A stretch of 51,375 nt of DNA, from IMG/VR virus record IMGVR_UViG_3300046808_000281, positions 1-51,375 of that record. One strand, written 5' to 3'. Positions within the stretch are counted from its first letter, which is position 1. The number at the start of each line of letters is the position of its first letter. A model generated the notes under the pieces. That model saw nothing but the letters and a program-made list of their open reading frames with translations. It was not told where the DNA came from and searched no databases. Below are positions 1-51,375 of this stretch, piece after piece. The position numbers and the translations under genes are program-made. Source of the stretch: a virus.

Positions 1-8
1 TTATAAGG

Positions 9-65
9 CTAGTATCCAGGTCTGTCTCTCATACCCACCATGCCTGGATACTAGTCCTTTTTTTC
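9..65 (+). terminator. Rho-independent terminator of the upstream (off-window) operon
   Basis: A perfect 12-bp inverted repeat (CTAGTATCCAGG at 9-20, CCTGGATACTAG at 43-54) with a 22-nt loop is followed by a T-rich run at 58-65. It ends transcription coming from the left of the window, just before the promoter of the first gene. Confidence 0.85.
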
Positions 66-76
66 ATTTTATGATG

Positions 77-82
77 TATAAT
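77..82 (+). promoter_or_regulatory. -10 promoter element, near-leaderless start
   Basis: TATAAT preceded directly by TG lies 9 nt before the ATG at 92. No ribosome-binding site is present between them. It sits immediately after the terminator at 9-65, so it probably starts the adhesion module A transcript with no leader or a very short one. Confidence 0.6.
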
Positions 83-91
83 TGATATACT

Positions 92-481
92 ATGGCATCA
101 CTTTATGAACCCTCAACCTTTGGCTCAGACCCAGCCATTATCAAGTGGCAGGTCGTCCGTGGCGACACAGCCCAAGTTCGCATAGAATTCGTGGAAGCAG
201 ACGAAACCACACCTATAGACACTTCTACGTGGACCTACATTGCAAGTGCATATGATCCAAGGCTTGATACTATTGATGAGCTTGATGTCGCACCAGGAAA
301 TGGATTTGTAGTTGTAACAGCGTCTGCAGATACAACAAAATTATGGGGTGCAGGATATGGTTCTGTTATTGCAGAACTACTATTTGACCTTCAGGTTACA
401 AAGCAGGATGGAACTATTTGGACACCAGTACTTGGTAACATCGTAGTTCTTGGTGATGTCACATACGGAGGAAGTTTATGA
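92..481 (+). CDS. Ig-like baseplate/tail-fibre protein (BppU-N-like fold), module A copy 1
   Basis: A 129-residue beta-rich protein with the pattern VVRGDTAQVRIEF near the N-terminus, a central segment of alternating hydrophobics, and a LLFDLQVT...GTIWTPVLGNIVVLGDVT end. The same plan (RGDT..F / VYDV or FDVQ / TVxVxxxVT) recurs in the proteins at 1182-1553 and 5070-5471, so the three are paralogues. The pattern resembles the N-terminal Ig-like domain of lactococcal-type upper baseplate proteins; this is family-level recognition, not a search result. It probably connects or decorates the adhesion apparatus. It overlaps the collagen-like gene by 4 nt (ATGA), implying translational coupling. Confidence 0.6.
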   Translation: MASLYEPSTFGSDPAIIKWQVVRGDTAQVRIEFVEADETTPIDTSTWTYIASAYDPRLDTIDELDVAPGNGFVVVTASADTTKLWGAGYGSVIAELLFDLQVTKQDGTIWTPVLGNIVVLGDVTYGGSL

Positions 482-1182
482 CAGTAATTAAGATTGTCCC
501 TATGCCAGGAAGTCCAGGGCCACAGGGAGAGCGTGGAGAGCGTGGATTGCAAGGTAATCCAGGAGAAAATGGACTAGCAGGTGCATCTGCATATCAGATA
601 GCAGTTGGAAATGGATTCTCAGGATCAGAAGCACAGTGGATTGCTTCACTTGTTGGTCCAAAGGGTGATAAGGGAGATACTGGCAACGCTGGAAGTCCTG
701 GATTGACTGGTGCATCAGCTTATCAGATTGCTATTTCAAATGGTTTTTCAGGATCAGAAGCAGAATGGCTAGAATCTCTAAAGGCTAGCCAGACATCTGG
801 AACATACACACCAGTTCTTTCTGGTACTGGCTTGACGGTAACAAATAATCAAGCAACAGGACATTACACAGTAATCAACAACATAGTTTTCTTTAGAATC
901 AACGTTCCACTTACATATGTTTCTAATTTTGGAACTGGTGCTTATAGCTTATCTCTACCTTTTGCTCCTGCTGCAGATTTTATTGTTCGTGACGGAGTCA
1001 TTAACGACGGTTCAACATCAACCAAGTACACATTGAGTCTACACGGAACTGCCTCAAATACATCTGCAAGCCTAAAGTACACTGCAGGAAGCCAGTTCTA
1101 CGATGTTGACTATAACTCACCTTTTGTGCTAGCTACAGGAGACACTTTTATTATTAGCGGAACATACGAGAGGCAGGCATAA
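478..1182 (+). CDS. Collagen-like tail fibre protein
   Basis: A 234-residue fibre protein. Residues 11-35 form about eight uninterrupted Gly-X-Y triplets and residues 60-78 about six more. Several prolines (GSP, GNP, GSP) stand in the Y position, the position hydroxylated in animal collagens. Each collagen block is followed by a copy of the same unit, SAYQIA..NGFSGSEA.W (residues 37-54 and 80-97), a motif common in phage fibre proteins. The last 130 residues look like a globular beta-rich head that could trimerise or bind receptor. GGAGGAAG at 467-474 is a possible ribosome site. The nearby 2OG oxygenases (10659-13321) make post-translational hydroxylation a testable idea. Confidence 0.75.
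   Translation: MTVIKIVPMPGSPGPQGERGERGLQGNPGENGLAGASAYQIAVGNGFSGSEAQWIASLVGPKGDKGDTGNAGSPGLTGASAYQIAISNGFSGSEAEWLESLKASQTSGTYTPVLSGTGLTVTNNQATGHYTVINNIVFFRINVPLTYVSNFGTGAYSLSLPFAPAADFIVRDGVINDGSTSTKYTLSLHGTASNTSASLKYTAGSQFYDVDYNSPFVLATGDTFIISGTYERQA
586..768 (+). repeat. Direct repeat encoding SAYQIA..NGFSGSEA.W units
   Basis: Two copies of an approximately 54-bp coding unit, at 586-639 and 715-768, separated by the second collagen block. Nucleotide differences between the copies are mostly synonymous or conservative, suggesting an old duplication kept for protein function. Confidence 0.6.
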
Positions 1183-1553
1183 TGGCATATCCAGCAACAT
1201 ACGACATCAAGTACTACAGAGGAGATACTCTAGAATTTAGAATCTTCCCAAAGAATGCATCTGGTGCAGCCTTTGACCTAAGTACATTCAATACTGCAAA
1301 GTTTACACTAGCTGATGCTAGAGGTGACGGGGCGACAAGACTAAATGGTTTTGCTGAGATTAGAACAGATTCTACGAATAATCTTTCTTACATTATTTGT
1401 GCAATTCTTCCAGGTGTTGGAACACAGCTATCACCAGACACTCAATATGTTTATGACGTTGAGATATCTAAGGCTGGAACTCCATATCCATATGTTTATA
1501 CTTTGGCTACTGGAACTGTAACAGTAACAGATCATGTTAGTGGTGCAATATAA
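1182..1553 (+). CDS. Ig-like baseplate/tail-fibre protein, module A copy 2
   Basis: 123 residues, paralogous to the products of 92-481 and 5070-5471. It has YYRGDTLEFRIF at the N-terminus, a central FTLADAR strand, then YVYDVEIS..G and TGTVTVTDHV at the end. The start ATG overlaps the preceding TAA (TAATG) and its own stop overlaps the next ATG the same way, so it is translated as part of a coupled chain. Probably a structural connector in the receptor-binding complex. Exact position in the virion cannot be told from sequence. Confidence 0.6.
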   Translation: MAYPATYDIKYYRGDTLEFRIFPKNASGAAFDLSTFNTAKFTLADARGDGATRLNGFAEIRTDSTNNLSYIICAILPGVGTQLSPDTQYVYDVEISKAGTPYPYVYTLATGTVTVTDHVSGAI

Positions 1554-2137
1554 TGGCAGATGTGGCAAGCACAATATCATCTATTGATCTTAATGTTCTT
1601 AGTGGTCCAACTACGATTGAGCTAGCTGTTGACTATGGTCAGCGTGGAGATAGAGGTAGTCTAATTCTTTATGGACAGGGAAAGCCAGCCCTTGTGTCTT
1701 TGCCAACTACCCCAGCAGTTTATGACATGTACGTTAATCTGTTGCCTTCTGATGATCAGTATCAGTGGGTATATCAATACATTTCACAACCATCTGGCTA
1801 TGGTTGGAAGCCATTATTTAAGCTAAATCCAAATACATACAGCGGAAATTCTATACTGTCTTTTGTAAATGGCTCATCTGAAATCTGGGTTCCAGTAGTT
1901 TCAGTAACTGGTGGAGATATTGTTACATCAAGCATCACTTCTGGAAGCTTTAATGTCCAACACACAGTTGTTGCACAAAATCCAGTAGCGTCTTCAGTTT
2001 CTATTGGAGACATTACACGATCGCCAGATGACATTCTGGCTCTGCCAATAACAATAAAGGCAGCAGAGTTTATTGGTGGCGAATGGGCACTGGTATCTGG
2101 AGAAAAACAAGTACACCTATTCATTACTATGGTATAA
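1553..2137 (+). CDS. Hypothetical virion structural protein
   Basis: 194 residues, not recognised. The sequence is beta-rich and low in charge, with aromatic-rich stretches (YQWVYQYIS; GYGWKPLFKL) like small domains in phage fibres. Its place inside the TAATG-coupled adhesion module supports a structural role. The last codons, ATG GTA TAA, form part of the extended -10 promoter TGGTATAAT for the next gene, so the stop codon is embedded in a promoter. Confidence 0.5.
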   Translation: MADVASTISSIDLNVLSGPTTIELAVDYGQRGDRGSLILYGQGKPALVSLPTTPAVYDMYVNLLPSDDQYQWVYQYISQPSGYGWKPLFKLNPNTYSGNSILSFVNGSSEIWVPVVSVTGGDIVTSSITSGSFNVQHTVVAQNPVASSVSIGDITRSPDDILALPITIKAAEFIGGEWALVSGEKQVHLFITMV

Positions 2138-2138
2138 T
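2130..2138 (+). promoter_or_regulatory. Extended -10 promoter TGnTATAAT
   Basis: TGGTATAAT, in which TAA of the preceding gene is part of the hexamer. The predicted start near 2145 would still leave part of the GGAGAGGG ribosome site (2141-2148) ahead of the ATG at 2155. Confidence 0.6.
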
Positions 2139-2154
2139 TTGGAGAGGGTGAAAA

Positions 2155-2610
2155 ATGGCTGCACAAAACATTGATGGTACCGCTAATGGTACAGGTATTT
2201 ACAACACAAAGGTTCCAGGATACGAAGATCCTGCAGACATTCAGGCTGCCCTGAAGCTTTTTCTTTATGGAGATGCCAACTTTAATGCAGCTGACCCTGC
2301 TAATGCTGTAAACCTTCCAACGCACTCTATTGCTAGATACATGAAGGCCATGCAGGATGAAATTGATACACTTCAATCTATTGGCATTGGCTCTTACTAT
2401 GGAGCTGAGCCAACATCTCCAGTGGTTGGACATGTTTGGATGTCCTCAGAGGCATCGACATTGGTTCCAACAGCAGCTGTAGCTATTTATCAGGCCACTG
2501 AGCCTGTGTCTGGACTAACAAATGGACTACTCTGGATTGATTCAAGTGGTGCAACACCAGTATTGAAGGTTTATGACGGATCTACAAGCACATGGAAGGT
2601 GGTTGCATAA
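2155..2610 (+). CDS. Tail fibre/baseplate accessory protein
   Basis: 151 residues. The N-terminal half is helical (DIQAALKLFLYGDANFN, then IARYMKAMQDEIDTLQ), which could be a short trimeric coiled segment. The C-terminal half holds two repeats of a small beta unit (GHVWMSSE...AIYQ and GLLWIDSS...KVYDGSTSTWK), typical of phage fibre linkers of the form 'G.lW.D....l.vydG..W'. The ribosome site GGAGAGGG lies at 2141-2148. Likely structural; no enzymatic motif is seen. Confidence 0.55.
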   Translation: MAAQNIDGTANGTGIYNTKVPGYEDPADIQAALKLFLYGDANFNAADPANAVNLPTHSIARYMKAMQDEIDTLQSIGIGSYYGAEPTSPVVGHVWMSSEASTLVPTAAVAIYQATEPVSGLTNGLLWIDSSGATPVLKVYDGSTSTWKVVA

Positions 2611-3257
2611 TGGCAGATATTAATTCAGAAGCAAAAGTAGCTTATATTTTTGATGGTACAACTTGGAGACCTATCGCAGGTGCTGGAACAGTAAACCCAT
2701 CAGCTGACTATCAATGGACTGGCGATCACTCATACTCTTCAGCTTCAACAGTAACTTTTGAAACTGTTGTAAAGGATAAAGCAGGTATAAATAACTTTTC
2801 AAACCCATCTGCTAGAGATGCTGCACTGCCATCTCCAGTTACTGGCTTGGTTGCTTTTGTTGCACAGGCTGCAGACGGATCAACTATTAACGACATACAG
2901 TTTTATGACGGAACAAGCTGGAGATCTTCAAATGACTCTGCAATTCTAAAGGTTCCAAGTGTATCTGCAAATGGTTACACTCTCGTCCCAGCAGACGCAG
3001 GTAACAGCCTTAGAATCTCTGAATCAACAGGAACAACAATCTACATTCCAGAAAATGCTTCAAACTCATTTAAGGTTGGTCAGAAGGTAGAGATTCTTAG
3101 AATGGGTACTGGAGATGTTCTTGTGGCACCACTTACTGGAAACGTAACTCTTAATAGCAAGAATGGAAACAGAAAGATTGCTGCACAATACTCTGGTGCC
3201 GTTCTTACCAAGATTGATACAAATTCCTGGCTACTTATCGGTGATTTGACGGCTTAG
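2610..3257 (+). CDS. Fibre tip protein with C-terminal domain shared with the large fibre
   Basis: 215 residues from the ATG that overlaps the previous stop (TAATG). An upstream in-frame ATG at 2592 is possible but less likely. Short 'FDGTTWRPI' and 'FYDGTSWRS' units precede a C-terminal domain of about 95 residues ending SWLLIGDLTA. This matches, strand for strand, the end of the large fibre at 8173-9786 (TWVVYGDLSA), with conserved YTL, TTIYIP/TTLTIP, VGxxxxIL and TGxVxxA positions. The shared domain probably forms a distal tip or trimerisation head. GGAAGGTGG just before the ATG can serve as ribosome site. Confidence 0.6.
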   Translation: MADINSEAKVAYIFDGTTWRPIAGAGTVNPSADYQWTGDHSYSSASTVTFETVVKDKAGINNFSNPSARDAALPSPVTGLVAFVAQAADGSTINDIQFYDGTSWRSSNDSAILKVPSVSANGYTLVPADAGNSLRISESTGTTIYIPENASNSFKVGQKVEILRMGTGDVLVAPLTGNVTLNSKNGNRKIAAQYSGAVLTKIDTNSWLLIGDLTA

Positions 3258-3265
3258 GGGTATAG

Positions 3266-3748
3266 ATGCTAGGTTCATTTGGTTTATGGGCATCTTCCAA
3301 GGGAATGAGAGTAGTCTCAGACCTTGTTGGGATGACTCGTACAGATGCTACCGCTAAAATTATTGCAGATGGTCTTGTCCTTGGAACAGAGACCCCACAG
3401 CAATTTACAAATTCTGCAGATGAGTCTAAACACAATAAGATTGTAGATCAAACTCCAGATGCAGGAGTCCAGGCACCATATGAATCTGCTGTAGATGTTG
3501 TTTATGGTGTCTTTAGCTTTAGCGTATTTGGTGTATTTGGATTTGTTCCAGCATTTGGTGTGTTTGGATTTACGCCTACGTTTAACGTATTTAGCTTTAC
3601 TGTTTTCAATGTATTTAGCTTTACACCATTTACCGTTTTTGGATTCTCATTCTCAGTATTTACCTTTACACCAACGTTTGCTGTGTTTGGATTCTCGTTT
3701 AGCGTATTCAGCTTTACTCCAACGTTCTCAGTATTTGGTTTTAGATAG
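3266..3748 (+). CDS. PASTA-domain protein with FG-rich phenylalanine repeat tail
   Basis: 160 residues. Residues about 15-79 match the PASTA fold (VVSDLVGMTRTDATAKI..., ...VDQTPDAGVQAPYESAVDVVYG), a module that in bacterial penicillin-binding proteins and Ser/Thr kinases binds peptidoglycan fragments. The remaining ~80 residues are an extreme repeat of xVFxF[T/V/S]Px F-type units (for example GVFGFVPAF, GVFGFTPTF, SVFSFTPTF) ending SVFGFR. Phenylalanine alternates with small residues, as in a beta strand with one aromatic face. A second protein (9807-10601) carries the same tail and the same last residues. Probably a cell-wall-binding virion protein; the tail's role is unknown. The 3' end overlaps the convergent endolysin by 8 bp. 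Confidence 0.65.
   Translation: MLGSFGLWASSKGMRVVSDLVGMTRTDATAKIIADGLVLGTETPQQFTNSADESKHNKIVDQTPDAGVQAPYESAVDVVYGVFSFSVFGVFGFVPAFGVFGFTPTFNVFSFTVFNVFSFTPFTVFGFSFSVFTFTPTFAVFGFSFSVFSFTPTFSVFGFR
3503..3745 (+). repeat. Coding repeat for VFGF/VFSF units (copy 1)
   Basis: About eight degenerate units of 21-27 bp encode [G/S/N/T/A]VF[G/S/T]F, often followed by [T/V]P[T/A]F. Codons vary between units (gtatttggattt, gtgtttggattt, gtttttggattc, gtgtttggattc), so selection is acting on the peptide, not on recent DNA duplication. Confidence 0.8.
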
Positions 3749-4301
3749 AATCAATATATCTCACGTAAGAGATATCACTATAGTTTCCACCAAATCGCTT
3801 TATGTCGTCAATGGCTGTTCTTTTTCCAGGGGCAGGAGAGTGAATCATCTTGCCATTTCCAATGTATATACCAACGTGGTATGCCTTTGAACTATTTTCA
3901 TAATGGAATGCAACAATATCCCCAAGAGCAGGTTCTGAGACTTTTTCTCCACCAAGTGCCTGAGCAGTTGCTCTATGTTCCAAGCTAATACCAAGTTGCT
4001 CATAGAACCACATGGTCAATCCAGAACAATCCCACCCAGATGGAGTGTGTCCAGAAAATACATATGATGTTTTATTTACATAGCTCTCTAGCTTGGATAT
4101 TGCTTTAGATATCTTCTTTGCATTTGCAGCCTTTTCAGCTTTTTCAATGCTAGCTGCTAAAAGCTTTTGTGCTTTTACAGAATCATATTCTGTTACGTAT
4201 TCGTAACGAACTGGATCTTCAGCTTTAGCTGGGGTTATAGAAGTTGTTAGTAAAAGTAGTGTAGATGTGGCAAAGCCAGCAATTTTAATAGTTTTATTCA
4301 T
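3741..4301 (-). CDS. Secreted NlpC/P60 peptidoglycan endopeptidase (endolysin)
   Basis: 186 residues, the only minus-strand gene. It has a classic Sec signal peptide: MNK, a hydrophobic stretch over residues 7-22, and cleavage predicted after AKA at 27. A short helical linker (residues 40-75) precedes an NlpC/P60 domain with catalytic Cys92 (DCSGL), His142 (YHVGIYIG) and likely third polar residue His154. Family members cut the peptide stems of peptidoglycan. With its own export signal it can reach the wall without a holin, as in other secreted endolysins; alternatively it is a host-derived wall hydrolase. AAGGAGG stands 7 nt before the ATG. A consensus minus-strand promoter lies about 180 nt upstream, giving a long leader. 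Confidence 0.88.
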   Translation of the reverse strand: MNKTIKIAGFATSTLLLLTTSITPAKAEDPVRYEYVTEYDSVKAQKLLAASIEKAEKAANAKKISKAISKLESYVNKTSYVFSGHTPSGWDCSGLTMWFYEQLGISLEHRATAQALGGEKVSEPALGDIVAFHYENSSKAYHVGIYIGNGKMIHSPAPGKRTAIDDIKRFGGNYSDISYVRYIDSI

Positions 4302-4367
4302 AAAACTACCTCCTTATTTTTTATGTTGTTACGACCTCTGTCACAGGTCCTGGCAGACAATATTCTT

Positions 4368-4377
4368 TACAGCTGTA
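4368..4377. promoter_or_regulatory. 10-bp palindrome TACAGCTGTA, operator-like
   Basis: A perfect 10-bp palindrome in the divergent region, usable either as a DNA operator or as a hairpin in the endolysin leader. Which, if either, is not decidable by eye. Confidence 0.35.
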
Positions 4378-4410
4378 GCCTTGAATATACTTGTCTATAG
4401 TCTCTCACGA

Positions 4411-4428
4411 TTGTCACGTTGTTGTCAC
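4411..4428 (+). promoter_or_regulatory. TTGTCAC direct repeats with 11-bp period
   Basis: TTGTCAC at 4411-4417 and 4422-4428 are spaced exactly one helical turn apart, and a third relative (CTGTCAC) is at 4338-4344. Same-face direct repeats suggest a protein-binding site downstream of the endolysin promoter. Confidence 0.35.
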
Positions 4429-4484
4429 TCTGCTTGATCATTTTTGCCTATATGAACAAAAAGTACCCCTAAAGGTACCATTAG

Positions 4485-4513
4485 ATTATAACATGTTTTT
4501 GCCTATTTTTCAA
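4485..4513 (-). promoter_or_regulatory. Minus-strand sigma70-type promoter for the endolysin
   Basis: Read on the minus strand: TTGAAA (4513-4508), a 17-nt spacer, TATAAT (4490-4485), and an extended TGT just before it (4493-4491). Start is predicted near 4478. This is among the best consensus matches in the window, and it overlaps the upstream part of the divergent promoter at 4522-4530. Confidence 0.75.
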
Positions 4514-4521
4514 CACAAGTC

Positions 4522-4530
4522 TGGTATACT
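4522..4530 (+). promoter_or_regulatory. Extended -10 promoter, leaderless start
   Basis: TGGTATACT is followed by exactly 6 nt and then the ATG at 4537, so transcription should begin at the start codon. No Shine-Dalgarno site fits in the gap. Confidence 0.7.
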
Positions 4531-4536
4531 AGTCAT

Positions 4537-5049
4537 ATGGCAACTGGAAGATCAAATAACTACAACCTGCCGTTTCCACTAGCAGTAGATGCTGTAAACG
4601 TTCACGGTGACATAAAGAGTCTGACTGAAAGACTTGATGCCGTTCTACCTCAAGCATCATACGTAGACATTCCAGTAAAGAATGTTTCATCTGAACTTAT
4701 TCCAGGCGGATACCCAGTTACAATTTCTGGACACGATGGAACAAACGTCTTGATTCAGAAAGCAACAGCATCAACAACTACATCAATCCTTGGACTAACA
4801 AGAAGTGATATTGATGTGTCTGGTTCTGGAGTTGTTGTTGTAGCTGGAGTGATTAATGGAATAAATACTACATCATATTCTCCAGGAGCAATCCTTTACG
4901 TTGCTCAAAATGGTGGATTGACTGCAACTTTAGACGGAAGCCAGGGTACAGCAATTGCTACAGTTGTATACCCAGCAGTAAATGGTGCAATAATTGTTGG
5001 ATCAAAGTCCAATGCAACATGGGGATCGCTTAAAGCTGGTCTTTCATAA
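4537..5049 (+). CDS. Virion decoration/fibre protein with DUF2190-like beta domain
   Basis: 170 residues. A short helical start (VHGDIKSLTERLDAVLP) is followed by a beta domain of the type seen in phage decoration and short fibre proteins. Its strands run PVTISGHDG, VLIQKATAS, ILGLTRSDIDVSGSGVVVVAGVINGI, SPGAILYVAQNGGLTA, GTAIATVVYPAVNGAIIVG. Such domains provide capsid or fibre decoration rather than catalysis. It opens module B and is read from a leaderless promoter divergent from the endolysin. Family assignment is by pattern only. Confidence 0.55.
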   Translation: MATGRSNNYNLPFPLAVDAVNVHGDIKSLTERLDAVLPQASYVDIPVKNVSSELIPGGYPVTISGHDGTNVLIQKATASTTTSILGLTRSDIDVSGSGVVVVAGVINGINTTSYSPGAILYVAQNGGLTATLDGSQGTAIATVVYPAVNGAIIVGSKSNATWGSLKAGLS

Positions 5050-5054
5050 TTTAA

Positions 5055-5063
5055 TGATATAAT
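5055..5063 (+). promoter_or_regulatory. Extended -10 promoter TGATATAAT, leaderless start
   Basis: TGATATAAT ends 6 nt before the ATG at 5070; no ribosome site intervenes. It is the same geometry as at 4522, 25520 and 50790. Confidence 0.75.
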
Positions 5064-5069
5064 AAAACT

Positions 5070-5471
5070 ATGGCCGTTCTTCGTACAACAACTACTACTT
5101 CAACTCAAGCAGTAAATGATGCTGGTGAGATTGAGGTTGGAGCTACCCCACCAGTTATCAGGTGGACAGTCGTAAAGGGTGATTATGCATCCTTCAGATG
5201 CTATGTAGAAGACGATAGCGGAACCCCAATCGTCCCAGCGGACTATGTGATCAAGGCAGACTTTAGGCGTGGTTCAGAAAAGCTATTCCATGTGACACCA
5301 AGTCAAACAGAATTTGACAATGCTGGAGAGTTTACAGTAGTTCTTTTGCCAGCACAGTGCAAGCAGCTACAGACTGGTGATGTTTTTGACGTTCAGCTCT
5401 CCGATGCTGTCGTAGTTTGGACGGTATGCCGTGGAATTATGACTGTAATCGCAGAGGTAACTGATCTATAA
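5070..5471 (+). CDS. Ig-like baseplate/tail-fibre protein, module B copy
   Basis: 133 residues. After a Thr-rich N-terminus (RTTTTTSTQAV) it follows the same plan as the proteins at 92-481 and 1182-1553: VIRWTVVKGDYASFRCYVED, a central ADFRRGSEKL, then GDVFDVQLSDAVVVWTVCRGIMTVIAEVTDL. It is closest to the 92-481 copy by its 'I[K/R]W.VV[R/K]GD' motif. Each adhesion module therefore has at least one copy. The start comes directly from a leaderless promoter. Its stop overlaps the next ATG (TAATG). Confidence 0.6.
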   Translation: MAVLRTTTTTSTQAVNDAGEIEVGATPPVIRWTVVKGDYASFRCYVEDDSGTPIVPADYVIKADFRRGSEKLFHVTPSQTEFDNAGEFTVVLLPAQCKQLQTGDVFDVQLSDAVVVWTVCRGIMTVIAEVTDL

Positions 5472-5731
5472 TGGCATCAACTACAATATCAGAATATCCA
5501 TCCAATCTTTTTTTAGTACAAAAAACAATCAACCCAATAGCTGAGGTTGACAGTATAAATCATGTTAATTTTGTAAATGCTAAAAATGTAAACTATGTCT
5601 CAAGAATAGATGTAGTAGAGCATCTACCATTTAAAGTTAGATTTTCAGCAATAGGTTTAGACACCTATGATAGGTCAAGTCCTGCTGCAGTTGGCATAGC
5701 TATTATTGGCTACAGCAACTACATTCTTTAA
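5471..5731 (+). CDS. Small hypothetical structural protein
   Basis: 86 residues, not recognised. It ends in a compact hydrophobic pattern (HLPFKVRFSAIGLDTY..., AVGIAIIGYSNYIL). It is translationally coupled to the preceding Ig-like gene through a TAATG overlap, suggesting the two products are made together, perhaps as partners. Confidence 0.5.
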   Translation: MASTTISEYPSNLFLVQKTINPIAEVDSINHVNFVNAKNVNYVSRIDVVEHLPFKVRFSAIGLDTYDRSSPAAVGIAIIGYSNYIL

Positions 5732-5748
5732 AATGCTTAAATATACTG

Positions 5749-5754
5749 TATAAT
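5749..5754 (+). promoter_or_regulatory. -10 promoter, leaderless start
   Basis: TATAAT directly preceded by TG ends exactly 6 nt before the ATG at 5761; there is no ribosome site. Confidence 0.7.
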
Positions 5755-5760
5755 ATAAAC

Positions 5761-6207
5761 ATGGCTAGAACTACAATCCCTGCAGTAAAAACACTTTTTG
5801 AGACTGGAGATCGTCCTACTCAGAGTGATTACGAGGCATTAATTGACACGTCTACAGCTCAGGCAACTGACCTTGGAACATTTGGCAATAATGAAAATAC
5901 GATTACAGGCATTGAGAGCTCAACAATTGTTGATAGCTTTGATGCAACTGCATGGAGAATGATCAAGTATCTTGTTTCAATTTCCAAGGTAACAAATGGA
6001 GATAACAAGTTCTATGCAACAGAGTTGACCGTTCTTTGCGATGCTGACGATATCAGCGTCACAGAATACGGAACAATTGACAATGATGGGAATATGGGCA
6101 CCGTTAGCGTCTCTCGCACTGGGAATACAGTCAGTTTGGTTGTAACTCCAGATGCAATAATTCGACCAGTTACTGTACGTTTTGCACGTATGGGACTTAA
6201 GGCGTAA
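5761..6207 (+). CDS. Tail fibre protein with C-terminal domain shared with the next gene
   Basis: 148 residues. An N-terminal helical piece (TIPAVKTLFETGDRPTQSDYEALIDT) resembles the attachment end of many phage fibre proteins. The last ~80 residues (KYLVSISKV...TELTVLCDADDISVTEYGTIDNDG...VTVRFARMGLKA) align with the last ~75 of the fibre at 6226-7626 (KVMITLDSADNVAITEYAIVGTNG...). The shared domain is likely the distal beta-sandwich that closes a trimeric fibre. Short length suggests an adaptor or a small co-fibre. Confidence 0.55.
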   Translation: MARTTIPAVKTLFETGDRPTQSDYEALIDTSTAQATDLGTFGNNENTITGIESSTIVDSFDATAWRMIKYLVSISKVTNGDNKFYATELTVLCDADDISVTEYGTIDNDGNMGTVSVSRTGNTVSLVVTPDAIIRPVTVRFARMGLKA

Positions 6208-6225
6208 TATACAAGGAGATAAAAC

Positions 6226-7626
6226 ATGGCAACAGTCACTAAAGACTTTAAGGTTAAGAGTGGTCTGATTGTTGAAGGTGCTACAGCTACCGTCAATAAC
6301 CACGACATTCTAACCAAGAAGCAAGATGACCAAGATTACATTGTCAACCTTATTGGTGGTACAGCAACCTCAGCAAATACTCCAAATACCGTTGTAAAGC
6401 GTGACGGAAATGGAGACTTTTCAGCAGGAACTGTAACAGCAGATTTGGTTGGTGACGTAACTGGTAACGTAGTAGGAAACGTAACTGGTGATGTAACTGG
6501 TACAGTTTCAAGCTTGGCAAATCACGATACAGATGATCTTGCAGAGGGTGCAAACCTTTACTTCACAGCACAGAGGGCAGTAACTGCTAACACTGGTCTT
6601 TGGGATAACGTAGGTTCTGCAGATGCAGCTCAGACAGCAGCACAGGGATATGCAGATGGCGTAGCTCTTACTGCAGAAAACAATGCAAAGACATATGCAG
6701 ACGGTTTAGCCGTTAACTATGACGCAGCAGGAGCTGCAGCAGCTGCACTTACAAGTGCAAACACTTACACAGATACAGCTGTCGCAAGCCTAGTTGATTC
6801 AGCACCTGCAATGCTTGATACTCTTAATGAGTTGGCAGCTGCAATTGCTGATAATCCAAACTATGCAACAGATGTAACAAACCTTATTGCAACAAAGGCA
6901 GACACAACATATGTAGACTCTCAGGATTCTGCAACTTTGACATCTGCTAATAGCTATGCTGATGGACTTGCAGTCAACTATGACGTAGCAGGTGCAGCAA
7001 GCACAGCTCAGACCAATGCAGAGGCATATGCTTCTAACTTGGTCGGACAGGAGGTGATTGACCGTGACGCTGCAATTTCAACTGCTATCAATGCACTTGA
7101 TACAGACGATATTGAAGAGGGCACAGTCAATCTATATTTCACAAATCAGAGAGCTATTGATGCCGTAGGTGGAACCATTGGTGACGCTATAGACTTGCTG
7201 ACAACAGACGACATTGAAGAGGGAACCTCCAACCTCTACTTTACAGATGCTCGTGCTGTGTCAGCTCTTGAGGCAGTAGTTCCAAACTTCACAGAGATTG
7301 ATATCAACTCTGTAGCAACACAGGTTGCAGCTACTCAAACAGTAGCTACTGCAAGCCAGGTAGTTGCACACCAGTTTGCGAACACAACACACCGCTCAGC
7401 TGAATACACAGTTAAGGTAGCCTATGGAACTCACACAGAGCTTTCAAAGGTAATGATTACACTTGACTCAGCAGACAACGTAGCAATTACTGAGTATGCA
7501 ATTGTTGGAACTAACGGTTCTGCATCAACAATTTCTGCAGATGTAAATGCTGGTAATGTAAGATTGCTTGTTACAACAGCTAACAATAACTCTATCGTTA
7601 CCGTAGTAGGAACACTTATCGCTTAA
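6226..7626 (+). CDS. Long tail fibre with GDVTG and NLYFT repeats
   Basis: 466 residues. The N-terminal ~25 residues (MATVTKDFKVKSGLIVEGATATVNN) resemble those of the 7649 product (MATVNKDFKVKNGIQVAG), probably a common attachment sequence. A run of 'GDVTGNVVGNVTGDVTG' (residues ~77-93) and three 'DDIEEGTxNLYFT..RA' units follow, both hallmarks of long fibres in T4-like and many aquatic phages. 'YADGLAVNYD' units and a 'LDTLNELAAAIAD' segment also occur. The C-terminal ~75 residues match those of the previous gene. AAGGAG precedes the ATG. Probable receptor-binding fibre. Confidence 0.75.
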   Translation: MATVTKDFKVKSGLIVEGATATVNNHDILTKKQDDQDYIVNLIGGTATSANTPNTVVKRDGNGDFSAGTVTADLVGDVTGNVVGNVTGDVTGTVSSLANHDTDDLAEGANLYFTAQRAVTANTGLWDNVGSADAAQTAAQGYADGVALTAENNAKTYADGLAVNYDAAGAAAAALTSANTYTDTAVASLVDSAPAMLDTLNELAAAIADNPNYATDVTNLIATKADTTYVDSQDSATLTSANSYADGLAVNYDVAGAASTAQTNAEAYASNLVGQEVIDRDAAISTAINALDTDDIEEGTVNLYFTNQRAIDAVGGTIGDAIDLLTTDDIEEGTSNLYFTDARAVSALEAVVPNFTEIDINSVATQVAATQTVATASQVVAHQFANTTHRSAEYTVKVAYGTHTELSKVMITLDSADNVAITEYAIVGTNGSASTISADVNAGNVRLLVTTANNNSIVTVVGTLIA

Positions 7627-7648
7627 GATAATTAAAAGGAGTATGTAG

Positions 7649-8110
7649 ATGGCAACAGTAAACAAGGATTTCAAGGTAAAGAATGGAATCCAAGTAGCAG
7701 GTAGTGGTGTCTTTGGTGGCCCAATAGTTGCTGCTGATCCAACTGATGATACGCACGTTGTTACACGTGGATATCTAAATGCACAGGCTGGTGGCGTTAC
7801 TGTTGCTTCTACTGCTCCTGAATCACCAACAGCTGGAAAGCTATGGTTTGACACTGTAACAAAAAGAATTAACGTCTATGACGCAACAGATGGATGGCTA
7901 ACAGTAGCTAATGTTGATGATACTCTAAATGTTCCTCAACACATTCATGATACGTCAGTTGGCGGTACTGGATTGGTCACAACAACATTCCGTGAGGGTG
8001 GCTCAATCCCAGCAAGCCCTATGTCTAGTGGAATTGATGGCGGTAGCCCATCATCAACAGAGTTTACTCTCATATTTGATGGTGGATCAGTTACTGACAA
8101 TTTTAACTAA
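7649..8110 (+). CDS. Tail fibre-associated protein
   Basis: 153 residues. It begins with the same DFKVK.G motif as the 6226 fibre, then carries a small fibre unit (STAPESPTAGKLWFDTVTKRINVYDATDGWLTV) similar to units in 2155-2610. The rest is polar and Gly/Ser-rich (EGGSIPASPMSSGIDGG). A shared N-terminus suggests that it docks at the same baseplate site as the long fibre or forms part of the same bundle. Ribosome site AAAGGAG precedes the ATG. Confidence 0.5.
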   Translation: MATVNKDFKVKNGIQVAGSGVFGGPIVAADPTDDTHVVTRGYLNAQAGGVTVASTAPESPTAGKLWFDTVTKRINVYDATDGWLTVANVDDTLNVPQHIHDTSVGGTGLVTTTFREGGSIPASPMSSGIDGGSPSSTEFTLIFDGGSVTDNFN

Positions 8111-8119
8111 ATAATAGGA

Positions 8120-8125
8120 TATAAT
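8120..8125 (+). promoter_or_regulatory. -10 promoter for the large fibre gene
   Basis: GGATATAAT gives a predicted start near 8132 and a leader of about 40 nt before the ATG at 8173, with GAGGAG at 8159-8164 as ribosome site. Confidence 0.5.
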
Positions 8126-8172
8126 ATAAGTATTTGGTAGTAACGTCTACCATACAAGAGGAGCAAATAAAT

Positions 8173-9786
8173 ATGGCAACAAGAATGCAGCAACGCAGAG
8201 GAACTGCAGCACAGTGGACCTCAGCTAACCCTGTCCTAGCAGCAGGTGAAATTGGATTTGAAACTGATACCAACAAGTTCAAGATTGGTGACGGAACTAC
8301 TAACTGGGCATCGCTCAAGTACTTCATGAACCTTGATGAGCTTGATATTGATGTTGACGGTTTTGTAAAGGATGAAGAGAAGGGAGCTGCAAATGGTGTT
8401 GCCACACTTGACAGCTCAGCACAGGTTCCAGTTACTCAGTTGGCTAACCTAATTCAAAATGCTCCTAATACTCTTGACACCCTTAATGAGATTGCTTCGG
8501 CTATTACTGATGCAAATGGTATTGTAAATACTGCAATTGAGACAGCGATTGATGCTGAGGTTATTGCTAGAAATACGGCAATCACAACTGCAAATGATAC
8601 TATTAGCACAAGAATCGATGGTGTTGATACAAGAATTGACGGTATCGACACAAGAATCGATGGCGTTGATGCAACAATCCTTGCACTAACAACAGACGCA
8701 GTCCCTGAAACTGTAAATAATGAATACTTTACAATTGAGAAGGCACAGGATGCAGTAGCATCGATGATTTCTGGTGATGCAGGAGTCGTAGCAACATATG
8801 ATGACACAGCTAATTCTCTAGTTATCTCTGTAGATGCTACAATTGCCACTACAACTGGCGTATCTACAGCCATCTCTGACCACAATTCAGATACAACAAA
8901 CGTACATGGAATTGCTGACACATCAGTTCTAGCAACAGCTACTGACGTAGCAGATGCAGTATCTGCACATAACACTGACACAACAGGTGTACATGGAATT
9001 GCTGATACAGCAGAGCTAGAGACACAAACTGGTGCCCAAGCAAAGGCAGACAATGCACTTGCAGCAGCAGAAACTTCAGCAGCAGGACTTTACGCTACTA
9101 AGGTTGCACCAACAATTACTGGAAATGCAACAGTTGAGAACATTACAGTAACTGGAGACCTTGTAGTTCAGGGTACAACAACAACAGTTGCTGCAACTAA
9201 TCTAGAAGTTACAGACTCTTTGATTTATCTTGCTGCAGAGCAGTTCAATACAGATACATTGGATATCGGTATCTTTGGTGCATACGGTGATGCACAGGCA
9301 GGACACTTCCACACAGGTATTGTCCGTGATGCAACAGATGGAAAGTGGAAGCTTATCTCTGGTGCCGATGAGCCAACAGACAGCCACGTAGACTTTTCTA
9401 CTGGAACATATGATACTCTTAAGCTTGGTGCAGTCGAATTTGCAGACGGTACTCAGGCTAAGCAGGGTGTTCCGTCAATAACAACAATTCTACAAAAGAC
9501 AGCATCATATACACTTTCAGATCTAGCAGAGCGTGACTCTTTGATCGAAGTTGGATCGTCTTCAGCAACTACTCTAACAATTCCTGCAGACGCAGACGTA
9601 AACTATCCAGTAGGAACTACTCTAGATATTTTACAGACATCAACTGGACAGGTTACAATTGCTGGTGCAAATGGAGTTACTGTAAATGCAACACCAGGCC
9701 TAAAGCTTAGAACCCAGTGGTCATCTGCAACTCTTATGAAGAGAGCAGCAAACACATGGGTAGTTTATGGCGACCTATCAGCTTAA
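8173..9786 (+). CDS. Large tail fibre with Mtd-N-like N-terminus and phage tail repeats
   Basis: 537 residues from the ATG at 8173, chosen because GAGGAG lies about 8 nt before it. A TTG at 8134 lies upstream in frame but lacks a ribosome site. Residues 1-50 (RRGTAAQWTSANPVLAAGEIGFE..., FKIGDGTTNWASL) match the N-terminal domain of major tropism determinant-type fibres. A predicted helical stretch includes three DTRIDGI/V repeats. Two 'HN[S/T]DTTxVHGIADT' units follow, the phage tail repeat type. A domain near residue 310 (TVENITVTGDLVVQGTTTTV) is common in chaperoned T4-like fibres. The last ~95 residues match the end of 2610-3257. Likely main host-recognition fibre. Confidence 0.75.
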   Translation: MATRMQQRRGTAAQWTSANPVLAAGEIGFETDTNKFKIGDGTTNWASLKYFMNLDELDIDVDGFVKDEEKGAANGVATLDSSAQVPVTQLANLIQNAPNTLDTLNEIASAITDANGIVNTAIETAIDAEVIARNTAITTANDTISTRIDGVDTRIDGIDTRIDGVDATILALTTDAVPETVNNEYFTIEKAQDAVASMISGDAGVVATYDDTANSLVISVDATIATTTGVSTAISDHNSDTTNVHGIADTSVLATATDVADAVSAHNTDTTGVHGIADTAELETQTGAQAKADNALAAAETSAAGLYATKVAPTITGNATVENITVTGDLVVQGTTTTVAATNLEVTDSLIYLAAEQFNTDTLDIGIFGAYGDAQAGHFHTGIVRDATDGKWKLISGADEPTDSHVDFSTGTYDTLKLGAVEFADGTQAKQGVPSITTILQKTASYTLSDLAERDSLIEVGSSSATTLTIPADADVNYPVGTTLDILQTSTGQVTIAGANGVTVNATPGLKLRTQWSSATLMKRAANTWVVYGDLSA

Positions 9787-9806
9787 TAGAAAACGAGGAA
9801 TAAGAT

Positions 9807-10601
9807 ATGGCAGCAGGTAAAAGAGCAGGTAGACATGCTCAGCAGTCTAATGATTTTCTACAGCCACTAGCACCAATTAATATTGTTGCTACTGATGTCG
9901 GAACAAATAGGGCATATGATAATGGTGCTGCCTCTGTAGCATTTGGATTGCCTGCTAATTCTCCAGCTGCTACTTCTTATACTGTCACAGCATCAACTGG
10001 TCAGACAGCTACTGGATCGTCTTCACCTATTGTGGTCGCTGGTATTGCTACAGGTGCAACTCCAACATTTACTGTAACTGCAACAAACAGCTATGGGACA
10101 TCTAGTGCCTCTGATGCATCATCTGCAATTACAATCACAACTGTTCCAGCTGCACCAACTGGAGTAAGTGCATCTTCTCCATCTGGAGCAAACTATGATA
10201 CAGTTACTTGGACTGCACCAGCAAATGGTGGTAAAGCAATTAGCAATTACTACGTTACGTCTGATGACGGTAAGACAGCCAATACCTCTTCTACTTCTGT
10301 AAATATTACTCAGGAGCAAGGTACAGCTCAAACATATACAGTTTATGCAGACAATGCTAACGGTAGATCTGCAGCATCTGCTGCATCTGGAAGCGTAACA
10401 ACATTCTCATTCGTGCCATTCTCAGTATTTAGCTTCTTTGGGGTATTTAGCTTCTTTGGAGTGTTTGGGTTCGTGCCAACCTTTGGAGTATTCGGATTCG
10501 TGCCATTCTCAGTATTTGGTTTCTTTGGTGTGTTTGGATTCGTACCATCATTTGGTGTATTTGGATTCACCCCCTCATTCTCAGTATTCGGCTTTAGATA
10601 A
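9807..10601 (+). CDS. Fibronectin-III-like protein with FG-rich phenylalanine repeat tail
   Basis: 264 residues. Two Fn3/Ig-like domains (about residues 25-115 and 115-198) show the usual 'P.aPtgvsasspsg...vtWtaPanGGkaIsnYyV.s.dg' pattern. Residues 200-264 are a repeat tail of VFGF/VFSF units with FF, VPTF, VPSF and TPSF linkers, ending SVFGFR, exactly like the product of 3266-3748. One in two to three residues of the tail is Phe. Fn3 domains are common on phage virions, where they bind carbohydrate. The tail could stick the two proteins together or to a membrane or wall. Ribosome site GAGGA precedes the ATG. Confidence 0.65.
   Translation: MAAGKRAGRHAQQSNDFLQPLAPINIVATDVGTNRAYDNGAASVAFGLPANSPAATSYTVTASTGQTATGSSSPIVVAGIATGATPTFTVTATNSYGTSSASDASSAITITTVPAAPTGVSASSPSGANYDTVTWTAPANGGKAISNYYVTSDDGKTANTSSTSVNITQEQGTAQTYTVYADNANGRSAASAASGSVTTFSFVPFSVFSFFGVFSFFGVFGFVPTFGVFGFVPFSVFGFFGVFGFVPSFGVFGFTPSFSVFGFR
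10404..10598 (+). repeat. Coding repeat for VFGF/VFSF units (copy 2)
   Basis: About eight units encode FSVFSFF, GVFGFVPTF, GVFGFVPF and similar. The unit differs slightly from copy 1 in having FF and VPF linkers, but the last unit and final Arg are the same. Confidence 0.8.
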
Positions 10602-10624
10602 CCACAGATACCCCTGCTATGGTG

Positions 10625-10630
10625 TATAAT
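10625..10630 (+). promoter_or_regulatory. -10 promoter for the 2OG oxygenase cluster
   Basis: TATAAT preceded directly by TG. Start predicted near 10637, giving a ~20-nt leader with GGAG at 10648-10651 ahead of the ATG at 10659. Confidence 0.6.
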
Positions 10631-10658
10631 ATATACATACATAGAACGGAGTATGAGG

Positions 10659-11318
10659 ATGTATAAGGACCAAACTCCCCTACGAAGCATTAGCAAAACA
10701 ACGCAGGGGCACAAATTTTTTGAACGCTATCTTGATAATGATCTAGATGTTTTAGCAAAAGAGCTACAGGCTAGATATGAGCTTATTGAACAGGCTAAGA
10801 TTCCAGGGGTAACCCCAGTAAGCCCGTTTGAGGCATGGAAAGATTCTAACAGTATTTCAACAATGAAGTGGAGACAATATAATGTCTTCCAATTCCACAT
10901 TGATGGAATCTATGAGCTATACAAGGCCGTTGGCGATATGGTTAGAGAAGCCTGTGACCACTACGAGCTTGATTTTGATGAGCAAAAGTTTATGATTCAG
11001 GGATGGTTTAATATAAACCACTCTGGTAACGGAAAGCTTAACTGGCATGAGCATGGTGGTCCTGGAGCACCAGATTTCCACGGGTATTATTCAGTTGCAG
11101 CAGAGCCTTCTTCAACACACTACATTGTTTTTGATAATGAGGTTGAGAATATCAATAAGAATAATCGTGCCATCCTGTCTGAGATGGGTCACCCACACGC
11201 AATGGGAGACTGGGACTGGGATGGACCAAGAATCACGGTTGCATATGACGTAACTCCACTGGAGTACTTGAAGCGTGGAGGACACTCTCAAGAGCAGCAC
11301 TGGATCCCATTGAGATGA
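10659..11318 (+). CDS. Putative 2OG-Fe(II) oxygenase, paralogue 1
   Basis: 219 residues from the second ATG, which is 7 nt after GGAG; the ATG at 10653 is only 1 nt after it. After a divergent N-terminal half (HKFFERYLDNDLD...) comes a double-stranded beta-helix-like core: QGWFNIN, then His130-Glu-His132, HGYYSVAAEPSSTHY, LSEMGHPH (His178/His180), and Arg191 in RITVAYDV. The order H...H...R fits 2OG-Fe(II) oxygenases of the PF13759-like type, but the first motif reads HEH, not the usual HxD, so the metal ligands need testing. First of three tandem paralogues; its stop overlaps the next ATG (ATGA). Substrate unknown. Confidence 0.6.
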   Translation: MYKDQTPLRSISKTTQGHKFFERYLDNDLDVLAKELQARYELIEQAKIPGVTPVSPFEAWKDSNSISTMKWRQYNVFQFHIDGIYELYKAVGDMVREACDHYELDFDEQKFMIQGWFNINHSGNGKLNWHEHGGPGAPDFHGYYSVAAEPSSTHYIVFDNEVENINKNNRAILSEMGHPHAMGDWDWDGPRITVAYDVTPLEYLKRGGHSQEQHWIPLR

Positions 11319-11992
11319 TCGCTATGACAAAGCCACCACAGAAGTTTTTTGAAAGATATGTCGATGTGACACAAGAAGAGTTGGACAGTCTTTATGATTT
11401 TTGTGTTGCTCGTGAAAAGGACATGCTAGATGGAAAGTTCCCAGGCATAGAGGCAGATGAGGCAAAATCATACCACGAAAAGGGTGGTATGATGACTAGA
11501 ACTCTTAGCAAGTATAATGTATTTCAATTACATCATCCAGTCATCAGAAAGCTTCTTGGCTCTGTAAGAGATATGACAAAAGAAGCATGTCAGTATTATG
11601 GCAAAGACTTTGAGTCAGAGGCATATTACATTCAGGGATGGATAAACATAGAGCCAGCTGACTATGGAGATGAAGATTTTTATGCCCAGACTATGATTGA
11701 GCCAAACCTTCATGAACATTGTGGTGGCCTTGGGATGCCTGACCTACACGGATACTTTTCAGTATTTGCAGAGCCATCTGTAACTCATTACAGAATTGAT
11801 AAGGTAACTCCATTTGAAAATGTTAATAAAAACTTCAGAGCTGTTTTGTCAGAAACTGGACACCCACACACACGTGGATGGTGGGGTAACAAAGAAAAGC
11901 GTAGAATAACCATTGCATACGATACTAGAAGTATTCATGATATTTCAAACGGAGAAGCTGGATTGGAGCAACATTGGATACCGCTAGTGTAG
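11315..11992 (+). CDS. Putative 2OG-Fe(II) oxygenase, paralogue 2
   Basis: 225 residues, tandem paralogue of the previous and following genes. Conserved points are FFERYVDV at the start, QGWINIEP, His133-Glu-His135, HGYFSVFAEPSVTHY, VNKNFRAVLSETGHPH (His183/His185) and Arg197 in RRITIAYDT, ending EQHWIPLV like paralogue 1 (EQHWIPLR). It starts at the ATGA overlap with paralogue 1; an ATG at 11324 is an alternative. The conserved C-terminal HWIPL suggests close common ancestry with paralogue 1. A short insert (about residues 115-128) before the HEH motif is its main difference. Confidence 0.6.
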   Translation: MIAMTKPPQKFFERYVDVTQEELDSLYDFCVAREKDMLDGKFPGIEADEAKSYHEKGGMMTRTLSKYNVFQLHHPVIRKLLGSVRDMTKEACQYYGKDFESEAYYIQGWINIEPADYGDEDFYAQTMIEPNLHEHCGGLGMPDLHGYFSVFAEPSVTHYRIDKVTPFENVNKNFRAVLSETGHPHTRGWWGNKEKRRITIAYDTRSIHDISNGEAGLEQHWIPLV

Positions 11993-12639
11993 TAAAAGAT
12001 CACAAATTTTTTGTCAGAGATCTGTCCATAGACCTTGAAAAACTAAAGGCTTGGACAATTGATCTTGACGATAGTATTAGATCTGGTAAGCTTGAGATAG
12101 GTGCTAGCAAAGAGATGCTAGATGTCTATCGTAACAGAACTTCTGGTGCTGGGACAGCTTTGCTCTCTCACTATAATATTTTTGAGATGAACAATCCAGA
12201 CCTGAATGTTCTTAAGAATGCAATCAACAATGCTTTGCTAGAGGCATGCGACTACTATGGCATAGACTATGACTCAGAAGAATGGTACCTGCACGGATGG
12301 TACAATAGAAATGATCAAGACGGCATGTGGGATGTATCACCTATTGACAATGAAGATAAGTGGCATGAGCACATGAATGGTGTTGGGGCTCCAGTATTCC
12401 ACGGTTACTACTGTGTAAATGCAGAGCCATCTGTAACAGTCTATAAAATATTTAAAAATCCAGAAAATATAAAAGTGAATGTCAATAAAAACAATAGGAT
12501 GATTCTTTCTGAAGTCGGACACCCACATGGAATGGGTAACTGGAGAGTTAGCGATCAAAGAATTACACTGGCATACGATGTAGCACCAAGAGCTTATATT
12601 GGTGATGAAGATGCAGAGACCTGGACAAGGCTAAACTAA
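11974..12639 (+). CDS. Putative 2OG-Fe(II) oxygenase, paralogue 3
   Basis: 221 residues, the most diverged of the three tandem copies. It keeps LHGWYNRND, His131-Glu-His133, HGYYCVNAEPSVTVY, VNKNNRMILSEVGHPH (His183/His185) and Arg196 in RITLAYDV, but lacks the HWIPL end. It overlaps the 3' end of paralogue 2 by 19 nt, and no later in-frame start precedes the conserved KFFVRDLS segment, so the overlap is real. Keeping three copies with identical presumed active-site residues argues for distinct substrates or partners, not decay. Confidence 0.6.
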   Translation: MDTASVVKDHKFFVRDLSIDLEKLKAWTIDLDDSIRSGKLEIGASKEMLDVYRNRTSGAGTALLSHYNIFEMNNPDLNVLKNAINNALLEACDYYGIDYDSEEWYLHGWYNRNDQDGMWDVSPIDNEDKWHEHMNGVGAPVFHGYYCVNAEPSVTVYKIFKNPENIKVNVNKNNRMILSEVGHPHGMGNWRVSDQRITLAYDVAPRAYIGDEDAETWTRLN

Positions 12640-12797
12640 TGAAAAACTGGCTTGTTAGAATAAAGTGTTTTATACTAGGACACAAAGTTATTGTTGGCAA
12701 TAAATGTCCAGTAACTGGTATTGTGAGGCTTGACTGTGAGTCATGTGGTGTATCTAACATGCCAAAGCATACAGACAAAGAGGGGATGTTTAGATGA
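12639..12797 (+). CDS. Small Cys-rich protein, DUF1660-like zinc-binding candidate
   Basis: 52 residues, read between paralogue 3 and the next oxygenase with a TAATG overlap on the left and an ATGA overlap on the right. The sequence has IKCFILGHKVI near the start, then KCPVT and DCESCGV. Cys10, Cys23, Cys33 and Cys36 with His15 could bind a zinc ion. The 'C..fGHk...C' opening recalls small prophage DUF1660 proteins. Perfect packing between neighbours supports it as a real gene despite its size. Confidence 0.6.
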   Translation: MKNWLVRIKCFILGHKVIVGNKCPVTGIVRLDCESCGVSNMPKHTDKEGMFR

Positions 12798-13321
12798 ATA
12801 AGACTGATGACATTAAATACATCAAAGGGTTTATGCCAAAGGATGTAGTAGATACCATCTTTGAGTATGCAAAGAAGTATGACTTAGAGTTCGATGAGTT
12901 TGGAAATCACGAAAAAGAATTCACTGTAAATGTATTCAAGAGATCTGATGAAGAGACAATGCATGTTAAGAATCTTGTAACTGAGTGGGGACTAAAGGTC
13001 TATGAGTTTGTTCTGGATACGTATGGTGGAGATTTTAAGTCATATGACCCAAACATGTCCCATATTGCTAGGTTTGAGCCAGGGTGGGGAATGCATGAGC
13101 ATTTTGATGCAAGCAAGCCAAATGATATTGCTACATTAATTTATATTAATAATAATTACTCTGGTGGAGACATATACTTCCCAGAATATGGTATTTCGCA
13201 TAAACCAGAGCCAGGAGACCTGCTAACTTTTCCAGACAATCCAGATTATGTGCATGGGGTAAGAGCAATATCTGATGGAATTCGTTACACAACTCCACGC
13301 TGGTTTACACGTATAGTATGA
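12794..13321 (+). CDS. Prolyl-4-hydroxylase-like 2OG-Fe(II) oxygenase
   Basis: 175 residues with a complete canonical motif set: His103-x-Asp105 (HEHFDAS), His154 (DYVHGVRAI) and Arg164 (RYTTPRWF) for 2-oxoglutarate. The framework GGDIYFPEYGISHKPEPGDLLTFPD is the signature of the P4H-type beta-helix. Family members hydroxylate prolines or other side chains using Fe(II), O2 and 2-oxoglutarate. It closes a four-oxygenase cluster. A collagen-like fibre with Y-position prolines, encoded at 478-1182, is an attractive candidate substrate, but this is inference. The TGA stop contributes the TG of the weak promoter for the next gene. Confidence 0.85.
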   Translation: MNKTDDIKYIKGFMPKDVVDTIFEYAKKYDLEFDEFGNHEKEFTVNVFKRSDEETMHVKNLVTEWGLKVYEFVLDTYGGDFKSYDPNMSHIARFEPGWGMHEHFDASKPNDIATLIYINNNYSGGDIYFPEYGISHKPEPGDLLTFPDNPDYVHGVRAISDGIRYTTPRWFTRIV

Positions 13322-13327
13322 TAAAAT
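13319..13327 (+). promoter_or_regulatory. Weak extended -10 (TGATAAAAT), near-leaderless
   Basis: TG belongs to the stop codon of the previous gene. The hexamer TAAAAT ends 9 nt before the ATG at 13337, and there is no ribosome site. It is a weaker match than the others. Confidence 0.4.
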
Positions 13328-13336
13328 AGATGTACA

Positions 13337-16300
13337 ATGACAACATCTCTTGGGCTCTATACATCTAAAATTCTAAAGGAACATCCTCTGGGGCTTTGGC
13401 CACTCCAAGATAAGTGCGACTACCTATCCATTATGTCTGACTCTCAAAAAGACATGTCTTCTTGGTCTGTTATCAATGGAACAGTTTCTGCTACGTCAAC
13501 TTTAACAACCCCAATCCCATCAGCACAAGTTTTTAAGGTAAATACAGCAAATGTTGGTCAGACAAATGTTGCAATTGTTAAATTGGTTAGCGATGTCATT
13601 GGAGACTTTACGCAGCTAAATGAGTATCTTTCTACTTTTACACTTTCTACATTTCTTTATTCATCAACAGACAACATATTGTCAGCAAGCATTGGGCTAA
13701 CATACGTAGATCCAACATACGGAGATTTTAGGGTATTCAAGAGATTCCCACTTAGTGTTGCTGGAAAGTGGTTATTCCTATCTGAGACCTTCGATAGACC
13801 ATATGACCTAACATCAGAATATAGGCTATTTATAGAGATTGAGTTTCTGTCAAATAAAACTACAGACCCAATATTCTTCTTGATAAATGGACTTTCCTTG
13901 GGGCAGTGGTCAGAAGAGTTTCATTCAACTTCTCAGGGAGTTGTTCCAGAGCAAATAGTTGAAAAAATTGCTGGTATTGCATCTGGCACATCTGCAGTAA
14001 AGCTTTTGGCATCGGCAGAGTCTACAAAAGATGGATACGCCCTTGTTGATAACAATCAGCTAAAAGCAAGAAATGCTGGTATGCCATTGGTTTTTGGTTC
14101 AGACTCATCTTTAACTGTTTATGCAAATGGCACAAAGCCATCAGTTCTAATTCCTGGACTAGGATTCTTGAATGAAATTGGCAAAAACAAAAACTATACT
14201 CTTGAAACATGGCTAAGAATTAATCCATCATCTTATGAAGATACAAGAATTATTGGCCCAATCTCATCTTCAGATGGTCTATATGTTAATGGTCCATTCT
14301 TGAAACTAAAGATTGGCGATCTATCGTGCTCTCATTATGTATCAGAATGGTACAGACCAATGCTTATCCACATAGCAATATCTTCAGATAGAATAATAAT
14401 GCTTCTAAATGGTGAGCAGGTCGGTGAAATTATTGTAGATAGGTCTCAGCTAGATCTGCCAGCATTTTCTGTAGACGGTTTTGAACAGGACTGGATTGGG
14501 ATATACTCTGATGACTCTATTGACATGTTTGAACTTGGTCCAGTCTCCATCTATACTTATGCGATCTCTAATGTAATTGCTAAAAGAAGATGGGTCTTTG
14601 GTCAGGGCGTAGAAAATCCAGAAGCACTTAATGTTGCATATGGCGGAAAAAACATTTTCTTTGACTATCAGTTTGCAAAGTATTCATCAAACTACTCTTT
14701 CCCAAAAATTGGTCCATGGTCTAGCGGACTAACAAATAATCTTGCTACCGATACAGACTATCTAAAGTTACCATCCTTAAAAAAGATGTCTATTGTTTCT
14801 CCAGGGCTAAGCGAAAGCCAGTTACTTATAAACAATAAATCTTTGCAGAATGAAGATGATAAGTTCTTGGTATTTCCAGAAAATACATATGGTTATTTTG
14901 ATAACCTTAATGTTTTAAAAGAGGGGCTTGAGTCTTTTTATGCAACCTTTAAATCAAAAGCCCCAGTACAAAAAGACGAGACCCTAATTGAGATTAGAGA
15001 CAAATCAACTGGCGATTATTTTTCAATTGTTCTTAAAGAAACTGGAATAGACTACACCCTAAAGTTCCTTGGAGAGACAAAAGTAATTGCAGAAACACAG
15101 CAATACTATCCAGGAGAAAAATTTTCTGTAGGATTACACATACCAAGATTTGTAAGTTACTTTGGTAATGGAATATCTGCATTTTTTAGCAAGGCAGAAT
15201 CACTATCACTCTATATTGGTGGTACTGGCAGCTCAGATTCTTTCTCTGGAAACATTTACTCAGTTGCATTCAATAATCAGTTTGCAACAAATATGATTTC
15301 TGACTACTTTGCTCCAACTGGTATTGTTTGGGACGCAGATCTTGTTGAGGAGTTTCTACAAGATGCTGATGCAGGACTGTATAGTACAACATTTTGGGAG
15401 TACGTTCTTGATGGAGGAAGTGTAGCTGAGTATGCTGGCCAGGGACTTGTAGATAACAATAACGCAAGCTACACCATTAAAGTTTATGAAAACAGTAAGT
15501 CTATGTATTTAGATTCTAAAATTAATGGATCTTGGACATCAGCAATACCACTTTCATATTTTGGAAAATATGTTAAGAGGGCAAATGGATCTGGATACTA
15601 CGATCTAGACTTTATCCAGTTTAACATAGGATATCCGTCCCCAGGAAAGTCGGTAGCAGTTACTGAGCAAGACCAGTCTTGGACATATCAAGACCTAGAG
15701 CTAAAGTTTGCAAATCCATCACAAAAAGAGTATAGCGATTTGGATAATCATCTATATACTGGCTACAATGACTATAACGACCTAAGATATAATACTAGAC
15801 AAACCTACAAGTTTGATACATCAAAATCTATAGTAAGAAGCTACATCTATTTCAAGGACATTTCAGACGGAACAAGAGATAGCTCATACTACACTAATAC
15901 AGTATCAGCTCCCACAGATGGCATTATAACTCCTGGTAGCGAATGGGTTAACACAAAGTACGAAGTTGTTGATAACATGATTATCTATCCACCTAGTGAT
16001 GTAGACTTTACAAAAATCTCTATGTTTGTAGAACTAAAGATATCTGCTGACAAGGTATCCGAAAAGCCACTTGCAATAGGCAGCTTAGAACTATCATCAA
16101 TCTGCTTAAATGATGAAGAGCAGACTCCGATTGGAACTAGGTACGGCACAGATGTTTATCCATTTACAGAAAATGGTTTTTATTATGACTACAAGTCAAA
16201 AAATCCATTTAGCATATATAAGGGTAGCACCCCATATCTATACTTAACAAAGACTAGCGGAATAAAATTGCGTGGGCTCTTTAACGGCAAGAATGTCCGT

Positions 16301-16987
16301 GGAATTGAGATTCCAGTTAATAAAGAAAAAACAAACAATCACAAAATGATTGCTATGCAAATGTTTACAATGTTTGATGGAGACTTTTTCCCATATAGCC
16401 CTACAGAAGTATTTGAGATTATATCTAACACGTCACACCTAAAGTTCTATATAGAAGCAACCCACCCAGATGGTCTTAGAGCTAAGCTTTACGCCATTAA
16501 TGATAAAACTGGCCAGCTTGAGAATGGAATTGGATATTATGTTAATGGAAAAATCGTAAAAGAACCAATTTTGACAATTAAGCAGTGGGCATCGATCGGA
16601 ATTGGTTTGTCAAATTACCTTGATTTTGCAATCAATGGTGGGTCTATTAGGATCACTGGCCCACTCTTGGTGAATAACATATCACACTATAACTCTGTAA
16701 GACTTCAGCAGGTCCAGTCTGTATCTGTTAGGCCATGGTTCCTTGTGAGAGAGTCTGGACGCATCAAGTTTGACTGGAGAGCCTGGGAAGGTGTCTTTAA
16801 GTGGTTTGAGGTTCTAGTACTTTCCTCACGTAACTTCTATGGTGTTGACCCAGCAGACATATACAATGCATATGTTGGCACTACAAGATTGATTGTAGAC
16901 GATAAATCTATTTTAAGACTACTTAGAACAAGATACAGGACTATTTCAGACTCATCGTCGCAAGTTTTTACAGTTAATGCTGTTTAG
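13337..16987 (+). CDS. Giant LamG/concanavalin-like virion protein
   Basis: 1216 residues, beta-rich. At least three jelly-roll-like segments can be seen by pattern: about residues 274-400 (NYTLETWLRI..., LLNGEQVGEIIVD), about 530-650 (FYATFKSKAPVQKDETLIEIRD), and about 1010-1130 (MFTMFDGDFFPYSP..., SIGIGLSNYLDFAINGG). LamG-type modules bind carbohydrate and are frequent in large minor tail proteins. The N-terminal 'KILKEHPLGLWPLQD' opening is typical of such phage LamG proteins. Location between the oxygenases and the portal is unusual for a tail protein. Function in receptor or surface-glycan binding is inferred. Confidence 0.65.
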   Translation: MTTSLGLYTSKILKEHPLGLWPLQDKCDYLSIMSDSQKDMSSWSVINGTVSATSTLTTPIPSAQVFKVNTANVGQTNVAIVKLVSDVIGDFTQLNEYLSTFTLSTFLYSSTDNILSASIGLTYVDPTYGDFRVFKRFPLSVAGKWLFLSETFDRPYDLTSEYRLFIEIEFLSNKTTDPIFFLINGLSLGQWSEEFHSTSQGVVPEQIVEKIAGIASGTSAVKLLASAESTKDGYALVDNNQLKARNAGMPLVFGSDSSLTVYANGTKPSVLIPGLGFLNEIGKNKNYTLETWLRINPSSYEDTRIIGPISSSDGLYVNGPFLKLKIGDLSCSHYVSEWYRPMLIHIAISSDRIIMLLNGEQVGEIIVDRSQLDLPAFSVDGFEQDWIGIYSDDSIDMFELGPVSIYTYAISNVIAKRRWVFGQGVENPEALNVAYGGKNIFFDYQFAKYSSNYSFPKIGPWSSGLTNNLATDTDYLKLPSLKKMSIVSPGLSESQLLINNKSLQNEDDKFLVFPENTYGYFDNLNVLKEGLESFYATFKSKAPVQKDETLIEIRDKSTGDYFSIVLKETGIDYTLKFLGETKVIAETQQYYPGEKFSVGLHIPRFVSYFGNGISAFFSKAESLSLYIGGTGSSDSFSGNIYSVAFNNQFATNMISDYFAPTGIVWDADLVEEFLQDADAGLYSTTFWEYVLDGGSVAEYAGQGLVDNNNASYTIKVYENSKSMYLDSKINGSWTSAIPLSYFGKYVKRANGSGYYDLDFIQFNIGYPSPGKSVAVTEQDQSWTYQDLELKFANPSQKEYSDLDNHLYTGYNDYNDLRYNTRQTYKFDTSKSIVRSYIYFKDISDGTRDSSYYTNTVSAPTDGIITPGSEWVNTKYEVVDNMIIYPPSDVDFTKISMFVELKISADKVSEKPLAIGSLELSSICLNDEEQTPIGTRYGTDVYPFTENGFYYDYKSKNPFSIYKGSTPYLYLTKTSGIKLRGLFNGKNVRGIEIPVNKEKTNNHKMIAMQMFTMFDGDFFPYSPTEVFEIISNTSHLKFYIEATHPDGLRAKLYAINDKTGQLENGIGYYVNGKIVKEPILTIKQWASIGIGLSNYLDFAINGGSIRITGPLLVNNISHYNSVRLQQVQSVSVRPWFLVRESGRIKFDWRAWEGVFKWFEVLVLSSRNFYGVDPADIYNAYVGTTRLIVDDKSILRLLRTRYRTISDSSSQVFTVNAV

Positions 16988-16989
16988 TA

Positions 16990-16998
16990 TGGTATAAT
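16990..16998 (+). promoter_or_regulatory. Extended -10 promoter TGGTATAAT, leaderless start of the head operon
   Basis: TGGTATAAT is followed by 7 nt and then the ATG at 17006. A GTG at 17000 would lie inside the promoter-to-start gap, which argues for the ATG. Confidence 0.7.
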
Positions 16999-17005
16999 AG
17001 TGGTT

Positions 17006-17383
17006 ATGAAAAAGCAAAAACCACGTTTTCCTGGTCAGGTTGGAGAAACTAAGGTTCAGGTAATTGAAGAAAACTTCTCTCTATTTGGTACCTATGTATG
17101 GACAAAGCCAAATGGCAAAGCATTTACAGATGGTCAAGGAAATGCCCTTTCTATTGAAGGCCTTAAAGATGACAAGGCAAAAATTAAAGAATTAGCTGAT
17201 GCAGCAAAGTATTGGGGGCAGCCAGAAGGACGTGCCGTATTCTACCCAAACATGAGAAAGATCTCAGACGAAGAATACTCTGAGCAAGTAGACAGAATGA
17301 ACAATGGCCTAATCCCATCTATGAATGACCTTGGTGCAGTTATTGCTGCAAAGAAAACTCTAGAACTTTATGGAGACGAATAA
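17006..17383 (+). CDS. Hypothetical head-module protein upstream of portal
   Basis: 126 residues from the ATG placed 7 nt after the -10 element. A conserved-looking N-terminus (KPRFPGQVGETKVQVIEENFSLFGTYVW) precedes a charged helical C-terminal half. No known family recognised. Its stop overlaps the portal start (TAATG), so it is probably co-translated with the portal. Position suggests a packaging or portal-associated role; this is inference only. Confidence 0.5.
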   Translation: MKKQKPRFPGQVGETKVQVIEENFSLFGTYVWTKPNGKAFTDGQGNALSIEGLKDDKAKIKELADAAKYWGQPEGRAVFYPNMRKISDEEYSEQVDRMNNGLIPSMNDLGAVIAAKKTLELYGDE

Positions 17384-19020
17384 TGTCAGACGAAATTCTT
17401 TACATTAATGCTTCGCTACCAGATGAGTCACCAGAGGTGGATGCATTTAAGGCACAAGACCCATTTTCAAAGTCTTGGGAAGACCTAAAGCTATTTAATG
17501 GCTTGGAAAAGAATTTTAAGCGTCGTTCAGACAGACTGTCTAAGGCAGCAGATCCACTTCTAGAAAGCAGAGTCGTCAATACTGGTGTTGATGTTACATC
17601 TTTGGGATATCAAGATTCAGCTTTGGCTATTAAAGCTGGTAAAGATGGTGCACGGTCAAAGGAGATTAATCCTGGATCAGTGTTTAGGAATGGTTATGGA
17701 ATCTTTGACGTAATCACACCACCATGGAACTTGTACGAGTTGGCAAACTACTATGACACATCTTTTGCAAACCATGCTGCGATTGATGCAAAGGTAGAAA
17801 ACATTGTTGGCCTTGGGTACGATTTTGAGGTATCAAAGAGAACAATGATGACACTAGATGCACAGTCAAATGAGAGTGCTCTAGAAAAAGCAAAAAAGCG
17901 TATTGAAAGAATGAAGGTAGAGCTTCGTGATTGGCTGGAAGGCCTAAACTCAGATGAATCATTTACTAACATTATGATGAAGGTAATGACAGACTTCGAA
18001 GCTACTGGAAATGGGTATCTTGAGATTGGTAGAACTGTAACTGGTGAGATTGGCTACGTTGGCCACATTCCATCTACAACTATGCGTGTCCGTAGAATGC
18101 GTGATGGCTATGTACAGATTATTGGACAGAGAGTTGTTTACTTCCGTAACTTTGGTGCAAACAACCCTAATCCAATTACTGCTGATCCACGTCCAAACGA
18201 AATTATTCACTTTAAGTCATACTCACCACTAAATACTTTTTACGGTGTTCCAGATATTATTTCTGCGATTGGCTCTCTACATGGAGATCAGCTTGCTTCA
18301 CAATATAACATCGATTATTTTGGAAACAAGGGTGTTCCAAGATATGTTGTAACTCTAAAGGGTGCAAGGCTATCTGAAGATGCAGAAGACAAGATGTTTA
18401 GATTCTTGCAAACAAATCTAAAGGGTAGCCACCACAGAACACTTTACATTCCTCTTCCTGGTGACTCAGATACAAACAAGGTAGAGTTTAAGATGGAGCC
18501 AGTTGAGACTGGAACTCAGGAAGCATCTTTCAATGAATACAGAATTCGCAACCGTGACGATATTCTTGTGGCACACCAAGTTCCACTTTCTAAGATTGGT
18601 GGAGGAGACTCCGCTGCAATTGCTGCTGCCCTTGCACAAGATCGCACATTCAAGGAGCAGGTGGCTCGTCCTAGACAAGATGCAATTCAAAAGATGATCA
18701 ACAAAATGATCAAGGAAAAAACAGATATTCTTGAATTCAAGTTCAATGAGCTAACCCTCACCGATGAGATTGCACAGTCACAAATCCTTGAAAGATATGT
18801 CAAGAACATGATTATTGTTCCAGATGAGGCACGTGACATTTTGGGTATGGGCCCAAGACCTGATGGAGATGGAAATAAGCCACTAGAGCTAAAGCCAAAA
18901 GAATCTCCTAACAGCACTGGCAACGATGCACGAGATGCCGAAAGAGCAAATAACGCATCTGATAGTACAGCCACAGTTGCTGGAAGAAATCCAAAAGGTG
19001 AAGGAAGAGCCAGCCAATAA
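17383..19020 (+). CDS. Portal protein
   Basis: 545 residues, the normal size for siphovirus portals. Typical segments are PPWNLYELANYYDTSFANHAAIDAKVENIVGLGYDFE near residue 110, the wing strand region (FEATGNGYLEIGRT), 'FGANNPNPI...EIIHFKSYSPLNTFYGVPDIISAIGSL' near residue 250-305, and the long clip/crown helices after residue 440 (IQKMINKMIKEKTDILEFKFNEL). The polar C-terminal tail (SPNSTGNDARDAERANNASDS) is likely flexible. The portal dodecamer forms the DNA gate at one capsid vertex. Terminase genes, usually just upstream, are not in this window. Confidence 0.85.
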   Translation: MSDEILYINASLPDESPEVDAFKAQDPFSKSWEDLKLFNGLEKNFKRRSDRLSKAADPLLESRVVNTGVDVTSLGYQDSALAIKAGKDGARSKEINPGSVFRNGYGIFDVITPPWNLYELANYYDTSFANHAAIDAKVENIVGLGYDFEVSKRTMMTLDAQSNESALEKAKKRIERMKVELRDWLEGLNSDESFTNIMMKVMTDFEATGNGYLEIGRTVTGEIGYVGHIPSTTMRVRRMRDGYVQIIGQRVVYFRNFGANNPNPITADPRPNEIIHFKSYSPLNTFYGVPDIISAIGSLHGDQLASQYNIDYFGNKGVPRYVVTLKGARLSEDAEDKMFRFLQTNLKGSHHRTLYIPLPGDSDTNKVEFKMEPVETGTQEASFNEYRIRNRDDILVAHQVPLSKIGGGDSAAIAAALAQDRTFKEQVARPRQDAIQKMINKMIKEKTDILEFKFNELTLTDEIAQSQILERYVKNMIIVPDEARDILGMGPRPDGDGNKPLELKPKESPNSTGNDARDAERANNASDSTATVAGRNPKGEGRASQ

Positions 19021-19027
19021 TAAAATG

Positions 19028-19085
19028 TGATATAATAGTACAAAATGTTATAAAAACGTAATATTGCAAAAAAGGGCTCTATAAT
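19028..19085 (+). promoter_or_regulatory. Tandem -10 promoters ahead of the protease gene
   Basis: TGATATAAT at 19028-19036 and a second TATAAT at 19080-19085, whose end is 9 nt before the ATG at 19095. The first would give a ~50-nt leader, the second an almost leaderless message. No strong ribosome site is present. Confidence 0.5.
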
Positions 19086-19094
19086 TATACTACA

Positions 19095-20426
19095 ATGACT
19101 ATTTCTAAGGCACAGTGGACAACAGACGGAAATGATATCCGTCTCTCAATGCCACTCTCAAAAGTTGATCAGGAAAAGCGTATCGTTTCTGGCTTTGCCA
19201 CACTTGATAACCTAGACAAGCAGGCAGACATCGTAACCCCAGAAGCAAGCCTTAACGCATTCAAGAGATTCCGTGGAAATATTCGTGAAATGCATCAGCC
19301 AATTTCAGTTGGCAAGATGGTTTCATTTAAAGAAGAAAAGTTTTTTGATCCAGAGACAAAGAAAATGTATAACGGCATTTATGTTTCTGCATATGTTTCA
19401 AAGGGTGCTCAGGACACTTGGGAGAAAGTCCTTGATGGCACCCTTTCTGGTTTTTCTATCGGCGGTAGAATGAACAAGTGGGACGACGCTTATGACGAGA
19501 AGATGGATTCTGCAGTTCGTATCATCAAGGACTATGACCTAACAGAGCTATCACTTGTTGACAACCCAGCTAACCAATTTGCCAATATTCTTTCTGTACA
19601 GAAGGCAGATGGTGTTAACGAGATTTCTGGAATTGCTGCAGACACAACTATTGAAAATGTATTCTATGACAAGGAGTCTGGAATTGCAATGCTTTCTGAA
19701 GAAGAGACGATGTCTAGTCCAATCTCAGGTGAGCCAATGCAGAATATAGGTTTCGTTGAAAAGAATGACAGCGAAAAATCAGAAATGATAAAATTCTTAG
19801 TTGATAGTGCTAAAGGCATTAATCTTGCTAAGATGACAAAGGAGGTAAGTCCTATGACAGAAGAAACAACAGTTGAGGCAGCAGTAGAAAATACTGAAGC
19901 AGCAGATGTAGTTGTTGAAAATGCAGAGGTCGCTCCAGAGGCAGAAGTTGTAGCAGATGCTCCAGCAGCAGACGTTGAAAAGTCTGATGTTGTTGAGAAG
20001 AGCGACGACAAAGATGAAGATGACAAGCCAGGTACCGAAGTTATGGAAGAGTCAGACGATGCGTCTGGCGAAGAAGATGACAAGGAAGAGGCTAAGAAGT
20101 CAGATGATGTAGCAGACATTTCAAAGGCAGTTGCCGAAATGAAGGACTCTGTAACATCAGCCTTTAGCGATCTTGTATCAACAATCAAGTCAATGCAAGA
20201 AGAAATTTCTGTATTGACCAAATCACTAGATTCAGTAAAGAGTGAGGTAACTGAATCAAAGAGTGTATTTAACGAGTTTGGAAAGAGAGTAGATGCCGTA
20301 GAGGCAGACACAGCTTTCCGCAAGTCTGGCGATATCGGCGATATCGTGCAGGAACAGCCTGAGACACAGGTTGAAAAATCAATATGGGGCGGACGTTTCC
20401 TCAAAACTGCCGATCTATTCAGATAA
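19095..20426 (+). CDS. XkdF-like prohead protease with C-terminal scaffold domain
   Basis: 443 residues. Residues 1-175 match the XkdF-type phage serine protease: VDQEKRIVSGFATLDNLDKQADIV, His67 (REMHQP), the serine motif TLSGFSIGG (Ser121 most likely nucleophile) and DLTELSLVDNPAN. The second half is highly acidic and Ala/Glu/Val-rich (residues 254-335), then a coiled coil (about 355-395, SVTSAFSDLVSTIKSMQEE...), as expected for a scaffold. A strong internal ribosome site and in-frame ATG at 19854 separate the two halves. Protease and scaffold thus appear fused and also expressed separately, as in lambda C/Nu3. Confidence 0.85.
   Translation: MTISKAQWTTDGNDIRLSMPLSKVDQEKRIVSGFATLDNLDKQADIVTPEASLNAFKRFRGNIREMHQPISVGKMVSFKEEKFFDPETKKMYNGIYVSAYVSKGAQDTWEKVLDGTLSGFSIGGRMNKWDDAYDEKMDSAVRIIKDYDLTELSLVDNPANQFANILSVQKADGVNEISGIAADTTIENVFYDKESGIAMLSEEETMSSPISGEPMQNIGFVEKNDSEKSEMIKFLVDSAKGINLAKMTKEVSPMTEETTVEAAVENTEAADVVVENAEVAPEAEVVADAPAADVEKSDVVEKSDDKDEDDKPGTEVMEESDDASGEEDDKEEAKKSDDVADISKAVAEMKDSVTSAFSDLVSTIKSMQEEISVLTKSLDSVKSEVTESKSVFNEFGKRVDAVEADTAFRKSGDIGDIVQEQPETQVEKSIWGGRFLKTADLFR
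19854..20426 (+). CDS. Nested in-frame scaffold protein (internal start)
   Basis: AAAGGAGGT at 19838-19846 lies 7 nt before an ATG at 19854 that is in the same frame as the protease gene (codon 254). Translation from here gives a 190-residue protein consisting only of the acidic and coiled-coil part. The site is far better than the ribosome site of most genes in the window and sits exactly at the domain boundary. This is the arrangement of lambda Nu3 inside gene C: the short product serves as scaffold in excess over the protease. Confidence 0.7.
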   Translation: MTEETTVEAAVENTEAADVVVENAEVAPEAEVVADAPAADVEKSDVVEKSDDKDEDDKPGTEVMEESDDASGEEDDKEEAKKSDDVADISKAVAEMKDSVTSAFSDLVSTIKSMQEEISVLTKSLDSVKSEVTESKSVFNEFGKRVDAVEADTAFRKSGDIGDIVQEQPETQVEKSIWGGRFLKTADLFR

Positions 20427-20449
20427 AAAATCACTTAGGAGGTGACAAT

Positions 20450-21583
20450 ATGTCGGAAGAAATTAAGAAAAACAATCCAGATGCAGCAGGTGCTGACTCA
20501 GGCCTATACAACGGTGAGGGTGCATTTGCATCTGGTTCAACAGCTGGTGCTAACGTTCCAGGTAACTACACTGATGGTGGTGCACTGGGCAACATCCCAA
20601 CAGCAAACTTCGGAGTAACTACAGGAGCTAACGCAGTAAATCCTTCAGGTGAGGCTGGCAGTGGTATTCTACGCCCTGAGCAGGCACGTCGTTTTATCGA
20701 CTATGTTTGGGACGCAACTGTTCTTGCTAACGATGGTCGTCGTGTAACAATGAGAGCTAACACCATGGAACTTGAGAAGGTAAACGTTGGTGAGCGTGTA
20801 ATCCGTGCTGCTGCACAGGCAAACGGTGACTACACAAACACTGGTGCTACATTCTCTAAGGTTGAACTTACTACCAAGAAGATTCGTCTTGACTGGGAAG
20901 TTTCAGCTGAGGCTCTAGAAGATGGTATTGAAGGTGGTGCTCTTGAGGATCACCTAGTACGTCTAATGACCAACGCATTCGCCAACGACATTGAGGACCT
21001 TGCCATTAACGGTACAGGTTCAGGTAACGATGCATTCTTGTCAATCATGAATGGTTTCGTTAACAAGGTCAAGAATGATGGAGATGCACACGAAGCAGTA
21101 GTTACTGTTGCTGACAATGCATGGACTCCAGAAGTTATGCAGAAGATTATCCTTGCTATGCCACGTAAGTACCGTGCACTTAAGAACAACCTTAAGTTCT
21201 ACGCTGGTACTGACGCATTCCAGGGTATCGTCAAGCACAATGGTACTCTTGCTGATGCAATTGCTGAAGCATTTGCTGGTACTCCAGCAGGTACCCCTGC
21301 AAACCGTCAGGCTTACCTAGACGGTGCTGGTCAGACATTCGGTGGTGCTCGCACTACTCGTGTCCTTGGCGTAGATGTTCAGGAAGTTCCATACTACCCA
21401 GAAGGCTACGTTGACCTAACATTCCCAGCTAACCGTGTTTGGGGTATGCAGAGAGACATCACTGTAAACCGTGAATACAAGCCAAAGAAGGACACCATTG
21501 AATACACAGTATTCGTTCGCTTTGGTATTCAGTGGGAAGAGCAGGACGCTATTGCGTTCGCTGACGCTGCTGCAGATGCATAA
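20450..21583 (+). CDS. Major capsid protein, HK97 fold
   Basis: 377 residues from the ATG 4-5 nt after AGGAGGTGA (20437-20445), the best ribosome site in the window, fitting a very abundant product. Recognisable HK97-type elements: E-loop and spine region (ANTMELEKVNVGERVIRAA..., TGATFSKVELTTKKIRLDWEVSAEALED near residue 130-165), a helix AFANDIEDLAINGTG, the A-domain NLKFYAGTDAFQGI, and the C-terminal strands WGMQRDITVNREYKPKKDTIEYTVFVRFGIQWEEQDA. The N-terminal ~65 residues are Gly/Ala/Asn-rich and could be the part removed by the protease. In-frame start codons upstream of 20450 lie inside the protease gene and are unlikely. Confidence 0.9.
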   Translation: MSEEIKKNNPDAAGADSGLYNGEGAFASGSTAGANVPGNYTDGGALGNIPTANFGVTTGANAVNPSGEAGSGILRPEQARRFIDYVWDATVLANDGRRVTMRANTMELEKVNVGERVIRAAAQANGDYTNTGATFSKVELTTKKIRLDWEVSAEALEDGIEGGALEDHLVRLMTNAFANDIEDLAINGTGSGNDAFLSIMNGFVNKVKNDGDAHEAVVTVADNAWTPEVMQKIILAMPRKYRALKNNLKFYAGTDAFQGIVKHNGTLADAIAEAFAGTPAGTPANRQAYLDGAGQTFGGARTTRVLGVDVQEVPYYPEGYVDLTFPANRVWGMQRDITVNREYKPKKDTIEYTVFVRFGIQWEEQDAIAFADAAADA

Positions 21584-21604
21584 TCTGTAAACAGTACCTT
21601 TTAG

Positions 21605-21632
21605 GGGGCAGGGGCATCCAAGCTCCTGCCCC
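21605..21632 (+). terminator. Strong GC hairpin after the major capsid gene
   Basis: An 11-bp stem (GGGGCAGGGGC paired with GCTCCTGCCCC, one G-T pair) has the 6-nt loop ATCCAA and is followed by TTATCTCATAT. The T-tract is poor, so it may be a partial terminator or an mRNA 3'-end stabiliser for the capsid message. Confidence 0.65.
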
Positions 21633-21640
21633 TTATCTCA

Positions 21641-21657
21641 TATAATAATGTTATAAT
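21641..21657 (+). promoter_or_regulatory. -10 promoter elements after the capsid terminator
   Basis: TATAAT at 21641-21646 and TGTTATAAT at 21649-21657. Start from the second near 21664 keeps the ribosome site AAGGAGG (21672-21678) ahead of the ATG at 21683. Confidence 0.6.
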
Positions 21658-21682
21658 ATACATAGACATGTAAGGAGGAATT

Positions 21683-22141
21683 ATGTCCGAAGAAATTAAG
21701 AATGAAGATGTAGTCCCAGCAACTCTAACAGAGAATGAGCCAGTTATTGCACCAGATGTTGCAGATAAGGCAGCTGAAATCGTTGCTGAGATCGTTGCTG
21801 AAGCAAAGATTGAAGAAGCACCAAAGCCAGCGGAAGATGTTATCACAACTAACGCAGCTCCTGCAGCTACAGACAAGCCAGCTCTTGGCCCAGTAGCAGA
21901 TGGTGTAATTGGTACATCGACAGCTAAGGCAGTCAAGAAGGCTGCACCAAAGCCAAAGGTAGAAGAGAAGAGAGACGACGTTGTCGCAGTCTACTCCTCA
22001 AGAAACATTCACTGGGAAGGCGTTGGAAAGCTTGCAAAGGGCTTTAATGTTGTGTCTAAGGATGCAGCAGAAAAGTGGCTAACTAAGTCAGGCATTCGCC
22101 TAGCTGATCCAAAAGAAGTAGCCAAGGGATACGGTCTTTAA
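21683..22141 (+). CDS. Head-module protein with acidic N-terminus
   Basis: 152 residues. It starts MSEEIKN, nearly the same as the major capsid protein (MSEEIKKN). The first ~100 residues are low-complexity, Ala/Glu/Pro/Val-rich. The last ~52 form a compact domain (VAVYSSRNIHWEGVGKLAKGFNVVSKDAAEKWLTKSGIR..., DPKEVAKGYGL). The C-terminal domain looks like a small capsid-associated or head-completion fold, but no family is recognised with confidence. Strong AAGGAGG ribosome site suggests high expression; decoration protein is one possibility. Confidence 0.5.
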   Translation: MSEEIKNEDVVPATLTENEPVIAPDVADKAAEIVAEIVAEAKIEEAPKPAEDVITTNAAPAATDKPALGPVADGVIGTSTAKAVKKAAPKPKVEEKRDDVVAVYSSRNIHWEGVGKLAKGFNVVSKDAAEKWLTKSGIRLADPKEVAKGYGL

Positions 22142-22143
22142 TA

Positions 22144-23022
22144 ATGGAAATATTGAGAGTTCCGTCAAGTGTTATTGCCTATAAGGCAACTGGGCTTACC
22201 CCAGGGGCAGAGTATTCGTATACTGTTCTAACCTTGGCGGATCACTCAGTACTTTCTGAAACAGGCACAGCAGATAGCAGTGGTTCGCTATCCATAGTAT
22301 TGCCATCAAATATTGACGGGGACTATGAAATTACAATTGATGGAGAAACATATGATGTATCTGTAGTGAGACCATATGTAGATCCTAACACTAAGGGAGA
22401 CACAGCTTCTGAGATACAGGCATATGCAGAGAATGAAGAGATTGCTAGAGCAATCATTGACTCAATTATTGCACCTGGATTTTACTACAAGAAGTATGTA
22501 CTAGACACGGTCGGAAATGGTTCTGACTACATTCCACTATGGGTGGATGCAAAAAAAGTTTTGAAGGTTTACGAAAATAACGTATGCATATATGATGCAA
22601 ACGATGCAGCTAACTATCCACGTTCTTTTAAGATAACAGAGGATAAGACTGCTATAGTTGAAAACTATACAGATATGGTAAATAGATCAGAAGGTGCCAA
22701 TGTTATATTGCCACTAGCTGCATCAGACAATGGTTCGGTAATTTACTTTACTGGTGGCTTTGTTAAGAATGCAGATTATAAGTTTGTGCTAGAAGTTGGC
22801 CACAAGAATGTCCCATCTGACATTGTGAGAGCAGCTTCATTATTGATTGACGATCTTGCATGCGGAAAGCTAGAATATTATAAGAGATTCGTTACTGCAT
22901 ATAATACAGATCAATTCAGAATTCAATTTGACAAGTCAAGTTTTGAGGGAACTGGAAACATCATTGTAGACAAAATACTTTCAAAGTATAACAAGTCTAT
23001 TCTTAAACTTGGAGTGTTATAA
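22144..23022 (+). CDS. Head-tail adaptor with N-terminal Ig-like domain
   Basis: 292 residues. Residues 1-75 form an Ig/Fn3-like unit (VIAYKATGLTPGAEYSYTVLT..., SGSLSIVLPSNIDGDYEITIDGETYDV). Residues 90-292 contain helices typical of connector adaptors (ASEIQAYAENEEIARAIIDSIIAPGFYYKKYV; DIVRAASLLIDDLACGKLEYYKRFVTAY) around a beta segment. Position directly after the capsid genes and before the stopper fits the adaptor that docks under the portal. The Ig-like extension is not usual for this family and may project from the neck. Confidence 0.5.
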   Translation: MEILRVPSSVIAYKATGLTPGAEYSYTVLTLADHSVLSETGTADSSGSLSIVLPSNIDGDYEITIDGETYDVSVVRPYVDPNTKGDTASEIQAYAENEEIARAIIDSIIAPGFYYKKYVLDTVGNGSDYIPLWVDAKKVLKVYENNVCIYDANDAANYPRSFKITEDKTAIVENYTDMVNRSEGANVILPLAASDNGSVIYFTGGFVKNADYKFVLEVGHKNVPSDIVRAASLLIDDLACGKLEYYKRFVTAYNTDQFRIQFDKSSFEGTGNIIVDKILSKYNKSILKLGVL

Positions 23023-23472
23023 ATGGTAGTCTGCGAAAAGACAGATTTTGTATTTCCGATGACAGCAGAGGTGTTCTATCCTACTGTTGAGCAAGGTGCC
23101 TATGGCAATGTGAAAAAGACTTGGATGCACAATAAAACTGTGGCTTGCTATTTTGCCTCAGCTGCTGGAGCTTCAAAAGAAGAAGTTATTCCAAATGTTA
23201 ATATCACAAAAGATCTAGTTCTTGTTGGTCGTGTAAAATCAGACATTCGCATTAATTCTCAAGAAGATGGTCAGGCCATTACCAATATTGTGGTTAGTAA
23301 CATTAAGGATACGCTTGGCAACAGAATCTACGTAGAAACATCTGGCGTACGTGATGGAAAGTCAACAATATTTGAGATAGCTTCACAAGAACCTATCGTT
23401 GGACCATTTGGAACTATTGAGTATTATAAGGTTGTCCTCCGCAGATCAGAAAATCAGGGGGCAGACGTATAA
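23023..23472 (+). CDS. Head-tail connector (stopper) protein
   Basis: 149 residues, beta-rich, with the order ADAPTOR-then-this-gene typical of stopper proteins (SPP1 gp16-like role). Visible pattern: TAEVFYPTVEQGAYGNVKKTWM near the start, a central KDLVLVGRVKSDIRI, and a terminal GPFGTIEYYKVVLRRSE. No catalytic motif. The assignment rests on gene order, size and fold pattern. Stop and next start overlap (TAATG). Confidence 0.5.
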   Translation: MVVCEKTDFVFPMTAEVFYPTVEQGAYGNVKKTWMHNKTVACYFASAAGASKEEVIPNVNITKDLVLVGRVKSDIRINSQEDGQAITNIVVSNIKDTLGNRIYVETSGVRDGKSTIFEIASQEPIVGPFGTIEYYKVVLRRSENQGADV

Positions 23473-24152
23473 TGGTTTTAGCAGTAGCCTGGAATGACAG
23501 AGAATTCATTAAAGAGATGAATAATCTTGTCTCTTACTCAAAAGGATTTCTTGATGGAGTTCAAAAAGGAAAAAACGCATTTTTGTCTAATCTTGGAAAG
23601 ATAACGATAGATTCATTAAAGGAATTTGTCGACTCAATGGCCAGAGTAGATAGAGATATGCTTCACCATGTATACGAGTGGAACCAAGTTGGCAATCCTT
23701 CAGCTAGATTATTTAATTTAACATATTCTGTTAACGGTGGTGGTCTAACTATCAACTCTACCCTAAGTCAGTCCAAGGTGGCTGCAAACGGCTCAAAAGA
23801 GCCATTCTACAACAAGGCAAGGATCATGGAGCTGGGCGTTCCAGTTACAATAAAGCCAAGGAAAAATGTACTTGTATTTGAGTCAAACGGAGAGACTGTG
23901 TTTACAAAGAAGCCAGTTGTAATAAACAATCCTGGTGGACAAGAAGTCCAGGGTGGCTTTGAGCAAACAATGGATACATTTTTCAATAGCTACTTTTCCC
24001 AGTCGTTCCTTGAGAGCAGTGGCATATCTAAATATTTAAAAACACCAACCCTTTATCACAAGTATTTGTCTCGTGGTGTTCGTGGTGGAGGAAGAGCATC
24101 TGGTGTATCAGCAGGGTATAGATGGATTTCAGAAGCAGGAGCTAACAACTAA
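23472..24152 (+). CDS. Neck protein, HK97 gp10-like
   Basis: 226 residues. The N-terminal helix region (FIKEMNNLVSYSKGFLDGVQKGKNAFLSNLGKITIDSLKEFVDSMAR) and later 'IMELGVPVTIKPRKNVLVFESNGETVFTKKPVVI' resemble minor tail/neck proteins of the gp10 type that complete the head-tail joint. The strand motif with TKK is commonly seen in that family. Role inferred from position between stopper and tail terminator. TAATG couplings at both ends. Confidence 0.5.
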   Translation: MVLAVAWNDREFIKEMNNLVSYSKGFLDGVQKGKNAFLSNLGKITIDSLKEFVDSMARVDRDMLHHVYEWNQVGNPSARLFNLTYSVNGGGLTINSTLSQSKVAANGSKEPFYNKARIMELGVPVTIKPRKNVLVFESNGETVFTKKPVVINNPGGQEVQGGFEQTMDTFFNSYFSQSFLESSGISKYLKTPTLYHKYLSRGVRGGGRASGVSAGYRWISEAGANN

Positions 24153-24751
24153 TGGCGATATACTATCCACCAGCGTTTATTAATGCATATTTGGCAGAGA
24201 AGGTTCCTGCAGAGCTTGGCTCTGGAAGATTTAGCAATGGACTTATGAAGTTCTTCCCAGCAAGTCCTACAGACATTGAGGCCCTAACTGAGACATTTCC
24301 AGATGCATCAGCTAACGTTTTTGCAGTTTATGACAGAATGCTCAAGATGAGACGTACACCATTTCCACACGTGAAGTCAGAGCAACTTCTATACTATTTC
24401 TATAAAATGGCTGGAGATCCAGTAGACCTTATCGAAACCACTCAGGTTGTTCAAGACCTACTAGATAGAGAAGATGAGTCAGCTCAAGAGCTAAATGCTT
24501 GGATTAAGACCTTGCCAGCTGGAAACCCAATACAGCTTAAAGACGATCAGGGCAAACTAATGTTTGATGAAAACAATATCCCTATTATGAGAGCCACAAT
24601 ATCTATTTCTGGTACAGACTTTTTACCAGTATTTTTCCATAAAATCAGAATTTATCAACTAGAAGAAACAAGGGACCTAATTGATTTTGGCACTGCCAGA
24701 ACCTATGCAGGTAACAAAATAATTATTGATTACGACTGGCATAAATCGTAA
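24152..24751 (+). CDS. Tail terminator/tail completion protein
   Basis: 199 residues. The segment MLKMRRTPFPHVKSEQLLYYFYK and the later FHKIRIYQLEETRDLIDFGTARTYAGNKIIIDYDW fit the alpha/beta plan of tail terminators. The gene comes directly before the major tail protein, the standard place for this function. The protein caps the tail tube and joins it to the neck. By-position assignment; the size is somewhat larger than average. Confidence 0.5.
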   Translation: MAIYYPPAFINAYLAEKVPAELGSGRFSNGLMKFFPASPTDIEALTETFPDASANVFAVYDRMLKMRRTPFPHVKSEQLLYYFYKMAGDPVDLIETTQVVQDLLDREDESAQELNAWIKTLPAGNPIQLKDDQGKLMFDENNIPIMRATISISGTDFLPVFFHKIRIYQLEETRDLIDFGTARTYAGNKIIIDYDWHKS

Positions 24752-24753
24752 TT

Positions 24754-24775
24754 TATAATAAAAGGGCGGTATACT
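24754..24775 (+). promoter_or_regulatory. Possible -10 elements for the major tail protein
   Basis: TATAAT at 24754-24759 and TATACT at 24770-24775 precede a leader of about 45-60 nt. The leader contains GGGCG (24764-24768) and CGCCC (24793-24797), which could pair. Ribosome site AGAGGTG precedes the ATG at 24827. Confidence 0.4.
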
Positions 24776-24826
24776 TATAACGAGGAAACAAACGCCCACT
24801 TATCCATAAAATAAGAGGTGAAAAAT

Positions 24827-25465
24827 ATGGCATATACACGTGGTACAAGTGCGAACATTATCGTTGGTGCAGCTGCCCTCTTCACATACGAAGACGGTGT
24901 GCTTACTGATGCAGATCTTCCAGCATACGCAACAGGTGAATCGTTTGTAGAAACACTACAGACTGGAGCCTCTGCACTAAACAACTGGACATCTGATGAT
25001 GGATTCCGCAACGTTGGTTATACCAGCAACGGTCTTGAGCTACAGTTCCAACCTGACTTCGGTGAGGTTTCAGTGGACCAGGTTCTTGACGTAGCCAAGC
25101 TTTACAAGCAAGGCATGCAGGTAAACATGAATACTACATTTGCTGAAGCTACACTAGAAAATCTTCTATTCGCTCTCGCAAGCAAGGACACCAACCTGAC
25201 TTCAGGTTCAGGTATCCAGACTCTGAATCTTTCAGCAGGTGAGCTTGGTGAGTGCCCAGTAGAGCGTGGTCTAGTTGCAGTTGGTCCTGGTACAGGAGAC
25301 TGTGCAGCAAATGAGGAAAGAATCTATGTTGCTTACCGTGCACTCTCAATTGAGAATGTTACAGTAGCAGCAAAGCGTGACGAGGCTACTCAGTTTGAGG
25401 TGTCTTTCCGTCTGCTTCCAAATGACTCAGCGTCATACGGTAAGATTGTTGACCGCACATTCTAA
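24827..25465 (+). CDS. Major tail (tube) protein
   Basis: 212 residues from the ATG at 24827, 5-6 nt after AGAGGTG; a GTG at 24818 is less likely. The order of tube-protein features is seen: N-terminal AYTRGTSANIIVGAAALFTYEDG, a central loop, GLELQFQPDFGEVSVDQVLDVAKLYKQG with the helix, then ENLLFALASKD and the final VTVAAKRDEATQFEVSFRLLPNDSASYG. It is followed at once by the strongest terminator in the window and precedes the tail chaperones, which is the expected place. It polymerises as rings to form the tail tube. Confidence 0.75.
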   Translation: MAYTRGTSANIIVGAAALFTYEDGVLTDADLPAYATGESFVETLQTGASALNNWTSDDGFRNVGYTSNGLELQFQPDFGEVSVDQVLDVAKLYKQGMQVNMNTTFAEATLENLLFALASKDTNLTSGSGIQTLNLSAGELGECPVERGLVAVGPGTGDCAANEERIYVAYRALSIENVTVAAKRDEATQFEVSFRLLPNDSASYGKIVDRTF

Positions 25466-25483
25466 TAATTTAATATAGAGAAG

Positions 25484-25520
25484 ACTGCCCTGGGAAATAT
25501 CCTGGGGCAGTTTTATTTTT
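25484..25520 (+). terminator. Rho-independent terminator after the major tail gene
   Basis: An 11-bp stem (ACTGCCCTGGG with CCTGGGGCAGT, two wobble pairs) has a 6-nt loop AAATAT and is followed by TTTATTTTT. It is a textbook intrinsic terminator that isolates the abundant tube message; the next promoter begins at its last base. Confidence 0.88.
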
Positions 25521-25528
25521 GCTATAAT
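25520..25528 (+). promoter_or_regulatory. Extended -10 promoter TGCTATAAT, leaderless start
   Basis: TGCTATAAT ends exactly 6 nt before the ATG at 25535, with no ribosome site. The region where a -35 would lie is the terminator stem, so the promoter must rely on its extended -10. Confidence 0.78.
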
Positions 25529-25534
25529 GTAATA

Positions 25535-26236
25535 ATGGCAACTAGCGTACATAAAACAGCAATGGTAGAGACTATGGATGGGACATCTATCTTAGTTGCC
25601 CCACTAAAAATAAAGTATCTTAGAGAGTTTATGGATTCTTTTAACTTTATGAAAGATGCCCCAAATGATTCTATTGCCCTGACGTTCATGTCAGATTGTG
25701 TCAGGGTAGCTATGCAACAGTTCTACCCATCTATATCTACAGTATCTCAGGTAGAGGATATGTTTGACCTATCTACTATGCGAACAATCCTACATATTTC
25801 TGCTGGTATTAGTGTTGATCCAGAAGAAGAGGATTTGGCAGAGCAGGCAAAGTCAGACAAAGAGGGTAACTCTTGGGAGACTTTCGACCTAGTTGCACTT
25901 GAGGCAGAAGTGTTCTCTCTTGGGATATGGAAAGATTTTGATGATCTAGAACAGTCTCTATCTCTACAAGAATTAACCGCTATCCTTGAGGCAAAGAGAG
26001 AGCGTGACTACGAAGATAAAAAGTTTGCAGCTGCTTTGCAGGGGGTAGACCTAGATGAGCAATCTGGCAAGAAAAAAGAAGAAGATCCATGGGAAGCAAT
26101 GAAGGCAAGAGTCTTTAGCGGTGGTAAAGCAAATGACTCAAACGACATATTAGCATATCAGGGACAGAATGCAAACAAGGCTGGATTTGGAATTGGCATG
26201 GGCCTAGGCTATGAAGATTTAAGGCAAAAATCTTAA
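25535..26236 (+). CDS. Tail assembly chaperone, long form
   Basis: 233 residues. The N-terminal ~95 residues (DGTSILVAPLKIKYLREFMDSF..., CVRVAMQQFYPSIS, VEDMFDLSTMRTILHISAG) align with nearly the whole of the next gene. The remaining ~140 residues are helical and charged, with an extended polar end. This is the size and plan of the frameshifted long chaperone (lambda gpGT type), but here it is one open frame with its own promoter. Such proteins coat the tape measure and recruit tube subunits. Translated from a leaderless start, which may set its level relative to the short form. Confidence 0.65.
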   Translation: MATSVHKTAMVETMDGTSILVAPLKIKYLREFMDSFNFMKDAPNDSIALTFMSDCVRVAMQQFYPSISTVSQVEDMFDLSTMRTILHISAGISVDPEEEDLAEQAKSDKEGNSWETFDLVALEAEVFSLGIWKDFDDLEQSLSLQELTAILEAKRERDYEDKKFAAALQGVDLDEQSGKKKEEDPWEAMKARVFSGGKANDSNDILAYQGQNANKAGFGIGMGLGYEDLRQKS

Positions 26237-26242
26237 TCCTCT

Positions 26243-26251
26243 ATGCTATAA
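26243..26251 (+). promoter_or_regulatory. Extended -10 promoter TGCTATAAT for the short chaperone/tape measure
   Basis: TGCTATAAT gives a start near 26258 and a ~32-nt leader with the ribosome site AAGGAGG at 26278-26284 before the GTG at 26290. Confidence 0.65.
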
Positions 26252-26289
26252 TAATATATAACCACAAGATATGTTCATAAGGAGGAACA

Positions 26290-26607
26290 GTGTCAACAAC
26301 TACTAATGAAGACAAGAAAATCACTCTTATTGATGGAACAGAGATTTCAATCAGACCGCTAAAGGTTTCTCTATTGCGTCCATTTTTGAAAAAGTTTGAG
26401 GGTATCGCAAAGGTAGCAGATAACAACGACAAGTCTATGGACTTGCTAATGGAATGCGTACAAATTGCAATGCAGCAATACAAGCCAGAATTGGCTGAAG
26501 ATATTAAGGTTCTAGAAGACAACCTAGACCTTCCAACAGTGTACAAGATTATCGAAGAGGCTTCTGGATCGAACCTTGGAGAGGGCCTTGCAGCACTCAA
26601 AAACTAG
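26290..26607 (+). CDS. Tail assembly chaperone, short form
   Basis: 105 residues starting at a GTG 5 nt after AAGGAGG. Conserved with the long form at DGTEISIRPLKVSLLRPFLKKF, ECVQIAMQQYKPEL, LEDNLDLPTVYKIIEEASG. It corresponds to the lambda gpG-type short chaperone, normally produced from the same start as the long form. Here it is a separate gene with its own promoter and a strong ribosome site, so the short form can be made in excess by expression strength. The C AAA AAC sequence at its end is not followed by a long -1 frame. Confidence 0.65.
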   Translation: MSTTTNEDKKITLIDGTEISIRPLKVSLLRPFLKKFEGIAKVADNNDKSMDLLMECVQIAMQQYKPELAEDIKVLEDNLDLPTVYKIIEEASGSNLGEGLAALKN

Positions 26608-26622
26608 TAGAGGTGCTAATTA

Positions 26623-29600
26623 ATGGCTGATATCCAATCAAATATTCGTGTCAATATAGATACTGCCGAAGCTCTGGCATCTATTAAGGCACTCCAAAGA
26701 CAGATATCAACCTTCCAGAAGGAGATGGCATCATCTTCGACTGCAAATGCTCTAGCTGCAAAAAATCTACAGAAATCATTAATAGATGATATTAATGCTA
26801 CTGGAAAGTTTTCTGCAAGCCTAAAGACAATTAGCTCTACTACAGACACATTTACAAAAGCACTTGAGAAGAATAAGCTCTCGCTTGGGCAGTATTTCAA
26901 ATATGGAATGGCTTCAAGCAAGAGCTTTTCTCGTATGTTCCAAAACGAGTTTGACACAGTTAATAAGGTTGCTCGTGAAAGAGTAAAGGATCTTCAAACA
27001 CAATATATCTCTCTTGGTAGAGATGCAAGCGGTGCACTAAAGTCTATTGCTGTTAGACCACTAGCACTTGACATGGAAGACCTTGGAACCAAAGCACAAA
27101 TCGCTGCACAGCGTACACAAATTTTTAATCAGATTCTTAAGCAAGGATCTACAAACCTTCTAAACTTTGGTAAGAATACCCAGTGGGCTGGTCGCCAGCT
27201 TATGGTTGGTTTTACCATTCCGCTATCTATTTTTGGAACTGCAGCTGCACAAGAGTTTAAGAAGGTTGAAGAGGCTTCGATTAAGTTTAGAAGAGTATAC
27301 GGCGATGCCTTTACTCCAGTAGAGCAAACTAACGCCATGCTTGACCAGATTAAAGAGCTTGGAATTGAGCTAACTAAGTATGGAATTAGCCTTGACCAAA
27401 CTCTAGGTCTGGCAGCAGATGCAGCAGCAATGGGTAACACTGGACAAAAGCTTATTGCTCAGGTAGAACAGTCAACAAAGCTTGCAGTTCTTGGACAGAC
27501 AGCAACCCAAGATGCATTGGCTACCACCATCTCTCTTACTGACGCTTTTGGATATTCAACAAAACAGCTTGCAGACAAAACAAACTTCCTTAACGCTGTA
27601 GAAAACCAAACAGTTCTTTCTATTGAGGACTTGACAACTGCAATTCCAAAGGCTGGACCAGTAGTTAAGCAGCTAGGTGGTGACGTAGAGGATCTATCAT
27701 TCTTCATGACAGCGATGAAGGAAGGTGGAATTAATGCATCAGAAGGTGCTAACGCTCTAAAGTCTGGTTTGGCATCTTTGATTAACCCAACAGAAAAAGC
27801 AAGAATGATGCTTCTTGGTATGGGTATCGATATGCGAAAGATTCTTGATACCAACCAGGGAAATGTTTCTGGCGTTGTAGTAGACTTTGCAAAGGCACTT
27901 GATCAACTAGATCCGACAACAAGAGCACAGGCAATTGAGCAGCTTTTCGGTAAGTTCCAGTTCTCACGTCTATCTACTCTATTCCAAAACGTAATTGCTG
28001 AGGGAACTCAGGCACAGCGTGTTCTAGAGCTAAGCAGTATGACAGCATCAGATCTTGCTGCACTATCTGCAAAAGAGCTTGCAACAGTAGAAGAGTCACC
28101 TCTATATAAGTTCCAGGCTGCACTTGAAAAGTTCCAAGCAGCAATGGCACCAGTTGGTGAACAGTTCATGAAGATGGTAACTCCATTTATTGAGTTTGGA
28201 ACAAAGATTTTGAACATGTTTAATGGCATGACTGATGGTGCAAAGGGATTCATTACCACAATTGTAGGTTTGGCTGGTGTAGTTGCTCCAGTGTTTATTA
28301 TGGCATTTGGTCTTATCGCTAACGCTCTTGCGAACGGTATGAAGGGGTTCTTGTTCCTAAAGAATGCACTACAGGGAACACTAAAGGAAACTAATGATCT
28401 AGGTGAGCAAACTCAGTACATGACATCTGAGCAACTGCAAGCAGCAGCTGTAGCATCATCGCTTGATCAGGTTCATGGAAAACTTGTTCAAACATTTACA
28501 TCTGAAGCAGGTGCTATTGATAAGCTTCGTACTGCAATGGAGAGAGCAGCACTTGCACAAGCTAAGTTTGGTGGTGTTAGCGTAGCTCGTGGAGCTAAGC
28601 CAAAGAACTTTGCAGATGGTGGAATGGTTGTTTCTGGTCCAGGTGGACCAAAGGGAGACAAGATTCCTGCAAACCTTTCTGACGGAGAAGTTGTTCTATC
28701 TGCAGAGACAGTACAGGAAAATCCAAATATTGTTGCAGCACTTCTAGCAGGTGGAAAAGTAAAGATTCCAGGATTTAAAAAGGGTGGTGGCCCAGGATCT
28801 CCAAAGGGTTCTATATCATTTGGCGACTCCTCTATGGACATTAATGCTTCACAAACAGCAATAGACAGAATTCAGACAATCCTTGACGGTATAACAGATG
28901 ACTTTATTAAGGTAGATCAAAAGGGTGACGTAATTGAAAAGCTATTTGCTTCTTTGGCAACTATGTCAGAAGAAGGCAAGGTAAGCCTAAAGAAGTTCTT
29001 CCAGGCATTTGCAGTAGCAGCAGAGGATGTTAGCGGTCAGAATGTCTCTAATCAAGTAAATAAGTTCTATGCAGAAAACCTTGGCGTAAAGGGTAAGCCA
29101 ATGAAGTATTCTGCAACTGGTGTTGGAACTATTCAGCAGCAGGCAGATAAGGCAGGAAGAGCAGACGAGCTTCAGAGAGCAAGAATGCGTCTTGCTGCAG
29201 AAGAGTCTCTAGGACTTCCAGGCGGACAATACCAGATTGACAGAGCACACAGATTGCCAGTTGGTGGAGCTGCAAAGTCGTTGCCAGAAGCATGGGACAT
29301 GAAGGGCGTTAACCCTCAGACACACACTGAAAATCAGATTTCAAATTACTTAGCAGGAGAGCAAAAGGTAAAGGCTTTCTATGACAAGTACATGGCACAG
29401 CTAGAAAAGATGCGTACCGAGGGCAAGGTGTCTGAGGACCAATATCTATCTATTAAGAATAAGATTAATTCAAACCTTGCTCTTTCAGAAGTAGAGCTTG
29501 CAACCCAAGCAGACGTTCTTGAAGCAATCACTGCAGAAGACAAGAAAACTTGGGAAAGCTCTAAGGCTATGCAGAATGCATACAATGACTCAAAGAGAGC

Positions 29601-32600
29601 AGTTGCAGGTGCAAGAGTTTCTGGTGGTCTATCTACAAATCCTAATGTTGGTGTAGCAAGTTCTGCAGAAGCAACATCTTTTGCAGCTGGCATTGATGCA
29701 GCTAAGGATAAGGTTAGAGCTGCAGGAACAAGAACAGTGCAGAATTTTGCAGATGGCGTTAACGCAGAGTCTGAGTCTGCATCCCCATCAAAGAAGACAA
29801 GAAGAGCTGCCAAGAACCTCGTTGACGGAGTTGTTGAGGCAATCAACGAGGGTAAAGATGATGTAAAAGCAGCTGCAGCAAATAACCAAACCGCAAAGGC
29901 AGAAGCAAGTAGACAACAGCTTTACGGTGGACAGATGCCAACATCACAAGATAAGTCTATGAGACGAAACCGTGAAAGAAAGTCTACGGTTGGTGCTGCT
30001 CTTGAAAAGCAACAACAGAGAAATGTTGCAGCATTTAACCAAAGTGTACAGAAAACTTCAGACTCATTTGCTAAGTTTAATTCTAAAATGATGGCATTCT
30101 CTAGCGTACTAGGCTCTGTATCTCTTATTGCTGGAATGTTTGGAAATGACCTTGGTGGTCTTGGTGCAGCTATTACTGGAGTTTCTTCAGTTATGTTTAC
30201 ATTGTCAATGATGTCTAACATGCTTATTAATGCTGAAAGACTTCAGCTTGCAATCAAGGCAGCATCATATGTTGCACAGCAAGCATTTAATACTGGACTG
30301 GGCAGATCAGTTGCAGTTGCTCGCATGTTTGTTCTTGGACTACTTGGAACTAACGTGGCTCAGACAGCTGCCACAGCATCAACCACTGGACTTGCAGTTG
30401 GTGCAGGTGCAGCAGCACTATCTCTATGGTCTCTAATTTGGCCAATTGCTGCTGTTGTTGCTGCTATCGCAGCACTTGGATTTGGAATTAAGGCACTATT
30501 CGATTGGTTTGGAGATCAGAAGGCACAGATTACTGGGCTTGGTGATACTGCTGCTATGGCTGCAGAGAAGGTGGCTGCACTTGGCGAGGCACTTGGAGTT
30601 ACGGTAACTGATATTGATTTGTCTAATCGTGTTGGAGTTGAATCTGGTACAACTGCAGATCAGCAAACAATGCAGCAAAAGGTTGAGGCATCAACTTATG
30701 GATCTGAAGGAAAGAGCTTTACAGAATACTTTGGCGACAACATTACAGCAGTTAAGAATGCTACAAAGGGAGATGCCACAGCTGCACTTGAATCACTAGC
30801 TCTTCAGCTAGGAAACTCTGGTTTTGGTCCTGAGACAGTAGATGGAATCATCAGAGCCATTGCATCTGCAGCTGAAAGAAAAGACCTTGACCTAAGTTTT
30901 GCTAGTGTTAATCTTGGTCTAGAAACACCAGAAGGTATGGCACAGCTTGACAAGCAAGTTGCATCTGCAGCAAAGACTCTTAATGATATCGCAGGAAAGC
31001 AGGGAACACAGCTCACCAACTTAGTTGCTGGTGGTGCATACAACTCAAATGCTGCAGCAAACACCCTGTCTACTGATGAAACAAAGTCTGTAGAGGTTGC
31101 TGGTGGACAAATTGGAACATCGCTAAAAGCACTCTCTAATAGCTTTGAAATGGGAACCATTGATGCAACTACACTTATAGACAAAATATCTCAAGTTGGT
31201 GCAAGCTTTGATTCCATGACAGATGAGGCTAAAATTATTGCATTGCCACAGATTGCAGAAGCGATGGGAATGACAGAAGCCATTGAAGGTGTAAATAATA
31301 TCAATGACCAGTTCCTTATCCTAAAGGCAACTGCAGCTGGTGTTACAATTACTGATGATCAGCTAGAAGTTTTGAAAAAGGGTAAAGCTGCAGGTACAAA
31401 GTACACAAAGGTACTTCAGACAATTACTGGTGCAATTAATACTGCTGCCGTTGCTACAGAAAATCAGAATAAGGCACAGGAAGCACTTAACGTATCTCTT
31501 GCTGTGCAGGAGCAGGCAGATAATGTTCAAAAGAATATTGACACATATAACTCATTACTACAGCTAGAGGGCGTAACCCTTACTACTGCAGAGGCAATTA
31601 GGTATGCAAGCAATGCTGCAATTCAAGATGCTATGGCTAAAGTTGAGGCAGCCAAGGGCACTGACCAGTATTCGACTGCATTGAATAATCTTAAGGGTGC
31701 ACTAAATAACCTAGTAACTGCAGATAGACAATGGGAAAAGATTAACTCAAAGGGTAGTGGTGGACAGAAGTCAGCATATCAGCAAGCAATTGAGGCTCTG
31801 AGAAATCAAAGAAAAGAAATTCAGCAAACTGTTAGAGCTTATGGCCTTATGACTAAAGCTAACATTAGTGCAGGTGCTGCATGGAAGTATGCAAATGACG
31901 CAACTATTGCTGCTGGTTTGGCTACTGCAAAAACTGCAAAGCAGATTAAGGCAATTACAGATGCAATCAAACTTCTTGAAAGAGAAAACCTAAAGAACGC
32001 ATTTGGAAACTTTACAAAGGAAAATGCTGCAGCAAAAGAGACACTTAACAGTCAGCTAAAGATGGCAAGTGCATTAGGTGCAGTTGGTGCTTCTGCAGAA
32101 GAAGTTGACGCATTGCTTTCAGATGAAAACTTGTCAGCAGGATTTAAGGCAGGAACTGTTAGTGCTAAACAGCTAGAAGATGCCCTTGCAAGAATCCGTG
32201 CGAACAAAGAGATTGAAATTAAGATTAAGATGCAGACTGCAGAAGGTATGCAGGAACTATTTGATGATGCATATAGCATGGTGCAGGAATCGTTTGATGC
32301 ACAAGAAACTCAAATTGATCTTGACTTTAGATTTGGCACAAACCTGAGTGGCAAGAATAAAGACCTAATTAACACTGACAAGATTGATGAAACAATTGAA
32401 AATGCTCAAAATCAAATTGCTGACCTTGCCTACCAGGTAGATGACTACGAAGCAGGAATTCAGCAGATTCAGTGGCAAGAAGATGAGATCAACAAGAAGT
32501 ATGAAGAGCGTAGTAAAGCACTTGATAGAATTCAAAAGGCAAATGACGCTATCACAAGGCAGAATAAAGCTCAGCTAACTATTGCAGATGCTCTGAGCCA

Positions 32601-33669
32601 GGGTGATATCGCAGCAGCAGCTAAGGCCATTGAGGATGGTAGAGCTCAGCAAGCTGAAGCAGCCATGACATCTCAGAGAGAAGCCCTTGATCTAGCCAAG
32701 CAGCAGGAACTTGGAGCACTAGCTGATGCCCAAGGAAGAACTCGCTCCCAGCTTGAGGCATCCATTCTAGATCTTAAGAAGCAAATCTTCAAGATTGAGG
32801 AAGATACTCTAGAGCCAGCAACAGAGGCTAGAAGACAAGCAGACCTTAAAAAGCAAGCTGCCATTGATAGTATCAAGGTTCTTGGCTTAAATAAAGATGA
32901 GTGGGAAAAGGTAAAGAACAAGGTAGATATGGCTAGAGTAAATAGCGATAAATATCAAAAGGCAATTGGTGCTGCTCTAAAGACCGTAGAAGATTTAGTT
33001 AAAAAGTGGGGTGATCTGGACGGTAAGGTTGTAACAACAACACACAAGATTGTTGAGGTAACTGAAAAGGTAGGCTCAACTGGTTCTGGTGGCTCTGGTG
33101 GCTCTGGTGGATCTGGTGGATCTACTAATAATAACACCAACTCAAACGCAAATCCAAAACCTGGAGACAAGAAATATGTTGGAAGCATGCTTTTAACATA
33201 TACCAAGCAACTTGTAAAGGGTACTGGAGTATATAATGGATCTCAATTTGTTCCTGCAAAATATGAATATATTTGGAAGTCTGGTGGTGGAATGGTTCCA
33301 CAATATTTTGGAAACGGAGGACAGCCAAGGGGTACGGACACAGTCCCTGCCATGCTGACCCCTGGAGAATTCGTAATGCGTAAGAGTGCTGTTAGCAAAT
33401 ATGGCATTGGGACAATGAAGGCAATCAACAATGGAAGCTTTGTTCCAAAGATGTCAGCACCTGGAATCCAATCTCCATCTGGAAGCTCTTTTGTTCCTAC
33501 GATTGTTAATGAAGGAACATCTGCAACAAATAATAACTCTTCAGTGTATAATTATAACCTAAGCGTAAATGTTGGCTCTTCAAATGCAGGGGCTCAGGAC
33601 ATTGCAAATGCAGTAATGCAGAAGATTAGGTCAGTAGATTCACAAAGAGTAAGAGGAGTTAGACTTTAA
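26623..33669 (+). CDS. Tape measure protein
   Basis: 2348 residues, the longest gene. Residues ~150-480 match the TP901-type tape measure core (QWAGRQLMVGFTIPLSIFGTAAAQEFKKVEEAS, EQLFGKFQFSRLSTLFQNV). Hydrophobic segments lie near residues 541-575 and 1258-1295. Long coiled-coil regions fill residues ~1900-2150. Two 'G.DxxPAxLxxGExV' units occur, at ~664-700 (KGDKIPANLSDGEVVLSAE) and ~2225-2255 (RGTDTVPAMLTPGEFVMRKS), and a Gly/Ser linker at ~2152-2167. At about 0.15 nm per residue the tail would be near 350 nm. No lytic domain is apparent. Confidence 0.92.
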   Translation: MADIQSNIRVNIDTAEALASIKALQRQISTFQKEMASSSTANALAAKNLQKSLIDDINATGKFSASLKTISSTTDTFTKALEKNKLSLGQYFKYGMASSKSFSRMFQNEFDTVNKVARERVKDLQTQYISLGRDASGALKSIAVRPLALDMEDLGTKAQIAAQRTQIFNQILKQGSTNLLNFGKNTQWAGRQLMVGFTIPLSIFGTAAAQEFKKVEEASIKFRRVYGDAFTPVEQTNAMLDQIKELGIELTKYGISLDQTLGLAADAAAMGNTGQKLIAQVEQSTKLAVLGQTATQDALATTISLTDAFGYSTKQLADKTNFLNAVENQTVLSIEDLTTAIPKAGPVVKQLGGDVEDLSFFMTAMKEGGINASEGANALKSGLASLINPTEKARMMLLGMGIDMRKILDTNQGNVSGVVVDFAKALDQLDPTTRAQAIEQLFGKFQFSRLSTLFQNVIAEGTQAQRVLELSSMTASDLAALSAKELATVEESPLYKFQAALEKFQAAMAPVGEQFMKMVTPFIEFGTKILNMFNGMTDGAKGFITTIVGLAGVVAPVFIMAFGLIANALANGMKGFLFLKNALQGTLKETNDLGEQTQYMTSEQLQAAAVASSLDQVHGKLVQTFTSEAGAIDKLRTAMERAALAQAKFGGVSVARGAKPKNFADGGMVVSGPGGPKGDKIPANLSDGEVVLSAETVQENPNIVAALLAGGKVKIPGFKKGGGPGSPKGSISFGDSSMDINASQTAIDRIQTILDGITDDFIKVDQKGDVIEKLFASLATMSEEGKVSLKKFFQAFAVAAEDVSGQNVSNQVNKFYAENLGVKGKPMKYSATGVGTIQQQADKAGRADELQRARMRLAAEESLGLPGGQYQIDRAHRLPVGGAAKSLPEAWDMKGVNPQTHTENQISNYLAGEQKVKAFYDKYMAQLEKMRTEGKVSEDQYLSIKNKINSNLALSEVELATQADVLEAITAEDKKTWESSKAMQNAYNDSKRAVAGARVSGGLSTNPNVGVASSAEATSFAAGIDAAKDKVRAAGTRTVQNFADGVNAESESASPSKKTRRAAKNLVDGVVEAINEGKDDVKAAAANNQTAKAEASRQQLYGGQMPTSQDKSMRRNRERKSTVGAALEKQQQRNVAAFNQSVQKTSDSFAKFNSKMMAFSSVLGSVSLIAGMFGNDLGGLGAAITGVSSVMFTLSMMSNMLINAERLQLAIKAASYVAQQAFNTGLGRSVAVARMFVLGLLGTNVAQTAATASTTGLAVGAGAAALSLWSLIWPIAAVVAAIAALGFGIKALFDWFGDQKAQITGLGDTAAMAAEKVAALGEALGVTVTDIDLSNRVGVESGTTADQQTMQQKVEASTYGSEGKSFTEYFGDNITAVKNATKGDATAALESLALQLGNSGFGPETVDGIIRAIASAAERKDLDLSFASVNLGLETPEGMAQLDKQVASAAKTLNDIAGKQGTQLTNLVAGGAYNSNAAANTLSTDETKSVEVAGGQIGTSLKALSNSFEMGTIDATTLIDKISQVGASFDSMTDEAKIIALPQIAEAMGMTEAIEGVNNINDQFLILKATAAGVTITDDQLEVLKKGKAAGTKYTKVLQTITGAINTAAVATENQNKAQEALNVSLAVQEQADNVQKNIDTYNSLLQLEGVTLTTAEAIRYASNAAIQDAMAKVEAAKGTDQYSTALNNLKGALNNLVTADRQWEKINSKGSGGQKSAYQQAIEALRNQRKEIQQTVRAYGLMTKANISAGAAWKYANDATIAAGLATAKTAKQIKAITDAIKLLERENLKNAFGNFTKENAAAKETLNSQLKMASALGAVGASAEEVDALLSDENLSAGFKAGTVSAKQLEDALARIRANKEIEIKIKMQTAEGMQELFDDAYSMVQESFDAQETQIDLDFRFGTNLSGKNKDLINTDKIDETIENAQNQIADLAYQVDDYEAGIQQIQWQEDEINKKYEERSKALDRIQKANDAITRQNKAQLTIADALSQGDIAAAAKAIEDGRAQQAEAAMTSQREALDLAKQQELGALADAQGRTRSQLEASILDLKKQIFKIEEDTLEPATEARRQADLKKQAAIDSIKVLGLNKDEWEKVKNKVDMARVNSDKYQKAIGAALKTVEDLVKKWGDLDGKVVTTTHKIVEVTEKVGSTGSGGSGGSGGSGGSTNNNTNSNANPKPGDKKYVGSMLLTYTKQLVKGTGVYNGSQFVPAKYEYIWKSGGGMVPQYFGNGGQPRGTDTVPAMLTPGEFVMRKSAVSKYGIGTMKAINNGSFVPKMSAPGIQSPSGSSFVPTIVNEGTSATNNNSSVYNYNLSVNVGSSNAGAQDIANAVMQKIRSVDSQRVRGVRL
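33079..33123 (+). repeat. GSGGSGG-type linker repeat in the tape measure gene
   Basis: Four to five GGT/GGC-TCT-GGT triplet repeats encode a flexible (Ser-Gly-Gly) linker between the helical rod and the C-terminal domain. Confidence 0.7.
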
Positions 33670-34307
33670 TGGCAACACAAACGTACATGGATGGTAGAAA
33701 GAAATACTCACGTCCTCACGCCATGATGTGGTCAAAACAACCTCCACTAATTATAAATGGCAAGTATGTTCCATACGGTCTTGAGGTGAATGACTATGTA
33801 GACACACAGACTGACCTACAATTGAGAGATCAGTTTTTGATTCTTTCTGATGATAATAGACAGCCCCTAGCTTTTAAAACAGACAGAATCCAGACACGTA
33901 AGCGTATGGTTAATGGCCAGATGAGGTCATACCACATTGCTGACAAGATAAATCTATCTACATCATGGGATTTACTTCCATCACGTGGATTTGCTACATA
34001 CCCTAATTTTGATTCTGCAACGGGAGAGCCAAACCAAGCATTAGTAGCTTCTCAAATTATCACTAGCGATGGTGGTGCAGGCGGTGTTGAAATACTTAAT
34101 TGGTATGAGAATAATCCTGGGTCATTCTGGGTATACCTATCCTATGACAAGTATAATGAATTTGCTAAGGACCAGTTTAGATTTGAAAGACTTGGAGAAT
34201 ATCCACAGGCCATAGAAATGTATATTTCATCATTTGATTACGATGTCATAAAGCGTGGCGGTAGTCATGATCTTTGGAATATATCGGTTTCTCTAGAAGA
34301 GGTATAA
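33669..34307 (+). CDS. Distal tail protein (Dit-like)
   Basis: 212 residues, directly after the tape measure, with TAATG overlaps on both sides. Visible pattern: PPLIINGKYVPYGLEVNDYVDTQTDLQLRDQFL, then QTRKRMVNGQMRSYHIADKINLSTSWDLLPSRGF, and a final IEMYISSFDYDVIKRGGSHDLWNISVSLEEV, a strand often seen at the end of ring-forming tail proteins. Dit-like hexamers form the tail tip to which the hub and fibres attach. Assigned by gene order and beta-rich plan. Confidence 0.55.
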   Translation: MATQTYMDGRKKYSRPHAMMWSKQPPLIINGKYVPYGLEVNDYVDTQTDLQLRDQFLILSDDNRQPLAFKTDRIQTRKRMVNGQMRSYHIADKINLSTSWDLLPSRGFATYPNFDSATGEPNQALVASQIITSDGGAGGVEILNWYENNPGSFWVYLSYDKYNEFAKDQFRFERLGEYPQAIEMYISSFDYDVIKRGGSHDLWNISVSLEEV

Positions 34308-37300
34308 TGTTTGGTAATAAGAATCTTCTTGCTCATATAGAACAGTCGTCTACTATAGCTGTATCATCAGCCATCTTCGCTGAGTGGAATATGAATATAC
34401 CTCAAAACTTTGCTAAGATTGGTAACTATAGGTATAGACCAACCTCATCATCAATCTATAGCACAATAGTTTCGTCTTATGACAAATATGATTCTGGTAA
34501 TTTTTATACTGGTGCAACAGATGCTGATATAGTTATCGATGGTGGCGTTGACCAGAATGATCAACCACTAGCATTCACACAGCCAAAGGATCAAGTAAAG
34601 CTTTTGTTTTCTTTGGAAGACTGTTTTGGAAAGTTTAGGCCAAGATCTGGAATCAATAAAGCTAAGTATTTTTCAGACAGATACTTCCACTATAGCGACA
34701 AGGATATGGCAAAGCGTCCAAGGTACTATATTGCAACAAAGAATGATTCGTTTAAGTATTGGACATCTGATAGAACTGAGGATGGAACTAGAGGAATTTC
34801 GTACCCAGTAAAGTCTGGATCCAATACGTCTTATTTTATTGACGATGCAGCACCATTTATTGTGTACTCTGAGAGTGTACCAGCAAACAGAATTGTTGTA
34901 AAGATGCAGACTCACATAGGCTCAATTAATAAGGGGCCTTTTGTGTCTCCTTCTGGAACAACACTAGCAGATCCATTTTATGGACAGGAAAATAGCAAGA
35001 CACCAAATAAGTGGAGAATCCAGTATCTAGACGAGAACGATACTTGGGTTGATGCAGTATCTTTTTTGCCTACTGATACAAGAGCTAATGGGTCGCCAAT
35101 CATTGGCTCTGATGGCTACGTAGAAGTCTACTATGGAGCAATAATCCCAACAGAGTACTCATCAATATTCAACTATAAGAGAGCTTTCGGATCTGAGCAG
35201 ATGCTTCCGATAAATCCAGGGGTAGGCTCTGCATATCTAGTCAAGACATCATCATCAGAAGCTGGAACATTCTATGTATATACTTCAACTGGATATAAGT
35301 CGTTTGCAGCTAGATATGGTTGGTCACTATCTGATACAGAGGTTCTAGATTTTAGAAATACAATTGACATAACTGAGCCTGCTGACTACTTTGTTGATCA
35401 GCTATCTGGTAAAAAGAATTATTCAAAGTACCAGCATATTCGTGGTATACGTGTTGTGATTGATCAGATGAATACACCAAATACTTCTTTTGATCTAATT
35501 GAAATGTCACCAAGATTAGTATTAGACTTTACTGCAATGACAGCATCGCTTAATGTTACAAAAAGCATGTCTGATTTGGGAAATGCTGGTATGCCAGTTG
35601 GACAGCTTTTGGCATCAGTCGGTAGCATCAATCTTTTTGACTATAATGAAGTATTTAATGAGAATAATAAAAATAGTGTAATAGCTAAGTACCTTGATCA
35701 GATTATTAAGTTTATGATTTATGAAAACATTACAGATAATGATGGCAACAAGTATCTTGTTCCAATCAAAACTTTGTATTCTGCAAATAGACCATCTCTA
35801 TCAGCAGCAACTAGAGAACTATCTATAGAGCTAAGAGACCTAACATTTTGGCTAGAACAGTCGATGGCACCAGAACTATTTATGGTAGACGTTTCTATGA
35901 GCGTAGCTGTCTCCACTTTGCTTGACTCTATTGGTTTTTCTAACTACAAATTCTTAAGAATGGCAGATGAAAAGGATCTTATCATCCCATACTTCTATAC
36001 TAGTAGCGAACAGTCTGTCATGCAAGTATTGCAGGATATAGCAGTATCTGCTCAGGCTGCGATGTTCTTTGATGAAGAAAACAACCTTATCGTTATGTCG
36101 AAGGGGTACATGCTCCCAGAGTCAACACTGCCAAGAGAAACAGATATGATTCTTAGTGGAGAAAATACTGATGTTATAGATGCAAACATTCAAGACATAT
36201 CTATGCAAGAAACTAAGGTGTTCAATAGTGGAACAATAAACTTTCAGGAAAAATATATTCAAAGATCATATGGCTCAATTAAGCAGTCATCGATGATTGA
36301 TAGAAATAAGACATGGATATATAAGCCAGCATTGTTATGGGAGGCATCTGGTTCCTTGAACACTAAGTCTCAAAATGGACAGCTAACTAGCCAGTCAGCA
36401 TATTCTCTAGCTGCCATACCACTGAATTCCAAGATACCTGCAACTGTGCCAACAGTTTCTAATGGTGTCATATTAAACAATATCATGGACTTTGGTGAGG
36501 GCGTTTACTTTATAACAAGATACAATGGATACTTTTTTGCTAATGGAGAAATCATAAGATTTGACGCTGTAGAGTATAGCATTTCTGGACAGGCAGCACC
36601 AGTTTGGATTCAGAGTACACAGGAATACTCAAATTACTTCCAGTCTGTAAAGTTTGGTGGAACAATGTTTCCAACTGGAAGAGTAAGAATATACTGTGAG
36701 CCAAAGTATGAAATAGTTAATGGCGTAACTAGATTTAAAGATGGTGCTGTAAATAAGCATGGTCGTGGTCAATTTGGAACCCCAATAGTAGAGCACGAGG
36801 CAGGGTTATCTTCTCTGTGGACAAATTCAGATGGATCAAATCCAACTCGTGGATGTAAGATGTCGTTTTCAGATTTACTATCTTTTGATGAAAAAACTGC
36901 ACAAGAAAAAAGCAAGTCGTTGACAGTCTCTGCTGCAGGTTTAGCTAATTCTACAGTTGCCAATGCTAGCAGAAGTGGAATAATCAGAAACTCACTTAGT
37001 GGTAACTACAAGACTGATGCACAAATTAATCAGCTAAAAATTACAGAAGTTGGAACTGTTCAGTCTTCAGCACTAGTGTTTGATGGTCCAACATTCACAA
37101 CCGATGTAAAGGCAGTAGACCACATAAGCTATGCACCAAAACAACTTGGTCGTCCATACTCTCACTTTGGAACTAGACTAAGAATTATTGGTAGGTCTGA
37201 AAATGGAACAAATAAGGTTCAAACACCAACAGGTTCTATGGGATACTACCAGGATGGAAAGATTGGTGGAGCTTCTGGTGGTCTAGCAGTATTGCTAAAC

Positions 37301-38566
37301 TCAGCCACAAATAACGGATATTACTTTGAGGTAATGGCACTGACTGGTGAAAATGCTTCTGGCGAAGAAGATATTGTCCTTAACAATGTTGTTTTTTACA
37401 AAATTAAGTCAGACTCTAGTGGTAATGCTGTTCCAGTTCGACTATGGTCTGGAATCGCAAATATCATAGTAGACTCTGGAAATTTTGCTGGGCAGTCAAG
37501 AATGAATACTCAGGATAACCCAACAGTTTATGACCTATCTGTAGAGTATGAGGAAGTTGACAAACGTTCAACTAGAAGATTCTATCTATACATTAATAAC
37601 AAGTGTGTAGCCATTGTTGATGACACAGACCCACTTCCAGCATACCAGGGAATTGCTCCATTTATTAGGGGCACATCAAGAGTAATGTTTGAAAACATTT
37701 ACGCTCTTTCTAAGAAGTATTCTGTAGATGCTACTGGCAGCCTATCTACACCAATAAATTCTGTATTTGGAGATAGCTCAGTTGACGTGTCAGAGGCAAC
37801 AAGAAAGTACGCACTGAGTGGTGCTGTACAGAAGACATATCTGTCTGATATAAATGGTCAGCAGGGTCCAGGCTACGACATGTATTTTGAAGAGTTTGGT
37901 ACAATTATGAGAGAGGCAGCATACTTTAATATTAAGTTTGACAAGGCCTATCCAGCACTAAGTGCAAAGATTTCTCCAACCTTTAACAAGGTTAAGGGGT
38001 ATACAGTTTCTGGGTTTATGCCAAATGCATATGGTGCAGAATTCCTTGTGTTTAATCATACAGATACTGTAATTAGCCTTGATGAAACAACAGGAAATTA
38101 TTTAAGAATTCAGGGCGTAACCTTTACGCAGAACTCAGACAGGAAGTTAACGCTTGATGATTACTACAAGCACAACAGTGACTTGTCTAATGTTGACTAT
38201 GTAATTACAGCTACAAACTCACCTTTTAAAGCAGAAAAGGAATACTTTGACATTAGAGCAAGCCGTGCCACATATGGCACTAACGAGTTTTCAATTGATG
38301 CAAAATATATTCAGACAGAAGATGCTGCACGAGATCTTATGGGCTGGGTAATTTCAAAAACCATCAAGCCAAGAAAGGCTATTGGTATGTCCGTCTTTGC
38401 AGGTTCAGTCCTTCAGCTAGGAGACATTGTTCAGATATTCTGGACAGATAATGATGGAACTGATCAGCTAGTAAGTAGAGACAAAAAGTTTGTGGTCTAC
38501 AGCATAGAGTACTCAGTCGAATCTACTGGACCATCATCAATTGTATATGTTAGTGAGGTAATCTAA
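34307..38566 (+). CDS. Tail hub/tail-associated protein (Tal-like)
   Basis: 1419 residues from the ATG overlapping the Dit stop (TAATG); an upstream TTG at 34274 is less likely. The first ~370 residues are a mixed beta segment with discoidin-like pattern. Residues ~400-640 (LASVGSINLFDYNEVFNENN..., LSAATRELSIELRDLTFWLEQSM..., EQSVMQVLQDIAVSAQAAMFFDEENNLIVMSKG) resemble the hub domains of gp27/Tal proteins. A further domain near 930-1120 (HFGTRLRIIGRSENGTNKVQTPTG, RFYLYINNKCVAIVDD) is a lectin-like sandwich. Probably the central baseplate organiser. Confidence 0.6.
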   Translation: MFGNKNLLAHIEQSSTIAVSSAIFAEWNMNIPQNFAKIGNYRYRPTSSSIYSTIVSSYDKYDSGNFYTGATDADIVIDGGVDQNDQPLAFTQPKDQVKLLFSLEDCFGKFRPRSGINKAKYFSDRYFHYSDKDMAKRPRYYIATKNDSFKYWTSDRTEDGTRGISYPVKSGSNTSYFIDDAAPFIVYSESVPANRIVVKMQTHIGSINKGPFVSPSGTTLADPFYGQENSKTPNKWRIQYLDENDTWVDAVSFLPTDTRANGSPIIGSDGYVEVYYGAIIPTEYSSIFNYKRAFGSEQMLPINPGVGSAYLVKTSSSEAGTFYVYTSTGYKSFAARYGWSLSDTEVLDFRNTIDITEPADYFVDQLSGKKNYSKYQHIRGIRVVIDQMNTPNTSFDLIEMSPRLVLDFTAMTASLNVTKSMSDLGNAGMPVGQLLASVGSINLFDYNEVFNENNKNSVIAKYLDQIIKFMIYENITDNDGNKYLVPIKTLYSANRPSLSAATRELSIELRDLTFWLEQSMAPELFMVDVSMSVAVSTLLDSIGFSNYKFLRMADEKDLIIPYFYTSSEQSVMQVLQDIAVSAQAAMFFDEENNLIVMSKGYMLPESTLPRETDMILSGENTDVIDANIQDISMQETKVFNSGTINFQEKYIQRSYGSIKQSSMIDRNKTWIYKPALLWEASGSLNTKSQNGQLTSQSAYSLAAIPLNSKIPATVPTVSNGVILNNIMDFGEGVYFITRYNGYFFANGEIIRFDAVEYSISGQAAPVWIQSTQEYSNYFQSVKFGGTMFPTGRVRIYCEPKYEIVNGVTRFKDGAVNKHGRGQFGTPIVEHEAGLSSLWTNSDGSNPTRGCKMSFSDLLSFDEKTAQEKSKSLTVSAAGLANSTVANASRSGIIRNSLSGNYKTDAQINQLKITEVGTVQSSALVFDGPTFTTDVKAVDHISYAPKQLGRPYSHFGTRLRIIGRSENGTNKVQTPTGSMGYYQDGKIGGASGGLAVLLNSATNNGYYFEVMALTGENASGEEDIVLNNVVFYKIKSDSSGNAVPVRLWSGIANIIVDSGNFAGQSRMNTQDNPTVYDLSVEYEEVDKRSTRRFYLYINNKCVAIVDDTDPLPAYQGIAPFIRGTSRVMFENIYALSKKYSVDATGSLSTPINSVFGDSSVDVSEATRKYALSGAVQKTYLSDINGQQGPGYDMYFEEFGTIMREAAYFNIKFDKAYPALSAKISPTFNKVKGYTVSGFMPNAYGAEFLVFNHTDTVISLDETTGNYLRIQGVTFTQNSDRKLTLDDYYKHNSDLSNVDYVITATNSPFKAEKEYFDIRASRATYGTNEFSIDAKYIQTEDAARDLMGWVISKTIKPRKAIGMSVFAGSVLQLGDIVQIFWTDNDGTDQLVSRDKKFVVYSIEYSVESTGPSSIVYVSEVI

Positions 38567-39501
38567 TGGCAGGAAAAGCAAGGCAGACACCAACACCAAG
38601 TCCAAGTCCAGGCTCAAAGCCAGTTCCAGTAGCAAAAGGTCTTCCAAGTATTCCATTTTTGAATAAGACAAAAACGACGAATACCGTTCCAAAAATGTTG
38701 CAGCCACCCAAACAACCTTCTCCAGATAGGCCAGAAAGAATAGCAAATACTGCAAAAGCAGCTGAACTTGCCAAGGCCAAGGCTGCTGATGCTGCACTTA
38801 AAAAATTGACTAGTGGGCAAAAGCTAACTGATGCAGAAAAAAAGATTTTAAATATAAAAACAACTAAGCCTACAGACAACAAGAAGAAGCCAGACCCAAA
38901 ACCCAAGCCAAAACCTAAACCAAAGCCTAAGCCAAAACCTAAGCCAAATACTTCTGGAACCACCTCAAATGCTAATCCAGATACAAATGTTGATGATGCA
39001 GGCCAGGAAGATGTTGGAGTTGGTGCTACTCCAGATGCACCAGAATCAGGCGTAACTGGAGAAAGTGAAACTCCAAAAACATATAAGCCAGCAACGCCAG
39101 ATTTAATAATTCTACAAGAAGAAGCATTCCCAACAGAAGTTATGACTGATCTTCTTTTTGAAGATATTGGCGGTACAGAAATTCTTAATCTAGCAAGACA
39201 TGACCTTGTTAGTGGAATAGACATTAAGTATCAACAAATATCAAATTTGGCTAAAATAGAAACCATATATGGTGGAGCCAACTTAATTGCATTGCAAAGT
39301 ACATCCGAGCAAGTATTTAAAAAATACCCACTAAGCAGGTATACCTTTGTTCCAGAAACAACAGCTGACCCATCTGGATTTAATAGTCCAGTATATCTAG
39401 ACACTGATGGCAATCTTATAGTAGAGCTTGCAAATCTAGACAATTCATATCAAATAGAGATTGAGTTCCAGTCAGCAGATACTAATGATATAATATATTG
39501 A
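38566..39501 (+). CDS. Tail protein with Lys-Pro repeat stalk
   Basis: 311 residues. Residues 1-75 are Pro/Lys/Ala-rich and disordered-looking. A helical segment (AKAAELAKAKAADAALKKLTSGQKLTDAEKKIL) is followed by a run of about eight Lys-Pro dipeptides (residues ~112-127). The ~110 C-terminal residues form a folded domain (TEVMTDLLFEDIGGTEILNLARHDLVSGIDI..., FVPETTADPSGFNSPVYLDTDGNLIVELANLDN). The KP stalk probably projects the C-terminal domain from the tail tip. Function unknown. Start overlaps the hub stop (TAATG). Confidence 0.55.
   Translation: MAGKARQTPTPSPSPGSKPVPVAKGLPSIPFLNKTKTTNTVPKMLQPPKQPSPDRPERIANTAKAAELAKAKAADAALKKLTSGQKLTDAEKKILNIKTTKPTDNKKKPDPKPKPKPKPKPKPKPKPNTSGTTSNANPDTNVDDAGQEDVGVGATPDAPESGVTGESETPKTYKPATPDLIILQEEAFPTEVMTDLLFEDIGGTEILNLARHDLVSGIDIKYQQISNLAKIETIYGGANLIALQSTSEQVFKKYPLSRYTFVPETTADPSGFNSPVYLDTDGNLIVELANLDNSYQIEIEFQSADTNDIIY
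38899..38946 (+). repeat. Lys-Pro dipeptide coding repeat
   Basis: Eight AAR-CCN units with varied third positions encode (KP)8, preceded by KKKPDP. Such stretches form stiff, extended polyproline-like rods. Confidence 0.8.
39486..39494 (+). promoter_or_regulatory. Extended -10 promoter TGATATAAT
   Basis: Lies inside the 3' end of the KP protein gene; start is predicted near 39501 and the ATG is at 39512, with GAGG at 39500-39503. Confidence 0.55.
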
Positions 39502-39511
39502 GGTAAAAACC

Positions 39512-40888
39512 ATGATAACCAATAAAGGCCAGCAGCTAATTACAAAGTATATGATAGGACAGGCAGCGTCATATGCTTCTCACATTGCCGTTGGCTGTGG
39601 TCCCATGCCATACACTAGTCAGTCATCTGTGTCTCAGGCTGAAATAGCAGAACAAAGACTAAAGCAATCTTTAGATTTTGAGATGTTTCGTGTACCAATA
39701 ACCTCAAGAGGATATGTCACAGAAGAGTCAGGGTCAGCCTCTATTACTGGGGTTTCAATTGCAGACGGTATTGTGACATACACCACATCAACTAATAATT
39801 TTGTGACTGGAGATCGTGTCACAATATCCAGTGTAAATCCATCACAATTTAATATCTCTGATGCGATTATTATTGATTCTTCGCCAACAAGCTTTTCAAT
39901 TAAAAACTCTGTTACTGGTACTTACATTTCTGGGGGCACAGCAAAGACATACTATACTGACATTGTACTAACTGCAGAGCTGCCAACAGAAGAAAGATAT
40001 GAGATTACTGAGGTTGGAGTATTCTCAGCACAGTCAAATCCAGATGCAGGCTCATATGACAGTAGAACTATTTACTCATTTTCTCAGAATGAGAACTGGC
40101 AATACCATGGCACTAGCATTGAGCCAATCCCAGTAATCTATACACCACTTGATCCAAATCAGGCAAACGTTCTTGAGGGCACATACTTTGTTAATGGCGT
40201 GAGCAAGGACTGTAAGGTTTTGCATACAAACGCAGACAATACCTTATTTGCAAATGAAAATAGAATTAGAAGATATGAGACTTGCAGATACCTAAATAAC
40301 ATCATTGCAATTCGTGGAAATACTACAAATCTTTCATATAATTCTACAACAGGCAGGGTAGTCTATAACTCTGGCGATCATATTCACCTAAACAATGTTA
40401 AGCTAAACTTTGATAAGAATTCACCATCTGATGAGATTAGGCTTGCTTTCTCAGTAATAAACAAGCGAGGAAGCGTAGAGGAAAACCCATCAGAAGTGAA
40501 CATCGTTGTTGAATTTGCTATTTCAGACTCAACTACATCTGACTCAGCCAAGCTAGAGGTTCACTTGTCTTCTGCAGATGTTAACTTTTCTAATAACAGA
40601 TACTTTGTGGTTTCAAAGAAAATTAGTGATCTTGTAACAACGCAAAACTTTTCTTGGAGCCAGGTAACGAATATTAAGGTTTTTGCATCAGCAAAAGATG
40701 TAGACTCCAACGTAACTGATCTATTCTATATTTGTCTAGATGCCTTGAGACTTGAAAATACTCAGACAATCAATCCACTGTATGGTCTTTCTGGATACTC
40801 TGTAATTAAAACAGATGGGGGAACAACAGTGAAAAAGCTTGAGAACACTACAAACTATATAGAGTTTAGGTTTGGCATAGATATATAA
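39512..40888 (+). CDS. Minor tail/fibre protein
   Basis: 458 residues. The N-terminus (ITNKGQQLITKYMIGQAASYASHIAVGCG) resembles the opening of many baseplate and collar-type fibre proteins. Next is a YTTSTNNFVTGDRVTISSVNPSQFNISDAII unit, like a small surface domain found in T4-like fibres. 'ERYEITEVGVFSAQSNPDAG' follows, and the C-terminal half is a lectin-like sandwich (HIHLNNVKLNFDKNSPSDEIRLAFSVINKRG). Probably a peripheral tail-tip protein. Confidence 0.55.
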   Translation: MITNKGQQLITKYMIGQAASYASHIAVGCGPMPYTSQSSVSQAEIAEQRLKQSLDFEMFRVPITSRGYVTEESGSASITGVSIADGIVTYTTSTNNFVTGDRVTISSVNPSQFNISDAIIIDSSPTSFSIKNSVTGTYISGGTAKTYYTDIVLTAELPTEERYEITEVGVFSAQSNPDAGSYDSRTIYSFSQNENWQYHGTSIEPIPVIYTPLDPNQANVLEGTYFVNGVSKDCKVLHTNADNTLFANENRIRRYETCRYLNNIIAIRGNTTNLSYNSTTGRVVYNSGDHIHLNNVKLNFDKNSPSDEIRLAFSVINKRGSVEENPSEVNIVVEFAISDSTTSDSAKLEVHLSSADVNFSNNRYFVVSKKISDLVTTQNFSWSQVTNIKVFASAKDVDSNVTDLFYICLDALRLENTQTINPLYGLSGYSVIKTDGGTTVKKLENTTNYIEFRFGIDI

Positions 40889-41298
40889 TGGCAAACAGAA
40901 AAAATAAGGTAGAGAAGCAGTCTCTTCCACTAGTTAACTCTGAGAATAAGTATCTAGTTAGATATAGAGTTGTCCTGGATAAAACAAAACCATCAGATTG
41001 GTCAAACATTTACTCTATTCCAGCAAAAGCTGTAGCTCTTGTTAATGGAGTCGTAAGACTAAATGGCGGTGTAATTGACGTTATTTGGGAAAACTCTAAC
41101 AACCTTACCCAATATGATGTATTTGTTAAGTACCAGGAATCTGCTACGTATCAACACCATGGAAGAACTACTGCTCACAATTATTCGATAATCCCTCAAT
41201 CTGGCAGCACGATAGCGTATGTCTTGGTTCAGGCAGCATCAACACAAAAGAAACCATCTGCAGTCCTCAAGGTTTTTGAGGGTAATGTCAGTCTGTAG
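40888..41298 (+). CDS. Fibronectin-III-like tail accessory protein
   Basis: 136 residues, mostly one Fn3-like domain: KYLVRYRVVLDKTKPSDWSNIYSIP, then GVIDVIWENSNNLTQYDVFVKYQESATYQHHGRTTAHNYSII and a final AYVLVQAASTQKKPSAVLKVFEG. Single Fn3 domains are common on virion surfaces. The ATG overlaps the previous stop (TAATG). Confidence 0.55.
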   Translation: MANRKNKVEKQSLPLVNSENKYLVRYRVVLDKTKPSDWSNIYSIPAKAVALVNGVVRLNGGVIDVIWENSNNLTQYDVFVKYQESATYQHHGRTTAHNYSIIPQSGSTIAYVLVQAASTQKKPSAVLKVFEGNVSL

Positions 41299-41307
41299 TG
41301 GTATAAT
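41299..41307 (+). promoter_or_regulatory. Extended -10 promoter TGGTATAAT
   Basis: TGGTATAAT follows the previous stop codon directly. Start near 41314 leaves a ~9-nt leader, just touching the AGGAGA at 41313-41318 before the ATG at 41323. Confidence 0.6.
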
Positions 41308-41322
41308 AGTTTAGGAGATATT

Positions 41323-41769
41323 ATGGCAAACATTGTTAGAACACCAAGTGCAGGTCAGCCAATTGATGCTACCTATTTACTAGAATTGGCTAATGCCATT
41401 AACACTTTGGCAAGCAATATTTCAACATCCCCAACAATGAAGCTTACAAGCATCAACACGCCATCAGCTGGAGTCCAAACCGTGAAAACGTCAGAGGCTG
41501 CTTTTATTGGGGGCTACGTTGAGGTGTCTAGTGGAAACGTTGCAGCAGGAACTGCTGTCAAGTGGGACTACTCATTCCCATCATACTTTAAGTATCCTCC
41601 AGTTGTAACTGCAACACCAATCAGCGTCTCTGGTGCAGATGCAGGAACAGGTGTTAGCGTCATGATCAAGTCTGTTGGTCAGAACCTTGTTAGCGGAACT
41701 GTCACATTTTCTGGCAGTGGAAACCTAACTGTTGGACTCAATCTAATTATTATCGGCATACCGAACTAG
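41323..41769 (+). CDS. Small tail/baseplate structural protein
   Basis: 148 residues. An N-terminal helix (GQPIDATYLLELANAINTLASNIS) precedes a beta sandwich (AFIGGYVEVSSGNVAAGTAVKWDYSFPSYFKYPPVVTATPIS..., GTVTFSGSGNLTVGLNLIIIGIPN). The 'F..F..PPvV.atP' motif resembles H-type-lectin-like fibre tips, and may bind carbohydrate. It has its own promoter and closes the structural block. Confidence 0.5.
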   Translation: MANIVRTPSAGQPIDATYLLELANAINTLASNISTSPTMKLTSINTPSAGVQTVKTSEAAFIGGYVEVSSGNVAAGTAVKWDYSFPSYFKYPPVVTATPISVSGADAGTGVSVMIKSVGQNLVSGTVTFSGSGNLTVGLNLIIIGIPN

Positions 41770-41777
41770 AATATAAA

Positions 41778-42329
41778 ATGACAAAGAAACAGCATCGCCT
41801 TGGGGCAATGTCTCGTGAAGAGTACAACAATGCACCCATTATACCTGGAAGCAAAAAGGTCTACTTTTTGAATGGTGACTTGGTTAGAGTCCATCATCTA
41901 AATAGATCTAATGGCATAATGTCTGTTTATAACATTACACAGGATAGAATTGAAAGCTGTCTTATTAGTGATTTTAAGAAAAATCGTGAACGTGCATTTA
42001 CTGTTGGTGAGACTGCTAGTTTAGTTAATCGTCATAAGAAGTATATGCCATCATTAGTAAGACGTGGAGTTGTTCCACCTGCTACTGGCTCTCAGAAGGG
42101 CGGAGCAACTGGCTGGCAGGTAAGGAGTTACTACTCTGAGTCGCAAGTTTTTGAACTTCGTGATATACTAGCTTCATACCACATTGGTGGTCCACGAAAA
42201 GATAAGTTAATAACGAATAATATTACCCCAACACGCCAGGAGTTGACAAGGCGTATGGGAGATGGTATACTTACATATACCAAAACAGAAGATGGCAGAT
42301 TCATTCCAGTGTGGTCTGAATCTATATAG
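41778..42329 (+). CDS. MerR-type winged-helix DNA-binding protein
   Basis: 183 residues. Residues ~72-130 carry FTVGETASLVNRHKKYMPSLVRRGVVPPATG, a short insert, then WQVRSYYSESQVFELRDILASYH. This is the 'ytvgEvA.l......l..rrGlvpp...g...R.Ys..qv..l..il' pattern of MerR-family N-terminal winged helices. The N-terminal 70 residues are an unrelated small beta domain; the C-terminal part has basic and aromatic residues. No metal-sensing cysteines are seen. Located exactly at the border of structural and replication genes, it may regulate one of the two blocks. Confidence 0.6.
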   Translation: MTKKQHRLGAMSREEYNNAPIIPGSKKVYFLNGDLVRVHHLNRSNGIMSVYNITQDRIESCLISDFKKNRERAFTVGETASLVNRHKKYMPSLVRRGVVPPATGSQKGGATGWQVRSYYSESQVFELRDILASYHIGGPRKDKLITNNITPTRQELTRRMGDGILTYTKTEDGRFIPVWSESI

Positions 42330-42343
42330 TAAGGAAAACGGGT

Positions 42344-42547
42344 ATGGAAAACGAAAACACTAAAGTTGGTGTAACTCTTGGTTACACTCTAAATCTAGGC
42401 AACTTCCAGTCACTAAGGATTGACCTAAACGTAATTGATAATAAGCGTGAGAGCGAAAGCATCAATGAGGCATTTGATCGTGTCTACTCTTTTGTAGAGA
42501 CCAAGCTTGCCGAAAAGATTACAGAAGCTAAGTCAGAAGTAGAATAA
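42344..42547 (+). CDS. Small conserved replication-module protein
   Basis: 67 residues: TKVGVTLGYTLNLGNFQSLRIDLNVIDN forms a beta hairpin-like start, followed by a helix (NEAFDRVYSFVETKLAEKITEAKSEVE). AAGGAAA lies upstream, and its stop overlaps the next ATG (TAATG). No function can be assigned; its place at the head of the replication cluster suggests an accessory role. Confidence 0.55.
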   Translation: MENENTKVGVTLGYTLNLGNFQSLRIDLNVIDNKRESESINEAFDRVYSFVETKLAEKITEAKSEVE

Positions 42548-42855
42548 TGGCAGAACGCAAAGACCGTATGGCTTTGCTTAGTCGCTACTCAAAGCTTTAC
42601 ACTCAAAGATACGAGCACAAGCCACAGATCAACATCAACGTTGAGCAATGGGCTGCAGACGCTTTAATTGAATCATATGGCATATCAGAATGCTATGATC
42701 TTCTGGCACACTATTTTGATGTTGCACAGAATCCAAGTTGGAAATACTTTGCCAACTACGCACAAGATATAATTGATAAAAAAGAACAACTACAAGAAGA
42801 TATTAAAGAAAGGGCAAAGAGAAGAGAAATGGCAAAGAGGTGGCTAAGTGAGTAA
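42547..42855 (+). CDS. Hypothetical protein, possible helicase partner
   Basis: 102 residues, almost entirely helical and highly charged, ending in a basic helix (QLQEDIKERAKRREMAKRWLSE). It overlaps the start of the DnaB-like helicase gene by 8 nt. Phages with their own DnaB often have a small loader encoded just upstream; that role is possible here on position alone. No ATPase motif is present. Confidence 0.5.
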   Translation: MAERKDRMALLSRYSKLYTQRYEHKPQININVEQWAADALIESYGISECYDLLAHYFDVAQNPSWKYFANYAQDIIDKKEQLQEDIKERAKRREMAKRWLSE

Positions 42856-44068
42856 TTCAGAATCCAAACTAATCTCTGCTGTTTTGCAAGATAAGCAGAT
42901 TCACGTATTGCTACAGGCAAACGTTGACAACATTCTCAAGACCCATAAGGATATCTGGAACTTTATTAGGTTATACTTTGAGCAGAATGGATCCACTCCT
43001 CCACAATCATTGGTTGTAGAGAAGTTCCGTGACTTTCAGCCTGAGTCTGGGGTAGGTGCAACAAAGCACCATCTAGAAGAGTTGCAGGCAGAGTTTATGA
43101 CTGATAGCCTAAAGGATATCATTAGAACTGCTGCTGCAGAGGTTCAGGCAGACAAAGGGCTAGATGCTCTTGAGCTACTAATCTCAAAAACATCTGAGCT
43201 AAGAAAGAATACTGCAGCAATCCGTGATATTGATGCCACAGATCTTGAGTCTGCAATTGCATACTACGAGAATGTGAAGAAGCAGGCAGAGCTAGGCTTG
43301 GCTGGTATTAAGACTGGTTTGCCAGGATTTGACAACTATCTTCCAGCAGGAATTATGCCAGGACAGCTAGGTGTAATGCTTGCGTATCCAGGTATTGGTA
43401 AGTCATGGCTATCGCTATATTTTGCGGTACAGGCATGGAAGCAAGGCAAGTCACCAATGATTGTATCGCTTGAAATGAGTGAGACAGAAGTTCGTAACCG
43501 TGTATTTGCAATCATGGGGGAAGGTCTTTGGTCACACCGAAAGCTTTCTGCTGGACAAATTGAGATTGATGACCTAAAGATGTGGCACCAGAAGGCACTT
43601 CAAGGCAAGCCAGAATTTCATATTATCTCTAATGATTCTGGTGGAGAGGTTACGCCATCCGTATTGCGTGGTAAGATTGACCAGTATAAGCCAGACTTTG
43701 TTGTGGTTGACTACCTTCAGCTTATGTCGCCAAACCAAAAGTCAGATAACGAAACTGTGCGTATGAAGAACCTGTCTCGTGAGCTAAAGCTTATGGCTAT
43801 CTCAGAAGAGGTTCCCATTATTGCTATTTCGTCTGCTACTCCTGACGATGTAACTAAGCTTGATACTGTTCCAACACTTGGACAGACTGCATGGTCACGT
43901 CAGATTGCATACGATGCTGACTGGGTCCTTGCTCTTGGTCGTGGAACCAACTCTGACATTATTGAGTGTGTATTCCGTAAAAACCGTAATGGCTTTATGG
44001 GAGAGTTCTTGGTTCAGGCAGACTTTGACAAGGGATACTACAAGTACAAGGATTTCGAGGATAACTAA
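42848..44068 (+). CDS. Replicative DNA helicase, DnaB-like
   Basis: 406 residues from a GTG at 42848. The N-terminal ~120 residues are helical. RecA-fold core: GIKTGLPGFDNYLPAGIMPGQLGVMLA, Walker A AYPGIGKS (179-186), a VSLEMSETEVRNR motif, Walker B VVVDYLQLM, and the end region GTNSDIIECVFRKNRNGFMGEF with arginine-finger-type residues. Shorter than bacterial DnaB (about 450-470). It unwinds DNA ahead of the DnaE polymerase encoded downstream and should act together with the primase in the next gene. Confidence 0.88.
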   Translation: MSNSESKLISAVLQDKQIHVLLQANVDNILKTHKDIWNFIRLYFEQNGSTPPQSLVVEKFRDFQPESGVGATKHHLEELQAEFMTDSLKDIIRTAAAEVQADKGLDALELLISKTSELRKNTAAIRDIDATDLESAIAYYENVKKQAELGLAGIKTGLPGFDNYLPAGIMPGQLGVMLAYPGIGKSWLSLYFAVQAWKQGKSPMIVSLEMSETEVRNRVFAIMGEGLWSHRKLSAGQIEIDDLKMWHQKALQGKPEFHIISNDSGGEVTPSVLRGKIDQYKPDFVVVDYLQLMSPNQKSDNETVRMKNLSRELKLMAISEEVPIIAISSATPDDVTKLDTVPTLGQTAWSRQIAYDADWVLALGRGTNSDIIECVFRKNRNGFMGEFLVQADFDKGYYKYKDFEDN

Positions 44069-44985
44069 TGGCTGCGTATACTCCTGATCAAATTAAGAAG
44101 GTACTGATTGGTGCAGGTCTCACTATTGAAAAAGAGATTGACTCTGATTACATTATCTTCTGTCCTTTTCATGCTAACAACAGAACTCCAGCAGGAGAAG
44201 TAGACAAGAATACTGGAAAGTTTTTTTGCTTTTCTTGTCACCATGTTGCAGATTTGGTTGAGGTAGTTATGCACACAACAGCACGTAGTTACTTTGAGGC
44301 AGCACGTTACATTAAATCAAAAGAAGGATTGTCATCCATTATTGGTGATGTAGAGAAAAAGCTTATCAGCATTCCAGAGTATATTCAGTATGACCAGGTA
44401 CTAATCAAGAGGCTTAACCAACAAGCACTTGAGTCTCCAAGAGCAATGAGGTATTATGCTGGCAGACTTATAACAGAAGCATCTGTAAAAAAGTTTCAGC
44501 TTGGATATTCAGAAAAGCAAGATATGGTTACAATACCAGTGGCTGCACCTGACGGAATGGAGGTTGGCTTTGTTGGTAGATCTATTGAGGGTAAAGACTT
44601 TAAGAATACTCCTGGGCTACCAAAGTCAAAAATTTTATTTAACTTGCATAGAGTTAAGACATCTAGCAGAGTTTATGTGGTAGAATCGTCTTTCGATGCT
44701 ATTCGTTTAGATCAGGTTGGAATTCCAGCTGTTGCTACACTAGGTGCAATGGTATCTACAAAGCAGATAGAGCTTCTTCGTAAGTACTTCAACTCTGTTT
44801 TTGTTATTGCAGACAACGATGAGGCAGGAGGTAACATGAGAGACAAGATTATTAAAAGTCTTGGTGCAATGGTTACTACTGTTAAGTTAGACTCTGCCTA
44901 CAAAGACATTGGGGATATGCAAGACGAAGATATAAAAAGGCTAGATATGTCATTTGACAAATCAATATTGGCCATGCTACAATAA
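44068..44985 (+). CDS. DNA primase, DnaG-like (zinc finger plus Toprim)
   Basis: 305 residues, shorter than bacterial DnaG (about 580). A CHC2-type zinc site is visible: Cys32-x2-His35 (FCPFH) and Cys54-x2-Cys57 (CFSCH). The Toprim domain contains the catalytic Glu near residue 205 (VVESSFDAIRL) and the acidic motif VIADNDEAGG near 247-256. The C-terminal helicase-binding domain seems absent or minimal. Its stop is followed by the SSB gene, whose -35 and -10 boxes are embedded in the last codons of this gene. Confidence 0.85.
   Translation: MAAYTPDQIKKVLIGAGLTIEKEIDSDYIIFCPFHANNRTPAGEVDKNTGKFFCFSCHHVADLVEVVMHTTARSYFEAARYIKSKEGLSSIIGDVEKKLISIPEYIQYDQVLIKRLNQQALESPRAMRYYAGRLITEASVKKFQLGYSEKQDMVTIPVAAPDGMEVGFVGRSIEGKDFKNTPGLPKSKILFNLHRVKTSSRVYVVESSFDAIRLDQVGIPAVATLGAMVSTKQIELLRKYFNSVFVIADNDEAGGNMRDKIIKSLGAMVTTVKLDSAYKDIGDMQDEDIKRLDMSFDKSILAMLQ
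44954..44983 (+). promoter_or_regulatory. Full consensus sigma70-type promoter for the SSB gene
   Basis: TTGACA at 44954-44959, an 18-nt spacer, then TGC-TACAAT (44975-44983). It is the only plus-strand promoter in the window with a perfect -35 box. Start is predicted near 44990, giving a ~25-nt leader with AAGGAGA at 45003-45009 before the ATG at 45015. Confidence 0.75.
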
Positions 44986-45014
44986 TACAACAAACAACAA
45001 ATAAGGAGAACACC

Positions 45015-45668
45015 ATGGGTGTAATTAAAGGGCTAAAGGATATCAATGCAATTCTTGATAAGCCAAAGTATGAAAGCACAGGAACAAAGGTTCGTTGGGT
45101 AAAGCTAGCTGACGGACAGGCTGCAAAGATTCGTTTCGTAGAGGAATTGGATCAGGACTCAGCACACTATGACGAGGCTCGTGGCCTCTCTGTAGTAATT
45201 GCACAGCACACCAATCCAAAGGACTACAAGCGTATGGCTGCATGTACCATGGAGACTGAAGGTCGCTGCTTCGCATGTGAGATGGCACGTAAGGAGCCAA
45301 AGGCTGGTTGGCGTTCAAAGCTTCGCTTCTACTGCAACGTGCTGGTAGAGGATGGCCTTGAGGCACCATACATTGCAGTTTGGTCACAGGGTGTTACCAA
45401 GCAGTCCGCATTCAATACTATTCGTGAGTATGCATTAGAGACTGGCTCAATCTCAAACCTTGAGTGGAAGCTAAAGCGTAATGGTCAGGGAACTGAAACC
45501 AACTATACACTTCTTCCTACCAAGCCAGACTCAGAGCCATTCGTATGGGGAGACTACGAATTCCACAACCTTGAGAAGGTCGTTCGTGAGGTTCCATACC
45601 CAGAGCAGGAAGCATTCTACTTTGGATTCGACACTCCGTCTGTTACATCAACCAATATTGATTGGTAA
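45015..45668 (+). CDS. Single-stranded DNA-binding protein, T4 gp32-like
   Basis: 217 residues. A zinc-binding quartet His65, Cys77, Cys85, Cys88 (AQHTN..., ACTMETEGRCFACE) has almost the spacing known for T4 gp32 (His64, Cys77, Cys87, Cys90). It sits in an OB-fold-like core (KVRWVKLADGQAAKIRFVEEL; LRFYCNVLVEDGLEAPYIAVWSQG; LEWKLKRNGQGTETNYTLLP). The C-terminus (TPSVTSTNIDW) lacks the acidic tail of gp32 and the DDDIPF tip of bacterial SSB, so partner recruitment may differ. A perfect promoter and a strong ribosome site fit a protein needed in quantity. Confidence 0.75.
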   Translation: MGVIKGLKDINAILDKPKYESTGTKVRWVKLADGQAAKIRFVEELDQDSAHYDEARGLSVVIAQHTNPKDYKRMAACTMETEGRCFACEMARKEPKAGWRSKLRFYCNVLVEDGLEAPYIAVWSQGVTKQSAFNTIREYALETGSISNLEWKLKRNGQGTETNYTLLPTKPDSEPFVWGDYEFHNLEKVVREVPYPEQEAFYFGFDTPSVTSTNIDW

Positions 45669-45681
45669 TTAAGTTTGATTT

Positions 45682-45703
45682 GGGGGTAACTTCGGTTGCC
45701 CCC
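45682..45703 (+). terminator. UUCG tetraloop hairpin after the SSB gene
   Basis: GGGGGTAAC-TTCG-GTTGCCCCC: a 9-bp stem with one G-T pair closed by C(UUCG)G, the most stable tetraloop. The following tract (ATCTCATCTTATCTC) is only moderately T-rich, so it may terminate transcription partly or protect the SSB mRNA 3' end. Confidence 0.75.
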
Positions 45704-45758
45704 ATCTCATCTTATCTCGTATAAATTATTAAAATAAAAACTAACAAAAAGGAAATCA

Positions 45759-48700
45759 ATGAGTTACGCTGGTCTACATGTCCACACACACTACTCGCTA
45801 TTTGACGGAATTGCAACACCACAGGAATATGTGGACCGTGCCGTAGAGCTGGGCATGCCAGCAATCGCAATCACTGACCATGGATCTCTATCTGGTCACC
45901 GTGAAATGTATCGTGTTGCCAAAGAGGCAGGAATCAAACCAATCCTTGGTATCGAAGGGTACATTACTAAAGACCGCTTTGACCACACAGACAAGAAGGA
46001 AAAGAACGACCCTCTTGATCTAAACTACAACCACCTTATTATTATTGCAAAGAATGCTAAGGGTCTACAGAATCTAAATAAGCTTAATGAGATTGCTTGG
46101 ACAGAAGGTTTTTATAAGAAGCCACGTATTGACTGGGATATTCTAGAGCAGTATAAGGATGGGCTTATCATTACCTCTGGATGTCTATCTGGTGTTCTTG
46201 CCAAGGCTATTGAAGCTAATGAGTTCGCATATGCAAAAGAGCACATTCAAAAGTGCAAGACTATTTTTGGCGATGACTACTACATTGAGGTCATGCCACA
46301 TAACCCTCCAGAGATTAACAAGGCTCTTCTAGACCTTGCAGATGAATTTGGTGTAAAGCCTGTAGTAACTCCAGACTGCCACCACTCTGACCCATCTCAG
46401 AAAGAAATTCAGGAGCTCAAGCTAATCCTTAACTCATACTCAAATAAAGTTGAGAAGGGTGCAACCTATGATGGTTCAAAGAAGTATGACAACCTGATGG
46501 ATCGTCTAGACTACCTTTATGGTGCAGACCGTCAGATGTCATTTAATAAGTTTGAGATTCACTTGCTATCTGATGAAGAAATGCATAACGCCATGAAGGC
46601 ACAGGGCATTGACCGTGAAGACATGTACGAGGCTACTCGTGAAATTGTTGATAAGGTAGAAGACTATAACATTCAAGACCACCAAGACCTATTGCCTGTG
46701 CAATACCAGAATCCCAACAAAGAGCTTAGAGAGCTTGCTTTGGCTGGTCTAAAGGACCGTGGTATTGAGACAGAAGAGTATCTAGCACGTCTAGATGAAG
46801 AGCTAGAGGTAATTGAGGCAAAGAACTTTGGTCCATACTTTCTTGTTGTACGCTCAATGATTTCTTGGGCCAAGAAGGAAGGCATCATGGTTGGTCCTGG
46901 TCGTGGCTCAGCTGCAGGTTCGCTCCTATGCTATGCTCTTGGCATTACAGACATTGACCCAATTGAGCATGGCCTACTGTTCTTCCGTTTTATTAACCCA
47001 GAGCGTAACGACTTCCCAGATATTGATACTGACATCCAGGACTCACGACGTGAAGAAGTGAAAGACTATCTAGTCCGTCAGTATAAGCACGTGGCATCTA
47101 TTGCAACATTCTTGCAGTTCCGTGGCAAGGGAATGGTTCGTGATATTGCACGTACACTAAATGTGCCACTGGCAGATGTCAACAAGGTTCTAAAGGTTGT
47201 TGACGACTGGGACGACTACTGCTCTTCAAAGCAGTCAGCATGGTTCCGTGAGAAGTATCCTGAGATTGAAACTTATGGAGATCTTCTTCGTGGTCGCATT
47301 CGTGGTACTGGTATTCACGCTGCAGGTGTTGTAACATCTAAGCAGCCTATCTTTAAGTTTGCACCACTAGAAACTCGGACCTCTCCAGGAAATAAGGAGC
47401 GAATCCCAGTTGTGGCGGTAGACATGGAAGAGGCAGAGCGTATTGGTCTAATTAAGATCGATGCACTTGGCCTAAAGACATTGTCTGTACTAAAGGATAC
47501 TCTAAACATTATTGAGGAGCGTCACGATAAGAAAATTGATCTGTTGTCAATTGATATGGATGATGCCAATGTGTATAGAATGCTATCTGATGGATACACA
47601 AAGGGTGTGTTCCAATGTGAAGCAACACCATATACAAATCTTCTAGTAAAGATGGGTGTAAAGAACCTAGCAGAGCTTGCTGCTTCTAATGCTCTAGTTC
47701 GTCCAGGTGCTGCAAATACAATTGGTAAAGACTACATTGCACGTAAGCAGGGTAGACAGAATATTGACTATAAGCACCAAGTTATGAAGTCTTTTACTGC
47801 AGAGACCTATGGCTGCATCTTGTACCAGGAACAGGTTATGCAGGCTTGTACAGAGCTTGGTGGCATGACAATGGCCGAGGCTGACAAGGTTCGTAAGATC
47901 ATTGGTAAGAAGAAGGATGCTAAGGAATTTGACCAGTTCAAGGACAAGTTCGTAAAGGGGGCATCAAGATTCCTATCGCCAAACGTTGCTGAAGAGCTTT
48001 GGACAGACTTTGAGGCTCACGCAGGCTACTCATTCAATAAGTCTCACGCTGTGGCCTACTCAACGCTTTCATACTGGACAGCATGGCTAAAGTACCACTA
48101 TCCCCTAGAGTTTATGTACTCAATTCTCAAGAACGAGAAAGATAAGGATGCACGTACTGAGTATCTAATTGAAACAAAGCGTATGGGGATTCCCATCAAG
48201 CTTCCACATGTAAACGACTCAGATGCTGACTTCAAGATTGAGGGCAAGGGTATTAGATTTGGACTTACTGGAATTAAGTATATCTCAGATAACATTGCCT
48301 CTAAGTATATGGCTGCTCGTCCATTTGGCTCCTACAAGGAGCTAGAAGAGTTTACATTTGGTAAGGGTAATGGTGTTAATAGCCGTGCGTTACAGGCCAT
48401 GAGGGTTGTTGGTGCTGCTACATTCCAAGACCAGCCAAGAAATGACCAAGAGATTCGTGAGAACCTATACGAGTATCTAAACCTGCCAGAGTTTAATATC
48501 TCTGTTCCTCAGCACTATCACGCATTCATTAGTGATGTAGAAGAGTTTGAAGAGAAGGGCTCATTTATTCTCATGGGTATGGTAAAGGAGATTAAGCGTG
48601 GTAAAGGTTGGTCACGTGTAGAAATTCTAGATAAGACAGGAAGCGTGGGTATATTTGACGATGAGCAGTCTACAATCGAAACTGGAAAAACATATCTTAT

Positions 48701-49034
48701 TTTGGCTAGCGATAATCGCATTACTGAGGCCATCCAGATTGATGAGATTGGTAAGGTTGATTCGGCACTTGTAAAGTATCTTAACTACAAGCAGTTGCCG
48801 TATAAAGATGAAGAAATGTTTGTTGTCTCATTCAAGTCACGCATAACTAAGGCTGGCAAGAAGATGGCAACACTTACTTTAGCAGATGCCTCTAGAGAAC
48901 TGCACCCTGTGACAGTATTCCCTACTGCATATGCTAAGGCTTATATGAAGATTCAGGAAGGATCTGCATACAAATTTGATTTGGGTAAAACCAAGGATGG
49001 AACAATAATTATGGAGGATGCACATGCAATTTGA
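45759..49034 (+). CDS. dnaE: DNA polymerase III alpha subunit (DnaE-type)
   Basis: 1091 residues, slightly shorter than bacterial DnaE (about 1160). The N-terminal PHP domain keeps metal-binding motifs (GLHVHTHYSLFDG, AITDHGSL, TPDCHHSD). The Pol3 core carries GPGRGSAAGS near residue 378 and the catalytic aspartates in FPDIDTDI near 420, then IRGTGIHAAGVVTSK, and helix-hairpin-helix and OB-type regions after ~800. It copies the phage genome, probably using the host sliding clamp, since none is encoded here. A weak TATAAA lies 30-40 nt upstream, and AAAAGGAA is the ribosome site. Confidence 0.93.
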   Translation: MSYAGLHVHTHYSLFDGIATPQEYVDRAVELGMPAIAITDHGSLSGHREMYRVAKEAGIKPILGIEGYITKDRFDHTDKKEKNDPLDLNYNHLIIIAKNAKGLQNLNKLNEIAWTEGFYKKPRIDWDILEQYKDGLIITSGCLSGVLAKAIEANEFAYAKEHIQKCKTIFGDDYYIEVMPHNPPEINKALLDLADEFGVKPVVTPDCHHSDPSQKEIQELKLILNSYSNKVEKGATYDGSKKYDNLMDRLDYLYGADRQMSFNKFEIHLLSDEEMHNAMKAQGIDREDMYEATREIVDKVEDYNIQDHQDLLPVQYQNPNKELRELALAGLKDRGIETEEYLARLDEELEVIEAKNFGPYFLVVRSMISWAKKEGIMVGPGRGSAAGSLLCYALGITDIDPIEHGLLFFRFINPERNDFPDIDTDIQDSRREEVKDYLVRQYKHVASIATFLQFRGKGMVRDIARTLNVPLADVNKVLKVVDDWDDYCSSKQSAWFREKYPEIETYGDLLRGRIRGTGIHAAGVVTSKQPIFKFAPLETRTSPGNKERIPVVAVDMEEAERIGLIKIDALGLKTLSVLKDTLNIIEERHDKKIDLLSIDMDDANVYRMLSDGYTKGVFQCEATPYTNLLVKMGVKNLAELAASNALVRPGAANTIGKDYIARKQGRQNIDYKHQVMKSFTAETYGCILYQEQVMQACTELGGMTMAEADKVRKIIGKKKDAKEFDQFKDKFVKGASRFLSPNVAEELWTDFEAHAGYSFNKSHAVAYSTLSYWTAWLKYHYPLEFMYSILKNEKDKDARTEYLIETKRMGIPIKLPHVNDSDADFKIEGKGIRFGLTGIKYISDNIASKYMAARPFGSYKELEEFTFGKGNGVNSRALQAMRVVGAATFQDQPRNDQEIRENLYEYLNLPEFNISVPQHYHAFISDVEEFEEKGSFILMGMVKEIKRGKGWSRVEILDKTGSVGIFDDEQSTIETGKTYLILASDNRITEAIQIDEIGKVDSALVKYLNYKQLPYKDEEMFVVSFKSRITKAGKKMATLTLADASRELHPVTVFPTAYAKAYMKIQEGSAYKFDLGKTKDGTIIMEDAHAI

Positions 49035-49344
49035 TGATTGGGCAGAAGAGCTACACAAGACTGCCGTAGCTAAAGGCTTTTGGCCAGAAGATGTAGATGA
49101 TATCTTCATTACAAAGCAGTTAATGATGATTGTGTCAGAAGCTGTAGAGGTCATGGAGGCTATTAGAAAGGATAAGGGAGAAGACCAAATCGCTGATGAA
49201 ATGGCAGATATCCTTATTAGAACCTTTGATCTATACGCAGGTCTAGTGGAGCATGGATATACCAGAACTTCGCTAGACTATGCTATGGAGAAGAAGACAA
49301 GCTTCAATAAGACAAGACCAGAAAAGCACGGGGTAAAGTTCTAA
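49024..49344 (+). CDS. MazG-like nucleotide pyrophosphohydrolase
   Basis: 106 residues from the ATG at 49024, chosen because GGAGG (49013-49017) stands 6 nt before it. The ATG at 49018 would leave no space. The all-alpha NTP-PPase signature ExxE...ExxD is complete: Glu39-x2-Glu42 (SEAVEVMEA) and Glu59-x2-Asp62 (ADEMADIL). Family members hydrolyse (d)NTPs to (d)NMPs or modify nucleotide pools; in phages they may cleanse the dNTP pool or blunt stress signalling. It overlaps the polymerase gene by 11 nt and the RecA gene by 1 (TAATG). Confidence 0.8.
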   Translation: MQFDDWAEELHKTAVAKGFWPEDVDDIFITKQLMMIVSEAVEVMEAIRKDKGEDQIADEMADILIRTFDLYAGLVEHGYTRTSLDYAMEKKTSFNKTRPEKHGVKF

Positions 49345-50357
49345 TGACAGTAAGTGTAGAAGACGTACTAGCACAGCTTAATCCAAAGCTACGTAAAAAC
49401 ATTATGGTTGGGGATTCAGTTCCAGAAACAGAGTTTCAGCCAACACCAAGCTTTGGTCTTAATAGAGCACTTAATGGTGGATTGCCATATGGTCGTCAGG
49501 TATTGATTTGGGGATCCAAGTCATCTGCAAAGTCATCTGTATGTCTACAGACAATTGCTCTTGCACAAAAAGAGGGAAAGATCTGTGCATGGATTGATGC
49601 TGAAATGTCATACGACAAGTCATGGGCAGAACGCCTAGGTGTAGATACATCAAAGCTTATCGTATCTCAAGCACGTACAATCAATGACATGGTTGACGTT
49701 GGTACTCAGCTGATGAATGCTGGAGTGGACATAATCGTTGTTGACTCTATTACATCTCTGCTGCCTGCAATCTACTTTGAGAAAGACTCTGATGAGCTCA
49801 AGCAGCTAGAAAATACTAAGCAGATTGGTGCAGAAGCTAGAGACTTTAGCAATGCAGTAAAGATGCTTAACTATGCAAACAATAAGGTTAAGCCTACGCT
49901 ACTAATCTTTATTAGTCAGTCTAGAAATAACATTAGTGCTATGTACACTAGCCAGCAACCAACTGGAGGTACATCTGTTAAGTTCTACTCGTCTACTATT
50001 ATTAAGCTGTTCTCGTCTGAATCAGACAATCAAGCAATTAAGGGGAAGATCCATGTTGGAGATAAATTCATTGAAGAAAAGATTGGTAGAAAAGTTCGCT
50101 GGGACCTTCAGTTCTCTAAGACTTCTCCTGCTTTCCAAGGTGGCGAGTATGACTTCTATTTTAGAGGCGATGACGTTGGTGTTGACAGTATTGGTGATCT
50201 TGTTGATACAGCAGAACAGCTAGGAATTGTTAATCGAACTGGTGCATGGTATCAGCTAGATGATGGAACAAAAATCCAGGGTAGAGATGCCTTTGTCGCT
50301 AGAGTAAAGGAAGACCTAGACCTTCAGGACTCTATTAAGGCTAAGCTAAATGGCTAA
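49344..50357 (+). CDS. recA: RecA/UvsX-like recombinase
   Basis: 337 residues. RecA core features: PTPSFGLNRALNGGLPYGRQVLIWG, Walker A GSKSSAKS at 57-64, AWIDAEMSYDKSWAERLGVD, Walker B IIVVDSITSLLP, the FISQSRNNI switch, and GGTSVKFYSSTIIKLF. The usual Walker Gly is Ala62 (RecA has GPESSGKT), recalling T4 UvsX (GPSKSFKS). The C-terminal region is short. It drives strand exchange in recombination and repair. It overlaps the small zinc protein by 8 nt. Confidence 0.88.
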   Translation: MTVSVEDVLAQLNPKLRKNIMVGDSVPETEFQPTPSFGLNRALNGGLPYGRQVLIWGSKSSAKSSVCLQTIALAQKEGKICAWIDAEMSYDKSWAERLGVDTSKLIVSQARTINDMVDVGTQLMNAGVDIIVVDSITSLLPAIYFEKDSDELKQLENTKQIGAEARDFSNAVKMLNYANNKVKPTLLIFISQSRNNISAMYTSQQPTGGTSVKFYSSTIIKLFSSESDNQAIKGKIHVGDKFIEEKIGRKVRWDLQFSKTSPAFQGGEYDFYFRGDDVGVDSIGDLVDTAEQLGIVNRTGAWYQLDDGTKIQGRDAFVARVKEDLDLQDSIKAKLNG

Positions 50358-50526
50358 GTATACAGTTTACAATGGAAAGTTCCCATGCCACGTTTGTAAG
50401 GTAGAGGTAACTTCTTTGCGATCATATCCAGAAACAAAAGAGCTTACGTGGATGTGTAAGGATGGACACATTAGTAGAGTATCTCTAGCAACTAAGAAGA
50501 AAAAGGATTATGAGCGAGAGAAGTGA
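50350..50526 (+). CDS. Small zinc-ribbon-like protein
   Basis: 58 residues. Cys13-x2-Cys16 (FPCHVCKVEV) and Cys36-x3-His40 (WMCKDGH) could form one zinc site; the end is strongly basic (ATKKKKDYEREK). It overlaps the recombinase on the left by 8 nt and the next gene on the right by 17 nt, which supports it as a genuine gene. A nucleic-acid-binding role in the recombination cluster is likely but unproven. Confidence 0.65.
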   Translation: MAKYTVYNGKFPCHVCKVEVTSLRSYPETKELTWMCKDGHISRVSLATKKKKDYEREK

Positions 50527-50794
50527 GAGCAAGAGGATAGGTGCTAAGCAGCATAAGAATTCTGGTAGGAATACCAAGAAGGGCGATGCTACTTGGCATA
50601 ACTTCACTGTTGACTTTAAAGAATATCCAAAAGGATTCACAGTTAACAAGGATAACTGGGCCAAGGCAGTAACTGATGCAATTCGAAACGGCAATGACCC
50701 AGCAATATTTGTTGTGCTTGGTGAGGGCAATCAGAAAGTAAGGCTTGCAATCGTTGAGCTAGAGCTTCTAGAGCAGCTTATAGATGATGTATAA
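50510..50794 (+). CDS. Putative Holliday junction resolvase (Hjc-like PD-(D/E)XK fold)
   Basis: 94 residues. The order KRIGAKQHKNSGRNTKKGDATWHNFTVDFKEYPKGFTVNKDNWAKAVTDAI...PAIFVVL fits a compact Hjc/endonuclease fold: an early helix with a KQxKNSGR loop, GDA (Asp of the PD motif), then VDFKEY, giving D-x-K, and a helix with W-x-K. Typical Hjc enzymes have 130-150 residues, so this is a short version. Its place next to the recombinase fits a role in resolving branched DNA before packaging. The stop TAA forms part of the next promoter's TATAAT. Confidence 0.6.
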   Translation: MSERSESKRIGAKQHKNSGRNTKKGDATWHNFTVDFKEYPKGFTVNKDNWAKAVTDAIRNGNDPAIFVVLGEGNQKVRLAIVELELLEQLIDDV

Positions 50795-50795
50795 T
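50790..50795 (+). promoter_or_regulatory. -10 promoter, leaderless start, overlapping a stop codon
   Basis: TATAAT preceded by TG; the TAA stop of the resolvase gene is part of the hexamer. It ends exactly 6 nt before the ATG at 50802 and has no ribosome site. Confidence 0.75.
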
Positions 50796-50801
50796 AGTAG
50801 C

Positions 50802-51338
50802 ATGACACAGCATATTAAAAATCTATTTGATGCAGAAGAGGTTGCCCTCATAGAGCAGATCGTCAATGACGAAAAGTCAAGACGTAAGGTATATGTTTGG
50901 GATGAGTTTAGCGGTCAGCAATTTCCGCAGGGAATAATGGATGATTCTGACTACATGGTGCAAAATGTTAGTCTTGGCAAAATTATGTTTAACCTAAGCC
51001 TACCAGATTTGATTAAGTCTAAGTTAGTAGATGTTGCTAAGGCTGGTGGTTTCGATGTTAACTACTTTTGTGCTACATATACAGAGTACTCAGCTGACTA
51101 TGGAAATCCAGTACTCACACCACATAAAGATATGCAAAATTTCTGTCTTATAGACTATCAGCTAGATGCCAACACTTCCTGGCCACTATTTGTTGAGGAT
51201 GATACGTTTGATCTAGATGTAAATGACGGACTAATGTTTCTCCCATCAAAGATGATGCACGGTAGACCAGATAAGGCATTTACTGATGGGGAATACGTCA
51301 AGATGATTTTCTTTGATATGAAGTTGGTGAATGAATGA
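50802..51338 (+). CDS. 2OG-Fe(II) oxygenase
   Basis: 178 residues from the leaderless ATG at 50802; an in-frame ATG at 50784 lies upstream of the promoter and is unlikely. Motif set: His108-Lys-Asp110 (TPHKDMQ), a sandwich LIDYQLDANTSWPLFVEDDTFDLDVNDGLMFLPS, then His153 (MMHGRPD) and a basic residue at 155 or 167 for 2-oxoglutarate. This fits the P4H/phytanoyl-type beta helix. It is the fifth oxygenase-like gene in the window and is expressed separately from the cluster at 10659-13321. Substrate unknown. Confidence 0.7.
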   Translation: MTQHIKNLFDAEEVALIEQIVNDEKSRRKVYVWDEFSGQQFPQGIMDDSDYMVQNVSLGKIMFNLSLPDLIKSKLVDVAKAGGFDVNYFCATYTEYSADYGNPVLTPHKDMQNFCLIDYQLDANTSWPLFVEDDTFDLDVNDGLMFLPSKMMHGRPDKAFTDGEYVKMIFFDMKLVNE

Positions 51339-51375
51339 TTTCATTAGATAATTTTATTATAGATAATATATTTAC
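51335..51375 (+). CDS. Start of a further gene, cut by the window end
   Basis: An ATG overlaps the oxygenase stop (ATGA), and the frame stays open to the end of the window, giving MISLDNFIIDNIF. The 'LDNF' opening is common at the N-terminus of small 2OG oxygenases, so another member of that family is possible, but 13 residues cannot decide. Confidence 0.35.
   Translation, partial: MISLDNFIIDNIF

Follow-up and report, generated by a model that had tools for sequence, protein, structure and literature searches.

In the genome of an uncultured virus, two proteins with different heads end in long, dense, uncharged arrays of aromatic residues. Tails of this kind occur in hundreds of related viruses, and two tails borne by a single genome are in most cases alike. 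The window analysed here is the whole stretch of 51,375 nucleotides (positions 1 to 51,375 of IMG/VR record IMGVR_UViG_3300046808_000281). Such matched aromatic tails on fibre proteins suggest an undescribed molecular glue, and a multivalent sticker array that would join the ends of two fibre modules is the most economical reading of the evidence presented below.

An aromatic tail on a PASTA-domain protein

The first tail (positions 3503-3748, + strand) forms residues 80-160 of the 160-residue product of the ORF 3266-3748, its codons spanning 3503-3745 and the stop extending to 3748. The peptide, YGVFSFSVFGVFGFVPAFGVFGFTPTFNVFSFTVFNVFSFTPFTVFGFSFSVFTFTPTFAVFGFSFSVFSFTPTFSVFGFR, is of the VFxF type and ends in SVFGFR. 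As an earlier note made from the letters had described, it is built almost only of F (29 residues), V (13), S and T (10 each), G (8), and P (5), which account for 75 of its 81 residues. It contains seven FG dipeptides, and its phenylalanine content peaks at 16 per 40 residues, against a maximum of 7 in the other proteins of its neighbourhood and a background of 3.6% in the 22 surrounding proteins, with the two tails excluded. The tail follows a PASTA head (3266-3502, +) with a conserved N-terminal MLGSFGLWASSKGM motif. This domain assignment, also made in the note, is borne out by a match to Pfam PF03793 (8.5e-6; 26.1 bits versus a gathering cutoff of 23.2) and by Foldseek matches of the predicted fold to PknB PASTA4 (5e0y, E 1e-4) and to the PrkC PASTA domains. 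The monomer structure prediction that the note had proposed was informative for the head (AlphaFold pLDDT ~90) but gave no confident fold for the tail (~35). An AGGGG lies just 5' of the ATG of the ORF. Ten divergent PASTA heads were too variable to yield a usable scanning profile. Convergent with this gene and overlapping its stop is a gene for an NlpC/P60 peptidoglycan hydrolase (3741-4301, - strand; Pfam NLPC_P60, 5e-21), which separates the two fibre modules, lies in antisense orientation to them, and encodes a product with an apparent signal peptide. The hydrolase gene is present in some related cassettes and was not detected in three tail-bearing ones (L007, L130, L135).

A second tail on a fibronectin-III-like protein

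The window holds a second aromatic tail (10404-10601, +), missed in the earlier note and attached to a different head. It is likewise of the VFxF type, ends in SVFGFR, and shares 74% DNA identity with the first tail over ~75 bases. The head of this protein (ORF 9807-10601, +; head 9807-10403) comprises two fibronectin-III-like (FN3-like) domains and bears an N-terminal AGRxxQxxNDFLxP motif. The head in the window itself shows no Pfam fn3 match, and the assignment comes from its homologues in five relatives (L094, L018, L054, L103, L113), which score 1e-7 to 1e-13. A Foldseek search with a related head recovered FN3 proteins of uncultured Caudovirales, which match it at 37-53% identity in BFVD/UniProt. 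Directly 3' of the FN3-tail gene (10653-12639), three proteins that are related to one another are encoded in tandem, all sharing invariant HEH, GHPH, and RIT motifs; the first of the three is also present in many related loci. By eye they resemble 2-oxoglutarate/Fe(II) oxygenases, with no match in Pfam and PDB searches; the product of the next gene (12794-13321) matches 2OG-FeII_Oxy_3 (8.5e-7).

Purifying selection on the tails

Of the 35 nucleotide differences that separate the first tail from its nearest orthologue (L129), 31 are at third codon positions; the dN/dS of this pair is 0.021. The ORF 3266-3748 therefore represents a translated protein, and chance or a wrong reading frame is ruled out for this tail by the same two measures. 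The earlier note had itself raised the possibility of an untranslated frame; its argument for selection at the level of the peptide, drawn from synonymous variation between repeat units, is upheld by this comparison. Across comparisons, dN/dS is 0.02-0.12 for the tail of the PASTA protein and 0.01-0.09 for that of the FN3 protein, versus 0.05-0.33 for the heads, and in every comparison the tail has a lower value than the head to which it is attached. Alignment of repeats at the amino acid level flatters the tail values in distant pairs, but the nearest pairs, which are free of gaps, still give 0.021 and 0.010. Purifying selection thus acts more strongly on the tail peptide than on the heads. 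The number of repeat units differs among relatives.

Conserved fibre modules and viral affiliation

Both tail genes are the last members of gene modules with conserved order. The first module (92-3257, +) consists of the genes 92-481, 478-1182 (collagen-like), 1182-1553, 1553-2137, 2155-2610, and 2592-3257, followed by the PASTA-tail gene; the product of 2592-3257 matches the minor tail protein family phrog_8780 (1.5e-14). The collagen repeat of 478-1182 (+) falls slightly under the Pfam cutoff, and its product has, besides a collagen-like GXY stretch, GSPGPQGERGERGLQGNPGENG, an AYQIA...GFSGSEA...W motif that is repeated in divergent form. The second module (4537-9786, +), defined by conserved order together with Pfam and PHROGs matches, comprises 4537-5049, 5070-5471, 5471-5731, 5761-6207, 6226-7626, 7649-8110, and 8134-9786, and ends in the FN3-tail gene. 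The product of 8134-9786 contains an Mtd_N domain (1.6e-16), and products of the module match tail-fibre PHROGs and, in Gordonia and Arthrobacter phages, minor tail proteins. In diverged genomes, the order runs 92, collagen-like, 1182, 1553, 2155, 2592, PASTA-tail, (NlpC/P60), and then 4537, 5070, 5471, 5761, 6226, 7649, 8134 (Mtd_N), FN3-tail, HxH-type proteins, 13337, and portal. Further, two relatives (L008, L123) have an aromatic tail joined by gene fusion to homologues of 2155-2610 and 2592-3257, and in a third (G065) the tail is borne by a 2592-like protein. On account of this conserved synteny, the fusions to minor-tail homologues, and the matches of neighbouring gene products to minor tail proteins, we assign the tailed proteins to the phage tail fibre/minor tail class. 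In the two fused proteins (L008, 6923-8737, -; L123, 3730-5865, +), long Thr-Pro spacers (TPTPTPTP) alternate with Cys-containing segments, and these stretches connect the minor-tail domains with the aromatic tail.

The closest cultured relatives are Streptomyces phages of the Stanwilliamsviridae, such as Faust and MindFlayer, which share ~45% identity in the portal and ~43% in the major capsid protein and have a similar order of head and tail genes. Unlike the virus studied here, these two phages showed no aromatic-rich tail in the genome parts examined. As the portal, the major capsid protein, and the flanking fibre genes all point in this direction, the virus is probably an actinophage related to the Stanwilliamsviridae, for which we infer an actinobacterial host.

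A module of uncultured phages

A search of viral metagenomes with the repeat, which the earlier note had suggested, proved productive: a degenerate pattern spanning two units of the octapeptide matched at least 120 stretches in IMG/VR, and a nonapeptide version matched 30. With the FN3-like head of the window as the query, at least 497 confirmed viral relatives were recovered. These matches rule out the tail as an oddity of one phage, and the view that its composition is peculiar to this phage or to the PASTA head has to be given up. When 84,980 prokaryote genomes were searched with the same octapeptide pattern, only two matches emerged; the reading frame of one is riddled with stops, and that of the other looks antisense. 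Since neither of these is a genuine repeat array, a bacterial origin of the tail was rejected, and the module looks virus-specific, with no prophage trace. We found no model of the tail in Pfam, PHROGs, or NCBIfam and no description of such aromatic tails in targeted full-text literature searches. In INPHARED, DNA searches and searches with the heads gave no match, nor did a protein search with the tail, this last being a weak negative because the BLAST low-complexity filter masks such queries. Matches of the tail in the PDB (photosystem D2, glycogenin; E at least 0.15) were dismissed as compositional. The aromatic tail represents a large module, hitherto without a name, of the fibre proteins that uncultured phages encode.

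Array chemistries and end modules

Among the best 80 of the at least 497 relatives with an FN3-like head, 79 carry an aromatic array after the head, and the remaining locus ends at the contig edge. At least five array chemistries follow these heads, including VFGFSP, PPFFPPFFPFFPPYFP, SFTPYAFTPYSFTP, YNFYNFYNYSNF, FCPAFCPSFCP, and GAFGFSP (in short form, VFGFSP, PPFFPPFF, SFTPYAFTP, YNFYNF, and FCPAFCP). In each measured class, aromatic residues make up a fraction of 0.30-0.50 at a mean spacing of 1.8-2.7 residues, charged residues ~1-2%, and Leu/Ile/Met less than 2%, while the spacer residues vary freely, the PPFF type reaching 36% proline. As these measurements stay constant while the spacers change, the conserved feature is a dense, uncharged aromatic array, and not FG, a beta repeat, or general hydrophobicity. 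The FG dipeptide, in particular, is ruled out as the key feature by the VFNF, PPFF, and YNFY types, which lack it; likewise, the single beta strand with one aromatic face that the earlier note had envisaged is not general, given the proline content of the PPFF type.

The arrays terminate in one of several end modules, namely an FxFR-type stop (SVFGFR, KVFSFR, FYWFSR, PPRFGFRY), NFAPWG, a short Cys-rich tip, or, in other genomes, a Hint/intein-like domain. A profile of the last (A3) run against the PDB matched a bacterial intein-like domain (2lwy, E 3e-8) and several inteins. These Hint domains occur in two forms, one with an N-terminal Cys and a terminal His-Asn, and the other with Ser in place of Cys and a C-terminus that is degenerate (THDG, VFDR), which suggests that proteins otherwise alike carry either a putatively active or an inactive version. 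The Cys-rich tips, seen after PPFF arrays in several loci (L169, L185, L188, L193, and others), are ~25 residues long, e.g., GCSGCIRSYCWQACPGCCGSCGC, and are a possible disulfide or metal-binding lock. In three loci (L183, L186, L220), the PPFF array is connected to the Cys-rich tip by a stretch made up entirely of Gly-Val dipeptides, VGVGVGVGVGVGVG. The locus L168 (G046, 63254-64941) encodes adjacent FN3 paralogues, both ending in a YNFYNFYN array and FYWFSR; these arrays are Tyr/Asn based and devoid of proline, unlike all other classes. In the NFAPWG class (L104, 2854-3927, -; L012, L024, L114), two aromatic arrays of the PASTA protein flank a W/C-rich insert, WSEWSQWSIGEWGPWGECEADGYKRQYRTYTRTRTRT, which is reminiscent of thrombospondin type 1 repeats.

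Matching of tails within a genome

Matching was assessed in 22 contigs, dereplicated and each encoding one tail on a PASTA head and another on an FN3 head; 19 of them were scorable for end class. The set was found via VFxF patterns and is thus biased in repeat type, but not in end class. The end class of the two tails agrees in 17 of the 19, whereas 20,000 permutations gave a mean of 5.7 and a maximum of 14. The motif distance between tails is 0.423 within a genome versus 0.554 when permuted, a difference that is also significant inside end classes. A partial Mantel test, which controls for relatedness via head distances only, gave r = 0.43, with none of 5,000 permutations as high. In another 23 contigs, scanned in a class-neutral way, two tailed proteins occurred together in five, and each of the five pairs was matched; one of these pairs has the PPRFGFRY ending on two unrelated heads, and another (G046) is weaker evidence, as its members are neighbouring FN3 paralogues. 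Within a genome, then, tails usually agree in both repeat type and end module even though their heads differ. In most contigs combining PPFF arrays with Cys-rich tips, however, the FN3 protein is the only aromatic-tailed protein within ~19 kb, and hence a glue between two proteins would not be universal.

Proposed cohesion and competing explanations

Of the activities proposed in the earlier note, cohesion in the manner of FG nucleoporins is the best surviving one, because repeat types that are unrelated all retain the aromatic density and the charge depletion but not the spacers; what does not survive is the role of the FG dipeptide itself. We tentatively propose, at somewhat short of an even chance, that the tails are cohesive C-terminal aromatic sticker arrays that couple fibre proteins, FG- or prion-like in action, with no homology to either claimed. 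The cohesion, the identity of the partners, and the location of the tails in the virion are what we infer. The arrays would lack a single stable fold as monomers and would cohere through Phe/Tyr contacts, as do FG nucleoporin and prion-like domains, gluing the module 1 protein with the PASTA head to its module 2 counterpart with the FN3 head, or copies of either protein to one another. Peptidoglycan-binding and FN3 heads would thereby be displayed together, and the end module, be it the FxFR stop, NFAPWG, the Hint/intein-like domain, or the Cys-rich tip, would cap the array or covalently lock it. The AlphaFold models, made for single chains with alignments of 8-18 sequences, give tail pLDDT values of 35-46 overall and no confident fold. 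Such values would fit disorder without proving it, and would equally fit an assembly invisible to single-chain prediction.

The known systems nearest to such arrays also differ from them. The FG domains of Nup98 are charge-depleted, with approximately one FG per 12 residues, and their cohesion is abolished by Phe to Ala changes (PMC8938434). The first tail of the window resembles them in charge depletion, Phe richness, and FG density (7 in 81), but its Phe density is far higher, ~1 in 2.8 residues, and it has neither long spacers nor Leu. The tail family as a whole does not set FG, FxFG, or GLFG in long polar spacers, its aromatic residues being spaced at 1.8-2.7. Prion-like sticker-and-spacer low-complexity domains share with the tails the retention of aromatic stickers amid variable spacers, while the tails are far denser in aromatics and are borne on phage fibre heads. 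Tail or virion proteins of the cultured jumbo phages NCTB, Erwinia Yoloswag, and Yersinia fHe-Yen9-02 carry C-terminal Hint domains homologous to some of the end modules, but combine them with collagen-like and Ig-like regions and have no aromatic array.

A common third partner, either a host surface or another phage protein, would produce the same matching as a glue between two proteins, as would gene conversion between the two tail loci. Accordingly, the main rival is that both tails see a common external ligand: the exposed array would be an adhesin for a host surface, for lipid or cell-wall material of the host, or for hydrophobic particles, and the tails of a genome would match because they meet the same host. 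This explanation, which we consider unlikely though a serious contender, accounts for the matching equally well and is in keeping with the C-terminal position of the tails, their variable end modules, and the PASTA and FN3 nature of the heads. Against it, receptor-binding tips usually diversify, yet in each protein conservation is highest in the tail; moreover, the array chemistry changes, with only the aromatics being retained. A more elaborate form of the cohesive sticker array, which we regard as doubtful, is a virus-specific cohesive material, in which lineage-specific arrays (VFGF, PPFF, FTPY, YNFY) would bind only like arrays, constituting a low-complexity code among the fibre proteins of one virion that is then locked by the Hint or Cys-rich module.

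It is improbable that the VFxF tails form an ordered fibre, i.e., a homotrimeric beta-helix or a stacked beta-solenoid shaft with a Phe core, comparable to T4 gp5. The triple-stranded beta-helix of gp5 is built of VxGxxxxx octapeptides with N/D and E/K ladders and a small hydrophobic core (PMC4576200). The regular VFGFSPFG type formally fits this pattern, and for one regular octapeptide tail (L116) AlphaFold places one 4-residue strand in each 8-residue unit, at a pLDDT of ~45. Such regular octapeptides are confined to a sub-type in other genomes; the tails of the window are irregular, with unit spacings of 3 to 9 residues. The PPFF tails, with their 36% proline, and the YNFY tails cannot adopt such a fold, and the almost uncharged tails have no counterpart of the charged ladders.

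More improbable still is a membrane-active tail, inserting into the host membrane at entry or lysis with the aid of the PASTA head and the NlpC/P60 enzyme. Octanol-scale values are favourable (best 19-residue segment ~-10 for VFxF and ~-17 for PPFF), and the hydrolase gene adjoins that of the first tail. However, Leu/Ile/Met are nearly absent, unlike in ordinary transmembrane or fusion segments, the spacers are rich in Pro/Gly/Asn, and NlpC was not detected in the three tail-bearing cassettes mentioned above; membrane insertion, also raised in the earlier note, is therefore not favoured. Finally, that the tails serve no specific purpose and are a by-product of DNA slippage or of mobile repeats that became attached to whatever genes were convenient fits their repetitiveness and variable unit number, but is very improbable, being already contradicted by the selection tests (the third-position bias and a dN/dS near 0.02) and at odds with the fixed positions of the tail genes in diverged genomes.

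Implications

Viruses with aromatic-tailed fibres recur in metagenomes, and their arrays constitute a natural sequence series, with stickers fixed and spacers variable, on which sticker-and-spacer theory, and protein adhesives as well, could readily be tested. If the tails are indeed cohesive sticker arrays, phages would have put the principle of the nuclear pore and of condensates, namely, multivalent aromatic contacts, on extracellular fibres.

Follow-up and report, generated by a model that had tools for sequence, protein, structure and literature searches.

What would a phage gain from a run of oxygenase genes placed among the genes of its own tail, and on what would the enzymes act? Few accessory genes are met as often in aquatic phages as those for 2OG-Fe(II) oxygenases and prolyl 4-hydroxylases. 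The use of the aquatic viral prolyl 4-hydroxylases (P4Hs) has been called cryptic (PMC9301287). The question was examined in IMG/VR virus record IMGVR_UViG_3300046808_000281, a phage of lakes and estuaries, of which positions 1-51,375 (51,375 nucleotides) make up the whole window analysed. The first 10.6 kb of the window appear to consist of tail fibre genes, and the oxygenase cluster comes next. The features on which the argument depends are as follows.

478..1182, + strand: collagen-like fibre; Pfam Collagen match just under the cut-off, and triplet count.
3266..3748, + strand: second Phe/Pro-repeat protein, with a PASTA domain, FTPTFSVFGF repeats and the C-terminus FSVFGFR; Pfam PASTA and repeat grammar.
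9807..10601, + strand: FN3-type tail protein with C-terminal Phe/Pro repeats, the preferred substrate candidate; conserved neighbour of family A, with Pfam fn3 in homologues.
10659..11318, + strand: A1, oxygenase-like protein of family A; AlphaFold2 model, fold matches and conservation.
11315..11992, + strand: A2, paralogue of A1 (phmmer E 3e-44 against A1), overlapping it by 4 bases.
11974..12639, + strand: A3, paralogue of A1 (phmmer E 7e-39 against A1), with a TTG start and overlapping A2.
12794..13321, + strand: P, 2OG-Fe(II) oxygenase of prolyl-hydroxylase type; PF13640, PDB profile matches and predicted fold.
13337..16987, + strand: large protein of 1216 aa that closes the slot; conserved downstream neighbour.
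From 17383: putative portal, 545 aa; named through gene-order comparison with phage LukeCage.
20384: major capsid protein; relative of annotated capsid proteins.
26623: tape-measure-like long gene; named by sequence reading.

Replication-like genes, named in the same way, lie in the right part of the window. A1 has its first ATG at 10653 and its second at 10659, the latter with the better spacing to a Shine-Dalgarno sequence (ACGGAG at 10646-10651), and its ORF ends at 11318. A promoter and terminator scan of the slot gave no more matches than shuffled sequence, and an Rfam search returned nothing. An earlier sequence-only reading had proposed four oxygenase-type genes here, with 10659 as the start of A1, and these proved real and correctly placed, with the three paralogues and P confirmed by phmmer and Pfam. 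Two of its other labels were not retained: the supposed LamG protein at 13337-16987 gave no Pfam match, whether to LamG, Laminin_G or any other family, at E values up to 1, and the supposed fifth oxygenase noted at 50802 (ORF 50784-51338) had no Pfam match and a single weak PHROG match.

Phmmer identifies A1, A2 and A3 as genuine paralogues (E 3e-44 to 1e-35), and they share the conserved motif string HxH..HGYY..GHPH..RIT. Comparison of A1 with four relatives gave a dN/dS of 0.02-0.04, which shows strong purifying selection. A short-peptide scan of viral contigs yielded 163 relatives, and 80 loci were retained. Searches of family A by sequence against Pfam, NCBIfam and solved structures gave nothing beyond chance. 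This was also the outcome for 76 members against Pfam, where 2OG-FeII_Oxy_5 (PF13759) was absent among the family matches listed and A1-A3 themselves had no match. The sole sound profile match of A1 was PHROG 2696, a group of unknown function. Furthermore, a short-peptide scan of 84,980 bacterial and archaeal species genomes detected no relative, so that no host-derived homologue is available from which function might be read.

The AlphaFold2 model of A1, built from an alignment (pLDDT 93.1, pTM 0.90), predicts a double-stranded beta-helix. The best PDB matches of this predicted fold were 3bvc (Z 16.6) and 2rg4 (Z 16.5), followed by the HIF prolyl hydroxylase PHD2 (Z 14.0), while the viral matches were cyanophage oxygenases. 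The structures 3bvc and 2rg4 are of 2OG-FeII_Oxy_5 type and of unknown function; they represent the closest solved fold to A (3bvc: VIA Z 16.6, rmsd 2.8 A, 173 residues), but are bacterial and 16% identical to it. Both carry a stretch resembling the HxH of A when aligned to a cyanophage 2OG-FeII_Oxy_5 protein. Near-invariant positions of family A are H132-[DE]-H134, H143, H180, H182 and R193; the H132-[DE]-H134 stretch was found in 74 of 76 members, with an acid absent at +2, and the distal H182 and R193, on C-terminal strands, likewise in 74 of 76. In A1 the HxH is encoded at 11046-11054, the distal His at 11196-11198 and the Arg at 11229-11231. A1-A3 thus have HxH in place of the canonical HxD/E that supplies the facial-triad carboxylate, and because this ligand is missing they are termed oxygenase-like and not canonical 2OG-Fe(II) members. 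A halogenase reading (HxG/HxA), prompted by position 136 being mostly G or P, was dropped because a distant homologue in cyanophage ACG-2014b has Trp at 136 and keeps the HxH.

P, described in the sequence-only reading as a canonical P4H-like enzyme (HFD...H...R), was assigned to the prolyl-hydroxylase type by profile and fold alike. It exceeds the cut-off of Pfam 2OG-FeII_Oxy_3 (PF13640; 30.3 vs 27 bits), and its ligands H103, D105, H154 and R164 (HxD...H...R; His 13100-13102, Asp 13106-13108, His 13253-13255, Arg 13283-13285) are invariant across 25 relatives. Among solved structures its profile matched human prolyl 3-hydroxylase 1 (P3H1), a Bacillus P4H and the P4H of PBCV-1. The model of P (pLDDT 90.9) also predicts a double-stranded beta-helix, for which the best Foldseek match was PBCV-1 vCPH (5c5t, E 1.4e-10), with bacterial P4H, P3H1 and PHD2 close. 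PBCV-1 vCPH is likewise a small, virus-encoded prolyl-hydroxylase fold; however, it belongs to a eukaryotic algal virus and is about 18% identical to P. P resembles peptidyl-proline hydroxylases in sequence and modelled fold, and prolyl-hydroxylase activity is on this resemblance putative. No relation between A and P was detectable by hhalign, so nothing marks them as recent paralogues of each other.

Directly upstream, the cluster adjoins the FN3-type protein 9807-10601, a substrate absent from the proposals of the sequence-only reading. Its C-terminus, at about 10377-10598, consists of repeats of FGVFGFVP type (FSFVPFSVFSFFGVFGFVPTFGVFGF...), which are encoded by varied synonymous codons, indicating that the pattern is held at the protein level. 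Of 81 sources, 79 contained relatives of this protein, which usually lay immediately before A or a short way upstream of it, and Pfam fn3 was matched in homologues. In many genomes a second repeat protein is encoded about 6 kb upstream of the FN3 protein; in the window this is 3266-3748, where Pfam PASTA was above the cut-off (E 8.5e-6). The repeat compositions of the two proteins were closer to each other within a genome (0.52) than between genomes (0.32; permutation p 5e-5, a figure inflated by related genomes). Such a shared grammar in two distant proteins suggests that something acting in trans, either shared enzymes or assembly, keeps it common. Some repeat proteins have Hint/intein-like ends. 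In relatives without A, the protein at this place terminates in FFPPFFPPYFPFF repeats and in many cases has a Cys-rich tail. FFPP repeats also occur on other scaffolds, PASTA-like and others, and 14 of 37 such proteins are followed within 4 kb by a P-like gene. Neither the repeat protein nor the one FFPP-type P enzyme searched for had a relative among 50,697 phage records.

The order repeat protein, one to four A genes, zero to two P genes and large downstream protein was observed in most of the 80 viral contigs, a recurrence far beyond chance. Some slots also hold genes for a B12-type ribonucleotide reductase (nrdJ) and for sulfotransferase- and glycosyltransferase-like proteins, the reductase and glycosyltransferase being named by sequence reading. 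Relatives that lack A, with capsid proteins about 80-88% identical to that of the window, have P4H-like arrays (up to nine counted), DUF6065 and nrdJ in the same slot. In a comparison that took in hundreds of viral contigs related to this one, the oxygenases present differ with the kind of repeat. FGVFGFxP repeats occur with A, usually together with P, and FFPPFFPPYFP repeats with P-like genes in arrays that reach nine, A being absent bar a rare locus. Where the repeats are of the Pro-free NFYN kind (NYSNFYN; loci L184 and L235), A is present, as a single gene in L184, and P absent. FTPY repeats (FTPYSFTPY) lack A, lack P in 5 of 6 cases and are accompanied in part by sulfotransferase-like genes; one such locus, L178, has an Asp/Asn beta-hydroxylase gene (PF05118, E 5e-16).

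This covariation was quantified in two samples. For the first, loci drawn by an alignment of the FN3 protein N-terminus were pooled with those in hand and deduplicated. A was missing from 54 of 55 FFPP loci, 50 of which had at least two P genes, while 59 of 68 loci with other grammars had A (Fisher p 6e-24 vs FFPP, kinship uncorrected; the pool includes loci first found via A, which biases the latter class towards A). The Pro fraction of the repeats followed the number of P genes (rho 0.74), and 12 loci have Pro-containing repeats and A without P, showing that such repeats can do without P. The second, independent sample was drawn by DNA patterns of two repeat types only, and the counts cover loci followed by 2.5 kb of sequence or more. 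A lay within 4 kb in 32 of 37 FGVF loci vs 1 of 79 FFPP loci (p 3e-22), and at least two P genes in 0 of 37 vs 47 of 79 (p 2e-11); 16 of the 79 FFPP loci had no P within that distance. On a kinship tree of 68 loci, built from four upstream tail-gene markers, the repeat class switched at least five times. Among independent pairs, P-arrays changed the same way in a mean of 4.6 of 5 and A was lost in 3.6 of 5, with 0 in the opposite direction; with five pairs, a sign test has 0.05 out of its reach. Nested in an FFPP clade are L039 and L060, loci whose repeats are of FGVF type and which have two A genes.

The analysis thus establishes the identity, fold and conserved position of the genes and the covariation of the enzyme set with the repeat grammar, and this link between the kind of oxygenase and the kind of repeat suggests that the enzymes chemically finish the tail protein. 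In our view the likeliest reading, held at about even confidence, is that the Phe/Pro repeats of the adjoining FN3 protein are hydroxylated by A1-A3 and P. From here we infer catalysis, target residues and effect on the virion. The slot would supply enzymes that modify the tail of the phage itself and act during late expression on the low-complexity C-terminal repeats of 9807-10601, and the sister PASTA-repeat protein 3266-3748 would probably be modified too. P would act on Pro, and A on a residue common to the FGVFGFxP and NFYN grammars, which may be Phe, Asn or Tyr. Hydroxylation would raise the polarity or adhesiveness of the repeats, which are very hydrophobic, and so tune receptor binding or assembly. 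The resemblance of P to peptidyl-proline hydroxylases, the Hint/intein-like ends and the sulfotransferase- and glycosyltransferase-like genes of the slot are in keeping with hydroxylation of the repeats; the missing HxD/E ligand of A, the nrdJ gene in the slot of relatives and the loci with Pro-bearing or FFPP repeats but no P speak against it.

The reading that comes next, and which we regard as unlikely, is one of auxiliary metabolism, with the oxygenases acting on host proteins (such as EF-Tu), on cell-wall or glycan polymers or on small molecules. An EF-Tu-bound Pseudomonas P4H was among the fold matches, and genes for nrdJ, carbamoyltransferase, sulfotransferase and DUF6065 lie near the oxygenases in relatives; against it stand the unvarying location of the cluster in a block of late tail genes beside the repeat protein and the tracking of tail repeat type by enzyme type.

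Adjacent genes can move as a block, so that covariation may partly be linkage, and exchange of a whole adhesion module is the main rival. Here the enzymes would act on another virion protein, 13337-16987 or other fibres, and the grammar link would be a by-product of block transfer of a variable module. The downstream protein does border the slot in about 70 loci, and the cassette has been swapped between phages with similar capsid proteins. Block transfer nevertheless leaves three observations unexplained, namely the tracking of grammar by enzymes over at least five switches, the P-like genes close downstream of FFPP proteins on other scaffolds, and the grammar shared by the distant second repeat protein. 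We regard it as improbable, ranking a step below auxiliary metabolism.

Hydroxylation of virion fibres by the cluster, as the sequence-only reading had suggested, remains the best-supported idea, but the collagen-like fibre is weakened as its main substrate. On that proposal P (and A) would hydroxylate Pro or Lys of 478-1182, stabilising a triple helix as in PBCV-1, the source of the best fold match of P. The collagen likeness of the fibre appears real but weak: it has 16 Gly-X-Y triplets in two blocks, but its Pfam Collagen match (PF01391; 26.2 bits, E 6.9e-6) is under the 27.2-bit cut-off, which relatives pass; Pro stands in the Y position of three triplets, and the gene sits about 10 kb from the cluster. 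Collagen matches co-occur with A (29 of 34 A-bearing vs 2 of 10 A-negative contigs, p 2.5e-4), an association confounded by lineage. Within A-bearing contigs the link between P and collagen was not significant (22 of 24 vs 7 of 10, p 0.14). The P-rich FFPP contigs are mostly without a collagen match, and contig G042 has two collagen matches and zero P matches. The fibre is possible as a side substrate but is not the best candidate, and as the principal target it is doubtful, below the two preceding alternatives. Least probable by far is DNA or nucleotide modification or repair of TET/JBP or AlkB kind, for which there are a weak Pfam match of P to Tet_JBP (E 0.053) and a role in DNA repair guessed for cyanophage 2OG oxygenases (PMC9146016), but against which stand the location among tail genes and the far better match of P to protein prolyl hydroxylases by fold and profile.

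Parts of the arrangement are found elsewhere. In cyanophages S-RIM50 and ACG-2014b several 2OG-Fe(II) oxygenase genes, distant A- and P-like ones among them, stand in tandem between the genes for a baseplate lysozyme and tail fibres; in contrast to the present slot, no Phe/Pro repeats lie beside these clusters in the 16 kb examined, which counts against the repeat-hydroxylation reading. The Stanwilliamsviridae Streptomyces phages, such as LukeCage, have a capsid relative (44% identity) and a modification gene, a glycosyltransferase, beside the ribonucleotide reductase upstream of the portal, but no oxygenase is annotated in that stretch. Relatives of the capsid protein come from phages that infect actinobacteria. 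We know of no report that places PBCV-1 vCPH among tail genes in a slot where the enzymes vary with a repeat protein. Mycobacteriophage virion glycosylation, reportedly described by Freeman et al. in 2023, offers a precedent for virion proteins being modified by phage-encoded enzymes, though by sugar transfer and not hydroxylation. The literature searched held no paper describing the link between repeats and enzymes.

A wider and more tentative proposal, to which we give rather less than even credence, is a repeat-modification code. FGVFGFxP, FFPP, FTPY and NFYN repeats would each be served by their own phage enzyme set (A-type; P4H-type arrays of up to nine; sulfotransferase with Asp/Asn hydroxylase), sometimes with Hint maturation, giving hydroxylated adhesive tails like extensins or mussel-foot proteins, with A as a new HxH protein hydroxylase family. 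The covariation names a specific substrate candidate, predicts the pairing of enzyme and repeat and makes the role of phage "prolyl hydroxylases" testable. If the reading is true, phages finish adhesive parts of their tails chemically by hydroxylation, and family A would be a new protein-modifying enzyme.

Up to nine P4H-like 2OG oxygenase genes occur in a consecutive or near-consecutive array in related viruses (loci L166-L171; e.g. G010:C1:37000-56900), placed between the tail repeat gene and nrdJ, a ribonucleotide reductase gene, together with DUF6065 genes. Away from the tail slot, a P4H-like oxygenase gene of locus L172 (G029:C1:86000-104000) adjoins a carbamoyltransferase (NodU-like) gene, with methyltransferase-like and further P4H-like genes also present. 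In L184, a tandem pair of FN3 proteins whose NYSNFYNFYN repeats lack proline (7923-9610) is followed downstream by a single gene of family A, the oxygenase-like family of window paralogues A1-A3, and no counterpart of P, the window's prolyl-hydroxylase-type 2OG oxygenase. Further features of the window were:

3266-3748, PASTA domain, then Phe/Pro repeats ending in FSVFGFR
10620-10633, extended -10 promoter look-alike, TGGTGTATAATATA, just upstream of A1
12640-12795, between A3 and P, short unlisted ORF whose product (~51 aa) shows CxxC-like spacing
50784-51338, putative fifth oxygenase with PHKD and MHG motifs, spotted by eye

All other matches to TGGTGTATAATATA within the window were looser. 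The putative fifth oxygenase, proposed in the sequence-only reading, had no Pfam match and weakly matched (E 4e-4) a PHROG annotated 'ferrochelatase'. This label may be misleading, since a different PHROG so annotated (3531) matches P.

The FSVFGFR ending is common to the 3266-3748 and 9807-10601 products, one repeat grammar thus occurring in two unlinked tail proteins. Among relatives, a Cys-rich tail (at least 3 Cys within the last 25 residues) is frequent at the end of FFPP-repeat proteins (L168:3838-4809, L201, and others), whereas nearly all proteins of the FGVF type, that of the window, lack one. Some repeat proteins have a Hint/intein-like domain at the C-terminus (L021:7868-9229, L166:9868-11181, L080:2-1018, and others), with Pfam matches to Hint_2 (E 2e-4) and Intein_splicing (E 3e-3), which suggests that these tail proteins undergo autoprocessing.

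Follow-up and report, generated by a model that had tools for sequence, protein, structure and literature searches.

The nested protease/scaffold logic of the lambda C/Nu3 pair is already known (reference in PMC8508860). In Mu (I/Z) and in the Mu-like phage PaMx73 (gene 27), an in-frame scaffold start also lies inside the protease gene; the Mu-type internal start has a Shine-Dalgarno (SD) sequence 8-9 nt upstream and the putative start in PaMx73 is Val177 (PMC4378225). In herpesviruses, the UL26/UL26.5 pair comprises a protease-scaffold fusion and a more abundant scaffold that is identical to the C-terminal part of the fusion, and a C-terminal segment of the scaffold is required for shell formation (PMC12474303).

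Here, we analysed a stretch of 51,375 nt that makes up IMG/VR virus record IMGVR_UViG_3300046808_000281 (the window), in which a capsid maturation protease gene is followed by the major capsid gene. As in lambda C/Nu3, the frame is shared, the scaffold would come from an internal start and correspond to the C-terminal part of the protease ORF, and capsid genes are next. However, the lambda C protease is ClpP-like (S49-type) whereas the window protease is of the S78/XkdF type, and we know of no comparable hairpin or leaderless start for C/Nu3. An earlier sequence-only reading of the window had described the locus as the lambda logic in a phage with a different protease family. This description is correct against lambda, but the precedents of Mu I/Z and UL26/UL26.5 imply that a nested scaffold on a non-lambda protease is not new. 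Phage S78 proteases are grouped in one clan with the herpesvirus S21 proteases; UL26.5 is made from a separate transcript, whereas in the window ribosomes probably bind internally within the same frame. Mu I/Z and PaMx73 are the closest phage precedent for the nested start of the window, although the site and the SD differ; the relevant passages of PMC4378225 mention no conserved upstream hairpin, while the clade of the window has one.

Closer to the window, homologous proteases with an internal SD and ATG or GTG are present in phages of the Stanwilliamsviridae (Samistivirus, Karimacvirus, Gilsonvirus and others) and in the Rhodococcus phages Trina, Grayson and Weasels2. The gene order in these phages and in the window is portal, usually a small gene, protease and major capsid; by contrast, their SD is in another codon phase than that of the window and is without the hairpin. 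In the 12 actinophage records that we examined, the only annotation of the ORF is that of a maturation protease of the capsid or head, and none of them names a scaffold. A literature search on XkdF plus scaffold had no relevant paper among its results. The nested scaffold start in this actinophage group is apparently unannotated, and what appears to be new here is its placement in this group together with a conserved RNA element, while nesting itself is a known strategy. The analysis gives the scaffold of these actinophages a precise predicted start and adds a case from actinobacterial phages, on an S78/XkdF protease, to the nested arrangements of lambda, Mu and herpesviruses. The host of the window phage would, judging from its relatives, be an actinobacterium.

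A protease ORF with an acidic, predicted coiled-coil C-terminal half

Membership of the protease ORF in the Peptidase S78/XkdF family is indicated by two Pfam profiles that both score above their curated cut-offs, i.e. PF04586 (Peptidase_S78; 31 bits, cut-off 21, E 3.4e-7) and PF14550 (XkdF-type Peptidase_S78_2; 24.8 bits, cut-off 24, E 2.4e-5), and phrog_9427 (head maturation protease) in PHROGs spans the whole ORF with an E-value of 4.9e-117. Among 46 diverse relatives, PF04586 was matched in 46 and PF14550 in 45, and the protease motifs MHxP, GFSIGG and ELSLVD are invariant across the 46 sequences. These data bear out the assignment of an XkdF-type protease to the N-terminal part of the ORF in the sequence-only reading. 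The Pfam S78 match stops at residue 166 and is separated from the internal start by a conserved beta-rich piece and a helix (about residues 186-247). An AlphaFold2 model built on the 46-sequence alignment, which is of low confidence (mean pLDDT 57.9, pTM 0.33), is rich in beta structure up to about residue 240, is disordered at about residues 242-337 and then forms one long helix at residues 338-410; its best Foldseek match, to the capsid protease of T4 (gp21), is weak (E 0.025). The sequence-only reading had the internal start coincide exactly with the end of the protease domain. This placement has to be revised: because the S78 match ends at residue 166, the catalytic core does not reach up to the start, and residue 254 lies just inside the disorder that begins at about residue 242. 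The features of the locus are listed in Table 1.

Table 1. Features of the protease/scaffold/capsid locus in the window
Feature	Position	Strand	Details
TATAAT -10-like box, probable leaderless promoter of protease	19080..19085	+	9 nt before protease ATG
Complete capsid maturation protease ORF with putative scaffold half	19095..20426	+	443 aa, 48.7 kDa; profile matches
Protease region, residues 1-240 (S78 core, small conserved beta-rich piece, helix)	19095..19814	+	AlphaFold2, motifs, Foldseek
Conserved RNA hairpin (predicted)	19795..19833	+	basal 19795-19800/19828-19833, apical 19807-19811/19815-19819
Hairpin apex 9-mer GCTAAAGGC	19809..19817	+	exact reverse complement of 20160-20168
Internal SD AAGGAGG	19839..19845	+	(A/G)AGGAGG in all listed non-redundant relatives; second-best of 48 starts
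Nested putative scaffold ORF	19854..20426	+	190 aa, 20.5 kDa, pI 4.08; ATG in 91/91 listed relatives
Long predicted helix/coiled coil, residues 338-410	20106..20324	+	AlphaFold2; hydrophobic periodicity
Downstream 9-mer GCCTTTAGC	20160..20168	+	conserved at synonymous sites; complementary to hairpin apex
Conserved C-terminal tail, residues 411-443	20325..20423	+	invariant residues in alignment; shared motifs
SD of major capsid gene	20437..20442	+	strongest SD in window
Major capsid protein	20450..21583	+	377 aa; PF05065 E 1.1e-6; phrog_1623 E 1e-73

In the C-terminal half, the hydrophobic periodicity of the predicted helix peaks at 3.5, as expected of a coiled coil, and the nested product has a pI of 4.08. 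These features agree with the acidic, coiled-coil half described by the sequence-only reading. The last 33 residues of the ORF are highly conserved, and the motifs KSGDxG and WGG(R/H)FL in this tail recur in Streptomyces phages. This tail is probably the capsid-binding end of the scaffold, and we infer scaffold function for the 190-aa product. The conserved tail is read in frame 0, and inspection by eye revealed no slippery heptamer for a frameshift after the internal SD.

The listed capsid ORF begins at 20384 only because its first ATG was taken; the capsid start is at 20450, where it has its own SD. The gap between the protease stop and this ATG is only 23 nt, and no other scaffold gene therefore fits there. 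We found no separate scaffold gene between protease and capsid in the window or in the 12 annotated actinophages examined, in which the gene order is alike, in agreement with what had been noted for the window. Just upstream of the capsid gene, synonymous sites are conserved at 20395-20407 (GTTTCCTCAAAAC) and in codons 426-439; a 4-bp stem with CCUC in its loop, complementary to SD sequences, could form there.

The internal start and its conservation

The near-perfect ribosome site proposed to stand 7 nt before an in-frame ATG is present as described: AAAGGAGGT at 19838-19846 is followed by AAGTCCT (7 nt) and by the ATG at 19854-19856, which is in frame with the protease ORF and is codon 254 of its 443 codons. 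The internal SD came second among 48 starts in the window that were scored by duplex energy with the 16S tail, and the SD of the capsid gene alone was better. The window contains three copies of AAGGAGG on its + strand, and the other two (21672 and 26279) are ordinary gene starts.

Relatives were found with the window proteins or with the hairpin itself, and the frequencies given here for the matches listed describe this clade and not all phages. (A/G)AGGAGG-N8-ATG is present in frame in 91 of the 91 non-redundant IMG/VR relatives listed; synonymous codon identity among these relatives is about 60%, yet the SD, the spacing and the in-frame ATG are invariant. In part, the SD motif is to be expected from the encoded amino acids alone, which counts against the nested start: after synonymous shuffling of the relatives, (A/G)AGGAGG and ATG stood at the site in 19% of the shuffles, compared to 91/91 in the real sequences. 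In the listed relatives, the codon for K249 is AAG in all 88 cases with Lys and that for E250 is GAG in 91/91, while Lys-Glu elsewhere in the genes of the relatives is encoded by AAG-GAG in 22 of 290 cases.

Outside this clade, an in-frame strong SD with ATG or GTG was found at codons 245-268 in 12 of the 12 phages sampled, i.e. nine Streptomyces phages of the Stanwilliamsviridae and the three Rhodococcus phages. In these phages, the SD is read as GAA/AAG-GGA-GGT (Glu/Lys-Gly-Gly) and not as AAG-GAG-GTN (Lys-Glu-Val) as in the clade of the window. Thus, the same signal is found in another codon phase and with other amino acids, suggesting that the nucleotide signal is what is kept. The chance of an SD with a start at codons 235-275 is 1-30% per genome by synonymous shuffling, and because the 12 phages are mutually related, their counts are not independent. 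Altogether, the clade of the window has a conserved in-frame internal start with its own SD, as in nested protease/scaffold pairs, and we consider initiation at the ATG at 19854 very likely. The conservation in the clade, the other codon phase elsewhere and the acidic C-terminal half, predicted to be disordered and to form a coiled coil, strongly support the nested scaffold start proposed by the sequence-only reading. Separately, AAGGAGG with an in-frame GTG is present at codon 296 of a distant S78 protease ORF in Alicyclobacillus phage MMB025; this protease is fused to an acidic C-terminal half and is possibly a further case of a nested start.

Predicted RNA structure around the internal start

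The sequence immediately upstream of the internal SD is predicted to fold into a hairpin, in which CUUAG pairs with CUAAG and the apical part is GUGCU-AAA-GGCAU, and which ends 5 nt upstream of AAGGAGG. All 11 core pairs can form in 91 of the 91 listed sequences but in 0.3% of synonymous shuffles, and the basal-pair probability is 0.85 compared to 0.016 in shuffles. In the listed relatives, codons 235-246 are nearly frozen at synonymous sites, e.g. G241 is GGC in 91/91 and S238 is AGT in 90/91. Variants of the hairpin are mostly G-U exchanges, and one pair is changed on both sides. Because most of the pairs do not vary, covariation is weak, and the observed paired percentage is attained by 41 of 500 shuffles; the case for the hairpin is therefore made by the synonymous-shuffle controls. 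An IMG/VR scan with the hairpin motif alone gave at least 79 scored sites, and all those listed have an SD and an ATG behind the hairpin, 75 of 79 as (A/G)AGGAGG-N8-ATG and the other four as AAGGAG-N9-ATG in frame. The window has no Rfam 15 match at gathering score, and the hairpin appears to be a new, previously undescribed RNA element. The sequence-only reading had noted neither this hairpin nor the leaderless-type start of the protease. When the RNA of the sampled Streptomyces and Rhodococcus phages was folded, we saw no common stem, and the hairpin is thus not needed for the basic nested-start strategy.

The idea that the hairpin exposes the SD is unsupported by SD accessibility, which is no different from that in synonymous shuffles (0.430 and 0.431). 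In the fold of the window, GGAG of the SD is predicted to pair with CUCC in codons 280-281, and both segments are nearly invariant. The third positions of codons 278-282 (19926-19940, GAGGTCGCTCCAGAG) are nearly frozen.

The apex of the hairpin is also complementary to a 9-mer further downstream. The two 9-mers are about 340 nt apart in the window and 303-417 nt in relatives, and both are frozen at synonymous sites. Counting G-U, all nine pairs can form in 90 of the 91 listed sequences, compared to 1.2% of synonymous shuffles; moreover, among the matches listed, GCCTTT(A/G)GC lies downstream in 64 of the 64 hairpin-motif loci with enough sequence. This long-range pairing would need the apical stem to be opened, and the two structures could thus be alternatives. 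The 9-mer pair may be a switch or it may be a site at the DNA level. We suggest only tentatively, and with more doubt than belief, that the hairpin and the downstream 9-mer act together as a switch, or as an operator bound by a protein, and thereby set the ratio of scaffold to protease by feedback; if the nested start is under such RNA control, the partner of the operator may be, for example, the scaffold or the capsid protein.

Two proposed starts in one ORF and the alternatives

Leaderless genes have been defined by a TANNNT motif about 10-12 bp upstream of the start codon and no SD (PMC3160421). At the start of the protease itself an SD is almost absent, and by 16S-tail duplex energy this start is among the weakest of the 48 scored. 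Of the listed relatives with sufficient upstream sequence, 89 of 89 have a TATAAT-like box before the protease ATG, mostly 8-10 nt upstream, while an SD-like match is present in 1 of 89; the box and the missing SD mark the protease gene as probably leaderless by this definition. The box in the window is probably a promoter that gives a leaderless protease start. TATAAT is also found 6-9 nt before the starts at 92, 5070, 5761, 8134 and 25535, which like that at 19095 have little or no SD, and all six are probably leaderless genes.

We find it likely, from the signals in the DNA, that the ORF makes two co-terminal proteins, a weakly expressed protease-scaffold from the leaderless start and an abundant scaffold from the internal SD. 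In this model, the promoter at the start of the protease gene would give a leaderless or nearly leaderless message, on which the first ATG, lacking an SD, would yield a small amount of full-length protease-scaffold, while the internal SD (19839) would load ribosomes afresh at the ATG at 19854 and produce more of the 190-aa scaffold than of the fusion. This scaffold would co-assemble with the capsid protein, which is encoded by the next gene with the strongest SD, and the fused scaffold half would bring the protease into the procapsid, where cleavage of the scaffold by the protease would allow the shell to mature. The hairpin most likely would keep the internal start available or act as its control point. 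The order of SD strength by 16S-tail duplex energy, in which the capsid gene exceeds the scaffold and the scaffold far exceeds the protease, fits the assembly needs. The dual start, leaderless-type and SD-dependent, and the hairpin suggest a testable control of the ratios of protease, scaffold and capsid from one message.

Other readings of the C-terminal half and of the conserved block have to be weighed against this model. The C-terminal half might be an internal head protein of another kind or simply serve to target the protease, and a delta-like segment of the capsid protein would then do the scaffolding. This would agree with the lack of any known scaffold family or homologue for this half in profile, sequence and fold searches (Pfam, PHROGs, Foldseek); however, the N-terminal arm of the capsid protein (about 75 aa, Gly/Asn/Ala-rich) is unlike a coiled-coil delta domain, and the nested product fits a scaffold in its gene place, its acidity, its coiled coil and its conserved C-terminal tail; we regard this reading as unlikely. 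If, on the other hand, the scaffold was made from its own internal promoter and a short mRNA, as for UL26.5, then the conserved block would be a promoter or DNA site. The weak pair covariation, with parts of the block invariant, and a promoter-like match (ATGACA-18-TAAAAT) at 19765-19794 would suit this, but the -10 hexamer of this match is not conserved (TAAAAT in 22/91 and TAAAGT in 54/91 listed relatives), and what is conserved in the block is the pairing part, all variants keeping the 11 core pairs. We therefore rejected this candidate as quite unlikely.

Two further readings leave the internal start with little or no role. Anti-SD pairing can slow ribosomes, and the purine-rich, SD-like site might pause them so that the protease domain folds first, with the full-length protein alone being made. 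In the low-confidence AlphaFold2 model the site indeed lies close to where folded sequence gives way to disorder, but a pause requires no start codon and leaves unexplained both the ATG at fixed spacing in 91/91 listed relatives and the ATG or GTG at workable spacing after the SD in the Streptomyces and Rhodococcus phages, despite a different surrounding protein; we consider a programmed pause very improbable. We give least credence to the release of the scaffold solely by self-cleavage of the protease, as in P2-like gpO systems, with a minor internal start. Self-cleavage at the joint is usual in protease-scaffold fusions, and in HSV a release site separates the protease from the scaffold (PMC12474303); however, protease and scaffold would then be produced in equal amounts, and the conserved SD and ATG and the weak protease start would be left unexplained. 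Self-cleavage may well occur in addition to internal initiation.

Beyond the capsid gene, a GC-rich inverted repeat, GGGGCAGGGGC...GCTCCTGCCCC, is present at 21605-21672, which a terminator scan did not flag. The repeat is followed by TATAAT and AAGGAGG upstream of the gene at 21683, and the capsid unit likely ends in this region, with a new promoter likely following it.

Follow-up and report, generated by a model that had tools for sequence, protein, structure and literature searches.

Two adjacent genes of an uncultured phage, preceded by the major tail protein gene and followed by the tape measure gene, very probably encode the long and the short tail assembly chaperone, i.e., the equivalents of lambda gpGT and gpG, with a dedicated gene for each form in place of a single gene read with a programmed −1 frameshift. 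Few features of long-tailed phages are as well conserved as the chaperone frameshift, and the usual explanation is that a fixed ratio of the two forms is needed. Herein, one phage family encodes the same two proteins in two mutually exclusive ways, of which one comes with the slippery site and the other lacks it; the family thus allows one to ask what the frameshift is for, how a ratio is set without it, and how a two-product gene becomes two genes. The window analysed is the whole 51,375-base IMG/VR virus record IMGVR_UViG_3300046808_000281 (GC 41%), and the features of the locus are summarized in Table 1. The upstream neighbour occupies the position of the annotated major tail proteins in Streptomyces phages, and the long and short genes are placed between it and the tape measure gene, as are chaperones of the G/GT kind.

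Table 1. Features of the tail assembly chaperone locus in the window (IMGVR_UViG_3300046808_000281).
Feature	Position	Strand	Remarks
Major tail protein gene (upstream neighbour)	24827..25465	+	PHROG 2175, E 2.9e-33; weaker match to PHROG 885 (major tail protein), E 3e-4
Terminator-like hairpin and T run, between the major tail gene and the chaperone cassette	25481..25521	+	stem 25481-25514, 15 pairs
Extended −10-like element of the long gene, TGCTATAAT	25520..25528	+	ends 6 nt before the ATG; leaderless start
Long tail assembly chaperone gene	25535..26236	+	233 aa, ATG; N domain, aa 1-98, and T domain, ~aa 109-233, fused in one reading frame
N-T junction of the long gene	25817..25876	+	site of the slippery heptamer and −1 overlap in frameshift-type relatives; heptamer absent here
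Extended −10-like element of the short gene, TGCTATAAT	26244..26252	+	37 nt before the start of the short gene
Shine-Dalgarno sequence of the short gene, AAGGAGG	26279..26285	+	read from the sequence
Short tail assembly chaperone gene	26290..26607	+	105 aa, GTG; N domain only, paralogue of the N domain of the long gene
Tape measure gene (downstream neighbour)	26623..33669	+	2348 aa; tblastn to annotated Streptomyces phage tape measure proteins, best listed E 8e-78

The initial annotation had proposed that the 233- and 105-residue proteins upstream of the tape measure gene share an N-terminal domain, and both this claim and the coordinates and lengths of the two reading frames proved right: the N domains of the pair are identical at 29/93 positions (31%), with 59% positives (BLASTP, E 2e-16), and the short gene is recovered when the window is searched with the long protein (E 3.9e-13). 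Furthermore, the N domain of both proteins matches PHROG 10504, and the T domain of the long protein matches PHROG 10474. Similarity to annotated tail assembly chaperones was detected by tblastn for the long protein with Coruscant (E 2e-28) and for the short protein with Navo and others (E 4e-13). Pfam gave no match above its cut-offs for these proteins, and the PDB sequence search returned chance matches only, with no similarity to solved chaperones. Both genes are under purifying selection, with dN/dS of about 0.04-0.13.

The initial annotation had also suggested a structure comparison, in which unrelated folds would have counted against paralogy. In the AlphaFold2 models (pLDDT 75.6 for the short protein and 73.1 for the long protein, of which the N domain reaches about 90), the order of elements is the same, two strands followed by helices. 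The HK97 tail chaperone gp13 (2ob9) is the best re-aligned PDB match of both models, with a weak Z of only 4.4, and ORF12 of lactococcal phage p2 (3d8l, Z 3.2) is also among the re-aligned PDB matches of the short model. Neither model had a significant match in the PDB by Foldseek (E above 1), and in BFVD the highest-ranking match is the tail assembly chaperone of an uncultured phage (E 3e-7). The re-aligned PDB matches of the predicted structures, weak alone, point to the expected chaperone family.

The initial annotation had asked for a search of related phages for the ancestral frameshift arrangement, and relatives with a frameshift arrangement were found. The annotated phage records matching the long protein comprise 127 Streptomyces phage records and five Rhodococcus phages, and those matching the short protein are Streptomyces phages only. 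The cultured relatives examined, i.e., Stanwilliamsviridae and the Rhodococcus phages Trina and Francesca, carry a single N gene, which is followed by T in the −1 frame. Gene order in the cultured frameshift relatives Coruscant, Patelgo, Braelyn, Beuffert, and Francesca is that of the window, and the chaperone product is annotated as joined (frameshifted) in Patelgo and Francesca. The Stanwilliamsviridae phages (Coruscant, Patelgo, Braelyn, Beuffert, and Circinus) share with the window homologous N and T domains, the order of major tail, chaperone, and tape measure genes, and, preceding the chaperone gene, a comparable terminator and promoter-like element; they differ in that T lies behind CCCAAAT or CCCGGAA, a second N copy was not found in them, and the start is leadered with a Shine-Dalgarno sequence. 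The host of the window phage would be an actinobacterium, if its relationship to the Streptomyces and Rhodococcus phages is the sole guide. A scan of genome contigs for prophage relatives yielded one locus, of the frameshift kind, in a MAG labelled cyanobacterium.

Layout classes were assigned over all fetched loci with small purpose-built HMMs for N and T. The first set of loci contained 118 with a fused long gene followed by a separate N paralogue (N=T N) and 56 with one N and T in another frame (N~T); three scans added near the branching point contributed 48 and 84, respectively. The 306 classifiable loci thus comprise 166 N=T N and 140 N~T loci, which are counts in a query-driven sample including near-identical contigs and not prevalences. 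None of the 306 loci is an intermediate with a frameshift pair and an extra N copy, despite the three scans aimed at the branching point, and none has a fused gene without the short paralogue; the short gene is found in every complete fused-gene locus. The existence of two exclusive layouts supports the proposal of the initial annotation that a duplication stands in place of the frameshift.

The two layouts are also distinguished by their slippery sites. The frameshift arrangement is uniform in its direction, the shift being −1 in 105/105 unique N~T loci, and a canonical in-frame X XXY YYZ heptamer lies within the overlap in 98 of them (GGGAAAC in 45, CCCAAAC in 28, CCCAAAT in 17, and others in 8). 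The other seven loci (L088, L090, L104, L107, L108, L111, and L112), kin of Coruscant and Braelyn, have CCCGGAA where relatives have CCCAAAT; the −1 frame encodes T in these loci too, but CCCGGAA is not a canonical slippery heptamer. By contrast, the junction lacks a heptamer in 69/85 unique fused genes. In the window, too, it holds none and T is in frame with N, and the long gene is therefore not a frameshift pair. The only in-frame heptamer of this gene, CCCAAAT at 25660, was rejected as a slippery site, being a dead end inside the N domain where the −1 frame reads CCC AAA TGA, an immediate stop. A frameshift connecting the long gene to the short one, which would have spoken against two independent genes, was likewise rejected, because the short gene is complete alone and no T domain lies between the short and tape measure genes; no slippery site joining the genes was found in the window.

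These observations bear on two alternatives to the assignment of a long and a short chaperone. The fused gene could still yield both forms by a hidden slip, as in dnaX, with the short paralogue serving another role in the tail. The CCCAAAT at 25660 might be cited in its favour, but for the position and stop noted above; so might two of the 85 fused genes (L016:3534 and L017:3534), the only ones that retain an in-frame CCCAAAT at the ancestral slippery position, possibly a relic of the frameshift. However, the junctions without a heptamer prevail, about ten of the 18 heptamers held by the other 16 junctions are poly-A types expected in AT-rich DNA, and the short gene, constantly present beside the fused gene, is kept by purifying selection, all of which makes a hidden slip very improbable. 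Hardly more credit, and if anything slightly less, is given to the idea that the short protein is a different tail protein which merely shares the N domain and is not a chaperone form. PHROG 10504 is indeed listed as of unknown function, but 93% of the length of the short protein aligns with annotated Streptomyces phage chaperones that are likewise placed before the tape measure gene, and HK97 gp13 ranks best among the re-aligned PDB chains.

The sharpest contrast lies in the start signals of the two genes, which differ as the initial annotation had noted in reading the long gene as leaderless and the short gene as preceded by AAGGAGG. The long gene of the window is leaderless by the sequence criterion of a −10 element 6-7 nt before the start with no Shine-Dalgarno sequence. 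Counts were taken after similar upstream regions had been collapsed. TANNNT lies exactly 6 nt before the start codon in 61/65 distinct long-gene regions (59/65 with the TGn extension) and at this spacing before 1% of random ATGs in the window, and no Shine-Dalgarno sequence of at least four bases was found in any of the 65 long-gene regions. A Shine-Dalgarno sequence (at least four matching bases) precedes all 77 distinct short-gene regions and all 80 frameshift-type N genes, TGnTANNNT is located 15-55 nt upstream in 77/77 and 72/80 of them, respectively, and leaderless starts are found in neither group (0/77 and 0/80). The hairpin of the window, directly before the promoter-like element of the long gene, has a folding energy of −24.1 kcal/mol (z −6.4), and a terminator-like hairpin is found upstream of 67/75 long, 40/46 frameshift-type, and 1/70 short genes. 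It follows from these counts that the short gene retains the frameshift-type start, that the start of the long gene differs, and that both genes belong to one cassette behind a terminator. Judging from upstream sequences, this phage seems to employ the leaderless mode more generally. Elements resembling TATAAT lie 6-7 nt before the start codons of the genes at 4537, 5070, 5761, and 17006 of the window, and these genes lack a Shine-Dalgarno sequence.

Regarding the evolution of the two genes, a frameshift gene was probably duplicated and then split into long-only and short-only genes. In the N trees, the long N domains are all united in a single clade (support 98-99/92), and the short N domains are grouped with those of frameshift phages mostly of the GGGAAAC type, the long clade lying outside this group (98/92). 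This grouping is what would be expected if the long gene were a xenologue acquired from a related phage and not an in-place duplicate, the original gene having lost T and become the short gene. However, the long N domains evolve faster, and their deep position is perhaps a branch-length effect; furthermore, the test does not reject a tree in which the long and the short N domains share one clade (p-AU 0.41). A xenologous origin is accordingly regarded as rather unlikely, and duplication is preferred. In the T tree that has the Rhodococcus phages as its basal group, every one of the deepest lines is of the frameshift kind and the fused forms are nested (the drawn root being the midpoint). Neither T tree rejects a single origin of the fused form (p-AU 0.54 and 0.30); because the T domain is short (79 usable columns), these trees are poorly resolved and need 2-4 state changes, and the addition of taxa gave the same poor resolution. 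The simplest reading is a single replacement of the frameshift by duplication and fusion; several origins of the fused form, or a reversal to the frameshift form, are possible.

The steps of such a replacement may be proposed as follows. Upon duplication of the frameshift gene, one copy would have been locked into the long frame, losing the slippery site and gaining a leaderless start, and the other copy would have kept the promoter, leader, and Shine-Dalgarno sequence and would make the short form only. In lambda, gpG forms a coat on the tape measure protein, and gpGT, the less abundant form, uses T to recruit tail tube subunits; by analogy, the short form may coat the tape measure protein and the long form may bring in the tail tube protein via T. 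From these roles, more short than long protein is expected to be needed here. As read from the upstream sequences, an excess of the short form could arise by transcription of its gene from its own promoter together with read-through from the promoter of the long gene, and strong Shine-Dalgarno initiation on the short gene would add to this excess. The initial annotation had attributed the ratio to the strength of translation initiation, which is probably an incomplete account when taken alone, because a conserved promoter-like element precedes each of the two genes and a terminator between them is usually absent. A broader picture is offered tentatively, as less likely than not to hold in full: the frameshift ratio was replaced once, long ago, by duplication in a large uncultured phage family, and stoichiometry was moved to two promoters and two initiation modes (leaderless for the long form and Shine-Dalgarno for the short form), such that the ratio of long to short could respond to the translation state of the host as a slippery site could not.

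Several known systems can be compared with these genes. Lambda gpG/gpGT and HK97 gp13/14 are likewise two chaperone forms with a common N domain, encoded upstream of the tape measure gene, and the fold predicted here weakly matches HK97 gp13, although both lambda and HK97 employ programmed frameshifting and no sequence similarity to solved chaperones was detected. The two-gene principle itself is already known, and the same general layout is reported for T4-like phages: according to the statement in the PRFect article (PMC10885494, citing Vladimirov, Gautam and Davidson 2022, Virology 566:9-15), some of these phages encode the short form by itself and, in another gene, a fusion of the short form to the downstream part, without frameshifting. 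The window and the 166 loci have this combination of a short gene and a fused long gene with no frameshift; the likeness is one of layout, as described in that statement, and not shown descent. T4-like phages are contractile-tailed, whereas the present phages are an uncultured family related to Stanwilliamsviridae Streptomyces phages, in which frameshift relatives survive alongside and the long and short genes differ in their mode of initiation. Microbacterium phages of cluster EA have no evident frameshift, and their chaperone reading frames are reported to be apparently expressed separately, but the description of the two frames mentions neither paralogy nor a fused long form (PMC7302621). 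The open-licence literature searched contained no report of this family, of coexisting strategies among relatives, or of a split between leaderless and Shine-Dalgarno starts.

Additional features were noted by eye elsewhere in the window. Three adjacent, similar proteins of ~220 aa with HEH...HGYY... motifs (10653-11318, 11315-11992, and 11974-12639) look like 2-oxoglutarate/iron oxygenases, and two more possible proteins of this type are encoded at 12794-13321 and 50784-51338. The proteins encoded at 3266-3748 and 9807-10601 have unusual C termini with many repeats of an aromatic motif like FGVFGFVPTFSVFGF, which in one of the two come after apparent fibronectin-like domains. On the opposite strand in the tail fibre region, a putative NlpC/P60-like cell-wall hydrolase with a signal-peptide-like start is encoded at 3741-4301 (minus strand).
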